A DNA stretch of 50,331 nt from a virus. The notes beneath the pieces are model-generated. The model was not told the origin of the DNA, made no database searches, and saw only the letters and a program-made list of their open reading frames with translations. The translations under genes and the position numbers were made by a program. The stretch spans positions 1 through 50,331 of IMG/VR virus record IMGVR_UViG_3300046009_015999; one strand, written 5' to 3'. This document shows positions 1 to 50,331 of this stretch, one piece after another (position 1 is the first letter of the stretch; each line of letters opens with the position of its first letter).

Positions 1-1236
1 GAATCTAATTGCGGAACTTGTGAAACTGTATGTGGTGCTGGTCAAGAGTGTTGCTCTGGTGTTTGTAAATCAGTACAAACAGATGAATCTAATTGCGGAA
101 CATGTGGTAACGCTTGTGCTGCTGGCGAACTATGTTGTTCTGGTGTTTGTAAATCAGTACAAACAGATGAATCTAATTGCGGAACTTGTGAAACTGTATG
201 TGGTGCTGGTCAAGAGTGTTGCTCTGGTGTTTGTAAATCAGTACAAACAGATGAATCTAATTGCGGAACATGTGGCAACGCTTGTGCTGCTGGCGAACTA
301 TGTTGTGGTGGTGTTTGTAAAATTGTACAAACAGACGAAGCAAACTGCGGAACTTGTGGTAACGCTTGTGCTGCTGGTCAAGAGTGTTGCGATGGTGTCT
401 GCAAAGCACTTCAAACAGATGAAGCTAATTGCGGAGCTTGCGGTAACGCTTGTAGTGCTGGCGAAGAATGTTGTTCTGGTGTTTGTAAAGCACTCCAAAC
501 AGATGAAGCTAATTGCGGAACATGTGAAACTATATGTGGTGCTGGTCAAGAATGTTGCTCTGGTGTTTGTAAATCAGTACAAACAGATGAAGAAAATTGC
601 GGAAATTGTGGAACTGTATGTGCTGCTGGTCAAGAATGTTGCGGTGGTATTTGCACAGCCGTACAAACAGATGAAGCTAGTTGTGGAGGTTGCGGAATAG
701 AGTGTGCTGCTGGCTACACCTGTTGTTCTGGTGTTTGTAGAAACACAGCAACCGATCTCAGCAATTGTGGAACATGCGGAAGCTCTTGTAGCGGAACATG
801 TTGCAACGGCTTTTGCAAAGCGACATATGAGGATGAATTAAATTGTGGTGATTGCGGAATAGAATGTGCTGTTGGCGAAACATGTTGCTCTGGTGTTTGT
901 AAAGCCGTACAAACAGATGAAGCAAACTGTGGAACTTGTGGAAACACTTGTGCTGCTGGTTACACATGTTGTTCTGGTGTTTGCAAAGCATTACAAACAG
1001 ATGAAGCTAACTGTGGAACTTGTGGAACTGTATGTGCTGCTGGCTACACATGTTGCGATGGTGTCTGCAAAGCACTTCAAACAGATGAAGCAAACTGCGG
1101 AACTTGCGGAAACGCTTGTGCTGCTGGAGAAACTTGTTGCTCTGGTGTTTGTGCAAATACAGAAACAAGTTCATCTAATTGTGGATCTTGCGGAAATGCA
1201 TGTCCAGCTGGCGAAACTTGCGAAGAAGGAATTTGT
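1..1236 (+). repeat. 84-bp tandem repeat encoding six-Cys modules
   Basis: The phrase encoding G-V-C-K recurs every 84 bases from about 58 to 1228, with one 78-base step near 730-808. Units at 1-84 and 169-252 are essentially identical, and units at 85-168 and 253-336 nearly so, giving a 168-bp higher-order repeat. Copies further right are more diverged. This indicates recent duplication at the left edge of the window. Confidence 0.85.
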
Positions 1237-1566
1237 TATCTGCCTCCACTAACGGTAAAATTAGTTTTCCGTGCTTTCGTATGTGCAAGTGATTTTTCAA
1301 ATCTTCCAAATGAACTTCCTGCTGGATCTAGAAGTGTTAATTTCACAATCACTGTTGGTGGAACTACTTTTGCCAGTGGTTCTGTTTCAAACATTGGACC
1401 CGGAGGAGTTGCAGCAACCTTAGCATCAATTACGATTCCAACAGGAACATCATTTAATATAAATATAAGTGGGTATGCTGGGTCGGCAATTATTGGTAGC
1501 ACTAGAGCATCTGGTCAAATGACTTATACTGGTGCTGTTAAAACTGCAGATAATAATGCATGTTAA
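1..1566 (+). CDS. Cysteine-rich tandem-repeat protein, 5'-truncated (Stig1-like repeats)
   Basis: The frame is open from base 1, so the true start lies outside the window; 521 codons are present before TAA at 1564. Residues 1-412 are about 15 units of 28 residues, each with six cysteines spaced C-x2-C-x3-C-x5-CC-x3-C (for example NCGTCGNACAAGELCCSGVC). This resembles the Stig1-like cysteine modules seen in secreted bacterial proteins. The last ~105 residues are nearly Cys-free, rich in Gly/Ser/Thr and predicted beta, like a fibre head or attachment domain. With fibre genes at the other end of the window, a virion surface or adhesin role is likely but inferred. The reading frames overlapping it in other phases are Leu/Val/Lys-rich shadows of the repeat. 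Confidence 0.8.
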   Translation, partial: ESNCGTCETVCGAGQECCSGVCKSVQTDESNCGTCGNACAAGELCCSGVCKSVQTDESNCGTCETVCGAGQECCSGVCKSVQTDESNCGTCGNACAAGELCCGGVCKIVQTDEANCGTCGNACAAGQECCDGVCKALQTDEANCGACGNACSAGEECCSGVCKALQTDEANCGTCETICGAGQECCSGVCKSVQTDEENCGNCGTVCAAGQECCGGICTAVQTDEASCGGCGIECAAGYTCCSGVCRNTATDLSNCGTCGSSCSGTCCNGFCKATYEDELNCGDCGIECAVGETCCSGVCKAVQTDEANCGTCGNTCAAGYTCCSGVCKALQTDEANCGTCGTVCAAGYTCCDGVCKALQTDEANCGTCGNACAAGETCCSGVCANTETSSSNCGSCGNACPAGETCEEGICYLPPLTVKLVFRAFVCASDFSNLPNELPAGSRSVNFTITVGGTTFASGSVSNIGPGGVAATLASITIPTGTSFNINISGYAGSAIIGSTRASGQMTYTGAVKTADNNAC

Positions 1567-1600
1567 AAAAACAGGCTTGATTTTCAAGCCTGTTTTTTTT
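1565..1600. terminator. Bidirectional intrinsic terminator
   Basis: A 10-bp perfect stem (ACAGGCTTGA at 1571-1580, TCAAGCCTGT at 1584-1593) with a 3-nt loop has an A-tract on the left and a T-tract on the right, so it ends transcription from both sides. It separates the convergent Cys-repeat gene and the membrane-protein gene. Confidence 0.9.
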
Positions 1601-1619
1601 CTTTAATTTAGAATTTTTT

Positions 1620-1922
1620 CTATTCTTTGTAGGATACCCATCGGTTACGAACGAATAAAAGATTTGCAAAAAACCCACAAAAGGCAGAAATCAGATTTCC
1701 AGCAAATGGAACATATAGTTCACCTACCGGATTGAGCAAAAATGAGATTCCTAAAGAAAACCAAAAACTGCTGCATTCATGGCAAAGCATTGGAACATTA
1801 ACATATGGTATCTTAGCTACCAAGTTTCTAAATGGTCGTGCAACATCGGTGTCGGACCAAGCGTATGCGACACCGAGACATGCAACTAGATAAATTAAAA
1901 ATATCATAGGAAATAAACCCAC
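1620..1922 (-). CDS. Small membrane protein with CxxC...W motif (DUF1360-like)
   Basis: A 100-residue protein. Residues 1-22 are hydrophobic (MGLFPMIFLIYLVACLGVAY) and residues ~55-92 contain further membrane-spanning stretches. The central MLCHECSSFWFSL (CxxC followed by a Trp and a hydrophobic helix) recalls the DUF1360 family of small phage and Bacillus membrane proteins, where a CxxC precedes a helix. The start overlaps the end of the upstream minus-strand gene by 19 nt, suggesting translational coupling. Role unknown; the family match is from motif shape only. Confidence 0.6.
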   Translation of the reverse strand: MGLFPMIFLIYLVACLGVAYAWSDTDVARPFRNLVAKIPYVNVPMLCHECSSFWFSLGISFLLNPVGELYVPFAGNLISAFCGFFANLLFVRNRWVSYKE

Positions 1923-2323
1923 ATATAATCGAACTCTCGAACAACCGAGAAGCTTCTAAAAGTTTTTCCGGTAATAGTCTTGTTGAAATTAGCCCAAGCT
2001 TCATCACCAAGCTGCACCTTGAAAACCTTACCATTAATTGCGTTATTTACTCTTTTTAGCTTAATGGCTTCAAGTTCTTTAACTATCGCAGCTTTATCCT
2101 TGTAGTACTTTTCCAAAATGTTCGGATCAGCAGCTACTTTGTCGGAAAAAAACTTGCCAACCTTTCCTCTGCATGAGCAGTTTGGGTTGGTTTTTAATGT
2201 TGTTAGGTCGGCAAGAATATCTGGAAATTCCGCCTTTAGTTCAGCGAATAAGGTTTCATCCTTGATGATCATATAGATGAGATCTGGCATCGTGCCGAGA
2301 TCTACAGTGATTGTAGTTTCCAT
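1904..2323 (-). CDS. Hypothetical protein, 139 aa
   Basis: Not recognised. A soluble, Lys- and Glu-rich protein with a CSC pair at residues ~49-51 (NPNCSCRGKVGKFFSDK) and an aromatic C-terminus (FDYMWVYFL). A central helical stretch follows the Cys pair. It lies between the truncated polymerase gene and the small membrane protein on the same strand and overlaps the latter. Confidence 0.6.
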   Translation of the reverse strand: METTITVDLGTMPDLIYMIIKDETLFAELKAEFPDILADLTTLKTNPNCSCRGKVGKFFSDKVAADPNILEKYYKDKAAIVKELEAIKLKRVNNAINGKVFKVQLGDEAWANFNKTITGKTFRSFSVVREFDYMWVYFL

Positions 2324-2375
2324 AAAATTAATATAGTTTTATTGTTTTATTTTTTTGATTTTTAAAAATATTTTT

Positions 2376-3738
2376 TTACAAATCAAAACAAATAGATCTA
2401 CCGCCTCTAGCCTCAGACATGAATCGACTAAACAAAAGACCTTCATATACTGGATCGACATCAGTGATTCCAAGGCAATAACAAACCAAAGATCCACAAG
2501 CACTTCCTCTTCCGGGTCCTACAGCTTGAGTTCCATCACCACCGATATTTTCTCTACACCATTTTCTTGCTTCGTCAGTCATCATCTTTTGAATAAGAAA
2601 ATATGTACTAAAACCTTTGCGAGTTATAAGGCTCAACTCTTCAATTATTCTATTTTTATATTCTGTAGTCATTGGCAAATTACGATGTTTAAATCCTCTC
2701 AAGACTTCATCCTTAAGCCTTTGGTCACAATCTGGAAATATAGGTAGTTTCAGACTTCTATCTAATTCGACACCTTTTGCTTTACGACAAATCTCTACTG
2801 TATTCTTTTTAGCTTCGCAAAAAATTTCATAAGGAATAATATCTTTATAATCACTCAGCCACTTTTCATTAAGTTCTTCCTCAGATTTCATCCATAGATT
2901 AGCATCCTGCAATTCGAAGAAATCCTGCATTGAATCTTCTTTCATTGCCCTTTGAATTTCTTTTAATGTTCTGTTGGTCTGAACCATCAACATAAGTCTT
3001 TGCAAGTGACTATCTTCTTTACGGCAATAATGACAATCTTGCGTAAGAATAATCTTCAATCCAAATTTTTGCTTTGCTTTAACAATAAAAGCGTCATAAG
3101 GTTTTTGTTTAACAAAATCTAAAAGCATAATTTCAAGCAGATAATTTTCTTTACCAAACATCTGAATGTATCGTTCTATCATTTGAAATCCAGCTTCTTC
3201 TCCGCCAGCATCAAATGCTCTGCCAACTTCGCTGTTATAGCAACAACTTGTAAAAAATAAGCCTTCTTTATGCTTCTCAAGTTGTTCGTAATTTACTCTT
3301 GGCTTTCTATAAAATCCTTTCGTCCAACCCCAAGATGTCAAACGAACAAGATTTTTATATCCAGTTTCATTATATGCTATGGCTAATAAGTGTGGACTTG
3401 CTCTCAGTTCCAATAATTCACTTGGAGAGAGAGATTCAGAAAATTTTTGCATGTCCGACAAAGAAGAGGATTGTGGTTGCAATCTATTTACATAAAGTTC
3501 CGCAGCGAATATGGGAGAAAGTTTATTTTTCCCATATTTATCACATATCTTTTCGCATGCTTTGATTTGTCTGGGAACTGCTCCCAACATGCCATGATCA
3601 CTAATTGTAAGAAAATTTTGATTTATTTCTGTAGCACGAACCGAATATTCTTCGCATGTTCCAAGCCCATCGAGGACGGAAAAGTCGGAGTAACTAATGA
3701 AGGTGGAGATGTTCAAAACCAACAATCTCCACCTTCAT
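2376..3738 (-). CDS. dnaE: DNA polymerase III alpha (DnaE) N-terminal fragment: PHP plus start of palm; frameshifted and truncated
   Basis: The PHP domain (LTISDHGMLGAVPRQ, then FAAELYVN) is followed by the C-family polymerase signature GPGRGSACGSLVCYCLGITD. The best start is ATG at 3738 behind AAAGGAG; it reads MKVEIVGFEHLHLH and meets TAG at 3696-3694. Removing one T (3697/3696) would continue straight into SYSDFSVLDGLG, so the N-terminal metal-binding motif is interrupted by a one-base insertion. An uninterrupted 449-codon frame can begin only at TTG 3725, which loses HLHLH. The 3' end is also abnormal: the protein stops at ARGGRSICFDL, just where family members enter the catalytic PDxDxD motif and hundreds more residues. 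It is either a decaying gene, half of a split polymerase, or partly an assembly error. Confidence 0.8.
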
Positions 3739-3747
3739 TGTTACTCC
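3687..3747 (-). promoter_or_regulatory. Long hairpin burying the RBS and start codon of the polymerase fragment
   Basis: On the minus strand the 23-nt arm 3747-3725 (beginning GGAGTAACAATGAAGG) pairs with 3710-3687 across a 14-nt loop, with a single bulged A at 3695. The stem contains the Shine-Dalgarno GGAG, the ATG and the frameshift site. Translation from 3738 should be strongly repressed unless the helix is opened. Confidence 0.7.
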
Positions 3748-3765
3748 TTTCGTAAATGTCATTGT

Positions 3766-4554
3766 TCAATCTCTTTGTTTAGTTTGAAGCCAAATTAAAA
3801 ATTCTTGCTTATCGTACTTTGCATTTTTACGACAATTCTCAGAAGCTGAAATTGGTCGTAAATTTTCCAAACAATTGATCAAAGACAAATCCCAAATCTT
3901 ATGATCTGAAAACGCCTTGATTGGGAAAATATGGTCAATATGCCACTTTCCATTTTTTACCTTTTCATAATTCTCATGATTGATTATATGATTTTGCAAT
4001 TCTTTATAATCATAGCCAAGTAAAGCTGAAGTTTTAGACTTTTTTACTCTGCCAGTAACCGCCAAACTCATACTCAATAATTTATACGATCTCTGTCGAA
4101 ATATCAAGTCCATTTTAAATTTCTCTCGATCATCAACCCATTCATAATGATTTTCTCCAGATCGTTTGGCAATTCCGCAATCCCAACATCTTTTACCTGT
4201 TCTGAAATTATTCCAAGAGATCTTTGCTTCTTTGCCACAAGAACAAATATATCGCATATTCTTGGAAGACTTTTCGTATTGATCCAAAAGCGTACAACCA
4301 ACGGCTGCGAATTCAGATTTTATTTTTTCATGAGAATAAGAGAATCGTTCGCTTATTTTGCGAGAACCGCAATTTTTACATCTATTGCCAGATTTGAAAC
4401 TATAAAAAACAATTTTAGATTCGTTTCCACAAGAACAACGATACCTCATTGGTGTGCGAGCATTGATATAAGTATCTTCTAATAATTTGCAACCATTTTT
4501 TAAGAAGAAACTTTGAACGAATTGATAGGTAAGTCTTTGACTTGAATATTTCAT
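3766..4554 (-). CDS. Free-standing HNH homing endonuclease with zinc-finger repeats
   Basis: Residues ~25-135 hold two copies of a zinc-binding module (RYRCSCGNESKI...NRCKNCG and RYICSCGKEAKI...KRCWDCG), probably for DNA recognition. The C-terminus carries an HNH core: WHIDHIFPIKAF, then NCLENLRPISASENCRKN. The start is taken at 4554 (MKYSSQRL) because GGAGG lies just upstream; a longer frame reaches 4587 without an RBS. It sits directly upstream of the damaged polymerase gene, the usual habit of phage homing endonucleases. About 262 aa. Confidence 0.85.
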   Translation of the reverse strand: MKYSSQRLTYQFVQSFFLKNGCKLLEDTYINARTPMRYRCSCGNESKIVFYSFKSGNRCKNCGSRKISERFSYSHEKIKSEFAAVGCTLLDQYEKSSKNMRYICSCGKEAKISWNNFRTGKRCWDCGIAKRSGENHYEWVDDREKFKMDLIFRQRSYKLLSMSLAVTGRVKKSKTSALLGYDYKELQNHIINHENYEKVKNGKWHIDHIFPIKAFSDHKIWDLSLINCLENLRPISASENCRKNAKYDKQEFLIWLQTKQRD

Positions 4555-4558
4555 AAAA

Positions 4559-4581
4559 CCTCCAATATATTTAGTTGGAGG
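4559..4581 (-). promoter_or_regulatory. RBS-sequestering hairpin of the HNH gene
   Basis: On the minus strand CCTCCAA (4581-4575), loop CTAAATATA, then TTGGAGG (4565-4559) form a perfect 7-bp hairpin that captures the Shine-Dalgarno GGAGG 4 nt before ATG 4554. This resembles the T4 I-TevI leader, where the RBS is hidden in early RNA and an AT-rich late promoter sits in the hairpin. Confidence 0.65.
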
Positions 4582-4627
4582 CTTCACAATTATTTCAATC
4601 TTTTAGACGGTTCTGCAGAATTAAAAG

Positions 4628-4849
4628 TTATTTCTTAATTGATGCCTTTGTAGGTTCTTCAGACTGTATTTTTTTCCATTTTTCAAATTCATCAGATAAA
4701 GCTTGAGCTTGAGCTTCAAGTTCTTTTAATTTTACCTGTGTTTTTTCATAATACTCTTTTAATTGTTGTTTAATCTGTTTTTTCTCATTGTGAATTTCAG
4801 AAACTCGCTGAGAAAAAGTGACAAATTCATCTGATAATAGCCAATCCAT
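4628..4849 (-). CDS. Small coiled-coil protein, 73 aa
   Basis: Not recognised. Residues ~15-60 form a continuous charged coiled coil (EIHNEKKQIKQQLKEYYEK, LKELEAQAQALSDEFEKW), with a Lys-rich tail. It lies 11 nt downstream of the SpoVR gene on the same strand and is probably the last gene of the PrkA-YeaH-SpoVR operon. It could be a partner or chaperone of that system, but nothing in the sequence proves it. Confidence 0.65.
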   Translation of the reverse strand: MDWLLSDEFVTFSQRVSEIHNEKKQIKQQLKEYYEKTQVKLKELEAQAQALSDEFEKWKKIQSEEPTKASIKK

Positions 4850-4860
4850 AATTTTTTCCT

Positions 4861-7800
4861 TTATTTCTTTTCTCGAATTCTTACATTAGCAGGATCATTA
4901 TCGAAACATTCGAATACGACATCAGTACCATCATGACCTTTAGTGGAAAGAAAAACATCATTTCCCCAAATGAATCTTAGACCAACCAATACATCTCGAA
5001 CATAAGGCTCATGAAGCGGTCTGCCTTCAAATGTATGCTCAAGCATCAGATAGCCCTTACCACGATAATTAGGCTCTGTTAAACGAATATCTGGCAGTCC
5101 TCCATTTACATGGCGAGCCATCAACAATTTTTTTATCTTATTGTAATCATGACTTTCAAGAATCGTCTCTCCGCTTGGATAACGCTTATGTTCAAAGTAT
5201 TCTTGTTCTCGACAGAAATCCTCGGTAAAAAATTCATGTATTAAAGTTAGATCATCGTAATACTTTCTAACTTCAAATATTTTTTCCTTACCAAGCATTG
5301 CCTTGGTATCCCATTTTTCTTTCTTGCTAGAATTTGTGCAATCATCCCATTCATTGCCGAATTGACCTTTATCCCAACGATTGCGAATATCGGACAAAAG
5401 ATTATATCCTAGCTTATAAGGATTGGTGCTATATTTTCCACCAAGAACACCCATCTTGTGTGCAGCGTATTCAATGATTCCAGAATCATGAGTCTTTTGA
5501 CCCAAGCCGACATAACCCTGTTCTGCCATGATAACATGGTCAGTCATACTATTATGATTCATAAATCCACAAGCCGAATATCGATGACTTGTTTCTACTG
5601 TAATGTCATACACTGTATCTTTTCCAATTTTTTCGATAGAAACAATTTCATCTTCAAGTTTTTGATCAATAAACCATTTATGATTGTCAATATACTTCTT
5701 TAACTTTTGCTGTTTTCTAGATAATCCAAAACCTATTTGCTCATAATACTTTACCGCTTCCTGTCCGGTTATGCGTACATGCCAACAAGAATCTTTTTGT
5801 TTGCGTCTTGTTGATAATATGCAAAAATTCAACAAAACATTTTGTATTTGTCTGGAAAGAACTTCGCTTGCGGTGGAAAGAATGACACCAGCATTCCCCG
5901 CATAACCATCACAATCAAAATACGATCTTACAAAAGAAGCGATAACACTCTTGGGCGATTTAAGAATAATTTCTGGTATTTGCTTAATCCTAGCACAGAC
6001 TCCAGTTTTCATTCCCAAATAAACAAGTAGTTCTTCAAGTTCTTTTGAAGTTACAGAAATTCTATATCGACCATTTTTAGATGTGTCATCCCAACTAGAT
6101 TTACAATCTATACTAAATAATTTCTTTGTAAGACGAATATAATTATCGGCTTGATCTTTATCTCCAGTTGTTAAGCCAAGAGTTCTCTTGCTTTTAGATA
6201 TATGACCATCTCCAATCATATATCCAACAAATGAAGCAAATTCTTCATCCATAAAAAAAGGCAAAGATATACATTTCCTTTTATTTCTCATGCATGTCAT
6301 AGACTGATCATCATATTGCTTGAGCAATTTGTCTAAATTGTCATTTTTTTCTTCACCTTTATAATGATATTTTCTATAAACGACTTGAGACATAGTCACT
6401 GATGCTTTTTTACAAATTTGCTTCAATTCTATCCTTTTATTGGGCAATTTATAATCGATTTTTTGATATTTTTTCGTCCAAATATTTGAAAATGATATTT
6501 TAACTTTTTCACCTACATTCATTTTATCAAGACGAACCCAATCATTATTACCCATAATTCTATGATTATTTGAACCCTCAAAAACATATCCTCTTCTAGT
6601 TTCAATCCTATAAACATCACGATTTTCAAAAGTGAACCAATTTGTAACATTTCTAGATTTTTCACCATCATAAACCATAACAGGCAACTTTTTATCGACA
6701 ATTTCACCTAATGTCAAAATGCCCATATTTGTAGATACAAGAGAATCTTTTCGTCCGCAAGCCCATCCTTCGTTTAATACTTTGGTTTGTCTCTGTGGGA
6801 AAAAATAAATTGATTCTTCATAGATCATAGACATGATATCTTGTTGCCAAGGCTTAAGTGGAGCATTATCACGCAAAAATCCAAATATATCTTTAACTGG
6901 TTCTATAAAAAATCCAAGTTCTTCTGCAAGATCCTTATCTTTTACCTTTTCATTTTCTCTTTCTTTGAACTCTTTTGTGTTGATGTAATTATCCATATAA
7001 AATCGATCACTATCAACTTTAAGTCTTTTTGGAAATCTATAATTTCTTTTATCAATAATATTTCTATCTTTGATAACTTTTTGATGCCAAGCCGATGCTC
7101 CATCAACCAAAGTATCAATGCGAAGTAAATAATCAAGAAATTCAGTAACCTTTTCCTTGCCCCATCTAGCCATATATTTTTTAATACGGCTACTATGATT
7201 TGCCATGTTGTTCAACATGTTTGTATCAGTAGCAGAAAAGTGAATATTATTTTTAAAGAAATCATTATGACCAGTGGCGTGAGCGATAACAGTCAGATGA
7301 TCCAATAATGTGTTGCTATCTAAGCAATAGATGTAACATGGCGATGTGTTATGAGTAATCAATCCATATGCAATAAAATCATGAGCATCATGATCCAATG
7401 CAATATCAACAGTTTCGATCTCATCTCCATCAACAACATGCTCAACAACAAATAAAGGATTTGAAATAATATCTTTAATTTCATTTGGAACACTTAATCC
7501 TTGATTTTCTGCTCTTTGTACAAATGAAGAAAAAGAATTAATCCCAACTTTTTGTTTCTCGAACATTTTAATTGAATAGCCAAGACTATGGTTGTTATAT
7601 GTTGTAATGTTTAGATTTTTTGCCCACATAATCAATTGTTGTTGAATATATGGCAACTCCATACCTCCATTACGACAAAATTTTCTATCAAGTAATTTTT
7701 TAAGTAATTCTTGCTTATAGTTAAGCACAAAACCTATTCTATTGTAAAATTTATTTTCAGCCCAAATTCCCTTAATTTTAACAACATTAATATATTTTTG

Positions 7801-8967
7801 ATCACCTTTTTTACCCTTGCCATTTTTTAATGTTTTTAAATTAGAAAGAATTCCCATTTCTGAAAGCATAATCTGAACATCATCTGCCAATTTTTTATTG
7901 TAGCAACTAAAACCAACATGGTTAACCACATAGCCATCAGTATCGAACAAACCACGAATAAAAGCACATCTATAGGCAGGAGGAGACTTCCAAATAATAT
8001 CTGGAATTACTTTTTCTTTAAATGTGTTGCCTTTCTTTAAACCAATCGAATTAACAAAATCAACTGCGTTTTTTGAGCATAATGTTACATTGAAACAATT
8101 TGGCTTTTCGTAAATATCTGCTCCGATTCCAAATACCTTTTCAAACAAAAATACAACATGTTCTGCGTATGACCTATGTTTTTTACCAACAGCAACAGTC
8201 AACATATTTTCAGCCGACTTTACTCCTACTGATCCATCTCCAACCAAAATTCCAAGAAGTTCTGCCAATTCCATAGTAATCTGATTTGGCGGATAAATTT
8301 CTTTGACACAATGTCTAATGTTTGGTCTTGTTGATTCAATGACTTGTTTTGATGACCAGTCAATACTTGGTGCATCCCAATTATTTTCATAAGAATCAGT
8401 TCCTACAAAAATGTCACCAGAAATAATTTCAGATGTCTTTTTCCAGATCAAACCTTTATCGGAAAGTATACGCCACTTGTGATTTGGCGTACAAACTAAT
8501 GTCTGACCACCTTTAAGAAAAATTTTCTTGGTTTGAGAAGAATTTTGTTTTTTTATGGCGACAACATTCCTAGTTTCACTACCAACAATAACTTGATCTC
8601 CTACCTTCACATCTCCAGCTAGAATTGTACCACGCTTAGTCAAAACCGGAGCGTCAAGTTCACAGCAATTGATAACCATCTCATATATTTTGTGCATTTG
8701 ATTTTCATATCCACGCTGCAATTCTTCATATTGCATGCCAAATGACCAATGTGGATATCGTACTGGAAAACCACCATACGCTGCTACTTCAGAGATTTCA
8801 TCGTAGGTAAGAAGTTGCACTACGGTTGGATAAAAGTCCAAACCCCAATCTTTACAAACATTTAAAATTATTTGAGCATATTCTTTTAATTGTTTTGGAA
8901 GCTGAACTCCGGGAATTGTGTTGTCGCCAATAAGAAGCGAAGAACCATGCATGAACTTATTAGACAT
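4861..8967 (-). CDS. spoVR: SpoVR/YcgB family protein containing two inteins
   Basis: A 1368-codon frame. Host-protein parts are residues 1-100, 541-736 and 1140-1368; together they give about 525 aa, the usual size of E. coli YcgB/SpoVR. Recognisable family blocks are YPHWSFGMQYEEL, IAHATGHNDFFKNN, VLNEGWA and LEHTFEGRPL. Intein 1 (101-540) splits the INTSPC motif and intein 2 (737-1139) splits NEGWA-SMTDH, both conserved places. SpoVR is needed for spore cortex formation in Bacillus; in enteric bacteria the family travels with PrkA (YeaG) and YeaH in a stationary-phase/stress system of unknown chemistry. It is the third gene of that operon here, 18 nt downstream of YeaH. Function depends on protein splicing of both inteins. 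Confidence 0.93.
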   Translation of the reverse strand: MSNKFMHGSSLLIGDNTIPGVQLPKQLKEYAQIILNVCKDWGLDFYPTVVQLLTYDEISEVAAYGGFPVRYPHWSFGMQYEELQRGYENQMHKIYEMVINCCELDAPVLTKRGTILAGDVKVGDQVIVGSETRNVVAIKKQNSSQTKKIFLKGGQTLVCTPNHKWRILSDKGLIWKKTSEIISGDIFVGTDSYENNWDAPSIDWSSKQVIESTRPNIRHCVKEIYPPNQITMELAELLGILVGDGSVGVKSAENMLTVAVGKKHRSYAEHVVFLFEKVFGIGADIYEKPNCFNVTLCSKNAVDFVNSIGLKKGNTFKEKVIPDIIWKSPPAYRCAFIRGLFDTDGYVVNHVGFSCYNKKLADDVQIMLSEMGILSNLKTLKNGKGKKGDQKYINVVKIKGIWAENKFYNRIGFVLNYKQELLKKLLDRKFCRNGGMELPYIQQQLIMWAKNLNITTYNNHSLGYSIKMFEKQKVGINSFSSFVQRAENQGLSVPNEIKDIISNPLFVVEHVVDGDEIETVDIALDHDAHDFIAYGLITHNTSPCYIYCLDSNTLLDHLTVIAHATGHNDFFKNNIHFSATDTNMLNNMANHSSRIKKYMARWGKEKVTEFLDYLLRIDTLVDGASAWHQKVIKDRNIIDKRNYRFPKRLKVDSDRFYMDNYINTKEFKERENEKVKDKDLAEELGFFIEPVKDIFGFLRDNAPLKPWQQDIMSMIYEESIYFFPQRQTKVLNEGWACGRKDSLVSTNMGILTLGEIVDKKLPVMVYDGEKSRNVTNWFTFENRDVYRIETRRGYVFEGSNNHRIMGNNDWVRLDKMNVGEKVKISFSNIWTKKYQKIDYKLPNKRIELKQICKKASVTMSQVVYRKYHYKGEEKNDNLDKLLKQYDDQSMTCMRNKRKCISLPFFMDEEFASFVGYMIGDGHISKSKRTLGLTTGDKDQADNYIRLTKKLFSIDCKSSWDDTSKNGRYRISVTSKELEELLVYLGMKTGVCARIKQIPEIILKSPKSVIASFVRSYFDCDGYAGNAGVILSTASEVLSRQIQNVLLNFCILSTRRKQKDSCWHVRITGQEAVKYYEQIGFGLSRKQQKLKKYIDNHKWFIDQKLEDEIVSIEKIGKDTVYDITVETSHRYSACGFMNHNSMTDHVIMAEQGYVGLGQKTHDSGIIEYAAHKMGVLGGKYSTNPYKLGYNLLSDIRNRWDKGQFGNEWDDCTNSSKKEKWDTKAMLGKEKIFEVRKYYDDLTLIHEFFTEDFCREQEYFEHKRYPSGETILESHDYNKIKKLLMARHVNGGLPDIRLTEPNYRGKGYLMLEHTFEGRPLHEPYVRDVLVGLRFIWGNDVFLSTKGHDGTDVVFECFDNDPANVRIREKK
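5551..6759 (-). mobile_element. Intein 2 in SpoVR (403 aa, LAGLIDADG type)
   Basis: Begins CGRKDSLVSTN after NEGWA and ends HRYSACGFMNHN with Ser at +1. Block B is GSNNHRIMG. Two dodecapeptides, SFVGYMIGDGHI and SFVRSYFDCDGY, indicate a homing endonuclease. It differs clearly in sequence from intein 1, so the two are independent invasions of one gene rather than a duplication. Confidence 0.93.
7348..8667 (-). mobile_element. Intein 1 in SpoVR (440 aa, LAGLIDADG type)
   Basis: Begins with Cys (CCELDAPVLTKRG, matching the C-x3-D-x2-V block A) and ends FIAYGLITHN, followed by Thr as the +1 nucleophile. Block B is LVCTPNHKWRIL. Two LAGLIDADG dodecapeptides are present: ELLGILVGDGSV and AFIRGLFDTDGY. 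All splicing residues (Cys1, TxxH, terminal His-Asn, Thr+1) are visible, so it should be active in splicing, and the endonuclease motifs retain their Asp residues. Confidence 0.93.
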
Positions 8968-8985
8968 CTTATAAATCCTTAAATT

Positions 8986-10182
8986 TTACTTTGATTTTTG
9001 ATTACCCATCAAACTTTTAATTGCATCTAAAATTTGATTATTTCTAATTTCATCATCACGCATATTCGAATCATTAGGATTTCCATTTCCAAAGTTAATT
9101 TCGGTGGTACGAATATTATTTTTATCAAGCTCTCCAGTTTCCAATGCCTTATCGACATGATACTTAACACTATTGGTATAGTTATAAGGCAAAATTTGTG
9201 TGATCCCGACTAAATTAATATCCTTTTCTGGAAATGATTCTTTTAATGTGTTGATAAATACTTGATTATCATCGCCCCAATTATCTCCATCCGTAAAGTA
9301 AAAAACATAAATGTTCCACTTTTGCGGAGGGTATCTATTCTCAAATTGCTTTTGAATAAATTTCAAAGCAGAAGAACAAGTTGTTCCTCCGCCATATCGG
9401 TAGTTATAAAACTTTTCTTCATCTACTTCCATGGCAAGAGAATCGTGCCACACAAAAAGTCGATCAACTCTTTTATAAAATTGTCTAATCCAAACATCAA
9501 TCCACCAAGCCATATCTGATACGATCTCACATTTAGCTTGATCCATCGATCCAGATCCATCACGGGCATAAATGATCAAAGCATTGCTAGAAGGAACTTT
9601 AACTTCTTTGTATTGCCTATAACGCTTGTCACGCTTAATTGGCTTGATTGTCTTCATAGGCATGCTAAGACCCGGAACTATTTCAAAATTATTAGCAGTT
9701 CCATCTGCACATTGCCTTTTTAAAGCTTCGATAAAAGTTCTTCTATTATGACGCAAAGATTCGGGACCAACCAAAGATATATTATTATATTTGATTTTTA
9801 CTTCATCGAATGTATCATTTACTTTTGGCTTTAAATTTGGCAATTCCAGTTCATCTTGCATGAACTTCAATACAGTTTCCAAATCAAGACTTACGGTGAT
9901 TCCTTCACCTTCATCCTGAGTTGCTCCATTGCCTTTTCCTTTTTTGCCCTTATCAATAACATCGCCATCCTTGCCTTTACCTCTGCCGATGCCATTGCCG
10001 TTATCACCATAAAGAATTTGAGGAATATCAATTTTTGGAATTGTGATAGAAATTTTACCTCGTTTGCCACGAGATTTTACTATCTGTCCAGATTTGATAA
10101 ACTTTTTAAGTGCTTTACGAAGTTTGCCTGAGACAACATCTATAAAGTCTTTATGATCTTCTTCAATTCTGCGTGGACACAT
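8986..10182 (-). CDS. yeaH: YeaH/UPF0229 (DUF444) family protein with vWA-like domain
   Basis: 398 aa, slightly shorter than E. coli YeaH (~427). The N-terminus is basic, then a Gly/Lys-rich low-complexity linker (residues ~60-95), then a vWA-like domain with the MIDAS motif DGSGSM at 208-213 and the later T and D positions (GGGTTCSSAL, YFTDGDNWG). DUF444 proteins accompany PrkA and SpoVR in many proteobacteria. It lies 6 nt downstream of PrkA, so the two are co-transcribed and probably translationally linked. Likely role: a metal-dependent protein-binding partner of the kinase; the molecular target is unknown. Confidence 0.93.
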   Translation of the reverse strand: MCPRRIEEDHKDFIDVVSGKLRKALKKFIKSGQIVKSRGKRGKISITIPKIDIPQILYGDNGNGIGRGKGKDGDVIDKGKKGKGNGATQDEGEGITVSLDLETVLKFMQDELELPNLKPKVNDTFDEVKIKYNNISLVGPESLRHNRRTFIEALKRQCADGTANNFEIVPGLSMPMKTIKPIKRDKRYRQYKEVKVPSSNALIIYARDGSGSMDQAKCEIVSDMAWWIDVWIRQFYKRVDRLFVWHDSLAMEVDEEKFYNYRYGGGTTCSSALKFIQKQFENRYPPQKWNIYVFYFTDGDNWGDDNQVFINTLKESFPEKDINLVGITQILPYNYTNSVKYHVDKALETGELDKNNIRTTEINFGNGNPNDSNMRDDEIRNNQILDAIKSLMGNQKSK

Positions 10183-10188
10183 GTTCTA

Positions 10189-12261
10189 TTATTCCTCGGC
10201 TAGATCGCCTCTTGCAAATATAGATCCAACAAAATCTAGAACATCAGTTGCAGATCTTTCGTTATAACCATACTGTTTGATAAGGCGAGTTTTAATCGCA
10301 TCTATTTTTTCTTGAATATCCTTATCAACCACAGTTGCTCCGCTAACATTGAGTGCGGACAACTTAATGGTATCTTTTACATCTTCAAAAAGCTTTGCTT
10401 CTAAAGCTTTTCTCAATTTTGGATTAGAATCCCAACTAAATTGCTTGTGCTTGATTGCAAGGTCGCCAATAAAAGCAGCTATCTGCCTACGGAAATCATC
10501 AGCACCCGGTTCTGGTATGTCGATCTTAGATTCAATGGCTCGCATCAATCTTTCATCAGGCTTTCTATCTTGCCCTGTGATTGGATCTTTAATCTTACTT
10601 TTGTTGATATACGCCATGATATTATCAATGTAATTAGCACAAAGGCGAATAATCGCATCTTCATCACCAACAAGAGCCTTCTGAACTTCGGCTTTTAAAA
10701 TTTCAGTCAACTTCTTAACTACTAAATCAATACATGTGATGTATCGACCAACATCATCCTTATTGTTCAACAAAGAACTTCCTTCTAAACCTTCACGAAG
10801 CTCATTTAGAACCATGAACATATTTACATAGTCATGATTATTGGCTAGGCAGTTTGAAAGCTTATCTTGAACATAACGAACTGAAACACCACGGGTCATA
10901 CCCTCATCAGGATACCTATCCTTTAATTCTTTGACTTGCTCTTCTGTCCATCCAGAAAGAAGTTTGCCGTCATAAAGCTCTGCCTTTTCGACTAAGGAAA
11001 TTTTACCATCCTTATCATCATGAAGTCTGGTTAAAACTGCCCATAGAGCAGCAACTTCAAGTGTGTGTGGTGCGATATGTTGTTTGACCCTATCTACACC
11101 ATAATCTTTTTCCAAGATTTTAAGTTCTTCGCCCCATCGAAGAGTATAAGGAACATCGATCTTTACAGTCCTGTCACGCAACGCTTCCATATATTGATTG
11201 CTTCTAAGCCTTTCGTATTCAGGGCTATTGGTATGACAAAATATTGCCTCATCAATAGAGACTTGTGCAAACTTCTTCGGCTTAATACTTTGCTCTTGGC
11301 TTGCTCCCAAGAGATCATATAAAAATGCTTGATCTAACTTCAAAGCTTCTATAAACTCTATAATTCCCCTGTTTCCGACACAAAATTCTCCGTCAAAATT
11401 AAAACTTCTTGGGTCAGAGTCGGAACCAAAGGTGCTGATACGACTAAAATTAATATCACCTGTAAGTTCTGTAGAGTCTTGATTTTTTTCATCTTTCGGT
11501 TGGAATGTGGCGATACCAACACGATCTGCTTCGCTATATGTTTTTCGAATTACTCGAATATGTTTTTCGAGAACTTTTTCGAGATCTCCATCATACCTAA
11601 TCAAAAGTTCTTTCATAAAGAACTTGCATCTTGGATCAAGCTCTCCCTCGCACTTCAATGCATATAGTTCATTTCTCTCTTCTGCAGATACAGACTCAGA
11701 AAGAACTCGATTCAAATCATCCATAATAGGTTTACGAATTTCTGGAGGAAGCAACTTAAGTGGCTGCTCATGCATTGGGCATTCGTCTTCTTCTTTGACA
11801 TAAATTCCATCTTGTCCAGTCGGAAGATTTATCCATTTGAAAGTATACCAAGCACCAGCATCGGTTGTGGAATAATTTTCCAATTCTCGCTTGAACAATC
11901 TACAGATTGTAGATTTAGAGCTACCTACAGGTCCGTGCAAAAGAAGAATTCTTTTTTCAGTACCAAAATATCCAGCTGCACCTTTGATGAACTTAACCAA
12001 AGAATCCTTAGTTGGTGTCAGACCAATGATTGGACATTCCTGATTATCAAAAAAATTATAATGTTTGTATGTCTTTCTGTATTCTTCAACGGCATGACAA
12101 CCCTTTTCCATAATCATGTCGTAAATCATTTGCCAAGAATTACGAACAAGTCTTGGTTGCTGATAGCACAGATCAATGTATTCGGAAAATGACATTTCTC
12201 CGTTAAGAATTTTAAATTTGCTTTGATTGAATCTGCCTATGAATCTTTTAAGTTCGTCCAT
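10189..12261 (-). CDS. prkA: PrkA/YeaG family serine protein kinase (AAA+ ATPase)
   Basis: 690 aa, close to E. coli YeaG (644). After a helical N-terminus come the PrkA AAA domain with P-loop GPVGSSKST at 110-118 and the characteristic GEFCVGNRGIIEFIEALK and CHTNSPEYERLR blocks, then the C-terminal PrkA kinase-like domain (TRGVSVRYVQDKLSNCLAN). In bacteria it works in stress and stationary-phase adaptation with YeaH and SpoVR. The residue before the P-loop Lys is Ser instead of the Gly usual in E. coli (GPVGGGKS). First gene of the operon, starting 34 nt downstream of a likely promoter. Confidence 0.94.
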   Translation of the reverse strand: MDELKRFIGRFNQSKFKILNGEMSFSEYIDLCYQQPRLVRNSWQMIYDMIMEKGCHAVEEYRKTYKHYNFFDNQECPIIGLTPTKDSLVKFIKGAAGYFGTEKRILLLHGPVGSSKSTICRLFKRELENYSTTDAGAWYTFKWINLPTGQDGIYVKEEDECPMHEQPLKLLPPEIRKPIMDDLNRVLSESVSAEERNELYALKCEGELDPRCKFFMKELLIRYDGDLEKVLEKHIRVIRKTYSEADRVGIATFQPKDEKNQDSTELTGDINFSRISTFGSDSDPRSFNFDGEFCVGNRGIIEFIEALKLDQAFLYDLLGASQEQSIKPKKFAQVSIDEAIFCHTNSPEYERLRSNQYMEALRDRTVKIDVPYTLRWGEELKILEKDYGVDRVKQHIAPHTLEVAALWAVLTRLHDDKDGKISLVEKAELYDGKLLSGWTEEQVKELKDRYPDEGMTRGVSVRYVQDKLSNCLANNHDYVNMFMVLNELREGLEGSSLLNNKDDVGRYITCIDLVVKKLTEILKAEVQKALVGDEDAIIRLCANYIDNIMAYINKSKIKDPITGQDRKPDERLMRAIESKIDIPEPGADDFRRQIAAFIGDLAIKHKQFSWDSNPKLRKALEAKLFEDVKDTIKLSALNVSGATVVDKDIQEKIDAIKTRLIKQYGYNERSATDVLDFVGSIFARGDLAEE

Positions 12262-12301
12262 TTAAATCTCCAATAAAAATCTAGTTAATTAGATCTGCAT
12301 T

Positions 12302-12330
12302 ATTATAAGGTGAGTTCACAAAATTAAAAA
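12302..12330 (-). promoter_or_regulatory. Candidate sigma70-like promoter of the PrkA operon
   Basis: Minus strand: a perfect -10 TATAAT (12307-12302), 17-nt spacer, and a weak -35 TTTTTA (12330-12325). It sits about 40 nt upstream of the PrkA start. Confidence 0.5.
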
Positions 12331-12344
12331 AGACATATAAATGA

Positions 12345-12692
12345 TTATTTTATTTCGCCCCATGAAGAATCACTATCAATATCATTTATTGGACTATATG
12401 GTTCTGATCCCATATGGCTATTTTCTTTTGCATTTTTTCTTTGGTCTCGGACACCGCCGGGACGATCAACATTGAAATTATGTCGATAATCATGCCCTTT
12501 TGATTCACTATTCCAAACATCTGTTCCTACTGGATTTGTGAAACTAAAACGACAAGTAGTCAATAATTTGTTTTTGGATTTTGATTTACATTTAGGGCAG
12601 GAAACTTTTGAATATTTTCCAGTTTTATCGTATTCCGCTACTTCTTCCCATACTTTTGTACATTTCTTGCATTCGAACGCATATGTTGGCAT
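12345..12692 (-). CDS. FmdB-type zinc-ribbon protein
   Basis: The N-terminus MPTYAFECKKCTKVWEE followed by VSCPKCKSKSKNKLLTT is the classic FmdB/Zn-ribbon_8 pattern (CxxC...CxxC), usually regulatory. The rest (residues ~60-115) is polar and probably disordered (GGVRDQRKNAKENSH). 115 aa. It follows a short gene on the same strand by 11 nt. DNA or protein partner unknown. Confidence 0.75.
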   Translation of the reverse strand: MPTYAFECKKCTKVWEEVAEYDKTGKYSKVSCPKCKSKSKNKLLTTCRFSFTNPVGTDVWNSESKGHDYRHNFNVDRPGGVRDQRKNAKENSHMGSEPYSPINDIDSDSSWGEIK

Positions 12693-12703
12693 GATATATA
12701 TTC

Positions 12704-12979
12704 CTAAATTTCTTGTAGATCTCGCAACTGAAAATATACCTTCGAGATCATGCTTAATTGAGTTTGCAAACTATAAAACTTCCAAAAGAAAGATTTTTCA
12801 CAGACTTTTATAGATTTAGCAATTAACTTTTGATTCAAAGCCAAATATGTAAGTTCGACACCTTCTTGCTGTAAAGCTTGATCTTCTGCAATCAATTCTT
12901 TATATTCTTGCGGTGAAATTGGAGGTTCGTTTGATTCGTCTTCATTCTCTTCGTCATCATAATAATCAAATCGCTTCAT
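12704..12979 (-). CDS. Small acidic protein, 91 aa
   Basis: Not recognised. A very acidic N-terminus (DYYDDEENEDESNEPPISP) followed by a mostly helical region with several aromatic residues. RBS TTTTTCTCC-complement (GGAG) lies 8 nt upstream. In a minus-strand run with the zinc-ribbon gene and a glycosyltransferase-like gene. Confidence 0.6.
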   Translation of the reverse strand: MKRFDYYDDEENEDESNEPPISPQEYKELIAEDQALQQEGVELTYLALNQKLIAKSIKVCEKSFFWKFYSLQTQLSMISKVYFQLRDLQEI

Positions 12980-12988
12980 TTTTTCTCC

Positions 12989-13606
12989 TCAACAAACACT
13001 ATGGAAAACATTACATGCATCTTTCCATATATTTGAAAATCGTCTTTCATTAATAGTAAGCATCACATTGTCATGTTTGGAATAGACACTCAATGGATTC
13101 CCAAGTTTATTTATCCATGAATCTGTATTAAAGTTCCCCCACCCAGAAGAATATGAAACAAATCTAGAAAATTTATTTTCTTTGACATTAGCAAATAAAT
13201 TTTCATTTTTTACAATATCATCAACTTCGTTATACAAAATATAACAATTTTCTTTTTTATAATTTTGCTTTGAACTGATAATGCTTTCTTCATCATCTAA
13301 TTCTTGCAAGCAAATTATGTCTGGTGATATGACAAGCACGGGATATTTAACATAAGATTTTTTAAGAGCATAGTTCAAGCAAGAGATTGGATTATCATTC
13401 TTTGTTATTTCAAATGTAACGCCAAGACGCTTAGTCCAATTAAATAAATTGAATTTCATATCTTTTCGATTACACAATATTGAAATTTTTGCATCTGGAA
13501 GATTTTGCTGGAAAGAATACCAACTAAGAAATGTCATCCAATCATGATGCAAAAGATGCGAACAACAAATCAAAACGCTTAGATTTTCACCTGTGTAACT
13601 TATCAT
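12989..13606 (-). CDS. Glycosyltransferase-like or nucleotide-sugar binding protein (uncertain)
   Basis: 205 aa. An alternating beta/alpha layout starts with LSVLICCSHLLHHDWMTFL and includes AKISILCNRKD and VKYPVLVISPDIICLQEL, similar to the first half of GT-A folds (compare the better glycosyltransferase at 34622). A clear DxD is not present (PDIICLQELDDEES is the nearest). Placed next to other sugar-related genes downstream, so a glycan role is possible but unproven. Confidence 0.45.
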   Translation of the reverse strand: MISYTGENLSVLICCSHLLHHDWMTFLSWYSFQQNLPDAKISILCNRKDMKFNLFNWTKRLGVTFEITKNDNPISCLNYALKKSYVKYPVLVISPDIICLQELDDEESIISSKQNYKKENCYILYNEVDDIVKNENLFANVKENKFSRFVSYSSGWGNFNTDSWINKLGNPLSVYSKHDNVMLTINERRFSNIWKDACNVFHSVC

Positions 13607-13618
13607 GATCTAATGGAG

Positions 13619-13774
13619 TTATTTTTTCTTTTTATTCAAGTGTAAAGGAGAAAAGAGACTAAAAATTGGCTTTGCTGGCTTTACACTTTTAGACATTAAT
13701 TGTGTGGGAGAATTTGACCCTCTAGAATTGAAGCCATACATCTTCTCATTTAAAAACTGCTGAAAAGTTTTCAT
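13619..13774 (-). CDS. Short protein with T4-type capsid-targeting-like leader, 51 aa
   Basis: Too short for most ORF calls. It starts MKTFQQFLNEKMYGF, strikingly like the leader of T4 internal proteins IPI/IPIII (MKTYQEFIAE), whose first ~10 residues direct them into the prohead and are cut by the gp21 protease after Glu. The rest is Ser/Lys-rich and basic at the end. RBS is weak (GGAG 14 nt upstream). It follows the next leader-bearing gene by 3 nt. Confidence 0.55.
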   Translation of the reverse strand: MKTFQQFLNEKMYGFNSRGSNSPTQLMSKSVKPAKPIFSLFSPLHLNKKKK

Positions 13775-13777
13775 TTA

Positions 13778-14068
13778 TTATTTTAGAACTCCAGCTGTAG
13801 CTTTACCCTGATCTTTTTGAGCAGCATCCAATTGAGTCTTAATTGTTTTTTGTAATGCTGCTGGATTAAGTGTTACTGGATTTTTAGATTTTAACATTAG
13901 ATTTTTAACTTCTGTGTCTTTTATGATCTTGTCGGCAATTGCACTTGGATTGTTCCCAATCTTTGGGTCTGCAGAAAGCATCGCTGATTTTCCTTGGATG
14001 GCTCCAGAAAGTTGTGCATCAAAATCGCCCTCTTCTGTAATTTTCAACCAATTTTTGAATGAATTCAT
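13778..14068 (-). CDS. Leader-bearing small protein, 96 aa
   Basis: Starts MNSFKNWLKITEEGDFDAQL, an amphipathic N-terminus with aromatic and Glu positions like the T4 capsid-targeting leaders. The rest is Ala/Lys/Asn-rich without recognisable domain. RBS AAGGAG lies 6 nt before ATG, and TATATATA (14087-14094) lies upstream, shared with the divergent 14110 gene. Confidence 0.6.
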   Translation of the reverse strand: MNSFKNWLKITEEGDFDAQLSGAIQGKSAMLSADPKIGNNPSAIADKIIKDTEVKNLMLKSKNPVTLNPAALQKTIKTQLDAAQKDQGKATAGVLK

Positions 14069-14086
14069 ATTTACTCCTTATAAACA

Positions 14087-14095
14087 TATATATAG
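14087..14095. promoter_or_regulatory. TATATATAG octamer, candidate late promoter (divergent)
   Basis: TATATATA (self-complementary) plus G lies between the starts at 14068 (minus) and 14110 (plus), 15 nt before the plus ATG. Similar octamers sit upstream of leader-bearing genes at 17438 and 40239. Confidence 0.4.
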
Positions 14096-14109
14096 AAGAA
14101 AGGAATAAA

Positions 14110-14313
14110 ATGAAAAAATGTTGTTTAACTAGAGTTTTGTTTGGTATGATTTTTGGTTTTTTTCTAAGTATTTTCGTAATGTATTCACAACTTTCTGGTG
14201 TCAAAAATCAAATTAAACATGATCATAAAACATGTGGCATGTGTGTGTGTGAAAAAAAATGCAATTGTCCTCACGAAAATGACAAATGTAAAAACAAATG
14301 TTTGTGTGATTAA
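14110..14313 (+). CDS. Small Cys-rich membrane protein, 67 aa
   Basis: Start chosen at 14110 (MKKCCLTRVL) behind AAAGGA. Residues ~8-25 form one transmembrane helix (VLFGMIFGFFLSIFVMYS); the C-terminal half is highly Cys-rich (CGMCVCEKKCNCPHEN...), a plausible metal-binding or disulfide tail. Not recognised. Overlaps the end of the convergent HldE gene by 4 nt. Confidence 0.65.
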   Translation: MKKCCLTRVLFGMIFGFFLSIFVMYSQLSGVKNQIKHDHKTCGMCVCEKKCNCPHENDKCKNKCLCD

Positions 14314-15698
14314 ATTATTTTTCTGACAATTGAATCGATTATATTTGTTGTTGACAATCCATCGACAAATGGAGCAAAAACAACCTTTCCAGCATAATCT
14401 CTGCCAACTACTTCCTTGTCAATATAATCATGACCTTTTACCAAAACCTCTGGATTTAAATGTTTGATAATTTCAATTGGTGTGTCTTCTTCAAAACAAG
14501 CGACATAATCAACACACTCTAACGCAGCGAGCATTTGCATTCGATGTTGAATTTTATTCACAGGGCGACCCGGCTTTAACTTCCCAACCGACTCATCACT
14601 ATTGACAGCAACAAGAAGTTTATCACCTTGCTTTTTAGCAAATTCTAAACTCTCTATATGCCCTGCATGTAAAATATCAAAACATCCATTTGTAACGACC
14701 AACTTAAAATCTCTTTTTTTAAATCTTTTGTAATCAACAATTTTGGAAGAACTTCCAATAACTGTTTTTTTAATTGTGTCGATATCTAATGGCTTGTTGT
14801 GTTTTTCTGTGACATAAATTAAACCCATAGAAAATGCGAATTCAGCAGCTTCTTCAAGTGGTATGTTGTTGCCCAAGCATAATCCCAAAAATGCAATAAA
14901 ACAGTCTCCTGCACCAATAACACTATTGGCTTGTTTGTCTGATTTTGGATTCTTATATTCAAAGTAATTTTCATTAAATCCAAAAAACCCACTTCCTTCC
15001 GAAGTTATAATTACAGACTTACAATTAGTTTGTTTTATTATTGAATCAATTTGCTTAGGCTTTTCTTTTTCATTGGTAATCGCACAAGCTTCTTGTGTAT
15101 TTGGTTTTATGAGTGTGCATCCTTTCCACTTTGTAATATCTTTTTTTGGATCAACAATCCTTATGGAGCATGGATGTTTTTCTGCCAAAGAAGAAACAAT
15201 TGAATTGGCGAATAATCCTTTGTCGTAATCAGAAAATATCAAAACATCAAAATCTTTTGACATGATTTTTTTGCAAAGATTTTCAGAAGCCTCCTGCAAT
15301 TCATCTTTGTTCATGCCATAATTATTTTTCTCGACATCCCAACGATATGTCGGAAAATCCGAACTATAAAATCTTTTTTTTCTTGGAACCAAATAAGGAC
15401 TTATACTCACCGATAATGATGTATCAATTTTATTTTTTTGTAAAATTTCATTCGCAGAATCATCTAAGAAAGAACATAGAAATGTATTTTTATTTATATT
15501 TTTAAGCTGATATGCAACATTAGCGGCTCCGCCCGGAAGAATTGCACTTGGCATGCATTCCTCTGAATGCATTACTGGAATTGGAAATTCTGGAGATATT
15601 TTTCGAACATTTACATTGAAATATTCGTCCAACATAGAATCTCCAACGATTCCAATTTTTAAATTGCTAGAATTAATTGATTCTATAATATTCTTCAT
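14310..15698 (-). CDS. hldE: Bifunctional heptose-7-P kinase/heptose-1-P adenylyltransferase (HldE/RfaE)
   Basis: N-terminal ribokinase/PfkB domain (residues 1-~320: IGIVGDSMLDEYF, LPGGAANVAYQL, IGAGDCF at 261-267) fused to a nucleotidyltransferase domain (VVTNGCFDILHAGH ending at ~347, VKGHDYIDKEVVGRD). It makes ADP-heptose, the inner-core LPS sugar donor in Gram-negative bacteria. Length fits (~462 aa from ATG 15698; a TTG start at 15743 would add 15 residues). Placed directly after ThyX. It could alter host LPS or feed a phage glycosyltransferase; both are inference. Confidence 0.93.
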   Translation of the reverse strand: MKNIIESINSSNLKIGIVGDSMLDEYFNVNVRKISPEFPIPVMHSEECMPSAILPGGAANVAYQLKNINKNTFLCSFLDDSANEILQKNKIDTSLSVSISPYLVPRKKRFYSSDFPTYRWDVEKNNYGMNKDELQEASENLCKKIMSKDFDVLIFSDYDKGLFANSIVSSLAEKHPCSIRIVDPKKDITKWKGCTLIKPNTQEACAITNEKEKPKQIDSIIKQTNCKSVIITSEGSGFFGFNENYFEYKNPKSDKQANSVIGAGDCFIAFLGLCLGNNIPLEEAAEFAFSMGLIYVTEKHNKPLDIDTIKKTVIGSSSKIVDYKRFKKRDFKLVVTNGCFDILHAGHIESLEFAKKQGDKLLVAVNSDESVGKLKPGRPVNKIQHRMQMLAALECVDYVACFEEDTPIEIIKHLNPEVLVKGHDYIDKEVVGRDYAGKVVFAPFVDGLSTTNIIDSIVRKII

Positions 15699-15744
15699 AT
15701 GTGCAGCCCAATAATAGATGTTGCTATTATTTGAGTTACACAAT

Positions 15745-16629
15745 TTATTTTTCTATATTTTTAACAGACAAGCCAAGCATTGCAGCTTTAGTTTTCCACT
15801 CTTCCTGTTCCCTTTTATTATCTGTTTTTAAAGAATTCACAGATATTCCTCCCAAGGATGAGACCATTGCATCTACTTCCAATTTGGTCAATCTAATCGC
15901 TCCACGATGCTCATGATAGTCCTCCCAAGCTTCAACAGCCCAAGGAACAATAGGTTTGATAAGTTCTAGCATAGCATTTGCAAACACTCTAATCTCCCAT
16001 TGGGCATGAGCATCGCAACGCAAGGCTAAAAAATGCAAAAGATTATGCAGATCCACTTTCCAATACCACTCTGTATACAAATTGACTGGTAGGAGCATTC
16101 TGGCTTGTTCTCTAGCCACACCATTTTGAATTGCTTTTTCGTATTCCTCATATGATTGATTGCAGATAAAATCTATTTTTTCAATGAAGTTAGAAGCATC
16201 AACTTCATTTATTGATTCGCCACTTCCTTGTTTATTTACTGATGATTGTTGCCTCACATTTTCAATTTCTGGCTTATAAAATTCATCCTTCATCATTGAA
16301 TATCTTCCACTGTATTCATTAATGTTAGCGGTTCTATGCCTTACCATTTGTCTGGCTATGAATATGGGCATTTTCACATTGAATTTTATTTCAATCATTT
16401 CGAATGGGGTTGTGTGCTTCTGACGAAGCAGGTAACGAATCAATCCTCTATCTTCATTAATGGTCTTAGTTCCATCTCCATAAGAAACTCTAGCAGCTTG
16501 AACTATTGCATAATCTGCGGTCTTCCTGTCATCTGGAACAAGTCTTGGCATAACATCAAGAATCGTCACATGACCCTTGTCCAAGCATTTAATTGTTTTT
16601 TCTGAAACATTTGTCAAAACATCATGCAT
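15745..16629 (-). CDS. thyX: FAD-dependent thymidylate synthase ThyX
   Basis: Makes dTMP from dUMP using FAD and methylene-THF. The ThyX signature RHR-x7-S is complete (RHRTANINEYS, residues 97-107). 294 aa is slightly above the usual ~220-250. A good promoter lies just upstream. It belongs with dCMP deaminase and dNMP kinase to the dTTP supply of the phage. Confidence 0.96.
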   Translation of the reverse strand: MHDVLTNVSEKTIKCLDKGHVTILDVMPRLVPDDRKTADYAIVQAARVSYGDGTKTINEDRGLIRYLLRQKHTTPFEMIEIKFNVKMPIFIARQMVRHRTANINEYSGRYSMMKDEFYKPEIENVRQQSSVNKQGSGESINEVDASNFIEKIDFICNQSYEEYEKAIQNGVAREQARMLLPVNLYTEWYWKVDLHNLLHFLALRCDAHAQWEIRVFANAMLELIKPIVPWAVEAWEDYHEHRGAIRLTKLEVDAMVSSLGGISVNSLKTDNKREQEEWKTKAAMLGLSVKNIEK

Positions 16630-16670
16630 GAGATAACTCCAAAATAGTTAAATCTTATTCTATGAGTTAT

Positions 16671-16699
16671 ATTATAGAAAAAATAAAGGGAAATGAGAA
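16671..16699 (-). promoter_or_regulatory. Sigma70-like promoter of thyX
   Basis: Minus strand -35 TTCTCA (16699-16694), 17-nt spacer, -10 TATAAT (16676-16671). The predicted start is about 35 nt upstream of the ThyX ATG. Confidence 0.6.
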
Positions 16700-16758
16700 T
16701 AGCAATTAGAACCAACCTATGTCTCCCATGACAACATCTGGCAGATTAGGAAACATTT

Positions 16759-16959
16759 TTAAAATTTTACTTTTTTTCTTTTTTTTTTCTCAAGATCATC
16801 AACAGTTATCAAACTTGGTGATTTTCTAGTCACTGTTCCAATGCCAATAGGTCTTGCATAAACAGCCACATCACCAGTCGATGTCATTCCGCCACCCGCA
16901 GCTGGTGCTGCTGCTGTTGCGACTTCATTTTGTTTCAACCATTCTTTGAACGATATCAT
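16759..16959 (-). CDS. Leader-bearing small protein, 66 aa
   Basis: Start at 16959 (MISFKEWLKQNEVATAAAP) behind GGGAGG; the start overlaps the upstream stop as ATGA. The N-terminus matches the capsid-targeting-like pattern (F-K-x-W-L...E), followed by Ala/Gly-rich linker and a very basic tail (EKKKRKKVKF). A packaged, DNA-binding internal protein is plausible. Confidence 0.6.
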   Translation of the reverse strand: MISFKEWLKQNEVATAAAPAAGGGMTSTGDVAVYARPIGIGTVTRKSPSLITVDDLEKKKRKKVKF

Positions 16960-17432
16960 GTTATCCCTCCCATACCTGCATCTGGAGGCATACCACCTGC
17001 ATCTGCTGGTGGTGGTGCAGGAACCCATGCGGTTGTCAAAAATTTTACAAGTTCGTCACGACTTAAATAATATTTATTTTTATCTGGTGTAGCCCTATTA
17101 AGGCTTCCATTTTTAAGAAAACTTCTCGTTCTCTTGTCTGGCTTTAAACGAATATATGCTCCATTTTTAGAAATTGATTCTGGATCGATTTCCCAAGAAG
17201 ATGCTTTGTATGACATTTCATAATTTGGCTTGCCCATCATAAAATGAGTTGCAACCCAAGGCTCTGAAGTCAAAAGTGAAGATAAATCTTTCCATTTAAT
17301 TCCAAACTCATCTTCGAGTGTATCAATATAATCATTTCCAACTGGCGTAGATTCACTGCCTTCATCTTCTGATTTTTTCTCAGGAGAAGGGTCCATTTCT
17401 TCAATATATTTTTTGAATCCTGCGAAGCTCAT
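16956..17432 (-). CDS. Leader-bearing protein, 158 aa
   Basis: Starts MSFAGFKKYIEEMD, another N-terminus of the F-K-x-x-I-E-E type. Then an acidic stretch (KKSEDEGSES), a folded central domain (FGIKWKDLSSLLTSEPWV) and a Pro/Gly/Ala-rich tail. Not recognised. Coupled to the 16959 gene by ATGA overlap; a TATATATA octamer (17438-17445) lies 5 nt upstream of its ATG. Confidence 0.6.
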   Translation of the reverse strand: MSFAGFKKYIEEMDPSPEKKSEDEGSESTPVGNDYIDTLEDEFGIKWKDLSSLLTSEPWVATHFMMGKPNYEMSYKASSWEIDPESISKNGAYIRLKPDKRTRSFLKNGSLNRATPDKNKYYLSRDELVKFLTTAWVPAPPPADAGGMPPDAGMGGIT

Positions 17433-17436
17433 ATTT

Positions 17437-17445
17437 CTATATATA
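17437..17445 (-). promoter_or_regulatory. CTATATATA octamer, candidate late promoter
   Basis: TATATATA at 17438-17445 on the minus strand lies immediately upstream of the 17432 start. If it is a -10 element, the transcript would be nearly leaderless. Confidence 0.35.
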
Positions 17446-17521
17446 ATATTACCCGCTAACTTATGAAAAACAATTAATTAAAATAAACTATTGTACTGTT
17501 CCATAATAATTTTGTTTTAGG

Positions 17522-17893
17522 ATGGCGTGGATATATAAATATATGATGAACGATATAGAAAATTTTAAAAACACCATGGCAACTTGGGATACATATCTTC
17601 TTAAGGAAGATAAGATTCAAAATTTTTTTGATGAAAATGAATTAATTTTCTTTTTTCAAAAAGGTGACAATATCTATGGAGCAAACGAAGATGGCAGATT
17701 GACATTTGCCACAATGAATGACAAAAAAGAAGATAAAAGAGTTCGAGACGAAATTAGAGTCCTTGCAATAAATATCGTTAAAAGTATCAATGACGAAAAA
17801 TCAGAATCAATGTTCAATATGAAAGAAATGAAAAAAATTAAAATTTTAGACAGAGATGAAGCAGAAAAAATTCTGCACAAAAAAATTAAATGA
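17522..17893 (+). CDS. Hypothetical protein, 123 aa
   Basis: Not recognised. Aromatic- and Lys-rich with a helical C-terminal half. Start uncertain: 17522 (MAWIYKYMMND) has only a weak, too-close AGG; MMND at 17543 follows an exact TATAAATA (17534-17541) and could be leaderless. Ends ATGA-overlapping with the nuclease gene, so the two are coupled. Confidence 0.55.
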   Translation: MAWIYKYMMNDIENFKNTMATWDTYLLKEDKIQNFFDENELIFFFQKGDNIYGANEDGRLTFATMNDKKEDKRVRDEIRVLAINIVKSINDEKSESMFNMKEMKKIKILDRDEAEKILHKKIK

Positions 17894-18561
17894 CATTGCC
17901 ATTTCAAAAAAATAATCATGTTCGCAAATATCAATGTTTCGTATGTGGCAGAGCCTATTACGAATATGACGAGTATAGCAAACACATAAAGGATACTCAC
18001 GAACTTGGTCGTGATTATGTTGTATGCCCACTACAAAGATGTGGTTGTCCAGTCAGAGATCTAAGGCTACATTTTAAATCAAAGCATCCGCATGAAAAAG
18101 ATATTCCAAAGATAGGACAAATGCGAGCAACAATCTGGAAAGATATTGATAAAAAAAGTGGAAAATTAAAGCAGCAAAAGCCAAAATTTCGTGAAGGTTA
18201 TTTCATGTCAGGAAAAAATAGAAAAGAAATGCATTATCGAAGTGGCTACGAAGTAGAAGTATATGAACAATTAGAATATTTGCCAGAAGTTATAAAATAC
18301 GATGTTGAACCATTCAAAGTTGATTATATTTTTGAAGGAGAAAAGCACGAATACAATCCGGATCTTAGTATTTACTTTATGGATGGACATGTAGAAATAT
18401 GGGAAATAAAGCCAGCCAATCAAACGCAATTGCCAAAAAATCACGCTAAGTGGGCTGCATGTCAACATCACTGCCAAGCAAGAGGTTGGCAGTTTGTAGT
18501 TATGACGGAAGTTGGTATAGGAAAACTTAAAAGAAGAGTTGATGAGATAACAAAGTCTTAA
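17890..18561 (+). CDS. PD-(D/E)XK nuclease, T4 gp4/TnsA-like, with N-terminal zinc finger
   Basis: Residues ~14-65 hold a C2H2-like finger (YQCFVCGRAYYEYDEYSKH, followed by CPLQRCGCPVRDLRLHFK). The C-terminal domain has HYRSGYEVEVYEQLEYLP, then KHEYNPDLSIYFMDG and VEIWEIKPAN, the E...PD...ExK layout of TnsA-like nucleases and of the T4 head-completion nuclease gp4 (YRSSWE...DF...EVKP). Likely trims or protects DNA during packaging, though other nuclease roles are possible. The zinc finger is an extra not in T4 gp4. Confidence 0.75.
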   Translation: MTLPFQKNNHVRKYQCFVCGRAYYEYDEYSKHIKDTHELGRDYVVCPLQRCGCPVRDLRLHFKSKHPHEKDIPKIGQMRATIWKDIDKKSGKLKQQKPKFREGYFMSGKNRKEMHYRSGYEVEVYEQLEYLPEVIKYDVEPFKVDYIFEGEKHEYNPDLSIYFMDGHVEIWEIKPANQTQLPKNHAKWAACQHHCQARGWQFVVMTEVGIGKLKRRVDEITKS

Positions 18562-18564
18562 AAT

Positions 18565-18933
18565 CTAATCTCCTTTTTCCAATCTAATCGAATCACTATC
18601 CTCATGATGCGTAGAAAATTCTATAATTTTAGCTCCATTTTCTCCAGCTATCATTTGATGTCTTAATCCAGTAGGAATATGAAAAGACATTCCTGCTTTT
18701 AAAATAATTGATTTTAATTCTTCTCCACCCCATCCATATAACATCTCTATATCATTTTCTAAAATAAATAAAACCTCATCCTTTATAGCATGATAATGGA
18801 TAGAACATTTCTTTTTTGGATTAAAAAAAAGAATCTTACCACAATATTTTTCGTTATTACATATCCATTGTTCATGTCCCCAACCCTTTGGAACAATAAT
18901 ATTTGGATGTAATGTATAATTAGTTACTGACAT
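18565..18933 (-). CDS. Cupin-domain protein (sugar isomerase-like)
   Basis: Start at 18933 (MSVTNYTLHP) behind GAGAGG, overlapping the end of the dNMP kinase gene. Cupin motifs are clear: SIHYHAIKDEVLFIL and FHIPTGLRHQMIA, with the metal-binding His-x-His-x-E type pattern. Close to mannose-6-phosphate isomerase type II/cupin enzymes of nucleotide-sugar pathways. 122 aa, a single small domain; the substrate cannot be read. Confidence 0.8.
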   Translation of the reverse strand: MSVTNYTLHPNIIVPKGWGHEQWICNNEKYCGKILFFNPKKKCSIHYHAIKDEVLFILENDIEMLYGWGGEELKSIILKAGMSFHIPTGLRHQMIAGENGAKIIEFSTHHEDSDSIRLEKGD

Positions 18934-19552
18934 TGTACGCCCTCTCAATAAAAGGAATTAATTGGTCTCTAATTTTGTAATGAAGATCGACTATTTCTTT
19001 GTCATTTATAAGAAAATAATCATAAAGTTCGCTTCCCTCTGGTGCATTTGGATCATTATGCATGATTTCGCCTTCTTTTTGAGTTTTTAAACACCATTCA
19101 ATGATTGGTTTTATTTGAGATTCTGAAGGATTGGTATCATTATTGAAATAATTAGGACGATACATGATAACATTGATACCTTCTCGACCACGAATGTTTT
19201 TTGCCTCATTGATATATCGACAATCAGAAACAATAAGTTGCTTGCCATTATCTCTTAAGGCTATATCAATCCATATATCGCTTACAATTTGACGAAATCC
19301 ATCACCAACGAATTGTAACGCCTTGCGGATATTCATTTTCATTCCGGGAGGTGCATCATCAATTCTTTTCCATTTTTCTAGAAAATCTCTATCGACATTG
19401 AACGCCCTGCAAAATGTGTCTTTTACAGCGTTTGCAAATGCTCCTCTTTCCCATGTTCCTGTAGTTTGAACACGGTTAAGTTCGATAGCCAAATAATCGG
19501 CTGCAGTATCTTTTCCCATAGCTAATTGCGATGCAAAACCAATAATTTTCAT
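18920..19552 (-). CDS. Deoxynucleoside monophosphate kinase (T4 gp1-like)
   Basis: P-loop at the N-terminus: IIGFASQLAMGKDTAADYL. The later blocks SDIWIDIALRDNGKQLIVSDCR and INEAKNIRGREG match phage dNMP kinases that convert dTMP, dGMP and modified dCMP to diphosphates. 210 aa fits. Strong promoter upstream (19577-19605). Confidence 0.85.
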   Translation of the reverse strand: MKIIGFASQLAMGKDTAADYLAIELNRVQTTGTWERGAFANAVKDTFCRAFNVDRDFLEKWKRIDDAPPGMKMNIRKALQFVGDGFRQIVSDIWIDIALRDNGKQLIVSDCRYINEAKNIRGREGINVIMYRPNYFNNDTNPSESQIKPIIEWCLKTQKEGEIMHNDPNAPEGSELYDYFLINDKEIVDLHYKIRDQLIPFIERAYNVSN

Positions 19553-19576
19553 AATGAAATCCTCGTTGTTTTAGTA

Positions 19577-19605
19577 ATCATAAATCATTTATAAATTTTT
19601 ATCAA
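19577..19605 (-). promoter_or_regulatory. Sigma70-like promoter of the dNMP kinase
   Basis: Minus strand -35 TTGATA (19605-19600), exactly 17-nt spacer, -10 TATGAT (19582-19577); each element is 5/6 to consensus. The start would lie ~20 nt upstream of ATG 19552. Confidence 0.75.
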
Positions 19606-19650
19606 CAGCCAAGTCTGTTTTTTATAACCAATTGTCACTTATAATTTCTT

Positions 19651-19923
19651 ATGATACCTATGAAAAAAATAGAACCAATATGTAAAAATTGTTTGCTTTA
19701 CAATCATGAAAAAAAAGAATGTAAAGTTGCAGTTCTAATTGATGGCACTGAACATCATCTGCCAGTAGATAAAAATGATAGATGTCATATGGATGAACTT
19801 GGGATTGAAGTTCAGCAAGTCAGATGGTGGACAGAAGATAAGGAGGGCAATCCAACAAAAGAAAACGGCATTGTTAAGATTGAATATCCACAGAATTTCT
19901 TCGGAAAACAAGAGAATCAATAA
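19651..19923 (+). CDS. Small Cys-rich protein, 90 aa
   Basis: Cys spacing suggests zinc or Fe-S binding: ICKNCLLYNHEKKECKVAV, then NDRCHMDEL. The second half (VQQVRWWTEDKEGNPTKENG) is conserved-looking but unrecognised. Start may be MKKIEPIC at 19660; neither has a clear RBS. 3 nt upstream of the next gene. Confidence 0.6.
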   Translation: MIPMKKIEPICKNCLLYNHEKKECKVAVLIDGTEHHLPVDKNDRCHMDELGIEVQQVRWWTEDKEGNPTKENGIVKIEYPQNFFGKQENQ

Positions 19924-19926
19924 GTA

Positions 19927-20697
19927 ATGGCTTGTGAAGGTCCTTTTAAAAATGGTATTGCAGGAGATCCAGTCTGTGGTTGCTCATGCTCAGATTCTAA
20001 ATGTTGTCCACCACCATGCTGCACTAGTGTTAGTCTTTTTTTTGAAATAGGACCAGCTTATGACGAAGTAGATTATCCCGAAGGATGTAAATGCGAAGAT
20101 CCAACTCCGCCAGAAGAACCGGCACCATTACTAAGAGAATTATTTGAAAAAGAAAATTGGGAAACTATAAACATTGGATCTCATCTCATACCTTTTCCAA
20201 AATTTAAAAAAAAATCAAATAAAAATTCAGATAATTATGTTTTTGCTCTTGGGGGAAGCTGTTCAGTGCCATGCGAAGTGGTAGAAATTCAATTAACTGT
20301 TGATAGCTGTTGCATAGAAATAGTAGATGGAACAGAAGGGCAAACAAACTTTGATCCAGATGTGTCGTTAAGAATGGTTGGTGATGGCTTTGTATTTGCC
20401 ACAAAAATCGATGGTGATTGCGAATTCGATCTAGTAATAAATGGCACAACAATAACAGAAGAAGAAGATAGCGTATTTGTTGCCGATGGAGATCCAATTG
20501 TTGTTTCACTTGAGCCAACAGGAATAAATGCAGATTGTTGCACACCCTGCTGGATTGACACTCAATGCACACCAAAGAGCCTTCTTGCTGCAAAGGTATT
20601 CTTTAGAGCTAGATCTGTGAAAAAAGGTGCAAAGGGCTATTTAAACATAGCAAAGCTAATGGAAAGAGTAAACAGGTTAAAGCGCAGAAAGTCTTAA
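19927..20697 (+). CDS. Cys-rich hypothetical protein, possibly virion
   Basis: 256 aa with three Cys clusters: CGCSCSDSKCCPPPCC near residues 17-32, CSVPC with DSCCIEI in the middle, and CCTPCWIDTQC near 208-218. Between them are beta-strand rich stretches (DVSLRMVGDGFVFATKIDG) and a basic C-terminus (VNRLKRRKS). No family recognised. The style matches phage structural proteins with disulfides. Overlaps the convergent helicase gene by 21 nt. Confidence 0.6.
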   Translation: MACEGPFKNGIAGDPVCGCSCSDSKCCPPPCCTSVSLFFEIGPAYDEVDYPEGCKCEDPTPPEEPAPLLRELFEKENWETINIGSHLIPFPKFKKKSNKNSDNYVFALGGSCSVPCEVVEIQLTVDSCCIEIVDGTEGQTNFDPDVSLRMVGDGFVFATKIDGDCEFDLVINGTTITEEEDSVFVADGDPIVVSLEPTGINADCCTPCWIDTQCTPKSLLAAKVFFRARSVKKGAKGYLNIAKLMERVNRLKRRKS

Positions 20698-22701
20698 TGC
20701 AACGCTTTTTATTTCTTTGACCAAATCTTCTTTAAGATTCAATATTTTTTTCAATTTGGCATCATCCAATTCGGCAACAGAATCAACATCTTTATATCCC
20801 AAATCATATAACTTTGTCGCTCTAACTTTCCCTACATTTGGCAACTGACACAAATTTATAAGATGTGCTGGCACTCCATGTCTAATGCGACTTCCCAAAT
20901 CCCTTAAAAATGACTCTTGACCCCATTTCCCACTCATAGAATCAAGTGCAATCAATATCTGCTGTATTCTTTCAAATTCGCTTTGCAAACTTCTTTGATA
21001 TCCAGCCAAAGCCGTTACATACGATCCATTCAACAAATTGAAATAACAAAAGGCAGATTTCTTGATTCCTTCTGTTAAAAATTTATATTCTGAATAAAAA
21101 TCTTTTTGTAGTCTTTTGTCGAACAAGCTCATTTCTTGTTTTTCTGCAGTGTTGACTATATTTGCTCTATTGGTATCAATTTTTGCCAAAGCCAAAGCAA
21201 CATGTAAATCAGAGTTTTGTTTTTTTTCCTTAAATAGAAAATAAAAATTTCTACTGTAATCAGCAATGTCAAACGGAGAGTAATAAAAAATGCTTGCTAT
21301 TTTTCCAACACTAGAAACTTCCAAATTACCATCATCGTTATGAACAATTTTTCTATCGATCATTTCGACAAGCAATTCGCTGATATAAGTCTGATTAAGA
21401 TTCCTTGCTTGAAAACTAGCCAATGATCTTTCATACCACTTCTTAATATCTGCAACATTTTCAATTGATCTATGATGAATTTCACTCACCAAATGAAATG
21501 CGAGATTTCTTGGCTTCTCTAAAAGTTTAGAAGTAATATTCTGTGGAGTATTCAATCTGTCACGATGTCTTTTTGCATTAGAGTTTGGCAATAAGATATA
21601 AGCATCGCCACGAGGATCAATTCCTAATCGTCCTGATCTACCGACCATTTGAGTCACATTATAAGTTTCTACTTCATCCTTGCCACGATGAACTCCAAGT
21701 ATAATCACACGCCTAGCAGGTGTATTCACTCCCCAAGCCAAAGTTGGAGTTGCAACAATAATTCTCAAGCCATCTTTTTTCTTAAATCTTCTTTCTAAAT
21801 CAATTCTTTTATCTTTATCCAAATCTGCATTATGAAACTCTGAATCAATTGAATTAGCTTTCAATGTACGAGTTATCAAATCGCCAGTTCTTTTTGTGTG
21901 TGCAAAAACCAAAAATTTATCATCGGGATAATCGTTTATAATATCCAAAGCTTTGTCAATCTTTGCCTTTTCTTCAATATCATAAGAATAACAATGCTCA
22001 TCATCGTAGTTTTCATAGTGAATTCCTAAAGGCACTGGTCTATACTCAGAATTCAAAATATAAGTTTTCTTTTTATTGAGTTCACATAACCATTCTGCGA
22101 TTTGACTCACATTTGGCATAGTTGCAGACAAAAGAACAATCCGACAATTTGGATTAATTTGAGTGAATTTCATCAATCCAACCTCAAGATGTTCGCCTCT
22201 TCCGGGAACTGTCAAAAGGTGAGATTCATCAATTACTAAAGTTCCTATTTCTTTCAGATAAGCACTTTTTTCAGAATTGATATTTCTTGCCCTATGGTTG
22301 AGCATTTCTGAAGTCATAATGATTAGATTTGATTTTGACAATTCTTGTTGTCTTTTTTCGGTAATTCTATAATCGCCTGTGCATATTGAAATATTCAAAT
22401 CATGAAAATGATATGACAAGTCTGTCCATTGGTCTATTTTTTCTTGAGCCAAGGCTTTTAATGGTGCAAGAAACATTCCTTTGCCACCACGCTTACGAAT
22501 TTCTTGAGCCAAAAACATTTCAGCAATAACAGTTTTTCCGGCACTAGTTCTTGCGGAAACCAAAAAATTAGCATCATTTTCAAAAACTTCAAAAATTCTA
22601 CTTTGAACTGGATTGAAATTTTCATATTCCCATTTTGCGTATGGATATTTCGAACAAGGAACCAGATCGGTCTGATCTATTATTTGAATCAATTCGCTCA
22701 T
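20677..22701 (-). CDS. Ski2-like superfamily 2 helicase (Hel308/Brr2-like)
   Basis: Start at 22701 (MSELIQIIDQTDL). Helicase motifs in order: FNPVQ, Walker A SARTSAGKT (49-57), FLAPLKALAQEK, DESH, LLSATMP, VFAHTKRTGDL, and QMVGRSGRLG. The C-terminal end carries a helix-hairpin-helix domain (LCQLPNVGKVRATKLYDLGY). About 674 aa, matching the size of archaeal Hel308. A DNA repair/restart helicase is likely. Distinct from UvsW at 42385. Confidence 0.9.
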   Translation of the reverse strand: MSELIQIIDQTDLVPCSKYPYAKWEYENFNPVQSRIFEVFENDANFLVSARTSAGKTVIAEMFLAQEIRKRGGKGMFLAPLKALAQEKIDQWTDLSYHFHDLNISICTGDYRITEKRQQELSKSNLIIMTSEMLNHRARNINSEKSAYLKEIGTLVIDESHLLTVPGRGEHLEVGLMKFTQINPNCRIVLLSATMPNVSQIAEWLCELNKKKTYILNSEYRPVPLGIHYENYDDEHCYSYDIEEKAKIDKALDIINDYPDDKFLVFAHTKRTGDLITRTLKANSIDSEFHNADLDKDKRIDLERRFKKKDGLRIIVATPTLAWGVNTPARRVIILGVHRGKDEVETYNVTQMVGRSGRLGIDPRGDAYILLPNSNAKRHRDRLNTPQNITSKLLEKPRNLAFHLVSEIHHRSIENVADIKKWYERSLASFQARNLNQTYISELLVEMIDRKIVHNDDGNLEVSSVGKIASIFYYSPFDIADYSRNFYFLFKEKKQNSDLHVALALAKIDTNRANIVNTAEKQEMSLFDKRLQKDFYSEYKFLTEGIKKSAFCYFNLLNGSYVTALAGYQRSLQSEFERIQQILIALDSMSGKWGQESFLRDLGSRIRHGVPAHLINLCQLPNVGKVRATKLYDLGYKDVDSVAELDDAKLKKILNLKEDLVKEIKSVALRLSAL

Positions 22702-22768
22702 AACATTATTTCTCTTAAGGTTGAATTGCACATGATAGCAAAAGCAGCTTTGTTGGGAAAGATAACAT

Positions 22769-23227
22769 TTAAAAATTGATTTTATTTTCTTTTCTAATTT
22801 GCCAAATTTGCGAAATGGTCTTTCCCAAAGATCCCATTTCCTCTTGGCTAAAACTATTGCTCTTTACTTTATTGCATGCGAGACAGCAAAGAACGATATT
22901 ATCAAGCGTGTAATCCTTATCGCTATCGATGCGATCTACGCCCAATGATTCAACTAACAATCCAATTTGTGAATATATTGATAAATTTAAAAGTTCTGCT
23001 TCTGTGACACCACAATAAAAACATTTTCTCACATGTGATTTTATCCATGTGAGAAATTCTTCTTGAGTGATAGCGACTTGAGGAGTTTTTTTTCTTTTTC
23101 TTTTGACAGAACAATTTGCTTGAATATTTTTATATTTCTGACAATCTTTGCATGTACGCATTTTTCCAGAACTATATCTCAATGTCAAATCATCGGTTTT
23201 ACAAATAGGACAAGTCCAAATAATCAT
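22769..23227 (-). CDS. HNH endonuclease
   Basis: 152 aa. CFYCGVTEAELL, then LGVDRIDSDKDYTLDNIVLCCLACNKVKSN is a textbook HNH fold with two zinc-binding pairs. An extra N-terminal zinc-binding module (TCPICKTDDLTL...CKDCQKY) precedes it. Located next to the Ski2-like helicase, a likely homing target or former intron neighbour. Confidence 0.85.
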   Translation of the reverse strand: MIIWTCPICKTDDLTLRYSSGKMRTCKDCQKYKNIQANCSVKRKRKKTPQVAITQEEFLTWIKSHVRKCFYCGVTEAELLNLSIYSQIGLLVESLGVDRIDSDKDYTLDNIVLCCLACNKVKSNSFSQEEMGSLGKTISQIWQIRKENKINF

Positions 23228-23279
23228 TTATCTCCATCGTCTGGATATGATTATTTAGACTTGTCTGCTATTAAATTTA

Positions 23280-23534
23280 TTAGCGGTGAATATCAAATCT
23301 CTTTTGATATTCACGATTTACAGCTTCGTGCATAGTGTCAACCATGCCATAAAAATCAAAGCATCCAGATGCTCCGCCAAGCCATCTGTCAAGATCTTTG
23401 TTATTTCCAACAAAATTCAAGACTTCTGGAATGTCGCCTTGATACCTAAAATGAAGTCTACTATGAAGCACTTTTAGATTCTCATCAGAAAGCCTATAAA
23501 AGTATTCTTTTAAAAAATGATCGATATTTTTCAT
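23280..23534 (-). CDS. Hypothetical protein, 84 aa
   Basis: Not recognised. Helical, aromatic-rich (DENLKVLHSRLHFRYQGDI...), ending in basic residues. Divergent from the 23549 gene by 14 nt. AGGTATAG-type upstream sequence gives only a weak RBS. Confidence 0.55.
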   Translation of the reverse strand: MKNIDHFLKEYFYRLSDENLKVLHSRLHFRYQGDIPEVLNFVGNNKDLDRWLGGASGCFDFYGMVDTMHEAVNREYQKRFDIHR

Positions 23535-23548
23535 ACTATACCTCAGAT

Positions 23549-23887
23549 ATGGAAAAGATTTTTAACCAAAAAAAGTTTGAAGAACTACTAGTCTCCAAAT
23601 GGGCTGAGTTCTTAGATGCTCCAAAATTATTGAAAACAATCAATGATTTAGTCCAAGAACATAAAAATAATTTCGACATTGTTCCCAATACATCATATAA
23701 ACAAAAAGGAACACAAATAATGATATCCAGATTCCAACTTACAAATAATGGATTCATTATATGGGTAGACTTTTTGGTTCCACTCGCAGAAAACAAGGTT
23801 GCCGTAGGAACTACCGAGTTGTTCCTACTATCTACAGGAATTCTAAGTCATTCCAAAACTTTAGGCAACATATACGATTGTATTTAA
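23549..23887 (+). CDS. Hypothetical protein, 112 aa
   Basis: Not recognised. Helical N-terminus (MEKIFNQKKFEELLVSKWAE), then beta-rich middle (IMISRFQLTNNGFIIWVDF). Its end overlaps the start of nothing but the next convergent gene by 4 nt. Confidence 0.55.
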   Translation: MEKIFNQKKFEELLVSKWAEFLDAPKLLKTINDLVQEHKNNFDIVPNTSYKQKGTQIMISRFQLTNNGFIIWVDFLVPLAENKVAVGTTELFLLSTGILSHSKTLGNIYDCI

Positions 23888-24183
23888 ACTACATCTAGCC
23901 TTCTTACATGGTCTCCATCTTGATTGATGAAGCTGTCTTCTAGTATTAAGGCGTTTTTATCATCCGCAAAACGAAGCCCTAAATTGAATGCATCAATACA
24001 TGCTGTTCGATCATTTTGTGATGCCATAACCCAACAATAGTCATTTTTCTTTATAAATTTTCCTCTTTGATTTTCTTGTGTTATTCCTATTTCTAATGTA
24101 ACATTGTCCGGCAAAAGTAATTCAATTTTCCCATGCCTCATAAGATGCTCTACAATCATAGATTGTATTTTATTTTGACTCAT
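23884..24183 (-). CDS. Hypothetical protein, 99 aa
   Basis: Not recognised. Mixed alpha/beta (IQSMIVEHLMRHGKIELLL; DYCWVMASQNDRTACIDAF; LRFADDKNALILED). RBS GAGGTGT lies 6 nt upstream. Follows the 156-aa gene in the same strand. Confidence 0.6.
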   Translation of the reverse strand: MSQNKIQSMIVEHLMRHGKIELLLPDNVTLEIGITQENQRGKFIKKNDYCWVMASQNDRTACIDAFNLGLRFADDKNALILEDSFINQDGDHVRRLDVV

Positions 24184-24203
24184 GATTACACCTCGTAAAA
24201 TTT

Positions 24204-24674
24204 TTAAATGAAAAAAACTTTGCTAGGAGGAATATAAAAGTATTTGAACCCATCATAGAAACGATGTGTATAGTCACCATCTTTACGAATTGGAGATTCA
24301 ATCACCCTCTCCTCCTTGTTCAAACAAACTGTCCAACAGTATATCTTTTTTTGTTGCTTATAGGTCTCTATGAGAAACAATTCATCATTTCCTAAAAACA
24401 ACTTTGCAATCTTACAATTAACAGAAATCGGCAAAAAGGTGCTATAGTCACCATAAAGTTGTAAAACATCCATATAATAATGTTCGTAATCACATCTTTG
24501 GTAATGAGCTACTACAGAATATCCATCAACGACATATTTTCTACTTTTAAAAATAAGTAGATCTTCTTCGTAAGCTTCTGAATTTTTAATGGGATAATTG
24601 TATGGAATCAAAATCTTTGAGAGATTTTTTAATTCTTGAATCGAACTTTTTATCTTTGTGATGTTGTCCGACAT
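24204..24674 (-). CDS. Hypothetical protein, 156 aa
   Basis: Not recognised. A helical first third (SIQELKNLSKILIPY) then many aromatic residues and repeated HYMDVLQLYGDYS-type beta strands. In a minus run with the amidoligase gene upstream by 28 nt; RBS GAAGGTG in that gap. Confidence 0.55.
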   Translation of the reverse strand: MSDNITKIKSSIQELKNLSKILIPYNYPIKNSEAYEEDLLIFKSRKYVVDGYSVVAHYQRCDYEHYYMDVLQLYGDYSTFLPISVNCKIAKLFLGNDELFLIETYKQQKKIYCWTVCLNKEERVIESPIRKDGDYTHRFYDGFKYFYIPPSKVFFI

Positions 24675-24702
24675 ATATTCACCTTCTATGAAGGTATATA
24701 TC

Positions 24703-25698
24703 CTAATCCAAGAACTTATCTTCTATAAATTTATTATTCAATAGTGAAGTTGAACCTTTTTCTAATTGAAAAATATCATAATATTGATGAGATTTAAAAT
24801 TATTACCAAATACCCCATCAATCTCACATGATACATTCTGCTTCATACGCATAAAAAGCCATTCTTTTACCTCTTTCAGACCAGACGATAAGTTAGAATC
24901 ATCATCAAATCCAAGCAATTCCATGACTTTATTGAAATCTAACCAAGCATAACCAGTCATTTGGTTATTTTTTTCATAATTTTTCAATAATGGTAATTTG
25001 GAAGTAATATTTACAAAATGAAGAAGAAATAAAATGTAATTTTTTGCATCAAAATAATTCAAACAAGCAGATGCATCCATTATGCGAAATTCAATAGTCT
25101 GTCTTTTATTGTTTACGAAATGATATGTATTAATCGAATAATATTTATGCATCCCAATTGAATTTATAAGTGTATTAGAACTAATGAGTGGGCGTTCAAC
25201 TTCATCGATAATGTCGGAAAAAGACAATAACTGGCAATATCTATTTCTTTTTCTTTTAATTGGAACCATGTTTGTAAACACATATTCGCATTTAATCCAC
25301 CAACTAATTACAGAAGCGACTTGATCAACAGAAAGGTCATGAACATCAACATGAACATGAAACGAACATCTTTCATCTGCTTTTATATTGCCGTCATTGC
25401 TAAAAGCATCGACAACAGCAGATACTTTTCTCACTCCATCAATTCCCTTTAATACTGGTGTGCATACTTCGATCCCACAACTACTATCTGGCTTTAAAAT
25501 CCAAGAATCATTATTGTGATTATTTCCCCACTTTTGAATAAACACCTTATCTTTGACAACTTTTTGAACCAGCCAAGAAACATAAAAAATTCCTTTTGGC
25601 AAATTTCCCAATTCATAATCAAATGGACGACTTCTGCCATCGAAGGCATTAATTTCCAACTCAACTCCAAAACGCCTTTTATTATTACAATTATTCAT
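24703..25698 (-). CDS. Amidoligase-like enzyme (ATP-grasp-like COOH-NH2 ligase)
   Basis: 331 aa from ATG 25698 (RBS GAGG). The N-terminal RRFGVELEINAFDGRS and the CSFHVHVDVHDLSVDQVAS block are hallmarks of the putative amidoligase family (PF12224), followed by IEFRIMDASACLN, which supplies further conserved acidic/Arg residues. The family is thought to form amide bonds, for example in peptide tags or cell-wall modification. No partner peptidase gene adjoins it, so the substrate is unknown. Confidence 0.7.
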   Translation of the reverse strand: MNNCNNKRRFGVELEINAFDGRSRPFDYELGNLPKGIFYVSWLVQKVVKDKVFIQKWGNNHNNDSWILKPDSSCGIEVCTPVLKGIDGVRKVSAVVDAFSNDGNIKADERCSFHVHVDVHDLSVDQVASVISWWIKCEYVFTNMVPIKRKRNRYCQLLSFSDIIDEVERPLISSNTLINSIGMHKYYSINTYHFVNNKRQTIEFRIMDASACLNYFDAKNYILFLLHFVNITSKLPLLKNYEKNNQMTGYAWLDFNKVMELLGFDDDSNLSSGLKEVKEWLFMRMKQNVSCEIDGVFGNNFKSHQYYDIFQLEKGSTSLLNNKFIEDKFLD

Positions 25699-25708
25699 GG
25701 TCACCTCA

Positions 25709-25738
25709 TTGCCAAGTCAACGACATCTCTTTTATAAT
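25709..25738 (+). promoter_or_regulatory. Sigma70-like promoter of the 25766 gene
   Basis: TTGCCA (25709-25714), 18-nt spacer, perfect TATAAT (25733-25738). It overlaps the start region of the divergent amidoligase gene. Confidence 0.7.
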
Positions 25739-25765
25739 ACAGTAATATTAAATCAAGGAGTTTCT

Positions 25766-26248
25766 ATGAATTATTTGATGATTGAATTGAAGGACAAAAG
25801 AAAATTTATTACAAATAAAAAAAATTTGAGTAGTTTAATCGAATTTTCTAAGACATTTAACGCAGATCTTTCAATAATAAGCACTGAGAGTAAAAATTCT
25901 CTATCACTAGAACAATTGGCAAATGAAATTTGCGACACAAATCGCAAACAAGAAGAATTTGAATATAAAACAATTGAAACTTTGAACAAAAAAGAAACAA
26001 ATCAAAGCAATTTAATATTTTCACATATAATAAAAACACTTCAAAGCAAAAAAGAAATAGACACAAATAAATTAATTGCAAAATTCAAAAAAAAAGGAAT
26101 AGATGAAAAAAACATCTATTCCCAAATAACAAAAGCAAAAAATTACATCAAAAATATAGGAAAAACTTTAAAGAGGCTTGGAAAAACCAAATATAAAATT
26201 GATTATTCTTCTATCTCTGAATCAATTTCATCATCTATTCCTTCTTGA
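25766..26248 (+). CDS. Hypothetical protein, 160 aa
   Basis: Start at 25766 (MNYLMIELKDKR) behind AAGGAG; a longer frame reaches 25697 but includes the promoter. Lys-, Asn- and Ser-rich, coiled/helical with a basic C-terminal half (NIGKTLKRLGKTKYKIDYSS). Not recognised; charge suggests nucleic-acid binding. Its last 46 nt overlap the end of the convergent recombinase gene. Confidence 0.65.
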   Translation: MNYLMIELKDKRKFITNKKNLSSLIEFSKTFNADLSIISTESKNSLSLEQLANEICDTNRKQEEFEYKTIETLNKKETNQSNLIFSHIIKTLQSKKEIDTNKLIAKFKKKGIDEKNIYSQITKAKNYIKNIGKTLKRLGKTKYKIDYSSISESISSSIPS

Positions 26249-27411
26249 TTGGTTATGTCTGTTTCTATGACATCACCACCAATCTGGAATTCCATAGCTG
26301 CTTTAAATGGCTCCAAATAATCAATTATATCTTGTTCAGATGCTGCATCAATAATCGATGGGCATTTGAGCAAAATTTCGAGAGGAATTTCATTCTTGTC
26401 CAAGGAGGCTTTGAATTTAATTTCCTCGCCATTGCTATAAGGCTCTGCAACGATGAAATTTCCAGCACTCTTAGCAATAACCCTATTTGCATCAAGCAAA
26501 CAAGATAATAAGCCACTAACAGGATTTATTCCGTGTTCAAAAAGCAATTGAATGTTTTCTGTTGAAATAAATGGTGTGTGAGTCTTATTTTTAACATTTT
26601 TAACACGAATGTTAATGCCAAGAATCTTGGTTTTTTTTGCACTAATTTTATATTCTATTTTCTTCATTGTCGATGTTTCTAATCGACACGAAGCATAGAA
26701 CGGCAAAGCATTACCACCACCAGCAGTTGTCGTTGGATTTCCATAAAGAACACCAATTTTTGAACGAGTCTGATTCAAAATGACAACAGTAGCATCATTC
26801 TTTTCCATAACTGTGTTCAATTTTCGGAATTCTCTAGAACAAATCTTAGCTCTTTCTCCGGGTTGCTCATGCCCACCAACGATGCGTTTGAAATCAGCTT
26901 TCGAAGCGTTTTCTGGAAGATTAACTTCTCTAAGCTCTCTAGCCGATGGACTTACGCCAATGGAGTCATAAACAATAGCAATCGGACATTCTTTTCTTTT
27001 TGATCGAACAAATTCAATGGATTTATACATCTTCAAAAAGACATCTTCCAATGCTTGTGGAGTATGTCTGACAATTTTATTCAAGTCGCAATGTGATGCT
27101 CGTTGAATAAATTCTTTATTGGCAGAATTTTCACAATCTTCCAAAATTGCAATTCCACCAGAACGCTGGCAACCGAACAAAACATTTGTTCCAATCAAAG
27201 ATTTTGAACTAGATGAAGGACCATAAATTTCCGTAAGCTTACCGCCCGGAACTCCACCACCCATAAACTTTCCACTACAAATATAATTGATTGCCAAATT
27301 TCCACTATCCACAAAATATTTAACGCTATCAATTTCAGCAACAATATCTCCACCAGTTTCATTTGCTAAATCTTGAAAGAAATTATCTTCATCGACTTTT
27401 TTACGAGCCAT
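26203..27411 (-). CDS. uvsX: RecA/UvsX-type recombinase
   Basis: Start at 27411 (MARKKVDEDN) behind AAAGGAG; 402 aa. P-loop GPSSSSKS (64-71), Walker B region IAIVYDSIGVS, and the L2 loop KIGVLYGNPTTTAGGGNALPF. The P-loop has Ser where RecA has Gly before Lys (GPESSGKT), as in T4 UvsX (GPSKSFKS). Acidic C-terminus. Forms filaments on ssDNA for strand exchange; partner SSB is directly upstream. Confidence 0.93.
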   Translation of the reverse strand: MARKKVDEDNFFQDLANETGGDIVAEIDSVKYFVDSGNLAINYICSGKFMGGGVPGGKLTEIYGPSSSSKSLIGTNVLFGCQRSGGIAILEDCENSANKEFIQRASHCDLNKIVRHTPQALEDVFLKMYKSIEFVRSKRKECPIAIVYDSIGVSPSARELREVNLPENASKADFKRIVGGHEQPGERAKICSREFRKLNTVMEKNDATVVILNQTRSKIGVLYGNPTTTAGGGNALPFYASCRLETSTMKKIEYKISAKKTKILGINIRVKNVKNKTHTPFISTENIQLLFEHGINPVSGLLSCLLDANRVIAKSAGNFIVAEPYSNGEEIKFKASLDKNEIPLEILLKCPSIIDAASEQDIIDYLEPFKAAMEFQIGGDVIETDITNQEGIDDEIDSEIEE

Positions 27412-27445
27412 AGTATCTCCTTTGTATATTATTTTAATATGATAA

Positions 27446-27477
27446 AGCGTGAACACACCCATAGATGCGTTCACGCT
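27446..27477 (-). terminator. Hairpin between ssb and uvsX
   Basis: Minus strand 9-bp stem AGCGTGAAC/GTTCACGCT with 14-nt loop, after TTTT and followed by TTTATC. It may be a weak terminator or attenuator that lowers uvsX expression relative to ssb. Confidence 0.5.
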
Positions 27478-27489
27478 AAAAGTGATTGT

Positions 27490-28494
27490 TTAGATTCCGT
27501 CAAGTTGCTTCAAGAAATCATCATCGGCAAGAGATTCATCTTCGCCAATAACACTCTTTGAAACCTTCTTGGATACAAGAACTTCTTCTCTGATGACATC
27601 AGAGCCAGTTATTACAGATTCTGCAGATTTTGCAGCAGCTTGAACTGGTGACTTGCTATAAAACTCATCGAGTTCTCCAGCCGAATCACCTTCAACAACC
27701 ATACCTGTATGAACACGAAGACCATGCTTGATTTCTTCGGAAGTCTTCAGTTTTCTCAACGCAGACAAATCGTTAAGATTGCTGAACCAATTCTCCAGTT
27801 CTTCTGGTGTTCCAGCGGGAGATTCTTCTTCAAACTTTGAAAAATCATAGTTTGGATACTCTCTATTCCCACTTTTAACAACCTTCTTTACAAGCCTAAA
27901 ATCACATCCTGTTTTTGGATGTGTGATATCTCCTAAAGATTTTTCACCTGCAGCTTCATCGCCAGTTATAGCTCTCATAATCTTGCTATGAACTTGCTTG
28001 CCACAAGAATAAATCTTAGGTCCAACATTAGCTGCTGTAGCTTTATTCTTCGGATCAACCTCTGAACGCACAATTACATTGTAATAATAGCGTTCTATAG
28101 GTTTGAGTTCTCGTGCTTTATTCTGAAGGTTTTCCTGTTCTTTTCCAGAAAGACCTTCGGACTTCTGCCACAAGTCAGAATAGTACTTGCAAATAATACA
28201 TTCACCACGCCAAGATTCTACACCTTTTTCGTTTTTGGAAAGCTCTCTAGGGCAATGATAGGTTTTCTTTTGATTGGTCGTGGGATTTGTCAGCGTGTGG
28301 ATTCTGGTCGCACAGTAGAGTCGCTGACCTTTCTTTCTTGGAAGAAATCGCATCATTACGAATCCATCCCGATCTGGCATCTTCACAAACTTTTGAAGGT
28401 ACTCGTTGTCAAGACCTCCGCCGCTTTCTGAGCTAACTCGTTTAGCTTCTGCTTTGATTTCGTTAATGTCTAGTGGTTCGTAGTCAATTCCCAT
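27490..28494 (-). CDS. Single-stranded DNA-binding protein, T4 gp32-like
   Basis: 334 aa. The core carries T4 gp32-like zinc ligands H66, C81, C99 and C102 (IHTLTN, TYHCPREL, ECIICKYY; T4: H64, C77, C87, C90), a basic/aromatic OB-fold, and an acidic C-terminal tail (EDESLADDDFLKQLDGI) for binding replication proteins. Essential scaffold for replication and recombination, next to uvsX. Confidence 0.88.
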   Translation of the reverse strand: MGIDYEPLDINEIKAEAKRVSSESGGGLDNEYLQKFVKMPDRDGFVMMRFLPRKKGQRLYCATRIHTLTNPTTNQKKTYHCPRELSKNEKGVESWRGECIICKYYSDLWQKSEGLSGKEQENLQNKARELKPIERYYYNVIVRSEVDPKNKATAANVGPKIYSCGKQVHSKIMRAITGDEAAGEKSLGDITHPKTGCDFRLVKKVVKSGNREYPNYDFSKFEEESPAGTPEELENWFSNLNDLSALRKLKTSEEIKHGLRVHTGMVVEGDSAGELDEFYSKSPVQAAAKSAESVITGSDVIREEVLVSKKVSKSVIGEDESLADDDFLKQLDGI

Positions 28495-28527
28495 AGTTCA
28501 CCTCGTAGTTAAAAAGTTAAGTAGTTT

Positions 28528-28550
28528 GGACAACGAACAACTCGTTGTCC
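28528..28550 (-). promoter_or_regulatory. Perfect hairpin in the ssb leader
   Basis: Minus strand GGACAACGA, loop GTTGT, TCGTTGTCC: a 9-bp stem 34 nt upstream of the gp32-like ATG. T4 gp32 represses its own mRNA through a leader structure, so this is a candidate autoregulatory site; no U-tract follows it. Confidence 0.5.
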
Positions 28551-28624
28551 GACTTCGTTTATTAGTATCATTATCTAGAATTCATTGCAAGATTAATTTA
28601 TAAAAAAAACTATTCTTTTAAAAA

Positions 28625-29038
28625 TTAAATATTGATGGGCGAATCTGGATTCTGCAATTTCTCTTCTGACTCAACAACTTCCTTGTGCATTGCTGCGAGT
28701 TTATCTTGCAAATTTCCGTGTCCTTTGGATTCCAAATCTCCATTGAGATCATCTCTGTTTTGTCGTTCTTTTAAAAATTCTTCCTCTAATGCTTTCAAGA
28801 TTTGTTGATTTTTCAAAAGCTGCTCTTTAATTTTTGCGTCTCTATCTTCCATGGATTCATCTTTCTTTTTTATGTTGATAATAGGATTTTGTTTTGGCTG
28901 AACTAATTTTTCAAGCATATATTTCTTGGATTCTTCCTTGCGATCTTTGCGTATAGCTTCACGCCTTAGTAGAATTTTTGCTTTGGACTTCTTTTCTCGT
29001 TCTTTACGCTTTTTTGCAATCTTTTCTTCTTTCTTCAT
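28625..29038 (-). CDS. Highly charged coiled-coil protein, 137 aa
   Basis: Start at 29038 (MKKEEKIAKK) with AGG 6 nt upstream. N-terminal half is Lys/Arg/Glu-dense (KKRKEREKKSKAKILLRRE), then a coiled coil (KEQLLKNQQILKALEEEFLK). Not recognised; could be a scaffolding-type or nucleic acid-binding protein. Confidence 0.6.
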   Translation of the reverse strand: MKKEEKIAKKRKEREKKSKAKILLRREAIRKDRKEESKKYMLEKLVQPKQNPIINIKKKDESMEDRDAKIKEQLLKNQQILKALEEEFLKERQNRDDLNGDLESKGHGNLQDKLAAMHKEVVESEEKLQNPDSPINI

Positions 29039-29045
29039 GATCATC

Positions 29046-29771
29046 CTACTTTCTTAGGTTAGGCACATTATCAGCAACTGCTCCGCCCCAATAAAGGTTG
29101 CCATGTTCCCTTTGTTTTTGGGTTTCAGAAAAATTCAACTCATTATCCGCCAAAAGATTCACATTGCCGGGAACAAAAAACTTATCGCTTATTTTTATTT
29201 CCCGATTAGTGTCATCAATAATTGTAAGTATCTCACCATGTATAGAACCAGTCTTTCCATAAACTGCATACTTTTTATCCACCGTAAGTCTATATCCCTT
29301 GTTCCTTACTTCGGTAATCATTTGTGGTTCTGGGAAAAACACCACATTGTCTACAATTCTTTTTCCTGACTGCCCACTTGCAGTTAATTCTTTTTTTGAA
29401 TTTGCCAATTGTTCGTGGGGATAAAGAGTATTCTGCCCCTGCAATGGAACTACTGCGGTGCTTTTTTCTGGCTCTACTTCTTGTGTTATAAAATTTCCAG
29501 AAGTCTGATCAAATAAGAATTTTTTGTTCTTTATGACCACACCATTATCAGCTTCTCTAAAAGTAATTTTCTTTTTAGCGAGTTCAAATATTTCAACACC
29601 AATAACAAAAATATCTCTTCTTGCCAATTGACCCATGACACTACTTGCTAATGTTTCTAGAGAAACATCTTCAAATGGATCTCCGACCTTTTTCTTTAAG
29701 GTTTTTGTTTCTTCTTTGTTGTAATTCCCATCCTGTTTTTCATGATAAGAATAAATAATTTCGTAGCCCAC
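29046..29771 (-). CDS. Hypothetical protein, ~241 aa
   Basis: Not recognised. Beta-rich with several conserved-looking blocks (DIFVIGVEIFELAKKK; RLTVDKKYAVYGKTG; REIKISDKFFVPGNV). Start uncertain: GTG at 29771 (VGYEIIYSYHEK) has a GGGGG-like RBS, but the frame is open back to 29837, overlapping the upstream gene. Possibly structural or DNA-associated. Confidence 0.55.
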   Translation of the reverse strand: MGYEIIYSYHEKQDGNYNKEETKTLKKKVGDPFEDVSLETLASSVMGQLARRDIFVIGVEIFELAKKKITFREADNGVVIKNKKFLFDQTSGNFITQEVEPEKSTAVVPLQGQNTLYPHEQLANSKKELTASGQSGKRIVDNVVFFPEPQMITEVRNKGYRLTVDKKYAVYGKTGSIHGEILTIIDDTNREIKISDKFFVPGNVNLLADNELNFSETQKQREHGNLYWGGAVADNVPNLRK

Positions 29772-29799
29772 ACGCACCCCCAGTGAACTAAATAAGTAA

Positions 29800-30426
29800 C
29801 TACTTAAACAAAATACCAGTTCCATATCTTGTTTCAAAAAAATTTGGCTTTACACCAACACTATCAGCAAAAGCCAAATACGCTTGTTTCACAGGTTTTA
29901 GATCCAAAGCATTGTCAATAATAATACAGCCATCATCGGACAAATATTCCCATGAAACTTCAAGCATATAGAGAATATAATCATAATTTTTTTCTTCATT
30001 TATAAAAATTGCATCCCATTTTCTCTTCCCGATTCTATCGTGGAAATCATCATTTTTCATATTGCCTGTGAAAAAATCGAAATCTTTTTTGTAAGACTGC
30101 CTAATATTATAAAAGCCCATACGATTAGAAAAGTAAACATTTTCATCGGTTTGATGAAAAGCAAGAAAATACTCTGTTTCTAAACAAGACATAAAAAAGC
30201 ATTTCTCTAATAATCCCAAATTAAAACTCAAAGATAATACACTCTTTGGCTTTATAAATTTGCCAAGATGATAATAAAAAGGAACATAAAGCGGGTCGCT
30301 ATATGAAGGACTTCTTCTAGAATTTTCATCAATTAATTTGCAATCTTGAAGGAGTATCTTGCCGTTTACAAGTTTCTTTCTCAATAACTCTTTAATTTCT
30401 TTTTGAATGATATCAAAATTAAGCAT
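29800..30426 (-). CDS. Methyltransferase-like protein (class I SAM fold), uncertain
   Basis: 208 aa. VLSLSFNLGLLEKCFF could be a degenerate SAM-binding loop, then WDAIFINEEKNYDYILYML and LSDDGCIIIDNAL, typical of MTase_24-like enzymes (usually sugar or FkbM-type). The Gly-rich motif is poor, so activity is doubtful. Divergent from UDP-galactopyranose mutase by 31 bp, supporting a glycan role. Confidence 0.55.
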   Translation of the reverse strand: MLNFDIIQKEIKELLRKKLVNGKILLQDCKLIDENSRRSPSYSDPLYVPFYYHLGKFIKPKSVLSLSFNLGLLEKCFFMSCLETEYFLAFHQTDENVYFSNRMGFYNIRQSYKKDFDFFTGNMKNDDFHDRIGKRKWDAIFINEEKNYDYILYMLEVSWEYLSDDGCIIIDNALDLKPVKQAYLAFADSVGVKPNFFETRYGTGILFK

Positions 30427-30457
30427 AGAATATTATAGCTTTAACCACGGATATATT

Positions 30458-31570
30458 ATGTACGACTTTATTATTGTTGGGTCTGGATTTTTTGGATCGA
30501 CATTTGCAAGGAAGGTTACCGACCTTGGAAAAAAATGTTTAGTTCTAGATAAAAAGCCACACATTGCAGGGGCAGCACACGATATGCCTCAAGATGATTA
30601 CTATGTTTCATCTTATGGCGCACATGTATTTCACACACATAGCGAAGAGGTATGGGAATTTGCCAATAACTTTTCTGAATTTATTCCATTTATAAATAGA
30701 CCGAAAGTTCTATCGAATGAAAAAATATATTCATTTCCAATCAATTTGATGACACTTCAACAACTTTGGGGAATAAAAACTCCAGCTGAAGCAAAAAAAA
30801 TATTAGAAGAAAAAAAAATTCCATGCGAAAATCCAAGTAATTTTGAAGAATGGGCATTATCCATGGTTGGAGAAGAAATATATAAAAAATTCTTCTATGG
30901 ATATACAAAAAAACAATATATGCGAGAACCAAAAGAACTTCCAACATCAATAATTCAAAGACTTCCTATTCGACTTACATATGACGAAAATTATTTTACT
31001 ACGAAATTTCAAGGTATTCCAAAAAATGGATATACAAATCTAATTTATAATATGCTTGATGGTATTGATGTTGAGGTTGGTGTAGATTTTATAAAGCAAA
31101 AAGAAAAACTAATGCGTCTCGCAAAACAGATTGTCTATACAGGTCGAATAGATGAATTTTTTGATTTTGAATTTGGGAAACTTGAATACAACACCATGAA
31201 ATTTGAGAAAAAAGAATTTATTGGAGATCAACAAGGAAATGCAGTTATAAATCATGTTGATGAATCGGTTCGATATCTTCGAAGCATAGAACATCGTCAC
31301 TTCTACAAACACGGAGAGTCTATCAAACATTATGCTGGTAAAAAAGAAGATTTCACTAGCGTAATAACCTACGACATTCCAGCAACATATGAAGAAAATC
31401 CAGACCCATTATACCCAATTAGAAATAAAATAAATTCTGAAATTTATCAAAAATATTCATCAATAAAACCAAGCAATGTAACATTTGGTGGAAGATTGGG
31501 AGAATATAAATATTTGGACATGGATCAAAGTATGGCTTCTGCTCTTCAAAAAGCTAAATCTTTTGAATGA
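30458..31570 (+). CDS. glf: UDP-galactopyranose mutase
   Basis: Start at 30458 (MYDFIIVGSGFFGSTFARK) with the FAD dinucleotide fold; ~370 aa, as usual. UGM blocks: YGAHVFHTHSEEVWEF, YGYTKKQYMREPKELP, FQGIPKNGYTNLI, IVYTGRIDEFFDFEFGKLEY and the C-terminal GRLGEYKYLDMDQ. Interconverts UDP-Galp and UDP-Galf, used for Galf in O-antigen or other glycans. In a phage it may support modification of host surface or virion sugars together with the glycosyltransferase at 34622 (inference). Confidence 0.95.
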   Translation: MYDFIIVGSGFFGSTFARKVTDLGKKCLVLDKKPHIAGAAHDMPQDDYYVSSYGAHVFHTHSEEVWEFANNFSEFIPFINRPKVLSNEKIYSFPINLMTLQQLWGIKTPAEAKKILEEKKIPCENPSNFEEWALSMVGEEIYKKFFYGYTKKQYMREPKELPTSIIQRLPIRLTYDENYFTTKFQGIPKNGYTNLIYNMLDGIDVEVGVDFIKQKEKLMRLAKQIVYTGRIDEFFDFEFGKLEYNTMKFEKKEFIGDQQGNAVINHVDESVRYLRSIEHRHFYKHGESIKHYAGKKEDFTSVITYDIPATYEENPDPLYPIRNKINSEIYQKYSSIKPSNVTFGGRLGEYKYLDMDQSMASALQKAKSFE

Positions 31571-31572
31571 AA

Positions 31573-32010
31573 TTATTCATGATCATATAGACACAACTCA
31601 ACACCAGCTTCTTTGAACATTGTTCTGGAAATGTCACAGGAATCTTTCCATCTTTTCGCCAATTCTTCTGATAAGTTTGGTGCTATGCATCTTTTAATTC
31701 CACTTTGAATGATTAGAGAGGCACAACCAGAACATGGCATAAATGGATATGTAACTATAGAACATCCATCCAAATTCCTTTGAGCAAATAAAATAGCATT
31801 AGCCTCTGCGTGGACTACCATTTTATACTTTATATCTCGATCATCATATCTTTGAGGATCATCACAAACACCTTTTGGAAATCCATTGTAACCTATAGAA
31901 ACTATTCTTTTGTCGGAATCAAAAATAACAGCACCAACTTTGGTTGATGGATCTTTGCTCCAAAGAGAAATGTGTTTAGCTAAATCTAAAAATCTAATAT
32001 CCCAAATCAT
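31573..32010 (-). CDS. dCMP deaminase
   Basis: Start at 32010 (MIWDIRFLDLAKHIS). Zinc deaminase motifs HAEANAI and PCSGCA are intact; 145 aa. Makes dUMP for ThyX. Its ATG shares one base with the stop of the acetyltransferase gene (TAATG) with AAGGA before it, so it is coupled. Confidence 0.93.
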   Translation of the reverse strand: MIWDIRFLDLAKHISLWSKDPSTKVGAVIFDSDKRIVSIGYNGFPKGVCDDPQRYDDRDIKYKMVVHAEANAILFAQRNLDGCSIVTYPFMPCSGCASLIIQSGIKRCIAPNLSEELAKRWKDSCDISRTMFKEAGVELCLYDHE

Positions 32011-32552
32011 TAAATTCCTTCGCAATCTTCAGCATCATAAGCCATTAAATTACTTGCAAATTCGTCTTGTGGCTGGCAATAATTAGTTTTATACAAAAAA
32101 TGATACGCATCAAAGATTCCCTCGTCATCTCTAAAAAAATCTTTTTCTATAGATACAGCTTTAAATCCCATGCTCTTGAAAAAAAGATGGGCATGAAATC
32201 TTTCTTCGGAAATATAAGAATTTATATAATTTCGTTTATCTTTTTCTTCTGGATTGCAAGATTCTGAGCCTAGCTTGTCAATCAATTGATCCACCATCGC
32301 TCTGGCATAACCACGCCTACGATAATTTGGATTTATTGCTATGTTGATAATATAAAATCCTTTAGGCATCAATTCGTACAAAATAAAGCCAACTATATTA
32401 TTATCAACTATAATTACCTTTCCAATGTTGCCCCTATTTTTCAAACAATCCAAGAAATCTTTATGACACCAAGGTTGAGAAAAAGAATCTTTTTCAATTT
32501 CTACAACCAAATCAATATCATCTTTTATCATCCAACGAATATTATATTTCAT
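32010..32552 (-). CDS. GNAT acetyltransferase (RimI-like)
   Basis: 180 aa. Acetyl-CoA site: INIAINPNYRRRGYARAMV (the R-x-x-G-x-A type); beta strand VGFILYELMP precedes it. RimI-like enzymes acetylate protein N-termini; the target cannot be told. Coupled to dCMP deaminase. Confidence 0.8.
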   Translation of the reverse strand: MKYNIRWMIKDDIDLVVEIEKDSFSQPWCHKDFLDCLKNRGNIGKVIIVDNNIVGFILYELMPKGFYIINIAINPNYRRRGYARAMVDQLIDKLGSESCNPEEKDKRNYINSYISEERFHAHLFFKSMGFKAVSIEKDFFRDDEGIFDAYHFLYKTNYCQPQDEFASNLMAYDAEDCEGI

Positions 32553-32558
32553 CTACAT

Positions 32559-33050
32559 TCACCGTTTTAAAATGTCTTCGGCATTGCACAATCCATCATT
32601 TCCATCTCTGCCTTCGTATATGTCCTTATTTAATTTGTCCAACTCCTTACGCAAAGTATGTCCACGATTTTGTGCATTATCATGATTTTTATCCCAAGCT
32701 TTTAAATACATTTTTAAAAATCCAACCGCAGATTTTCTTTCTATAACTTTTCCGAATAACTCAACACATTCCTGATTGCATTGAGATTTAGCCTTGCAAT
32801 AAGTGTCAGAGCCTCCTTGGTCTTTATTTGAAATGTATATTTCGTTATATTTAGTCTCATAGGCAAGTTCGGCTAGTGATAGTTCTTTATTTGCCATTTC
32901 AAGTTGTTTTCCGTAATAATCAATCCAAGCATATTCCTTATCCATATATTCGCTCAATGTAAATTCATTGAATTTCATATTATCTGGATCAAGAATTATT
33001 TCTTTATTATTTACAATTACCTTAATCTTTTCGCTCGGTATTTCTGACAT
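32559..33050 (-). CDS. Possible UvsY-like recombination mediator
   Basis: 163 aa, helical. A distant resemblance to T4 UvsY is seen in the C-terminal layout (KSAVGFLKMYLKAWDKNHD then NRGHTLRKELDKL, compare UvsY's YWGILLDFCSGALDAIKSRG). RBS GAGGAA lies inside the end of the upstream helicase gene, 3 nt upstream. A tentative call: fold similarity by eye only. Confidence 0.4.
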   Translation of the reverse strand: MSEIPSEKIKVIVNNKEIILDPDNMKFNEFTLSEYMDKEYAWIDYYGKQLEMANKELSLAELAYETKYNEIYISNKDQGGSDTYCKAKSQCNQECVELFGKVIERKSAVGFLKMYLKAWDKNHDNAQNRGHTLRKELDKLNKDIYEGRDGNDGLCNAEDILKR

Positions 33051-33052
33051 GT

Positions 33053-34573
33053 TTATTCCTCTGCATCTATGACGCTGTTTTTGGGTGATGTAACTTTCTT
33101 CTTCTTCTTATCAACAGAGTAAGTATCAAAAGCAATATCTTCGCTTCGTTGCATTTGAACCCTAGTTAGCCTTTCCTTGTAAGTATCCACACTAATCTCG
33201 TAAATGTCCAAAGTTCCCATCGAAAAATCAAAAGCCATCTTGAATGGGAATCTTGATTTTCCATTTCTATGTTTTATAACAAATCCACGACCAACCTCTG
33301 CATCTTTTTCAATAGTTTGTTGATTGATCGACCAGAATCCATCCAAAGGTTTAAACTGATCAAATGATGTTCCGATATTTGATTCATCAATATATTGCGA
33401 TATTTCTAACTTTGCAGCGGTTTGATTTGGTTGCACACAAGTTAATGTGCAATGTTGTTTCTCGACACCAAAGCCACGCAAATCTCTCAATATTCTATAA
33501 GCAGATTCATACTTTTTCACAGTTGGATCATCTTTCATTTCACCAACATAATCTATAATAATCAATGCTGGTTTCCATCCCATTGCCTCTAATCGTGAAC
33601 AATATCCACGAATTCCATTCACATCTATAGAACCACCCGGAAATTGCTTTAATATAAAAAGATTTTGATCATCTTTGTCTTTTCCAAATTCGGCAATAGT
33701 CTTTTTTATCTGTTCTTTTGATTCTCTTAAAAGATTAATATCTATCTTTGCAAATTGACTTGTAAATCTCTGAGCAATACCAACTTCATCCATTTCTAAT
33801 GTTATGTACAAAACTTTGTGACCAAGAAGAACATTTGCAACAGCAGCCTTTACTAGTGCCAAACTTTTTCCAGTTCCCGGCAAACCAATCCAAGCTGCAA
33901 TCTGTCCGGGAAATAAGCCACCATTCGTCAAGGCATCATCGATGGAAGGAAAACCACTAGTGAATCTTTCCTTGCCTTGAAATTGATCTTCCATTCTTCT
34001 GAACATCTCTTCGATATTCAAAAAATACTCTAATCCCGGTTCGTAGTCCGTATCCACACTCATAGACTCACGCATTTTTTCATAAACATAAGACCATGTT
34101 TTTTCGTCTTCTGGTGCTTCCGACATCTTTTGCAAACATTCATGAAATGCTACTTTAATTGCTTGTACCCTTGCAAAATATGTAACTCTTTCCAAAAGAT
34201 ATTCACGAGTGTCAATACCGGGAACATAGTAGTCATATAAGGCTTCAAGTTCAGAAATATAATACAATTGAACTGAATTATCTTTTTCTTTGAGGTGATT
34301 TAAAAGCTCTTGCTTCAAAACAGCCATGTGAGGAGAAATTCTTTTTTCTTGAAAATAATTGAATAATATTTTTGTAATAGTGACATGAACTTCATTGCTG
34401 AAATAATGGGGCTTTAATTTGTCTATGCTTTGAATGAGCATAGTCTGATCCATCAACAACATTCCAAGAATTCTTCTTTGAAATGTATCATCCCATGCAA
34501 AATTTGTTTTTATATTATCTGGATCGGAAAAAGAATCGAATTTGGATTGTTCTTCTGGTGTCAACTCTCGCAT
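33053..34573 (-). CDS. Replicative DNA helicase, DnaB/T4 gp41-like
   Basis: Start at 34573 (MRELTPEEQ) with GGAG 6 nt upstream; 506 aa. N-terminal DnaB-like domain, then RecA-fold helicase core: Walker A GLPGTGKS (~230), ITLEMDE, IIIDYVGEM Walker B, and VIKHRNGKSRFPF near the C-terminus. Unwinds DNA at the fork with the polymerase encoded at 36083. Confidence 0.92.
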   Translation of the reverse strand: MRELTPEEQSKFDSFSDPDNIKTNFAWDDTFQRRILGMLLMDQTMLIQSIDKLKPHYFSNEVHVTITKILFNYFQEKRISPHMAVLKQELLNHLKEKDNSVQLYYISELEALYDYYVPGIDTREYLLERVTYFARVQAIKVAFHECLQKMSEAPEDEKTWSYVYEKMRESMSVDTDYEPGLEYFLNIEEMFRRMEDQFQGKERFTSGFPSIDDALTNGGLFPGQIAAWIGLPGTGKSLALVKAAVANVLLGHKVLYITLEMDEVGIAQRFTSQFAKIDINLLRESKEQIKKTIAEFGKDKDDQNLFILKQFPGGSIDVNGIRGYCSRLEAMGWKPALIIIDYVGEMKDDPTVKKYESAYRILRDLRGFGVEKQHCTLTCVQPNQTAAKLEISQYIDESNIGTSFDQFKPLDGFWSINQQTIEKDAEVGRGFVIKHRNGKSRFPFKMAFDFSMGTLDIYEISVDTYKERLTRVQMQRSEDIAFDTYSVDKKKKKVTSPKNSVIDAEE

Positions 34574-34621
34574 GTACATCTCCGTTTTTATTTGATTCCA
34601 GAGATTACCAAATTTTACAAT

Positions 34622-35470
34622 TTAAGTAAAGGTGCTTTTTGGTTTTAAAAGCGATAGTTTCATCTTCTTTTGCGGAGAAGATGTTCCTTCAATCAAATCC
34701 TTGAATCTAAAATAGCCATCCATCCAATTTTGCGTCAAAGTGTGATAAATCAGACAATCTCCATAATAATTGTTTGTCTGCACATCTTGCTTTGTAAAAT
34801 ATTTGTATTTTAAATTTTTATCAAGCACAAAAATCGAACAAGCAAGTTCTTCCCTTCCTTGTGGCGGTTCATTCTTATCAGAAGTAACTTGGTGCAACCA
34901 ATCACCCAATTCATGCGTTCTATCTTTGAGTGCAAGGCATAAATCAAAAACCTTTGTTGCATATTCTTTCAACAAACCTTTATTCCACAAAACCACACCA
35001 CTATTGAATGGTCGCATAGTCGTAGATTTATAGGTCATAGAATATCTTTCACCAAAACAATTCTTATCAGCAACAAAATCATACTCATCAAGCAAATTGA
35101 AAAGATGTGATATATCACCAAAGATAAAAGTGTCGGCATCCAACAACAATGTTTTTTCTTCAGATGCATTAACTAAAAACTTTCGTTGTGCGGAACAATA
35201 ACCTTTCTCCTGACCCATCTGAATGTCGTCTATTACTTTAACATTTACATTCAAACGATTACACAACTCCATAAATTCATTTGTGGTGATCTGTGGGATT
35301 TTAGCGGCACATTGAAGCAGTCCGCCAATATTACGATTATTTTCGTTATTATCTTTGATGTAAAAAACATCGACTGGAATAGAAGGATTATGCTTACGCA
35401 AGGTTATTAGGCTGCACCTTGCCATAGAAAGATAAAACCAGAATTCATTTACAATATAAACTATTCGCAT
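34622..35470 (-). CDS. Glycosyltransferase, GT8-like GT-A fold
   Basis: 282 aa. TLLLDADTFIFGDI is a DxD-containing metal site, and RPFNSGVVLWNKGL is typical of GT8 enzymes, as is LGDWLHQV further on. Transfers a sugar from a nucleotide sugar to a glycan or protein. Galf, heptose or other donors are encoded nearby. Expressed from a structured leader. Confidence 0.8.
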   Translation of the reverse strand: MRIVYIVNEFWFYLSMARCSLITLRKHNPSIPVDVFYIKDNNENNRNIGGLLQCAAKIPQITTNEFMELCNRLNVNVKVIDDIQMGQEKGYCSAQRKFLVNASEEKTLLLDADTFIFGDISHLFNLLDEYDFVADKNCFGERYSMTYKSTTMRPFNSGVVLWNKGLLKEYATKVFDLCLALKDRTHELGDWLHQVTSDKNEPPQGREELACSIFVLDKNLKYKYFTKQDVQTNNYYGDCLIYHTLTQNWMDGYFRFKDLIEGTSSPQKKMKLSLLKPKSTFT

Positions 35471-35483
35471 GTTTTTATATTAT

Positions 35484-35556
35484 GGAGTGGGGGGTTACAA
35501 AACTGGGCTTTTGAAATTATTATATATATTATCCCGGCAACCTAATACCCCACTCC
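35484..35556 (-). promoter_or_regulatory. Structured GC-rich leader of the glycosyltransferase gene
   Basis: Minus strand GGAGTGGGG (35556-35548) pairs with CCCCACTCC (35492-35484); inside are a GGTT/AACC and a GGG/CCC pairing. The fold ends 13 nt before ATG 35470, with no obvious RBS. It stands out in an AT-rich genome and may be a riboswitch-like or protein-bound element. Confidence 0.55.
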
Positions 35557-35571
35557 GTTGATTTATAATAG

Positions 35572-36147
35572 CTATTCGCCATTTAAATAATCATATTCAG
35601 AAAGAGAAACCTGACCCGATCTTATTGATTTCTCTCTTGTTATTTTTTTGCCCATACTTTTTTGCCCATTCCAAACAATTGCTTTGCAGTATGTGGAAAA
35701 TTTTGTGTCTATTTTCAATCGTTCATTTCTATCTGGTCTAAATTTCTTTGGAACTACAGACTTCACAATCAAATCAAGCATGCGTTCCTGCTTGTATCCA
35801 AACTTCTGTCTGTTCGCACCATGCCTAGTTCTATTGCTCCACAAATCTTGAAGCTTCACTATTATCTTCTTCATGAAGCCATCAATATTGTGCTGATCTA
35901 CAGAAGCCAAACACTTCTCAATATATATCTGTCTTTTATAATAAGATCCAGCACGAATGATTGACAATTGCAATTCTTGATTTATATCTTCAAAATCATC
36001 AGTGTAATTATTTTTTGAATTTTTCTTTTGCAATTGATGTGCTGCGTAATAACAAAGCTTTCCAAAGCACTTAGTAAGATGATCATATTCCAATTGAGTT
36101 ATCGGAAACGATTGGCAAATGTTTTTCGGATTCTTTTGATTTTTCAT
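35572..36147 (-). CDS. Sigma-factor-like protein, uncertain
   Basis: 191 aa. DDFEDINQELQLSIIRAGSYY and IDTKFSTYCKAIVWNGQKSMG resemble sigma region 2 pieces separated by an ~80-residue insertion. T4-like phages use a divergent late sigma (gp55), so this could be the late factor. Overlaps the polymerase gene by 65 nt, with AGGA upstream of its ATG. Confidence 0.4.
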   Translation of the reverse strand: MKNQKNPKNICQSFPITQLEYDHLTKCFGKLCYYAAHQLQKKNSKNNYTDDFEDINQELQLSIIRAGSYYKRQIYIEKCLASVDQHNIDGFMKKIIVKLQDLWSNRTRHGANRQKFGYKQERMLDLIVKSVVPKKFRPDRNERLKIDTKFSTYCKAIVWNGQKSMGKKITREKSIRSGQVSLSEYDYLNGE

Positions 36148-37477
36148 TCTTAGTCCTATTTGGCAGTTTAATTGTTTTCATCTCAGTAATTTTTCTTCCA
36201 ACAGAGCAAGAAATGCTCATGCTCAAATTTGGAAATAAATTACATTCTGAAACCAACGATTTATGGGAAGCCAAAATAACTTCTTTTAATTTTTCCCTGT
36301 TTGCATAAATCATATACCCGTCATGTACATTATAAGCTATTCTCCCAATACCATTCAAGGATTTGTAAAGACCAATCAATTGATACAAACAATAAATGGC
36401 AGAAGGAGACTGAACTGCAAAATTTCTAGCCCTATAAGACTTATCTTGAAAATGCCTTATTTTGCCACAATAATCCACAACTTTTTTATCGATTTCGGCT
36501 TTGTTCTGGTGATCTTCAATCCACTTGTAGGCTTTAAAAAATATATTTTTAATTCGGTCAACAATTGCTTCTGCGACTTTTATTGGTAATCCAAACTTCT
36601 CTGATATTCCATAAGCACTCATACCATAAAAGACAGGTAAAAATATTTTTTTACATAATGATCTTTTGTCTTCGGAATCACAAGGAGTTTTCAAAATTTT
36701 CTCATAAGCAACTCTGTAGATGTCTTCGCTATCACACAAACCATTTATTTCCTCATCACCAGACAACCAACCCAACATTTTAACTTCCATGCTTTTGTAA
36801 TCCATATAAACAAATACGGAATCAAAATCCAAAGGCTTCAATAATTCACGCTGTTCTGGACTTATGACATGCGGAACGAATGATCTTGTGAGAGCCTTAT
36901 AGCAAAGCATTCTTCCATTTTCTTGACCAGTTATGTCATAAAAGGCATGTAGCTTTTCGGTTGTCAATATGCCAATCGTTTCTAGCGAAGGAACTACTTC
37001 CAAAGCTAAGGGAAGATGAACCGACTTATAAATCTTTTGTGTTTTAGACCAATTATCAGAAGACATGACCTTTTTCAATCTTCCCATGAATTCAATCATG
37101 GTTTTTGGCTTTTCGAGCTTCGTATCTGTGTAGCTTTCCAAAATCTTAAGATCAATGAGTGTTCCCTTAAATTCAATAGTAATCCCATACATTCCCAACA
37201 AAAACGAAGCTATGACTTTCCAGTTCCAAACAAGTATCTTTTTGCCTTCACAACACAAAGAATTAGAAAAAGCCTTGGAAAATATTCTTGCAGACCAATC
37301 TCCATCCAAAGGTATCTCATGCGAACCAAAAGAAGAACAAATAAATATCGTGGCTTCTTTAGCCTTTTCTCTGCTCGTAAAGTCCAATACAGCATCCGTA
37401 GCTGAAAGGTAAACAGCCCCTGTTGCTGCATGATCATACAACAGCTTAACAATTTGACTAGGATGCATGGAACTCAT
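36083..37477 (-). CDS. DNA polymerase, family A (Pol I/T7-like)
   Basis: 464 aa. Motif A DYKSMEVKMLG (D226), motif B KRSLCKKIFLPVFYGMSAYG (~271-290) and motif C NVHDGYMIY (H385 D386; usual VHDE has Gly here). The N-terminal ~200 residues look like a degenerate exonuclease or linker region without clear DxE. Short for a Pol I. Main replicative polymerase candidate, in the same strand run as helicase and sigma-like gene. Confidence 0.88.
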   Translation of the reverse strand: MSSMHPSQIVKLLYDHAATGAVYLSATDAVLDFTSREKAKEATIFICSSFGSHEIPLDGDWSARIFSKAFSNSLCCEGKKILVWNWKVIASFLLGMYGITIEFKGTLIDLKILESYTDTKLEKPKTMIEFMGRLKKVMSSDNWSKTQKIYKSVHLPLALEVVPSLETIGILTTEKLHAFYDITGQENGRMLCYKALTRSFVPHVISPEQRELLKPLDFDSVFVYMDYKSMEVKMLGWLSGDEEINGLCDSEDIYRVAYEKILKTPCDSEDKRSLCKKIFLPVFYGMSAYGISEKFGLPIKVAEAIVDRIKNIFFKAYKWIEDHQNKAEIDKKVVDYCGKIRHFQDKSYRARNFAVQSPSAIYCLYQLIGLYKSLNGIGRIAYNVHDGYMIYANREKLKEVILASHKSLVSECNLFPNLSMSISCSVGRKITEMKTIKLPNRTKNEKSKESEKHLPIVSDNSIGI

Positions 37478-37789
37478 ACATAAAATCTACCATAGCTTGA
37501 ACTTAAATCAATAGAGAAAAGTCGTAACAAAATATTTTTCTACTATTTTTATATCTTTATATTGTAAACCGAGTTGCCGACTTAGTTATCTTGCTGTTTA
37601 ATGTATGAATTAAATGAAATTACATACATAATCAATTGAATTGTTTCTGTGTTTAAACATATCGTAATTCATTTGATTCAACTGATAACTCATAGTATGA
37701 ATTCTTATGAACATCATAAGATTCCTTGTGTTTTGAACAATTGATACCAATGAAGCCATATAACTCACAGTTGTTCCCATTTCTTGTCT
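37478..37789. other. Non-coding stretch, no clear feature
   Basis: No convincing gene. A small minus-strand frame (37610-37870) has poor composition and no RBS. The stretch is AT-rich and continuous with the RNA candidate to its right. It lies upstream (5') of the polymerase gene on the minus strand, so it may be its leader. Confidence 0.5.
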
Positions 37790-38012
37790 GCAAAATGAGA
37801 GTCGGCTATTTTTGACACAACTGCGGAAGACTTGGCTTTTCGAGCATAACAATGGTTCTCGTTGCACCATTCGTGTTTTTCACTACAAAGACTTACCCGT
37901 CAGGGCTGCTCAAGTTTTTTTCACGGTAAGTTATCGTTGGGGTATCCTCAACAATTACCTAAAGGGGAAGAGTAAGCTTCCGTCTTAGTTATTTATAGTT
38001 TCTATGACAAGT
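37790..38012 (-). ncRNA. Candidate structured RNA (or switch-like leader), minus strand
   Basis: More GC-rich than its surroundings and full of inverted repeats. ACTTACC-type bases (37931-37925) can pair with 37955-37959 (GGTAA) or with 37897-37891 (GGTAAGT), so two mutually exclusive folds are possible. Other hairpins: 37936-37952 (GTTGGGG/CCTCAAC on the plus strand), AATGGT/ACCATT at 37851-37871, CCCGTCAGGG, and GGAAG/CTTCC at 37966-37981. Directly upstream are a sigma70-like promoter and a TATAAATA. No known RNA family recognised; boundaries are approximate. Confidence 0.5.
37990..37997 (-). promoter_or_regulatory. TATAAATA, T4-late-type octamer
   Basis: An exact TATAAATA on the minus strand sits just upstream of the folded region and downstream of the sigma70-like promoter, giving possible early and late transcription of the same RNA. 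Confidence 0.45.
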
Positions 38013-38018
38013 AGGATT

Positions 38019-38047
38019 ATTATAATTTAGGTAAGATAAAATTGCAA
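38019..38047 (-). promoter_or_regulatory. Very good sigma70-like promoter
   Basis: Minus strand -35 TTGCAA (38047-38042), exactly 17-nt spacer, perfect -10 TATAAT (38024-38019), with AT-rich UP-like sequence behind. Predicted start about 38012, aimed at the structured region and the polymerase gene. Confidence 0.8.
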
Positions 38048-38294
38048 TCGATTATTTTGAAAAAATAATTTCATTTTCAATAATCATTTAAAAAACTACG
38101 AATGTGATTAATCTAATTCTTGTTTTGATAAAAATGAAAGAATTTTTCCAATTACTTAAATGACGATTATCGTAATCAATGCTAACCAAAGTAATAAAAT
38201 AATTTCATTCATTTGTGATATGATACTTTAATCTAAGATAATTTTCAACTAGATAAAATGCCATCTTGAGAAATTTCATTTATAGGGTATGATA
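38048..38294. other. AT-rich non-coding stretch
   Basis: No gene. It contains a near-palindrome ACGATTATCGT (~38163) and repeats of TAATTTCATT; it may hold the promoter of the 38295 gene or an origin-like feature, but nothing distinct is seen. Confidence 0.4.
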
Positions 38295-38984
38295 ATGATC
38301 GATTTAAAAAAACTAGCTGAGAAATACAAGATGGATGAATTAGAAGTAAAAGCTTTGAAAGTATGTCAAATATGGATGGAAATGAGTAAAAAAATATTTC
38401 CAAGTTATAATCACAATAAATTTGGAAAAGGAGATCCAAGAAAAACTTTAATGTTTAAAGTTTGCTATAAGCTAATTCGTGAAACTTCTGGATTTATAGG
38501 AGATGACGATTATCCATTATATGTTCGAGCGCAATTAGATATATTGAAACATATAAGTTTAGATAAAGGTCATCCACTTATAGAAGTTAATTGTTTGGTT
38601 GGAGATAAAGCTTGGAAACGATGGAAATTATGGAAGAAGAAATATGATACCACTGTTCAAATTAGGTCAAAAACCGCTACAACTAAAGTTAACAATCCCA
38701 AAATCATTGAGGCTCTTAAAAAAACAAAAGAATTTTTTGACTTACATTTTGGAAATAAACCAACTTATGAAAAATTTAAAGAATTTGAAAAAGATGGATC
38801 GTTATACCGATATGTTAATTTTGGTAAAATATCTCCGTACTATTTAGTTTTGTCTCCATACTTTGAAAAACTTTCTAAAGAATGTGTGATGCAAAAGATG
38901 AATTTTGATATTCAACTATATAAGACTGGTATAGATGATACTACTTTAGAGCATTTTAAAAATTTATTCATATATGAATTTTAA
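38295..38984 (+). CDS. Hypothetical protein, 229 aa
   Basis: Start at 38295 (MIDLKKLAEKYK) because AGGG is 7 nt upstream; ATG 38289 is too close. Helical, Lys-rich, with many aromatic residues (KAWKRWKLWKKKYDTTVQI). Not recognised; its place beside replication genes allows a DNA-related role, but no motif shows one. Its stop overlaps the convergent thioredoxin-like gene by 4 nt. Confidence 0.65.
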   Translation: MIDLKKLAEKYKMDELEVKALKVCQIWMEMSKKIFPSYNHNKFGKGDPRKTLMFKVCYKLIRETSGFIGDDDYPLYVRAQLDILKHISLDKGHPLIEVNCLVGDKAWKRWKLWKKKYDTTVQIRSKTATTKVNNPKIIEALKKTKEFFDLHFGNKPTYEKFKEFEKDGSLYRYVNFGKISPYYLVLSPYFEKLSKECVMQKMNFDIQLYKTGIDDTTLEHFKNLFIYEF

Positions 38985-39427
38985 TCAAGCCAAGATATAA
39001 AATCACGAATATTCATATATCCTACTTTTCTTTTAATTTCATTTTCATTTTTATCCACAATAATTGTGCAAGGTATGGATTTAACTCCATATTTTCCTGC
39101 AGTACTTTGATTTTTATCAACATTTATTTTAACGATAATTGCATTATGAGATTCCACAGCACTAATTGACCTACTTGAAGTTAATGTATCATGCTCAAAT
39201 TTTTGACACCACACACACCAATTTGCTCCAAAAACAAGAATTATTGATTTGTTTTCTTTTTTTGCTGTTTTTTTCGCATTTTCATAAATGTCATCTTTTT
39301 GAATGACAACATCTTTAGATGTTTGATTTATAGATATATTTTCACTTTTATTTGAATTAGTGTTTCTTGTTAAGAATATCAAAGCAAGACATATAGATGC
39401 TAAAAAAATATTGATTACATTTTTCAT
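38981..39427 (-). CDS. Exported or membrane-anchored thioredoxin-like protein
   Basis: 148 aa. N-terminal hydrophobic signal or anchor (INIFLASICLALIFLT), then a thioredoxin fold with active site WCVWC in FGANWCVWCQKF and cis-Pro SIPCT. Similar to DsbD gamma/thioredoxin_7 domains that work in the periplasm. May reduce or oxidise disulfides of the Cys-rich proteins in this region (inference). Confidence 0.8.
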   Translation of the reverse strand: MKNVINIFLASICLALIFLTRNTNSNKSENISINQTSKDVVIQKDDIYENAKKTAKKENKSIILVFGANWCVWCQKFEHDTLTSSRSISAVESHNAIIVKINVDKNQSTAGKYGVKSIPCTIIVDKNENEIKRKVGYMNIRDFISWLD

Positions 39428-39434
39428 TTGACTC

Positions 39435-40235
39435 CTAATATGTCATGAATATTCTAGATATAGATTCTACAATTTCTTTTGTATCTTGAGTCGGAGCAAA
39501 ATATTCATCCCATTCAGATGGTTGAACTTTCCATGAATGTTGCCTTATTGTTGAATCTATATTGTATCCCCAACAACGAATTAATCCTTTTTTTTGATTC
39601 CACGATAAGTCTATATTAAATTGTTCTGCTCTACCACCAGTAGGAGCTTCAACGCCATGTCCTCTAAATTCAAAAACATATTTGTGATAGTTTTCACTCT
39701 TCTTGTACATCCCAATTGGAAACATACAATAAGATGGAAATACCTTTCTTACATTGTTAAAAATTTTTAGAGATAATTTATCAAATCCTTCAAATTGAAC
39801 ATTTGGAGAATCAATAAGCTGTTCATTTAAATTAACTAGATAATTGTGGATTTCAGAAGCATATATTTCTTCTCTTGTATTATGATATCCTTCATCCAAA
39901 GGAAATACTTTTTTGCAAATCCAAGCACTTTCACCAACAGCATCAATAACTTTTCTTCTAGCAATAATCTTGTAAGAACCCAAAGGAGTTAATTGTAATT
40001 GCAATGCACCAGCTTCATCGCCCCATTCTATAAGGTTTTGAAATTTGGGGTTTGCTATATAATTTCCAATTTCTGGTGTAGAAAGTAATTCTGAAATAAT
40101 TTTGCTTGAACTAATAGTATTAATGGGCATATTGCCTTCAGATGGCTTAGTTCCACCAGCTGGTTTTTTTAATCTTTCACCAAATCCAAAGTCAGCCCAT
40201 TCTTTTAAGCTGATAAATTTTTTGAAGCTATACAT
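39435..40235 (-). CDS. Leader-bearing protein, 266 aa
   Basis: Start at 40235 (MYSFKKFISLKEWADFG). The N-terminus fits the capsid-targeting-like leader pattern; the body has a folded, aromatic-rich domain (AWICKKVFPLDEGYHN; VFEFRGHGVEAP). Not recognised. TATATATA at 40239-40246 lies only 3 nt upstream. Confidence 0.65.
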   Translation of the reverse strand: MYSFKKFISLKEWADFGFGERLKKPAGGTKPSEGNMPINTISSSKIISELLSTPEIGNYIANPKFQNLIEWGDEAGALQLQLTPLGSYKIIARRKVIDAVGESAWICKKVFPLDEGYHNTREEIYASEIHNYLVNLNEQLIDSPNVQFEGFDKLSLKIFNNVRKVFPSYCMFPIGMYKKSENYHKYVFEFRGHGVEAPTGGRAEQFNIDLSWNQKKGLIRCWGYNIDSTIRQHSWKVQPSEWDEYFAPTQDTKEIVESISRIFMTY

Positions 40236-40238
40236 AAT

Positions 40239-40247
40239 TATATATAG
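40239..40247. promoter_or_regulatory. TATATATAG octamer, candidate divergent late promoter
   Basis: TATATATA plus G between the starts at 40235 (minus) and 40266 (plus). The plus side (octamer, then AAAAGGA, then ATG) is laid out like that at 14087. Confidence 0.4.
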
Positions 40248-40265
40248 ATTAACAAAAGGATAAAA

Positions 40266-40538
40266 ATGAAACGATTTAAAGTTTGGATTGAAGCAAAACA
40301 AGAAAAATTAAAAGATTATTTAGATGTTGTTTTAAATTCTCTTAATTTAGACACAAAAAAAGGAGCATCTACGCCAATAGATTCTTTAAATCAACAAAAT
40401 CTAATGGCTAAATTAGAAAATTTGGAAGTTTATAAATTGTTGCCTACAAAAACAAAAGATTTGATTCGTAAAAAAATTGAAAGCGATAATAAAGGCACAG
40501 TTCTTGATATTATAAAAACAATGGCTGGATATCAATAA
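40266..40538 (+). CDS. Leader-bearing small protein, 90 aa
   Basis: MKRFKVWIEAKQEKLKDYL start with AAAAGGA RBS. Leader-like N-terminus; rest helical and Lys-rich. Not recognised. Overlaps the convergent peptidase gene by 7 nt. Confidence 0.6.
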   Translation: MKRFKVWIEAKQEKLKDYLDVVLNSLNLDTKKGASTPIDSLNQQNLMAKLENLEVYKLLPTKTKDLIRKKIESDNKGTVLDIIKTMAGYQ

Positions 40539-41296
40539 GATTGTGCAATAATATCAATTAACTTTCTATTAAACAATGTTCTTTTAGCTAAATCATTTTT
40601 CATGGGTGTCTCAGTTGTCAAATATGGAAAACCCATGTCGTGAATTCCATTTTCAATAGAACATTTGTGTTTAGGCTCTGATTCTATTCTTTGTTTTTTT
40701 GGATGAGATATCAAACCATTAATGCATTTATCGCCATGTATTTCTCCATCAAGTATGGGAAAATAAGACGATGCTTCTCTTACGCATTTATCCCAAAGAG
40801 GTTTTTTATCTTCGTCTGAGTAGTAAGAATAAAAACCATCTGTAGATTCATCTTCATGTAGTGTCCAGAATAAAGATGGCTTCATTTTCTTCGCCAATTC
40901 TAGAATACTTTTAACTTCTGGTTGTTTTATACGATGACACATATCTCGATTCAAATCGTTCCCCTCATCAGTAAATCTGTTATTGGATATAAATCCAGTT
41001 GGATTTAGAATAGGAAAAAACTCAAGTGTTATATCTTTGGGAAATTTACCTCTTGATAAGTAATCGATAATTCCAGTGATTCCACCTATTTCATTACCAT
41101 GAATTCCACCGACTATAAAAATTGATTTTGATTTGTCGGGATTAATGGTGGCTCTGTATATTGGAAAATTATTTTCACAAAGAGTTACCAATTTAACTTT
41201 TGGAGTGCATCGAACAAGCCTAGAAACATAGGCATCATAACGATTCGAATCAGATTTAAAAAATTCTTTGAATTGCATATTTTTATTTATGAACAT
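40532..41296 (-). CDS. M14-like zinc carboxypeptidase/AstE-type hydrolase
   Basis: 254 aa. Zinc-binding HxxE in IVGGIHGNEIGGI, substrate-binding NPTGFISNNRFTDEGNDLNRD, zinc His in LHEDES and catalytic Glu in LTTETP. The family includes carboxypeptidases and succinylglutamate desuccinylase/aspartoacylase; the exact substrate is open. Start at 41296 (RBS AAAGG) or 41278 (MQFKEFFK, leader-like). Confidence 0.85.
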   Translation of the reverse strand: MFINKNMQFKEFFKSDSNRYDAYVSRLVRCTPKVKLVTLCENNFPIYRATINPDKSKSIFIVGGIHGNEIGGITGIIDYLSRGKFPKDITLEFFPILNPTGFISNNRFTDEGNDLNRDMCHRIKQPEVKSILELAKKMKPSLFWTLHEDESTDGFYSYYSDEDKKPLWDKCVREASSYFPILDGEIHGDKCINGLISHPKKQRIESEPKHKCSIENGIHDMGFPYLTTETPMKNDLAKRTLFNRKLIDIIAQSY

Positions 41297-41314
41297 TTAC
41301 CTTTATAATTTAGC

Positions 41315-41590
41315 ATGCGAAGCAAAAAAAGCAAAAAACAGATAAAAAAACTTTCCGACAAGAGTTGTTATTTTTGTCGAGAAAGCGATTATGATCTTCT
41401 AGATGTGCATCGTATAATTGAAGGAAAAGATGGTGGAAAATACCATGAAATGAACACAATAACAGTTTGCTGTTTATGTCACAGAAAAATCCACTCAGGT
41501 AAAATTAAAGTTTTTAGAAAGTATACAACAACTTTAGGAAGAATTGTTCTTCATTTTGAAGATGAAAATGGCGAAGAAAAATTTGAATGA
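41315..41590 (+). CDS. HNH endonuclease-like protein, 91 aa
   Basis: SCYFCRESDYDLLDVHRIIEGKDGGKYHE and VCCLCHRKIHSGK form an HNH zinc motif (CxxC...H...CxxC..H). Basic Lys-rich N-terminus. Possibly a small homing or structural HNH. Divergent from the peptidase gene. Confidence 0.8.
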   Translation: MRSKKSKKQIKKLSDKSCYFCRESDYDLLDVHRIIEGKDGGKYHEMNTITVCCLCHRKIHSGKIKVFRKYTTTLGRIVLHFEDENGEEKFE

Positions 41591-42076
41591 TCATACTTCA
41601 AAAGGATTCAAATCTGAAATTTTAACATTATAACAGTCTGCTTTTACAGTGAAATTATTGTCTGGATCAAAATCTCCTTTTTTAAGAAATTTTGCTTTTT
41701 TATAATATTCATCTTTATCAAGCCATCCTAAGATGTAAGCTTTATGCCATGTATCATTACTGAATTCCAATCTAACAAATGCATATTTTGTGCATATTTG
41801 ATGTGTGTTTAAAGCTGCAATAGAACATTCATAATGTGGTCTTGGTCTAGATGTGCATCTTTTGGTTTTTACATCCCAAAGTATGTTGTCTTCAATAATG
41901 TCATAATCATAAGTGTTATTTATAATTCCTTTTATAACTTCATTTGCAACTTGCTCTCCAATAAAGCCAGCTATATTTCCCATCCCACTGGTAATAGAGT
42001 TTCTTATCTCTCCCATTTCCAATGATTTTTTTGTGGCACGAATGATCATTTCTTGAGTAATTTCTATTTCAATCAT
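41591..42076 (-). CDS. Putative PD-(D/E)XK nuclease, 161 aa
   Basis: GNIAGFIGEQVANEVIKG, then DYDIIEDNILWDVKTKRC gives the E...D...DxK order of PD-(D/E)XK nucleases. No close family recognised; could be a restriction-like or recombination nuclease. Convergent, end to end, with the HNH gene. Confidence 0.6.
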   Translation of the reverse strand: MIEIEITQEMIIRATKKSLEMGEIRNSITSGMGNIAGFIGEQVANEVIKGIINNTYDYDIIEDNILWDVKTKRCTSRPRPHYECSIAALNTHQICTKYAFVRLEFSNDTWHKAYILGWLDKDEYYKKAKFLKKGDFDPDNNFTVKADCYNVKISDLNPFEV

Positions 42077-42388
42077 TCATAAGTTCCTTAAGAAAAATTT
42101 AATTTTATCATCATCTTTTGTTATTGTGTAGATTCTTTTCTTCGATGTTTCTGTCAAATACTGAAGCTTTTCTTTTTTAGAGCTTTTTGTTCTGCATTCT
42201 TTTAGTATTGGTTCCAATCCACATAAGAATATCCAAATTCTAAATGTACTTTCGTTCAATTTAGAAGAAATCAGTTTGTAAAATTTAGTCCAATTTATTT
42301 TCAACGAAGCAAATATTTTCTTGTATCTTTCAGACATACATTCTATTTGTCTTTCGTAATATTCTTTTTCAAATTCTGGAATTATCAT
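42077..42388 (-). CDS. Hypothetical protein, 103 aa
   Basis: Not recognised. Helical, Lys-rich. ATGA overlap with the UvsW gene start-to-stop (42385-42388), so translationally coupled to the helicase. Confidence 0.55.
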   Translation of the reverse strand: MIIPEFEKEYYERQIECMSERYKKIFASLKINWTKFYKLISSKLNESTFRIWIFLCGLEPILKECRTKSSKKEKLQYLTETSKKRIYTITKDDDKIKFFLRNL

Positions 42389-43815
42389 ATATCTGTCGTT
42401 TCGTTGACCACAACATTGTGTCCTTGTTCTCGTAGAATTTTGATGCGTTTCTTGCTATGTTCTAACAAATATGGATTGATATTAAAAACAAAATCATAAT
42501 AATTTAGTTCTTCTTTATCTTTTGCAGTTCTCAACCCACGACCCATTCTTTGAATGATTTGATGATCTGCTTGACCACCTGCAGCATTTATAAGCGAATG
42601 AATAAAAACATTAATACCAGTATTGAATATTTGTTGTGTCGCAATTGCAATCAAAGATTTTTTTGATTTTTGAAGCTGTTGAATTACTTCCTTCCTAGTG
42701 TCTGCATTATCTTTACCTTGAACCCATAACGAATTTGGAATCATCTTGTTTAGAATGTCTCCATGTGCAATTCGATCAACAAGAATCAATGTCCTTCCTT
42801 TGCATTTTTTGGCAAGTCTGGTAACTATGTCATTGAAATAAAAATTTTCTGCAATGCCTCTTGTGACTGCATCAAGATATATGTCGTAAGGAATACTTGG
42901 CTCATTGATAGGATAAAAATTGCAATTACTTGAAGATAAAATTCCTCTTTCTTGAAGTTGTGCCGTGGTAAGGACTCCATTGACAGATGATTTTATTTTC
43001 AATATAGGTCCAAAATATCCTTTCACTTGGTGTTTTTGAACTTTATCTTTTTCTCCAAATTTGAAAGGCGTTGCAGATATTGCAATTCTAACGCTCGTAC
43101 TTTTAAGTTTTTTGTATACATCTATTGGAGTTTTAGACATCATGTCATGTATTTCATCAACAATAAGAACTTTAAATCTACTTAAAGCTTTATCTATTTT
43201 TTTTACAGACATTACGCTGGCGACAGTTACTATGTTTGGCTCAATTACACCGCCCCACAATCTTCCAAGATTAGGAATATCCCATTTTTTTAATTCAGCG
43301 TAGTTTTGTTCTGCAAGACCTACACGATTTTGAAGAATTAATGTTGGTGTTTTTGGAGGCAATGATTTTAATATGCCCAAAAGAATTAAAGTCTTACCAG
43401 CCGAAGTAGGTGCGAATACAATTCCTCGTTTATGCTTTATGGCTTGGCTTATAAGTTCAACTTGATAATCATGAAGTTTTATTGGTTCAAGTCCTTTTGG
43501 TAGCCACTGATTGAGAAAATTTTCTTCAATTAAATTTTCTGAAAATTTAAATTCTGATCTATTATCTTGAATTTCATATTCAATATCGAAATGCTTCAGT
43601 GCAGCAGAAACTTCTGGAATAAGACCAGTCAAAAATCTTCCTGTTTCTTTTTTAAAAAATTCTGTGTAACCATCCCAAAGTCGCTGTTTATACAGTCTGC
43701 TATGAAAGTAGTTCCGTTCACGAAAACGCAGACAATCCCACAAAGTTTGTTTGATTTTATGATTGGTTGTTAAAAGTTGACAATAATCGTTATCAATCAC
43801 CAGCAAAGTGGTCAT
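42385..43815 (-). CDS. uvsW: UvsW-like DEIH-box DNA helicase
   Basis: Start at 43815 (MTTLLVIDND) behind GGAG; 476 aa. Walker A APTSAGKT (135-142), DEIH (220-223), AISATPF and IIQRMGRGLR motif VI. T4 UvsW unwinds branched DNA and R-loops to switch replication mode. N-terminal ~110 residues match the UvsW DNA-binding extension. Confidence 0.9.
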   Translation of the reverse strand: MTTLLVIDNDYCQLLTTNHKIKQTLWDCLRFRERNYFHSRLYKQRLWDGYTEFFKKETGRFLTGLIPEVSAALKHFDIEYEIQDNRSEFKFSENLIEENFLNQWLPKGLEPIKLHDYQVELISQAIKHKRGIVFAPTSAGKTLILLGILKSLPPKTPTLILQNRVGLAEQNYAELKKWDIPNLGRLWGGVIEPNIVTVASVMSVKKIDKALSRFKVLIVDEIHDMMSKTPIDVYKKLKSTSVRIAISATPFKFGEKDKVQKHQVKGYFGPILKIKSSVNGVLTTAQLQERGILSSSNCNFYPINEPSIPYDIYLDAVTRGIAENFYFNDIVTRLAKKCKGRTLILVDRIAHGDILNKMIPNSLWVQGKDNADTRKEVIQQLQKSKKSLIAIATQQIFNTGINVFIHSLINAAGGQADHQIIQRMGRGLRTAKDKEELNYYDFVFNINPYLLEHSKKRIKILREQGHNVVVNETTDI

Positions 43816-43909
43816 ATTTGTCTCCAAAAAGATATTTTCTTATATTTAGTCAATTTATTCAATATCGTTTTTAAAAAAAGCTTCATAAATATCCAAGGAG
43901 GAAGAAAAT

Positions 43910-44434
43910 ATGAGTGATGATTATACAATTTTAAATCCCGGCATAGGCGGGGATGTCATGGATGAAACAGCAGTATCTTATGATGCTGCTCCGCTTGTTA
44001 GAAAAAGACCTCGTGTTGTTGTGACTGGAGAAGGTGCCGATGATGTTGTCACCACAACAGGAACTTTGCCAAATGATGGAGACATTGGTTTAGTTGTTAG
44101 AGAAGCTAGGAAAGGGCAATCGACAAGTGCAAACAGTATACCAGTTGTAGTCGCTTCAGATCAAACAGTTGGAAGAAGCAATGTAATTGTATTTCAAGAA
44201 ATTATTGGAACATCGGAAACGCAACTTTCAGATAACGCAATATCATTATCAGTAACAATAAAATCTATGGACTCTAATAATGGAGTTGTATATTTAGGAA
44301 TTTTTGGTGTAACAAACTCTAATGGATTTGAATTAAGCGCTGGAGAAAGCATTTCGATTTCTATTGATAATACTAATAGATTGTATGCAATAGCGAGTTC
44401 AATTAACCAAAAACTTTGTATTATAGGTATATAA
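43910..44434 (+). CDS. Probable virion (tail/baseplate) protein, 174 aa
   Basis: Start with AAGGAGG (MSDDYTILNPGIGGDVMDET). Beta-rich, with SANSIPVVVASDQTV and SISIDNTNRLYAIA near the end, the typical look of phage structural proteins that start with a GGDVMDE-type N-terminus. First gene of a plus-strand virion block. Confidence 0.6.
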   Translation: MSDDYTILNPGIGGDVMDETAVSYDAAPLVRKRPRVVVTGEGADDVVTTTGTLPNDGDIGLVVREARKGQSTSANSIPVVVASDQTVGRSNVIVFQEIIGTSETQLSDNAISLSVTIKSMDSNNGVVYLGIFGVTNSNGFELSAGESISISIDNTNRLYAIASSINQKLCIIGI

Positions 44435-44438
44435 ATTA

Positions 44439-46656
<2,218 letters not shown>

Positions 46657-46729
46657 ATTTTTCACCGAACTACATATTTTCACCGATAACAAATTTATTG
46701 TTTTGCTTACAGCCAATACATAGAGATAA

Positions 46730-48997
<2,268 letters not shown>

Positions 48998-49023
48998 TTT
49001 CAATTTGCTCTAATCAAGCAACC

Positions 49024-49062
49024 AAAAAATCTTTTGCTGTAAAAGGCAAAAGATTTTTTTTT
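49024..49062 (+). terminator. Intrinsic terminator after fibre B
   Basis: Perfect 14-bp stem: AAAAAATCTTTTGC (49024-49037) pairs with GCAAAAGATTTTTT (49046-49059), with a trailing T-run. Confidence 0.85.
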
Positions 49063-49064
49063 GA

Positions 49065-50221
<1,157 letters not shown>

Positions 50222-50222
<1 letters not shown>

Positions 50223-50331
50223 TGGGATTGAAAATACTAGGAAGCATGATTTTGAAAGGTCAGCTTAAAGCCTTTACTAGCTCTGGTACTACCACGACTA
50301 CAACTACTACGACAGCAGCACCTACAACTAC
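50222..50331 (+). CDS. Thr-rich protein, 3'-truncated
   Basis: ATG at 50222 overlaps the previous stop by one base. Translates as MGLKILGSMILKGQLKAFTS followed by a run of Thr (SSGTTTTTTTT then AAPTT) to the window edge. Looks like the start of another virion or linker protein. Confidence 0.6.

Follow-up and report, generated by a model that had tools for sequence, protein, structure and literature searches.

The spoVR locus of the phage

The window, which is the whole stretch of viral DNA analysed here, is 50,331 nucleotides long (IMG/VR record IMGVR_UViG_3300046009_015999). On its minus strand a spoVR gene lies beside genes for a YeaH/YhbH-type protein and for the AAA+ protein PrkA. The first-pass annotation had placed this PrkA-YeaH-SpoVR set in a phage. 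This is borne out by the UvsX, DnaB-like helicase, thymidylate synthase and SSB families present in the window, and by the 65 of 67 scanned viral spoVR loci that have both neighbours (presence was scored, not order). The two loci without the full pair, L020 and L037, are contigs of 5.4 and 6.0 kb. A gap in dnaE, between HLHLH and DFSVLDG, was a side observation. The features of the locus are as follows.

4861..8967, minus strand: SpoVR precursor ORF with two inteins (1368 codons, ATG start; expected precursor about 155 kDa)
8668..8967, minus strand: SpoVR N-extein, aa 1-100, ending in ...YEMVIN
7348..8667, minus strand: intein 1, 440 aa (aa 101-540), after VIN and before TSPC; C1, block-B TPNH, LAGLIDADG, terminal HN, +1 Thr
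8230..8268, minus strand: first LAGLIDADG motif of intein 1 (LAELLGILVGDGS); coordinates counted by hand
7930..7962, minus strand: second LAGLIDADG motif of intein 1 (region of RGLFDTDGYV); coordinates counted by hand
6760..7347, minus strand: SpoVR middle extein, TSPC...NEGWA, with HATGH inside
5551..6759, minus strand: intein 2, 403 aa (aa 737-1139), after NEGWA and before SMTDH; C1, block-B SNNH, LAGLIDADG, terminal HN, +1 Ser
6202..6240, minus strand: first LAGLIDADG motif of intein 2 (region of FASFVGYMIGDGH); coordinates counted by hand
5899..5939, minus strand: second LAGLIDADG motif of intein 2 (region of RSYFDCDGYA); coordinates counted by hand
4864..5550, minus strand: SpoVR C-extein, beginning SMTDH
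8986..10182, minus strand: YeaH/YhbH-type DUF444 protein
10189..12261, minus strand: PrkA AAA+ protein

Two inteins in SpoVR

The extein matches the SpoVR family (PF04293) in three stretches, with an E-value of 4.6e-93 and 312.6 bits against a cut-off of 27. Removal of both inteins in silico joins the exteins into 525 amino acids, the length that had been expected of a spliced product, and this protein is 100% identical to the SpoVR of two intein-free viral contigs (L016 and L017). Excision at the assigned junctions would thus be precise.

The intein splicing domain (PF14890) matches two stretches of the ORF with an E-value of 8.4e-19, and intein 2 also matches TIGR01445 (E 2.5e-8). The LAGLIDADG_3 domain (PF14528) matches the ORF with an E-value of 1e-36, and the acidic motifs of LAGLIDADG are present in both inteins. 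Class 1 inteins are characterised by Cys or Ser at position 1, [TS]xxH in block B, a terminal HN and Cys, Ser or Thr as the first C-extein residue. Both inteins of the window and their homologues carry this signature, in agreement with the earlier reading of the splicing blocks as apparently intact. C1 and the terminal HN occur in every phage intein examined, which is partly by construction as the script searched for an initial Cys and a final Asn; all long SpoVR ORFs passed. In a pattern test both LAGLIDADG motifs are kept in all distinct phage inteins, 13/13 for intein 1 and 7/7 for intein 2. The profile matches, the junction residues and the empty alleles confirm, at the level of sequence, that the spoVR ORF holds two complete LAGLIDADG inteins, at INTSPC and at NEGWA-SMTDH as annotated. 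The annotation had also called the two unrelated, and this part does not stand: their endonuclease regions are 30% identical over 226 amino acids (E about 1e-17). Relatives of intein 1 numbered 132 confirmed sequences, 80 of which were kept. Seventeen of these are in SpoVR and the other 63, three of which were read by eye, are at most 33% identical to it.

Insertions that do not splice would leave the spoVR allele of the window dead. Block B of intein 2 has Ser where Thr is usual, which could be taken to point that way, but SNNH is the commonest form among inteins at this site in cellular SpoVRs (25 of 64, the pattern finding no block B in 17). No stop interrupts the spoVR frame, and the protein of the joined exteins is that of L016 despite about 22 base differences in the extein DNA. 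We regard a dead allele as extremely improbable.

Distribution in viral contigs

A search of other phages for spoVR alleles with and without the inteins, as had been proposed, found all four states. Among 65 viral contigs with a full SpoVR, all from metagenome assemblies, 45 have neither intein, ten have both, seven have intein 1 only and three have intein 2 only. The intein-1-only class is inflated by L186 and L187, which were found through the intein-1 search. Fifteen second loci of the same contigs, the partial contigs L018-L020 and the frame-broken L082 were dropped before this count, and four named records (L004, L005, L022 and L023) were set apart from it. Of the partial contigs, L018 and L019 are without intein 1 and L020 is without intein 2. 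The intein-bearing viral SpoVRs of the window's group are all interrupted at the same two junctions. Chance or an assembly artefact was considered and ruled out, as alleles of both kinds, with and without inteins, turn up repeatedly in many contigs. The carriers are scattered over the SpoVR tree (16 near-identical rows left out), and the scatter of carrier labels is neither greater nor smaller than in shuffles.

Evidence for homing

The contig L012 lacks intein 1. Along 13.55 kb it departs from the window only by the missing intein and by five mismatches, all of which lie within 103 bp upstream of the intein-1 junction. Clustering of this kind has a chance of about 2.5e-11, with the 103-bp span taken as given though it was chosen post hoc. 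The mismatches mark one further feature.

8674..8770, minus strand: co-conversion tract, five bases (8770, 8743, 8692, 8680, 8674) unlike intein-1-less L012

By their position the five substitutions are the co-conversion footprint of homing, and this footprint points to mobility into intein-free alleles. Near-identical carriers of intein 1 differ in how many of the five flank bases are window-like: none in L007, four in L008 and all five in L006 and L010. L007 thus has intein 1 without converted flanks, which calls for either a very short conversion tract or recombination afterwards. At site 2 the codon of the +1 Ser is AGT in the carriers (the window, L012, L009 and L011) and TCT in the empty relatives L016 and L013. 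It is AGT or AGC in 13/13 carrier contigs, and empty contigs have either kind.

If the inteins were instead old residents inherited vertically, the intein-free alleles would be precise losses. Recombination with an empty allele would likewise leave clean junctions, and L006 and L009 are 90.7% identical in intein 1 and 90.6% in the extein, equal as under vertical descent. In other pairs the inteins are far more alike than the exteins, which argues against this reading: intein 1 of L009 and L080 is 91.4% identical where their exteins are 69.9% identical, and for intein 2 of L068 and L084 the values are 95.0% and 79.7%. The bases -25 C and -7 T are present in the window and absent from L012, L016, L009, L011 and L013, so they more likely arrived with intein 1. 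Vertical residence with precise loss is very unlikely. That phage genomes otherwise nearly the same differ in having neither intein, a single one or both suggests that the inteins are spreading.

Inteins in cellular SpoVRs

Cellular SpoVRs from haloarchaea and from seven bacterial phyla also have site 2 occupied, at a junction identical to that of the phage. The site-2 pattern was matched by 74 ORFs, in 64 of which the intein ends could be placed; 37 of these 64 show both LAGLIDADG motifs by the pattern used for the phages. The phage intein at site 2 is a member of a family that occupies this SpoVR junction in both bacteria and archaea. One planctomycete SpoVR has a further, third site filled, after HxxxH. 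No intein-like break at site 1 was found in the PF04293 rows listed for four groups, partial rows (e.g. G117, G223, G361, G442, G451) being uninformative and Halobacteria being represented by the best match per genome. Among the sequences examined site 1 is filled only in viral contigs. In the tree that includes cellular rows (7 near-identical names left out) the composition test flags 6/7 phage rows, and base composition may account for part of the way they group.

The insertion sites and a predicted metal site

All 43 alignment rows share N100, which adjoins site 1, and N292, E293, G294 and A296, which adjoin site 2. In a test of three residues either side of each junction the two sites rank 60 and 103 of 495 for conservation, a borderline outcome (P = 0.068 for both junctions together, 0.022 when the HxxxH site is included). 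The annotation had proposed that both sites mark functional hot spots of SpoVR. The invariant neighbours and the nearness of a predicted metal site favour this, but the conservation test is modest; we consider it plausible.

The extein has no PDB relatives by sequence at E <= 1. A profile search of the PDB gave 17 weak matches (E >= 0.11), mostly to picornavirus VP4, which were taken as chance. Neither SpoVR model had a Foldseek match at E <= 0.001. The zincin reading rests on a second look with VIA-align together with hhalign. VIA-align gave Z up to 11.8 with mostly zinc peptidases in the top rows, LTA4 hydrolase among them; models made up mostly of helices, however, come to a middling Z by chance. 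HxxxH and NEG[WF]A of SpoVR align with HExxH and NEGFA of M1-type gluzincins (LTA4 hydrolase and relatives) with an hhalign E-value of 0.015, the M1 rows having been picked for HExxH...NEG. The motif filters were passed by 3/10 M1 loci and 5/6 M32 loci tried. Against M32 hhalign found no match (E 0.48), though M32 is high in VIA-align. In the predicted model E293 of NEGWA, the candidate third metal ligand, is on helix 289-306.

In M1 peptidases HExxH and NEGFA are about 18 residues apart, whereas the two motifs of SpoVR are separated by about 165 residues. The catalytic Glu of HExxH is also absent, the motif being HATGH in this phage group and HVYGH, HVFGH or HVEAH in cellular SpoVRs, and SpoVR therefore does not have the HExxH of the gluzincins (clan MA). 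The models and alignments suggest that the core of SpoVR is zinc-peptidase-like (HxxxH, with H123 and H127, plus NEGWA), in which case the inteins would flank a putative metal site.

Such a position would suit inteins that act as regulatory switches, with splicing, and hence SpoVR activity, awaiting a cue from metal, redox state or temperature. Both lie near the predicted metal site, and many phyla have an intein at site 2. The inteins are absent, however, from most of the viral SpoVRs counted above (45/65), and their pattern of spread is that of a parasite; we think a switch improbable. A wider proposal is that SpoVR is an unrecognised zincin-fold metalloprotein, in which the strand pair before the HxxxH helix, the HxxxH helix and the NEGWA helix are each separate intein targets across phages, bacteria and archaea, and that the precursor is inactive until splicing, which would time the switch-on of PrkA-YeaH-SpoVR. 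This is speculative and has, in our view, only an outside chance of being right.

Discussion

The phage spoVR gene very probably carries two mobile LAGLIDADG inteins, each at a fixed junction (VIN^T for intein 1, NEGWA^S for intein 2), which would splice out and spread by homing. Each intein would excise itself from the precursor to give the ordinary 525-aa SpoVR. The intein endonuclease may cut an intein-free spoVR, for example that of a co-infecting phage, and repair of the break would copy the intein with a short stretch of flanking DNA, as the observed footprint indicates. The inteins may be helped to persist by lying close to the predicted metal site, where both resistance mutations and imprecise loss would carry a high cost.

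The published account of archaeal replicative helicase inteins describes a similar arrangement, in which a conserved gene has two separate insertion sites, each with its own homing intein, and alleles carry one or both. In those helicases single homing is more effective than co-homing, which fits the one-intein alleles of phage spoVR. The helicase gene is cellular and its homing was shown experimentally, whereas phage SpoVR is known here from sequence.

Distant matches to the SpoVR intein stretches include, among the matches listed, phage inteins in DNA polymerase, terminase and helicase genes. These are about 21-33% identical to the SpoVR inteins and occupy other host genes. In the Staphylococcus phages Remus and Romulus the matched feature is annotated as a 'putative intein', and Psychrobacillus phage Perkons is another example. 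A literature search, with supplements and most subscription journals outside its range, found no paper joining SpoVR and intein, or intein and 'stage V sporulation protein'. Within that scope SpoVR appears to be an unreported intein host gene for a kind of element that is already known.

Inteins prefer conserved sites, according to PMC2814812. The SpoVR sites adjoin invariant residues in keeping with this, but the three-residue test of them is only borderline.

The near-identical phage genomes form a natural series in which homing has seemingly been caught in progress, with graded co-conversion tracts. SpoVR is a little-understood protein. Because inteins tend toward residues that are hard to change, the sites and the predicted fold together lead to a concrete, testable guess at its nature, namely that SpoVR holds a metal site and acts jointly with PrkA, the AAA+ protein, and with the YeaH-type protein.

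The SpoVR precursor and its neighbours

The first-pass annotation described a phage SpoVR interrupted by two inteins, and this stands: in the single ORF Pfam finds three SpoVR stretches, two LAGLIDADG stretches and two intein-splicing stretches, and joining the three exteins leaves a protein of 525 aa.

4861-8967, minus strand: SpoVR precursor ORF, 1368 aa
SpoVR ORF aa 101-540: intein 1, after VIN and before TSPC (site 1)
SpoVR ORF aa 737-1139: intein 2, after NEGWA and before SMTDH (site 2)

Genes for DUF444 (YeaH/YhbH) and PrkA lie directly upstream of spoVR in the same direction, and we take this layout of AAA+, vWA and a third partner to be reminiscent of chelatase and MoxR systems. The window is assigned to a phage because UvsX, DnaB-like helicase, thymidylate synthase and SSB families are present. 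The record (50,331 bases) has the IMG/VR class linear, so it is perhaps a fragment. Long collagen-like GxT repeat genes are found at 44470-50222 on the plus strand, and the opposite end, 1-1252, is likewise repetitive.

Filled and empty sites in phages

The viral-contig scans and an intein-1 profile scan gave 65 viral contigs with a full SpoVR, of which 45 have no intein, 10 have both, seven have intein 1 only and three intein 2 only; two of these contigs (L186, L187) came via the intein-1 scan, which inflates the intein-1 share. The distinct combinations of extein and state number 50 (36 none, five both, seven intein 1 only, two intein 2 only). The same two junctions are used throughout. In two contigs, L016 and L017, an intein-free gene codes for a protein 100% identical to the 525-aa extein. 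Among named phages, tblastn found an intein-free SpoVR, 57% identical, in the 595-kb record LR756511.1.

Intein 1, at its single site, comprises several old lineages with mutual identities mostly of 37-50%. In the phage record LR756504.1 (L005) a mini-intein of 129 aa lies at NEG^CATF, two residues off site 2; its nearest kin are proteobacterial site-2 inteins (43-46%), and this site is empty in the phage records L022 and L023.

Signs of homing

The contig L012 carries intein 2 without intein 1. Intein 1 aside, it agrees with the window over 13.55 kb at all but five bases (8770, 8743, 8692, 8680 and 8674), each of which lies no more than 103 bp upstream of the intein-1 junction. An additional apparent mismatch at 7348 comes from overlapping alignments in the final intein codon and is not counted. 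Two of the five window bases, at -25 and -7, are absent from L012, L016 and three further contigs (L009, L011, L013). Otherwise near-identical carriers of intein 1 have none (L007), four (L008, with six differences beyond the flank) or all five (L006, L010) of the window bases. Break repair with variable tract length would leave such graded flanks.

In each of two sister groups the +1 Ser codon at site 2 is AGT with the intein (window and L012; L009 and L011) and TCT without it (L016; L013). The codon is AGT or AGC in all 13 site-2 carrier contigs, and also in some empty ones. Inteins appear to pass between phage lineages, since they are more alike in sequence than their exteins: 91.4% against 69.9% for intein 1 of L009 and L080, and 95.0% against 79.7% for intein 2 of L068 and L084. 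In a tree of 53 phage SpoVRs the carriers are scattered, yet label shuffles give the same look.

Site 2 in bacteria and archaea

The genome_contigs set (one genome per species, 84,980 species) was searched with a DNA pattern for NEGWA followed by Cys and, four residues on, Asp. This matched 87 stretches, 74 of them in ORFs with SpoVR sequence. A scoring rule placed the intein end in 65, the other nine ORFs being cut short; one end (L173) was wrong, leaving 64 inteins for comparison. Every one of the 64 has Cys first and HN last, mostly a consequence of how the pattern and the scoring rule select them, and a pattern for both nuclease motifs matches 37. A few are of reduced length (L168, 324 aa; L092 and L169, 264 aa; L120, 345 aa), perhaps with decaying endonucleases.

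Among the carriers are Myxococcota, Planctomycetota, Chloroflexota, Acidobacteriota, Armatimonadota, Nitrospirota, Pseudomonadota and haloarchaea. A bulk count, scoring site 2 as filled where the PF04293 match breaks near profile position 270, gives 4/58 Myxococcota, 6/78 Halobacteria, 3/67 Planctomycetota and 0/42 Gammaproteobacteria genomes with a match over the cut-off; centre genomes chosen for a filled site are left out, and two incomplete genomes (G084, G284) are scored as not filled.

The seven phage rows form one group (100/100) in the tree built from 71 site-2 inteins, and a composition test flags six of them; phage inteins are at most 46% identical to cellular ones in a comparison made for L006. 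Nine haloarchaeal inteins (L091, L105, L112, L115, L116, L123, L128, L153, L166) cluster with three from Myxococcales MAGs (L147, L161, L171; 100/97), hinting at transfer between domains.

A planctomycete SpoVR gene (L103, Fimbriiglobus MAG) combines a site-2 intein with another that follows the second histidine of HxxxH (AHVYGH^CDFF), a site that is empty in its relative L094.

A gap in dnaE and a split polymerase

Three further features were noted in the window.

3690-3738, minus strand: dnaE start, frame broken directly after the PHP motif EHLHLH
2376-3738, minus strand: N part of DNA polymerase III alpha
3766-4587, minus strand: gene for an HNH-type endonuclease, immediately upstream of dnaE

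The gap is present in 15 of 32 distinct phage sites, the window and 14 relatives (L011, L013, L016, L020, L028, L037, L039, L264, L021, L045, L051, L061, L083, L089); 17 are gap-free. In nine the gap is a stop codon and 4-5 further nt (TAG or TGA followed by a YAY codon); in the other six it spans 40-42 nt and contains a strong hairpin (-21.7 to -25.6 kcal/mol). The gap resembles the T4 gene 60 coding gap, which ribosomes hop, and is a candidate for such hopping; in the hairpin type the take-off and landing codons do not match. An HNH homologue lies within 1.6 kb upstream of dnaE at 6/15 gap-bearing against 0/17 gap-free sites (Fisher P 0.0055, ignoring relatedness such as that of the window and L016); that of L039 is a 49-aa match. 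In T4 the HNH gene mobA adjoins gene 60 with its 50-nt gap (PMC3014915).

The polymerase is encoded by two genes in this phage group. The N part is ~450-470 aa. In six relatives a C part lies ~4-13 kb off, with a length of ~907-925 aa in five of them and fragmented in the sixth, G485; the window does not contain it. The phage record L004 has the gene in one piece (1179 aa).

A putative metal site in SpoVR

An alignment of 43 rows, from 30 phage SpoVRs and the N-terminal parts of 13 cellular ones, has N100, H123, H127, N292, E293, G294 and A296 among its invariant residues. In the model of the intein-free L016 protein (pLDDT 80.9, pTM 0.78), H123xxxH127 lies on helix 114-133 and NE293GWA on helix 289-306; site 1 falls between the two strands at 96-99 and 104-109.

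The best VIA-align rows (Z up to 11.8) are zinc peptidases, including M32 carboxypeptidases, LTA4 hydrolase, thimet oligopeptidase and ACE-type enzymes, which belong to clan MA; the rest are 3o0y (both runs) and 3u24 (second run), annotated as putative lipoproteins, and 3cmn (first run), a putative hydrolase. Foldseek with the SpoVR models gave nothing significant. Aligned by hhalign with three M1 sequences, selected among ten loci for HExxH...NEG, the SpoVR profile gives, as the top two local matches, HATGH on HELAH (E 0.0066) and LNEGWA on LNEGFA (E 0.015), these E-values being for single comparisons; against M32, DnaE and PrkA E was 0.48 or worse. We infer from models and sequence that SpoVR may have a zincin-like core with a putative metal site. 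The Glu of HExxH is missing, which makes conventional peptidase catalysis doubtful. A 2025 paper (PMC12456014) reports that SpoVR binds RNA during sporulation, which is neither for nor against a zincin-like core.

The functional meaning of the intein sites is a good lead with modest statistics. Best supported is that SpoVR, a new host gene, carries mobile inteins with unusually clear natural signs of homing.

Follow-up and report, generated by a model that had tools for sequence, protein, structure and literature searches.

The window, a stretch of 50,331 nucleotides of viral DNA that we analysed as a whole, carries a compact family-A DNA polymerase gene (polA) and a divergent gene encoding 231 amino acids, whose product has no family match (Table 1). 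The two are separated by an interval of 811 bp (37478-38288). A sequence-only reading had noted that some 800 bases here lack a believable gene, and this was borne out: the ORFs inside the interval are not conserved, and we rejected a coding explanation. An ORF of 67-92 amino acids that runs through the region in two relatives (L047 and L048) looks accidental. What the interval does contain is a structured RNA, and the order 231-aa gene <- RNA -> polA is the same in 21 other viral contigs. The RNA heads a cluster of replication genes that includes the family-A polymerase and a DnaB-type helicase; the genes of the polA operon are polA, a sigma-like gene, a glycosyltransferase gene and DnaB. The polA product is just 464 amino acids long and its family-A match covers residues 172-429, so that the N-terminal part may be a proofreading domain that has degenerated, or something different. 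A protein of 191 amino acids encoded at 35572-36147 (minus strand) is very conserved, with 64% identity in the phage LR756511, and has no family match; a sigma-region-2-like look (TDDFEDINQEL, judged by eye) makes it a possible late sigma factor. The closest annotated phage record is the 595-kb uncultured phage LR756511.1, and because it is the sole close match among annotated phages, the window probably represents part of a huge phage genome.

Table 1. Positions of the RNA, its parts and the neighbouring features in the window.
Feature	Position	Strand	Basis or remark
231-aa gene	38289-38984	+	Divergent neighbour on the other side of the RNA in every locus where found
Promoter of the RNA, TTGCAA-17-TATAAT	38019-38047	-	Same place before the RNA 5' end in L010, L045 and L109
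Structured RNA	37565-38012, possibly to ~37533	-	Covariance models, covariation, constraint, strand; start at 38012 predicted
Hairpin GGAAG-CUUACU-CUUCC (helix 1)	37966-37981	-	Double changes in 3 of 5 pairs
Stem-loop GGUAA...UUACC, loop UACCCC, includes ACTTACC (helices 2, 3)	37925-37959	-	Covariation in 9 of 10 pairs
Most conserved core: multi-way junction closed by GAGCA/UGCUC (helices 4-7)	37842-37912	-	Covariance-model matches, covariation
Hairpins within the span of the core junction: CCC-UGAC-GGG; GUG/CAC; AAUGGU-GCAACGAGA-ACCAUU	37842-37912	-	
Long stem CGCAGUUGU/ACAACUGUG with inner stem CUCAUUUU/GAAAUGGG (helices 9, 10)	37766-37825	-	Double changes in 14 of 18 pairs
Conserved motif GAUAUGUUUAAACACAGA, small hairpin	37646-37663	-	Comparison with relatives
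Conserved 3' motif CUAAGUCGGCAACUCGGUUUA	37565-37585	-	Comparison with relatives
Pseudoknot 1, 5' side: hairpin loop CGAG	37858-37861	-	CAAG in L047/L048, jointly with CUUG
Pseudoknot 1, 3' side: CUCG	37570-37573	-	CGAG:CUCG becomes CAAG:CUUG in L047/L048
Pseudoknot 2, 5' side: GCCGAC	37801-37806	-	GCAGAC in L051, jointly with GUCUGC
Pseudoknot 2, 3' side: GUCGGC	37576-37581	-	GCCGAC:GUCGGC becomes GCAGAC:GUCUGC in L051
Promoter-like site just before polA, TTGATT-16-TAGATT	37484-37511	-	Weak alone; nine-lineage sum exceeds all shuffles
polA, compact family-A DNA polymerase	36083-37477	-	Pfam DNA_pol_A E 2e-19; synteny; always directly downstream of the RNA

The same polymerase was found in nine related contigs, eight of them near-identical and one (L010) only 73% identical, in which the RNA region is still alignable and highly conserved. 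In L010, an additional ORF of 215 amino acids without clear family (3423-4070) is inserted between the 231-aa gene and the RNA; since the insertion sits on the side of the 231-aa gene, the RNA stays with polA and is a unit of its own. More distant relatives were located by covariance searches and sequence patterns. A covariance model built from two sequences (R1) matched L045 (E 3e-49), L044 (1e-47), L043 (4e-42) and L046 (3e-15), in each case just upstream of polA. The second model, R2, added L047 (4e-20), L048 (9e-18) and a weak match in L051, and an unfiltered search of the interval only with the third model, R3, supported L051 (E 4e-5) and gave a marginal match in L061 (E 0.001). A pattern from the core sequence led to six further contigs of another lineage (the L105/L109 group, E 1.5e-66), with the RNA again between the 231-aa gene and polA. 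In total, the RNA is present in 21 contigs besides the window, representing at least seven diverged lineages, plus the weaker case of L051.

Searches with the RNA models did not detect the RNA in LR756511-type phages or in most other members of the group. At its position LR756511-type phages have an ORF of ~387 amino acids (4784-5947 in L029; likewise in L053, L054 and L056), for which no convincing match was found in Pfam, PHROG or PDB. In the polymerase tree the RNA carriers form one clade, with L051 in the neighbouring clade; the sole row of the carrier clade without the RNA is L042, a contig that begins inside polA. Such a distribution is consistent with vertical inheritance in which some lines lost the RNA or carry copies too diverged to be detected. 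Unfiltered RNA-model searches of the interval found nothing in L049 and L062, which have gaps of 1.3-1.7 kb at the equivalent place before polA (7064-8736 and 7398-8722, respectively); these gaps may hold other or highly diverged RNAs.

The relatives allowed the fold to be assessed by covariation. In a model of 63 pairs over ten distinct sequences, 95.1% of the pair cells are standard and 47 of the 63 pairs show changes on both sides, in an alignment that was fitted to the structure and hence leans towards it. Slid controls, with the partner moved by 1-3 columns, gave standard pairs in 37-46% of the cells and changes on both sides in 7-19 pairs. A MAFFT alignment built without structure recovered the core helices, and 42 of its 102 predicted pairs are compensated. 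Covariation is thus far above that of shuffles and slid controls. G-U cells outnumber A-C cells by 52 to 4, which places the RNA on the minus strand, in the sense of polA; an RNA of the plus strand was rejected on these counts, even though the piece taken alone folds better on the plus strand (z -2.1). The sequence-only reading had proposed a folded region that could be a new phage sRNA, and had named covariation in relatives as a check. The check was clearly passed, the folded region is real, and a new phage RNA is strongly supported by the covariation and by relatives at the syntenic place.

The extent of the RNA had been predicted in part. The proposed start at 38012 agrees with the point where conservation begins. 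The proposed end at 37790 did not stand, as the RNA continues to about 37565 and includes a conserved motif at 37585-37565. Its size is ~450-480 nt, and up to ~570 nt in relatives. The 223-nt minus-strand piece that was originally delimited does not fold better than shuffles (z -0.8), as one would expect if promoter matches and hairpins had arisen by accident in an AT-rich gap; the 483-nt RNA does so clearly (z -4.1). Such a chance origin has next to no probability left, being refuted by the covariation and the constraint described below, and by the many lineages in which covariance models match at the syntenic position.

Two long-range pseudoknots were spotted by eye and afterwards counted, each with one compensatory event (Table 1); the second is missing from the L046-L048 branch. 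Both are predicted to join the 3' end of the RNA to its core, so that the RNA should extend at least to 37565.

At the 5' boundary, the claim of paired early and late promoters stood in one half. The near-consensus promoter TTGCAA-17-TATAAT, of sigma-70 type, is present on the minus strand (38047-38019) and conserved: in L010, L045 and L109 a TTGnnn-16/17-TAnnnT site lies 6-7 nt ahead of the RNA 5' end, so that the RNA has its own promoter at the equivalent position in four lineages. Conservation begins at 38012, the predicted transcription start. The late half of the claim was dropped. The sequence TATAAATA is located at 37997-37990, inside the RNA, its counterpart in relatives is TTTATTTA, TTTGAGTA or TATGTCAA, and it occurs 7 times in the window versus 4.6 expected; a T4-type late promoter, with a conserved TATAAATA upstream of the transcript, was rejected because the sequence is neither conserved nor enriched.

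Comparison of the window with its near relatives L008 and L009 showed that 1-2 of 448 positions differ across the RNA (38012-37565). In the 276 bases just upstream of it 16 differ (5.8%), in the polymerase gene 25 of 1395 (1.8%), and in the 231-aa gene 29 of 696. Constraint is stronger on the RNA than on the adjacent polA coding sequence, a sign that the RNA has an important role. Comparison of the relatives establishes its structure, transcribed strand, 5' boundary, linkage to polA, constraint and vertical inheritance; how the RNA works can be argued from the same features with graded confidence.

We infer that the RNA exists as a stable transcript of its own and not as a leader of polA. It is probably a free-standing RNA of ~450-480 nt with its own promoter, acting in trans as a scaffold or a ribonucleoprotein. 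A host-type RNA polymerase would transcribe it from the -35/-10 promoter at 38047-38019. In the folded product, hairpins and a multi-way junction would make up the core, and two long-range pseudoknots would close it by joining the 3' motif to core loops. The RNA would act in trans early or midway through infection, as is supposed of the large ornate phage RNAs. Its constant position directly upstream of polA and in the same direction, as a leader would have it, counts against a free-standing RNA.

That position, found in every lineage, and the lack of a terminator-like site between the RNA and polA are what one would expect of a very long structured 5' leader that controls the polA, sigma-like, glycosyltransferase and DnaB genes in cis, through processing, antitermination, or binding of an operon protein such as the polymerase (autoregulation). 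The lack of a terminator cuts both ways: it speaks against classical attenuation, and a separate RNA would have to obtain its 3' end through processing or by some other route. What favours the separate RNA is the presence of promoter-like sites ahead of polA, and a 3' motif that pairs back with the RNA core instead of with the region where polA starts. Taken lineage by lineage, the promoter-like sites between the RNA and polA are weak, but their summed score over nine lineages reaches 75, versus a shuffle maximum of 73. In addition, the distance from the last motif to polA ranges from about 75 to 230 nt, and the conserved, mutually exclusive pairings of a riboswitch or attenuator were not found in the relatives. 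The sequence-only reading had suggested a switch in the DNA polymerase leader, in which ACTTACC (37931-37925) pairs in two exclusive ways. The pairing inside its own hairpin is maintained by covariation, whereas relatives do not preserve the alternative with GGGTAAGT, and the switch is unsupported because ACTTACC varies freely in the near lineages against an unchanging GGTAAGT. We rejected this switch, and regard a leader function in general as unlikely.

ColE1 RNA II, a structured RNA of ~550 nt, serves as a primer that a family-A polymerase extends. The present RNA is structured, is of comparable size and heads a replication cluster, as would suit a primer or origin transcript working in this manner, and an origin RNA had been among the first suggestions for this locus. 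It found no support, as the skew at four-fold codon sites tracks the gene strand with no replication-strand switch seen, iterons were not found at the locus, and members of the same phage group have no detectable RNA. We consider a replication RNA of this kind improbable; the resemblance to RNA II is one of general description, as a structured RNA connected with a family-A polymerase.

The strict linkage to polA over deep divergence, together with the extreme constraint, would also suit a ribonucleoprotein of the RNA with the neighbouring polymerase, in which the RNA is cofactor, primer or template. In DRT2, a pseudoknotted ncRNA is likewise encoded beside a polymerase gene (PMC12039810); the neighbour is a reverse transcriptase there and a family-A DNA polymerase here. 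Relatives of the polymerase occur without detectable RNA, however, and the linkage may be plain shared ancestry. We give this pairing only a slim chance. If true, it would be a DNA-polymerase counterpart of the reverse transcriptase-RNA pairs.

To our knowledge, large structured phage RNAs are few and mostly unexplained. In Rfam 15, no model matched the window at gathering score, including those for group I and II introns, tmRNA and RNase P RNA, and at E<=10 the interval and three distant relatives (L064-L066) gave chance matches only. Searches of cultured phages with blastn found no match to the RNA, and exact patterns, which would miss diverged copies, found none in GTDB genome contigs. An rRNA-derived fragment was also rejected: scores against E. 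coli 16S and 23S rRNA are within the shuffled range in five lineages, as are those of the rRNA-like motifs GCAACGAG, GCAGCC..GGUAA and AAGUCGG. A literature search limited to open-licence papers turned up no account of the RNA; an earlier report elsewhere is possible.

The closest kind among known RNAs are the large ornate phage RNAs ROOL and GOLLD, and a transcript of phage ICP1. ROOL and GOLLD form RNA-only, homo-oligomeric cages and are often located near tRNA islands (PMC12286853). Like them, the RNA is large, with hundreds of noncoding nucleotides, several covarying helices, pseudoknots and conserved loops, is carried by phages, and has a function that is unexplained (PMC12286853). It differs in having no match to their Rfam models, in being shorter and in its linkage to polA, and it does not lie in a tRNA island, the 50-kb window having no tRNA gene. 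The lytic phage ICP1 makes an abundant transcript of ~800 nt, likewise from a gap without ORFs (PMC7567579). The ICP1 ncRNA starts at the lysis cluster; for the present RNA, searches of phage records found no sequence match. OLE RNA is similarly large (~600 nt), structured and conserved, and is reported to occur in Bacillota genomes and to work as a ribonucleoprotein (PMC12054373); the present RNA has no Rfam match.

The RNA is carried by uncultivated huge phages and linked to their replication genes. As a defined molecule, with pseudoknots backed by covariation and a set of relatives, it is open to direct tests, and it suggests that the intergenic gaps of huge phages contain RNA classes absent from Rfam.

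Elsewhere in the window, a SpoVR-like gene (4861-8967, minus strand) is interrupted by intein and LAGLIDADG sequences, with two intein-splicing stretches. It is followed by a gene without known family (8986-10182, minus strand) and a PrkA-type kinase gene (10189-12261, minus strand), together a sporulation-type cluster in a phage. On the plus strand, a series of tail-fibre genes with collagen repeats lies at 44470-50222, and the N-terminal sequence is similar in two or more of them.
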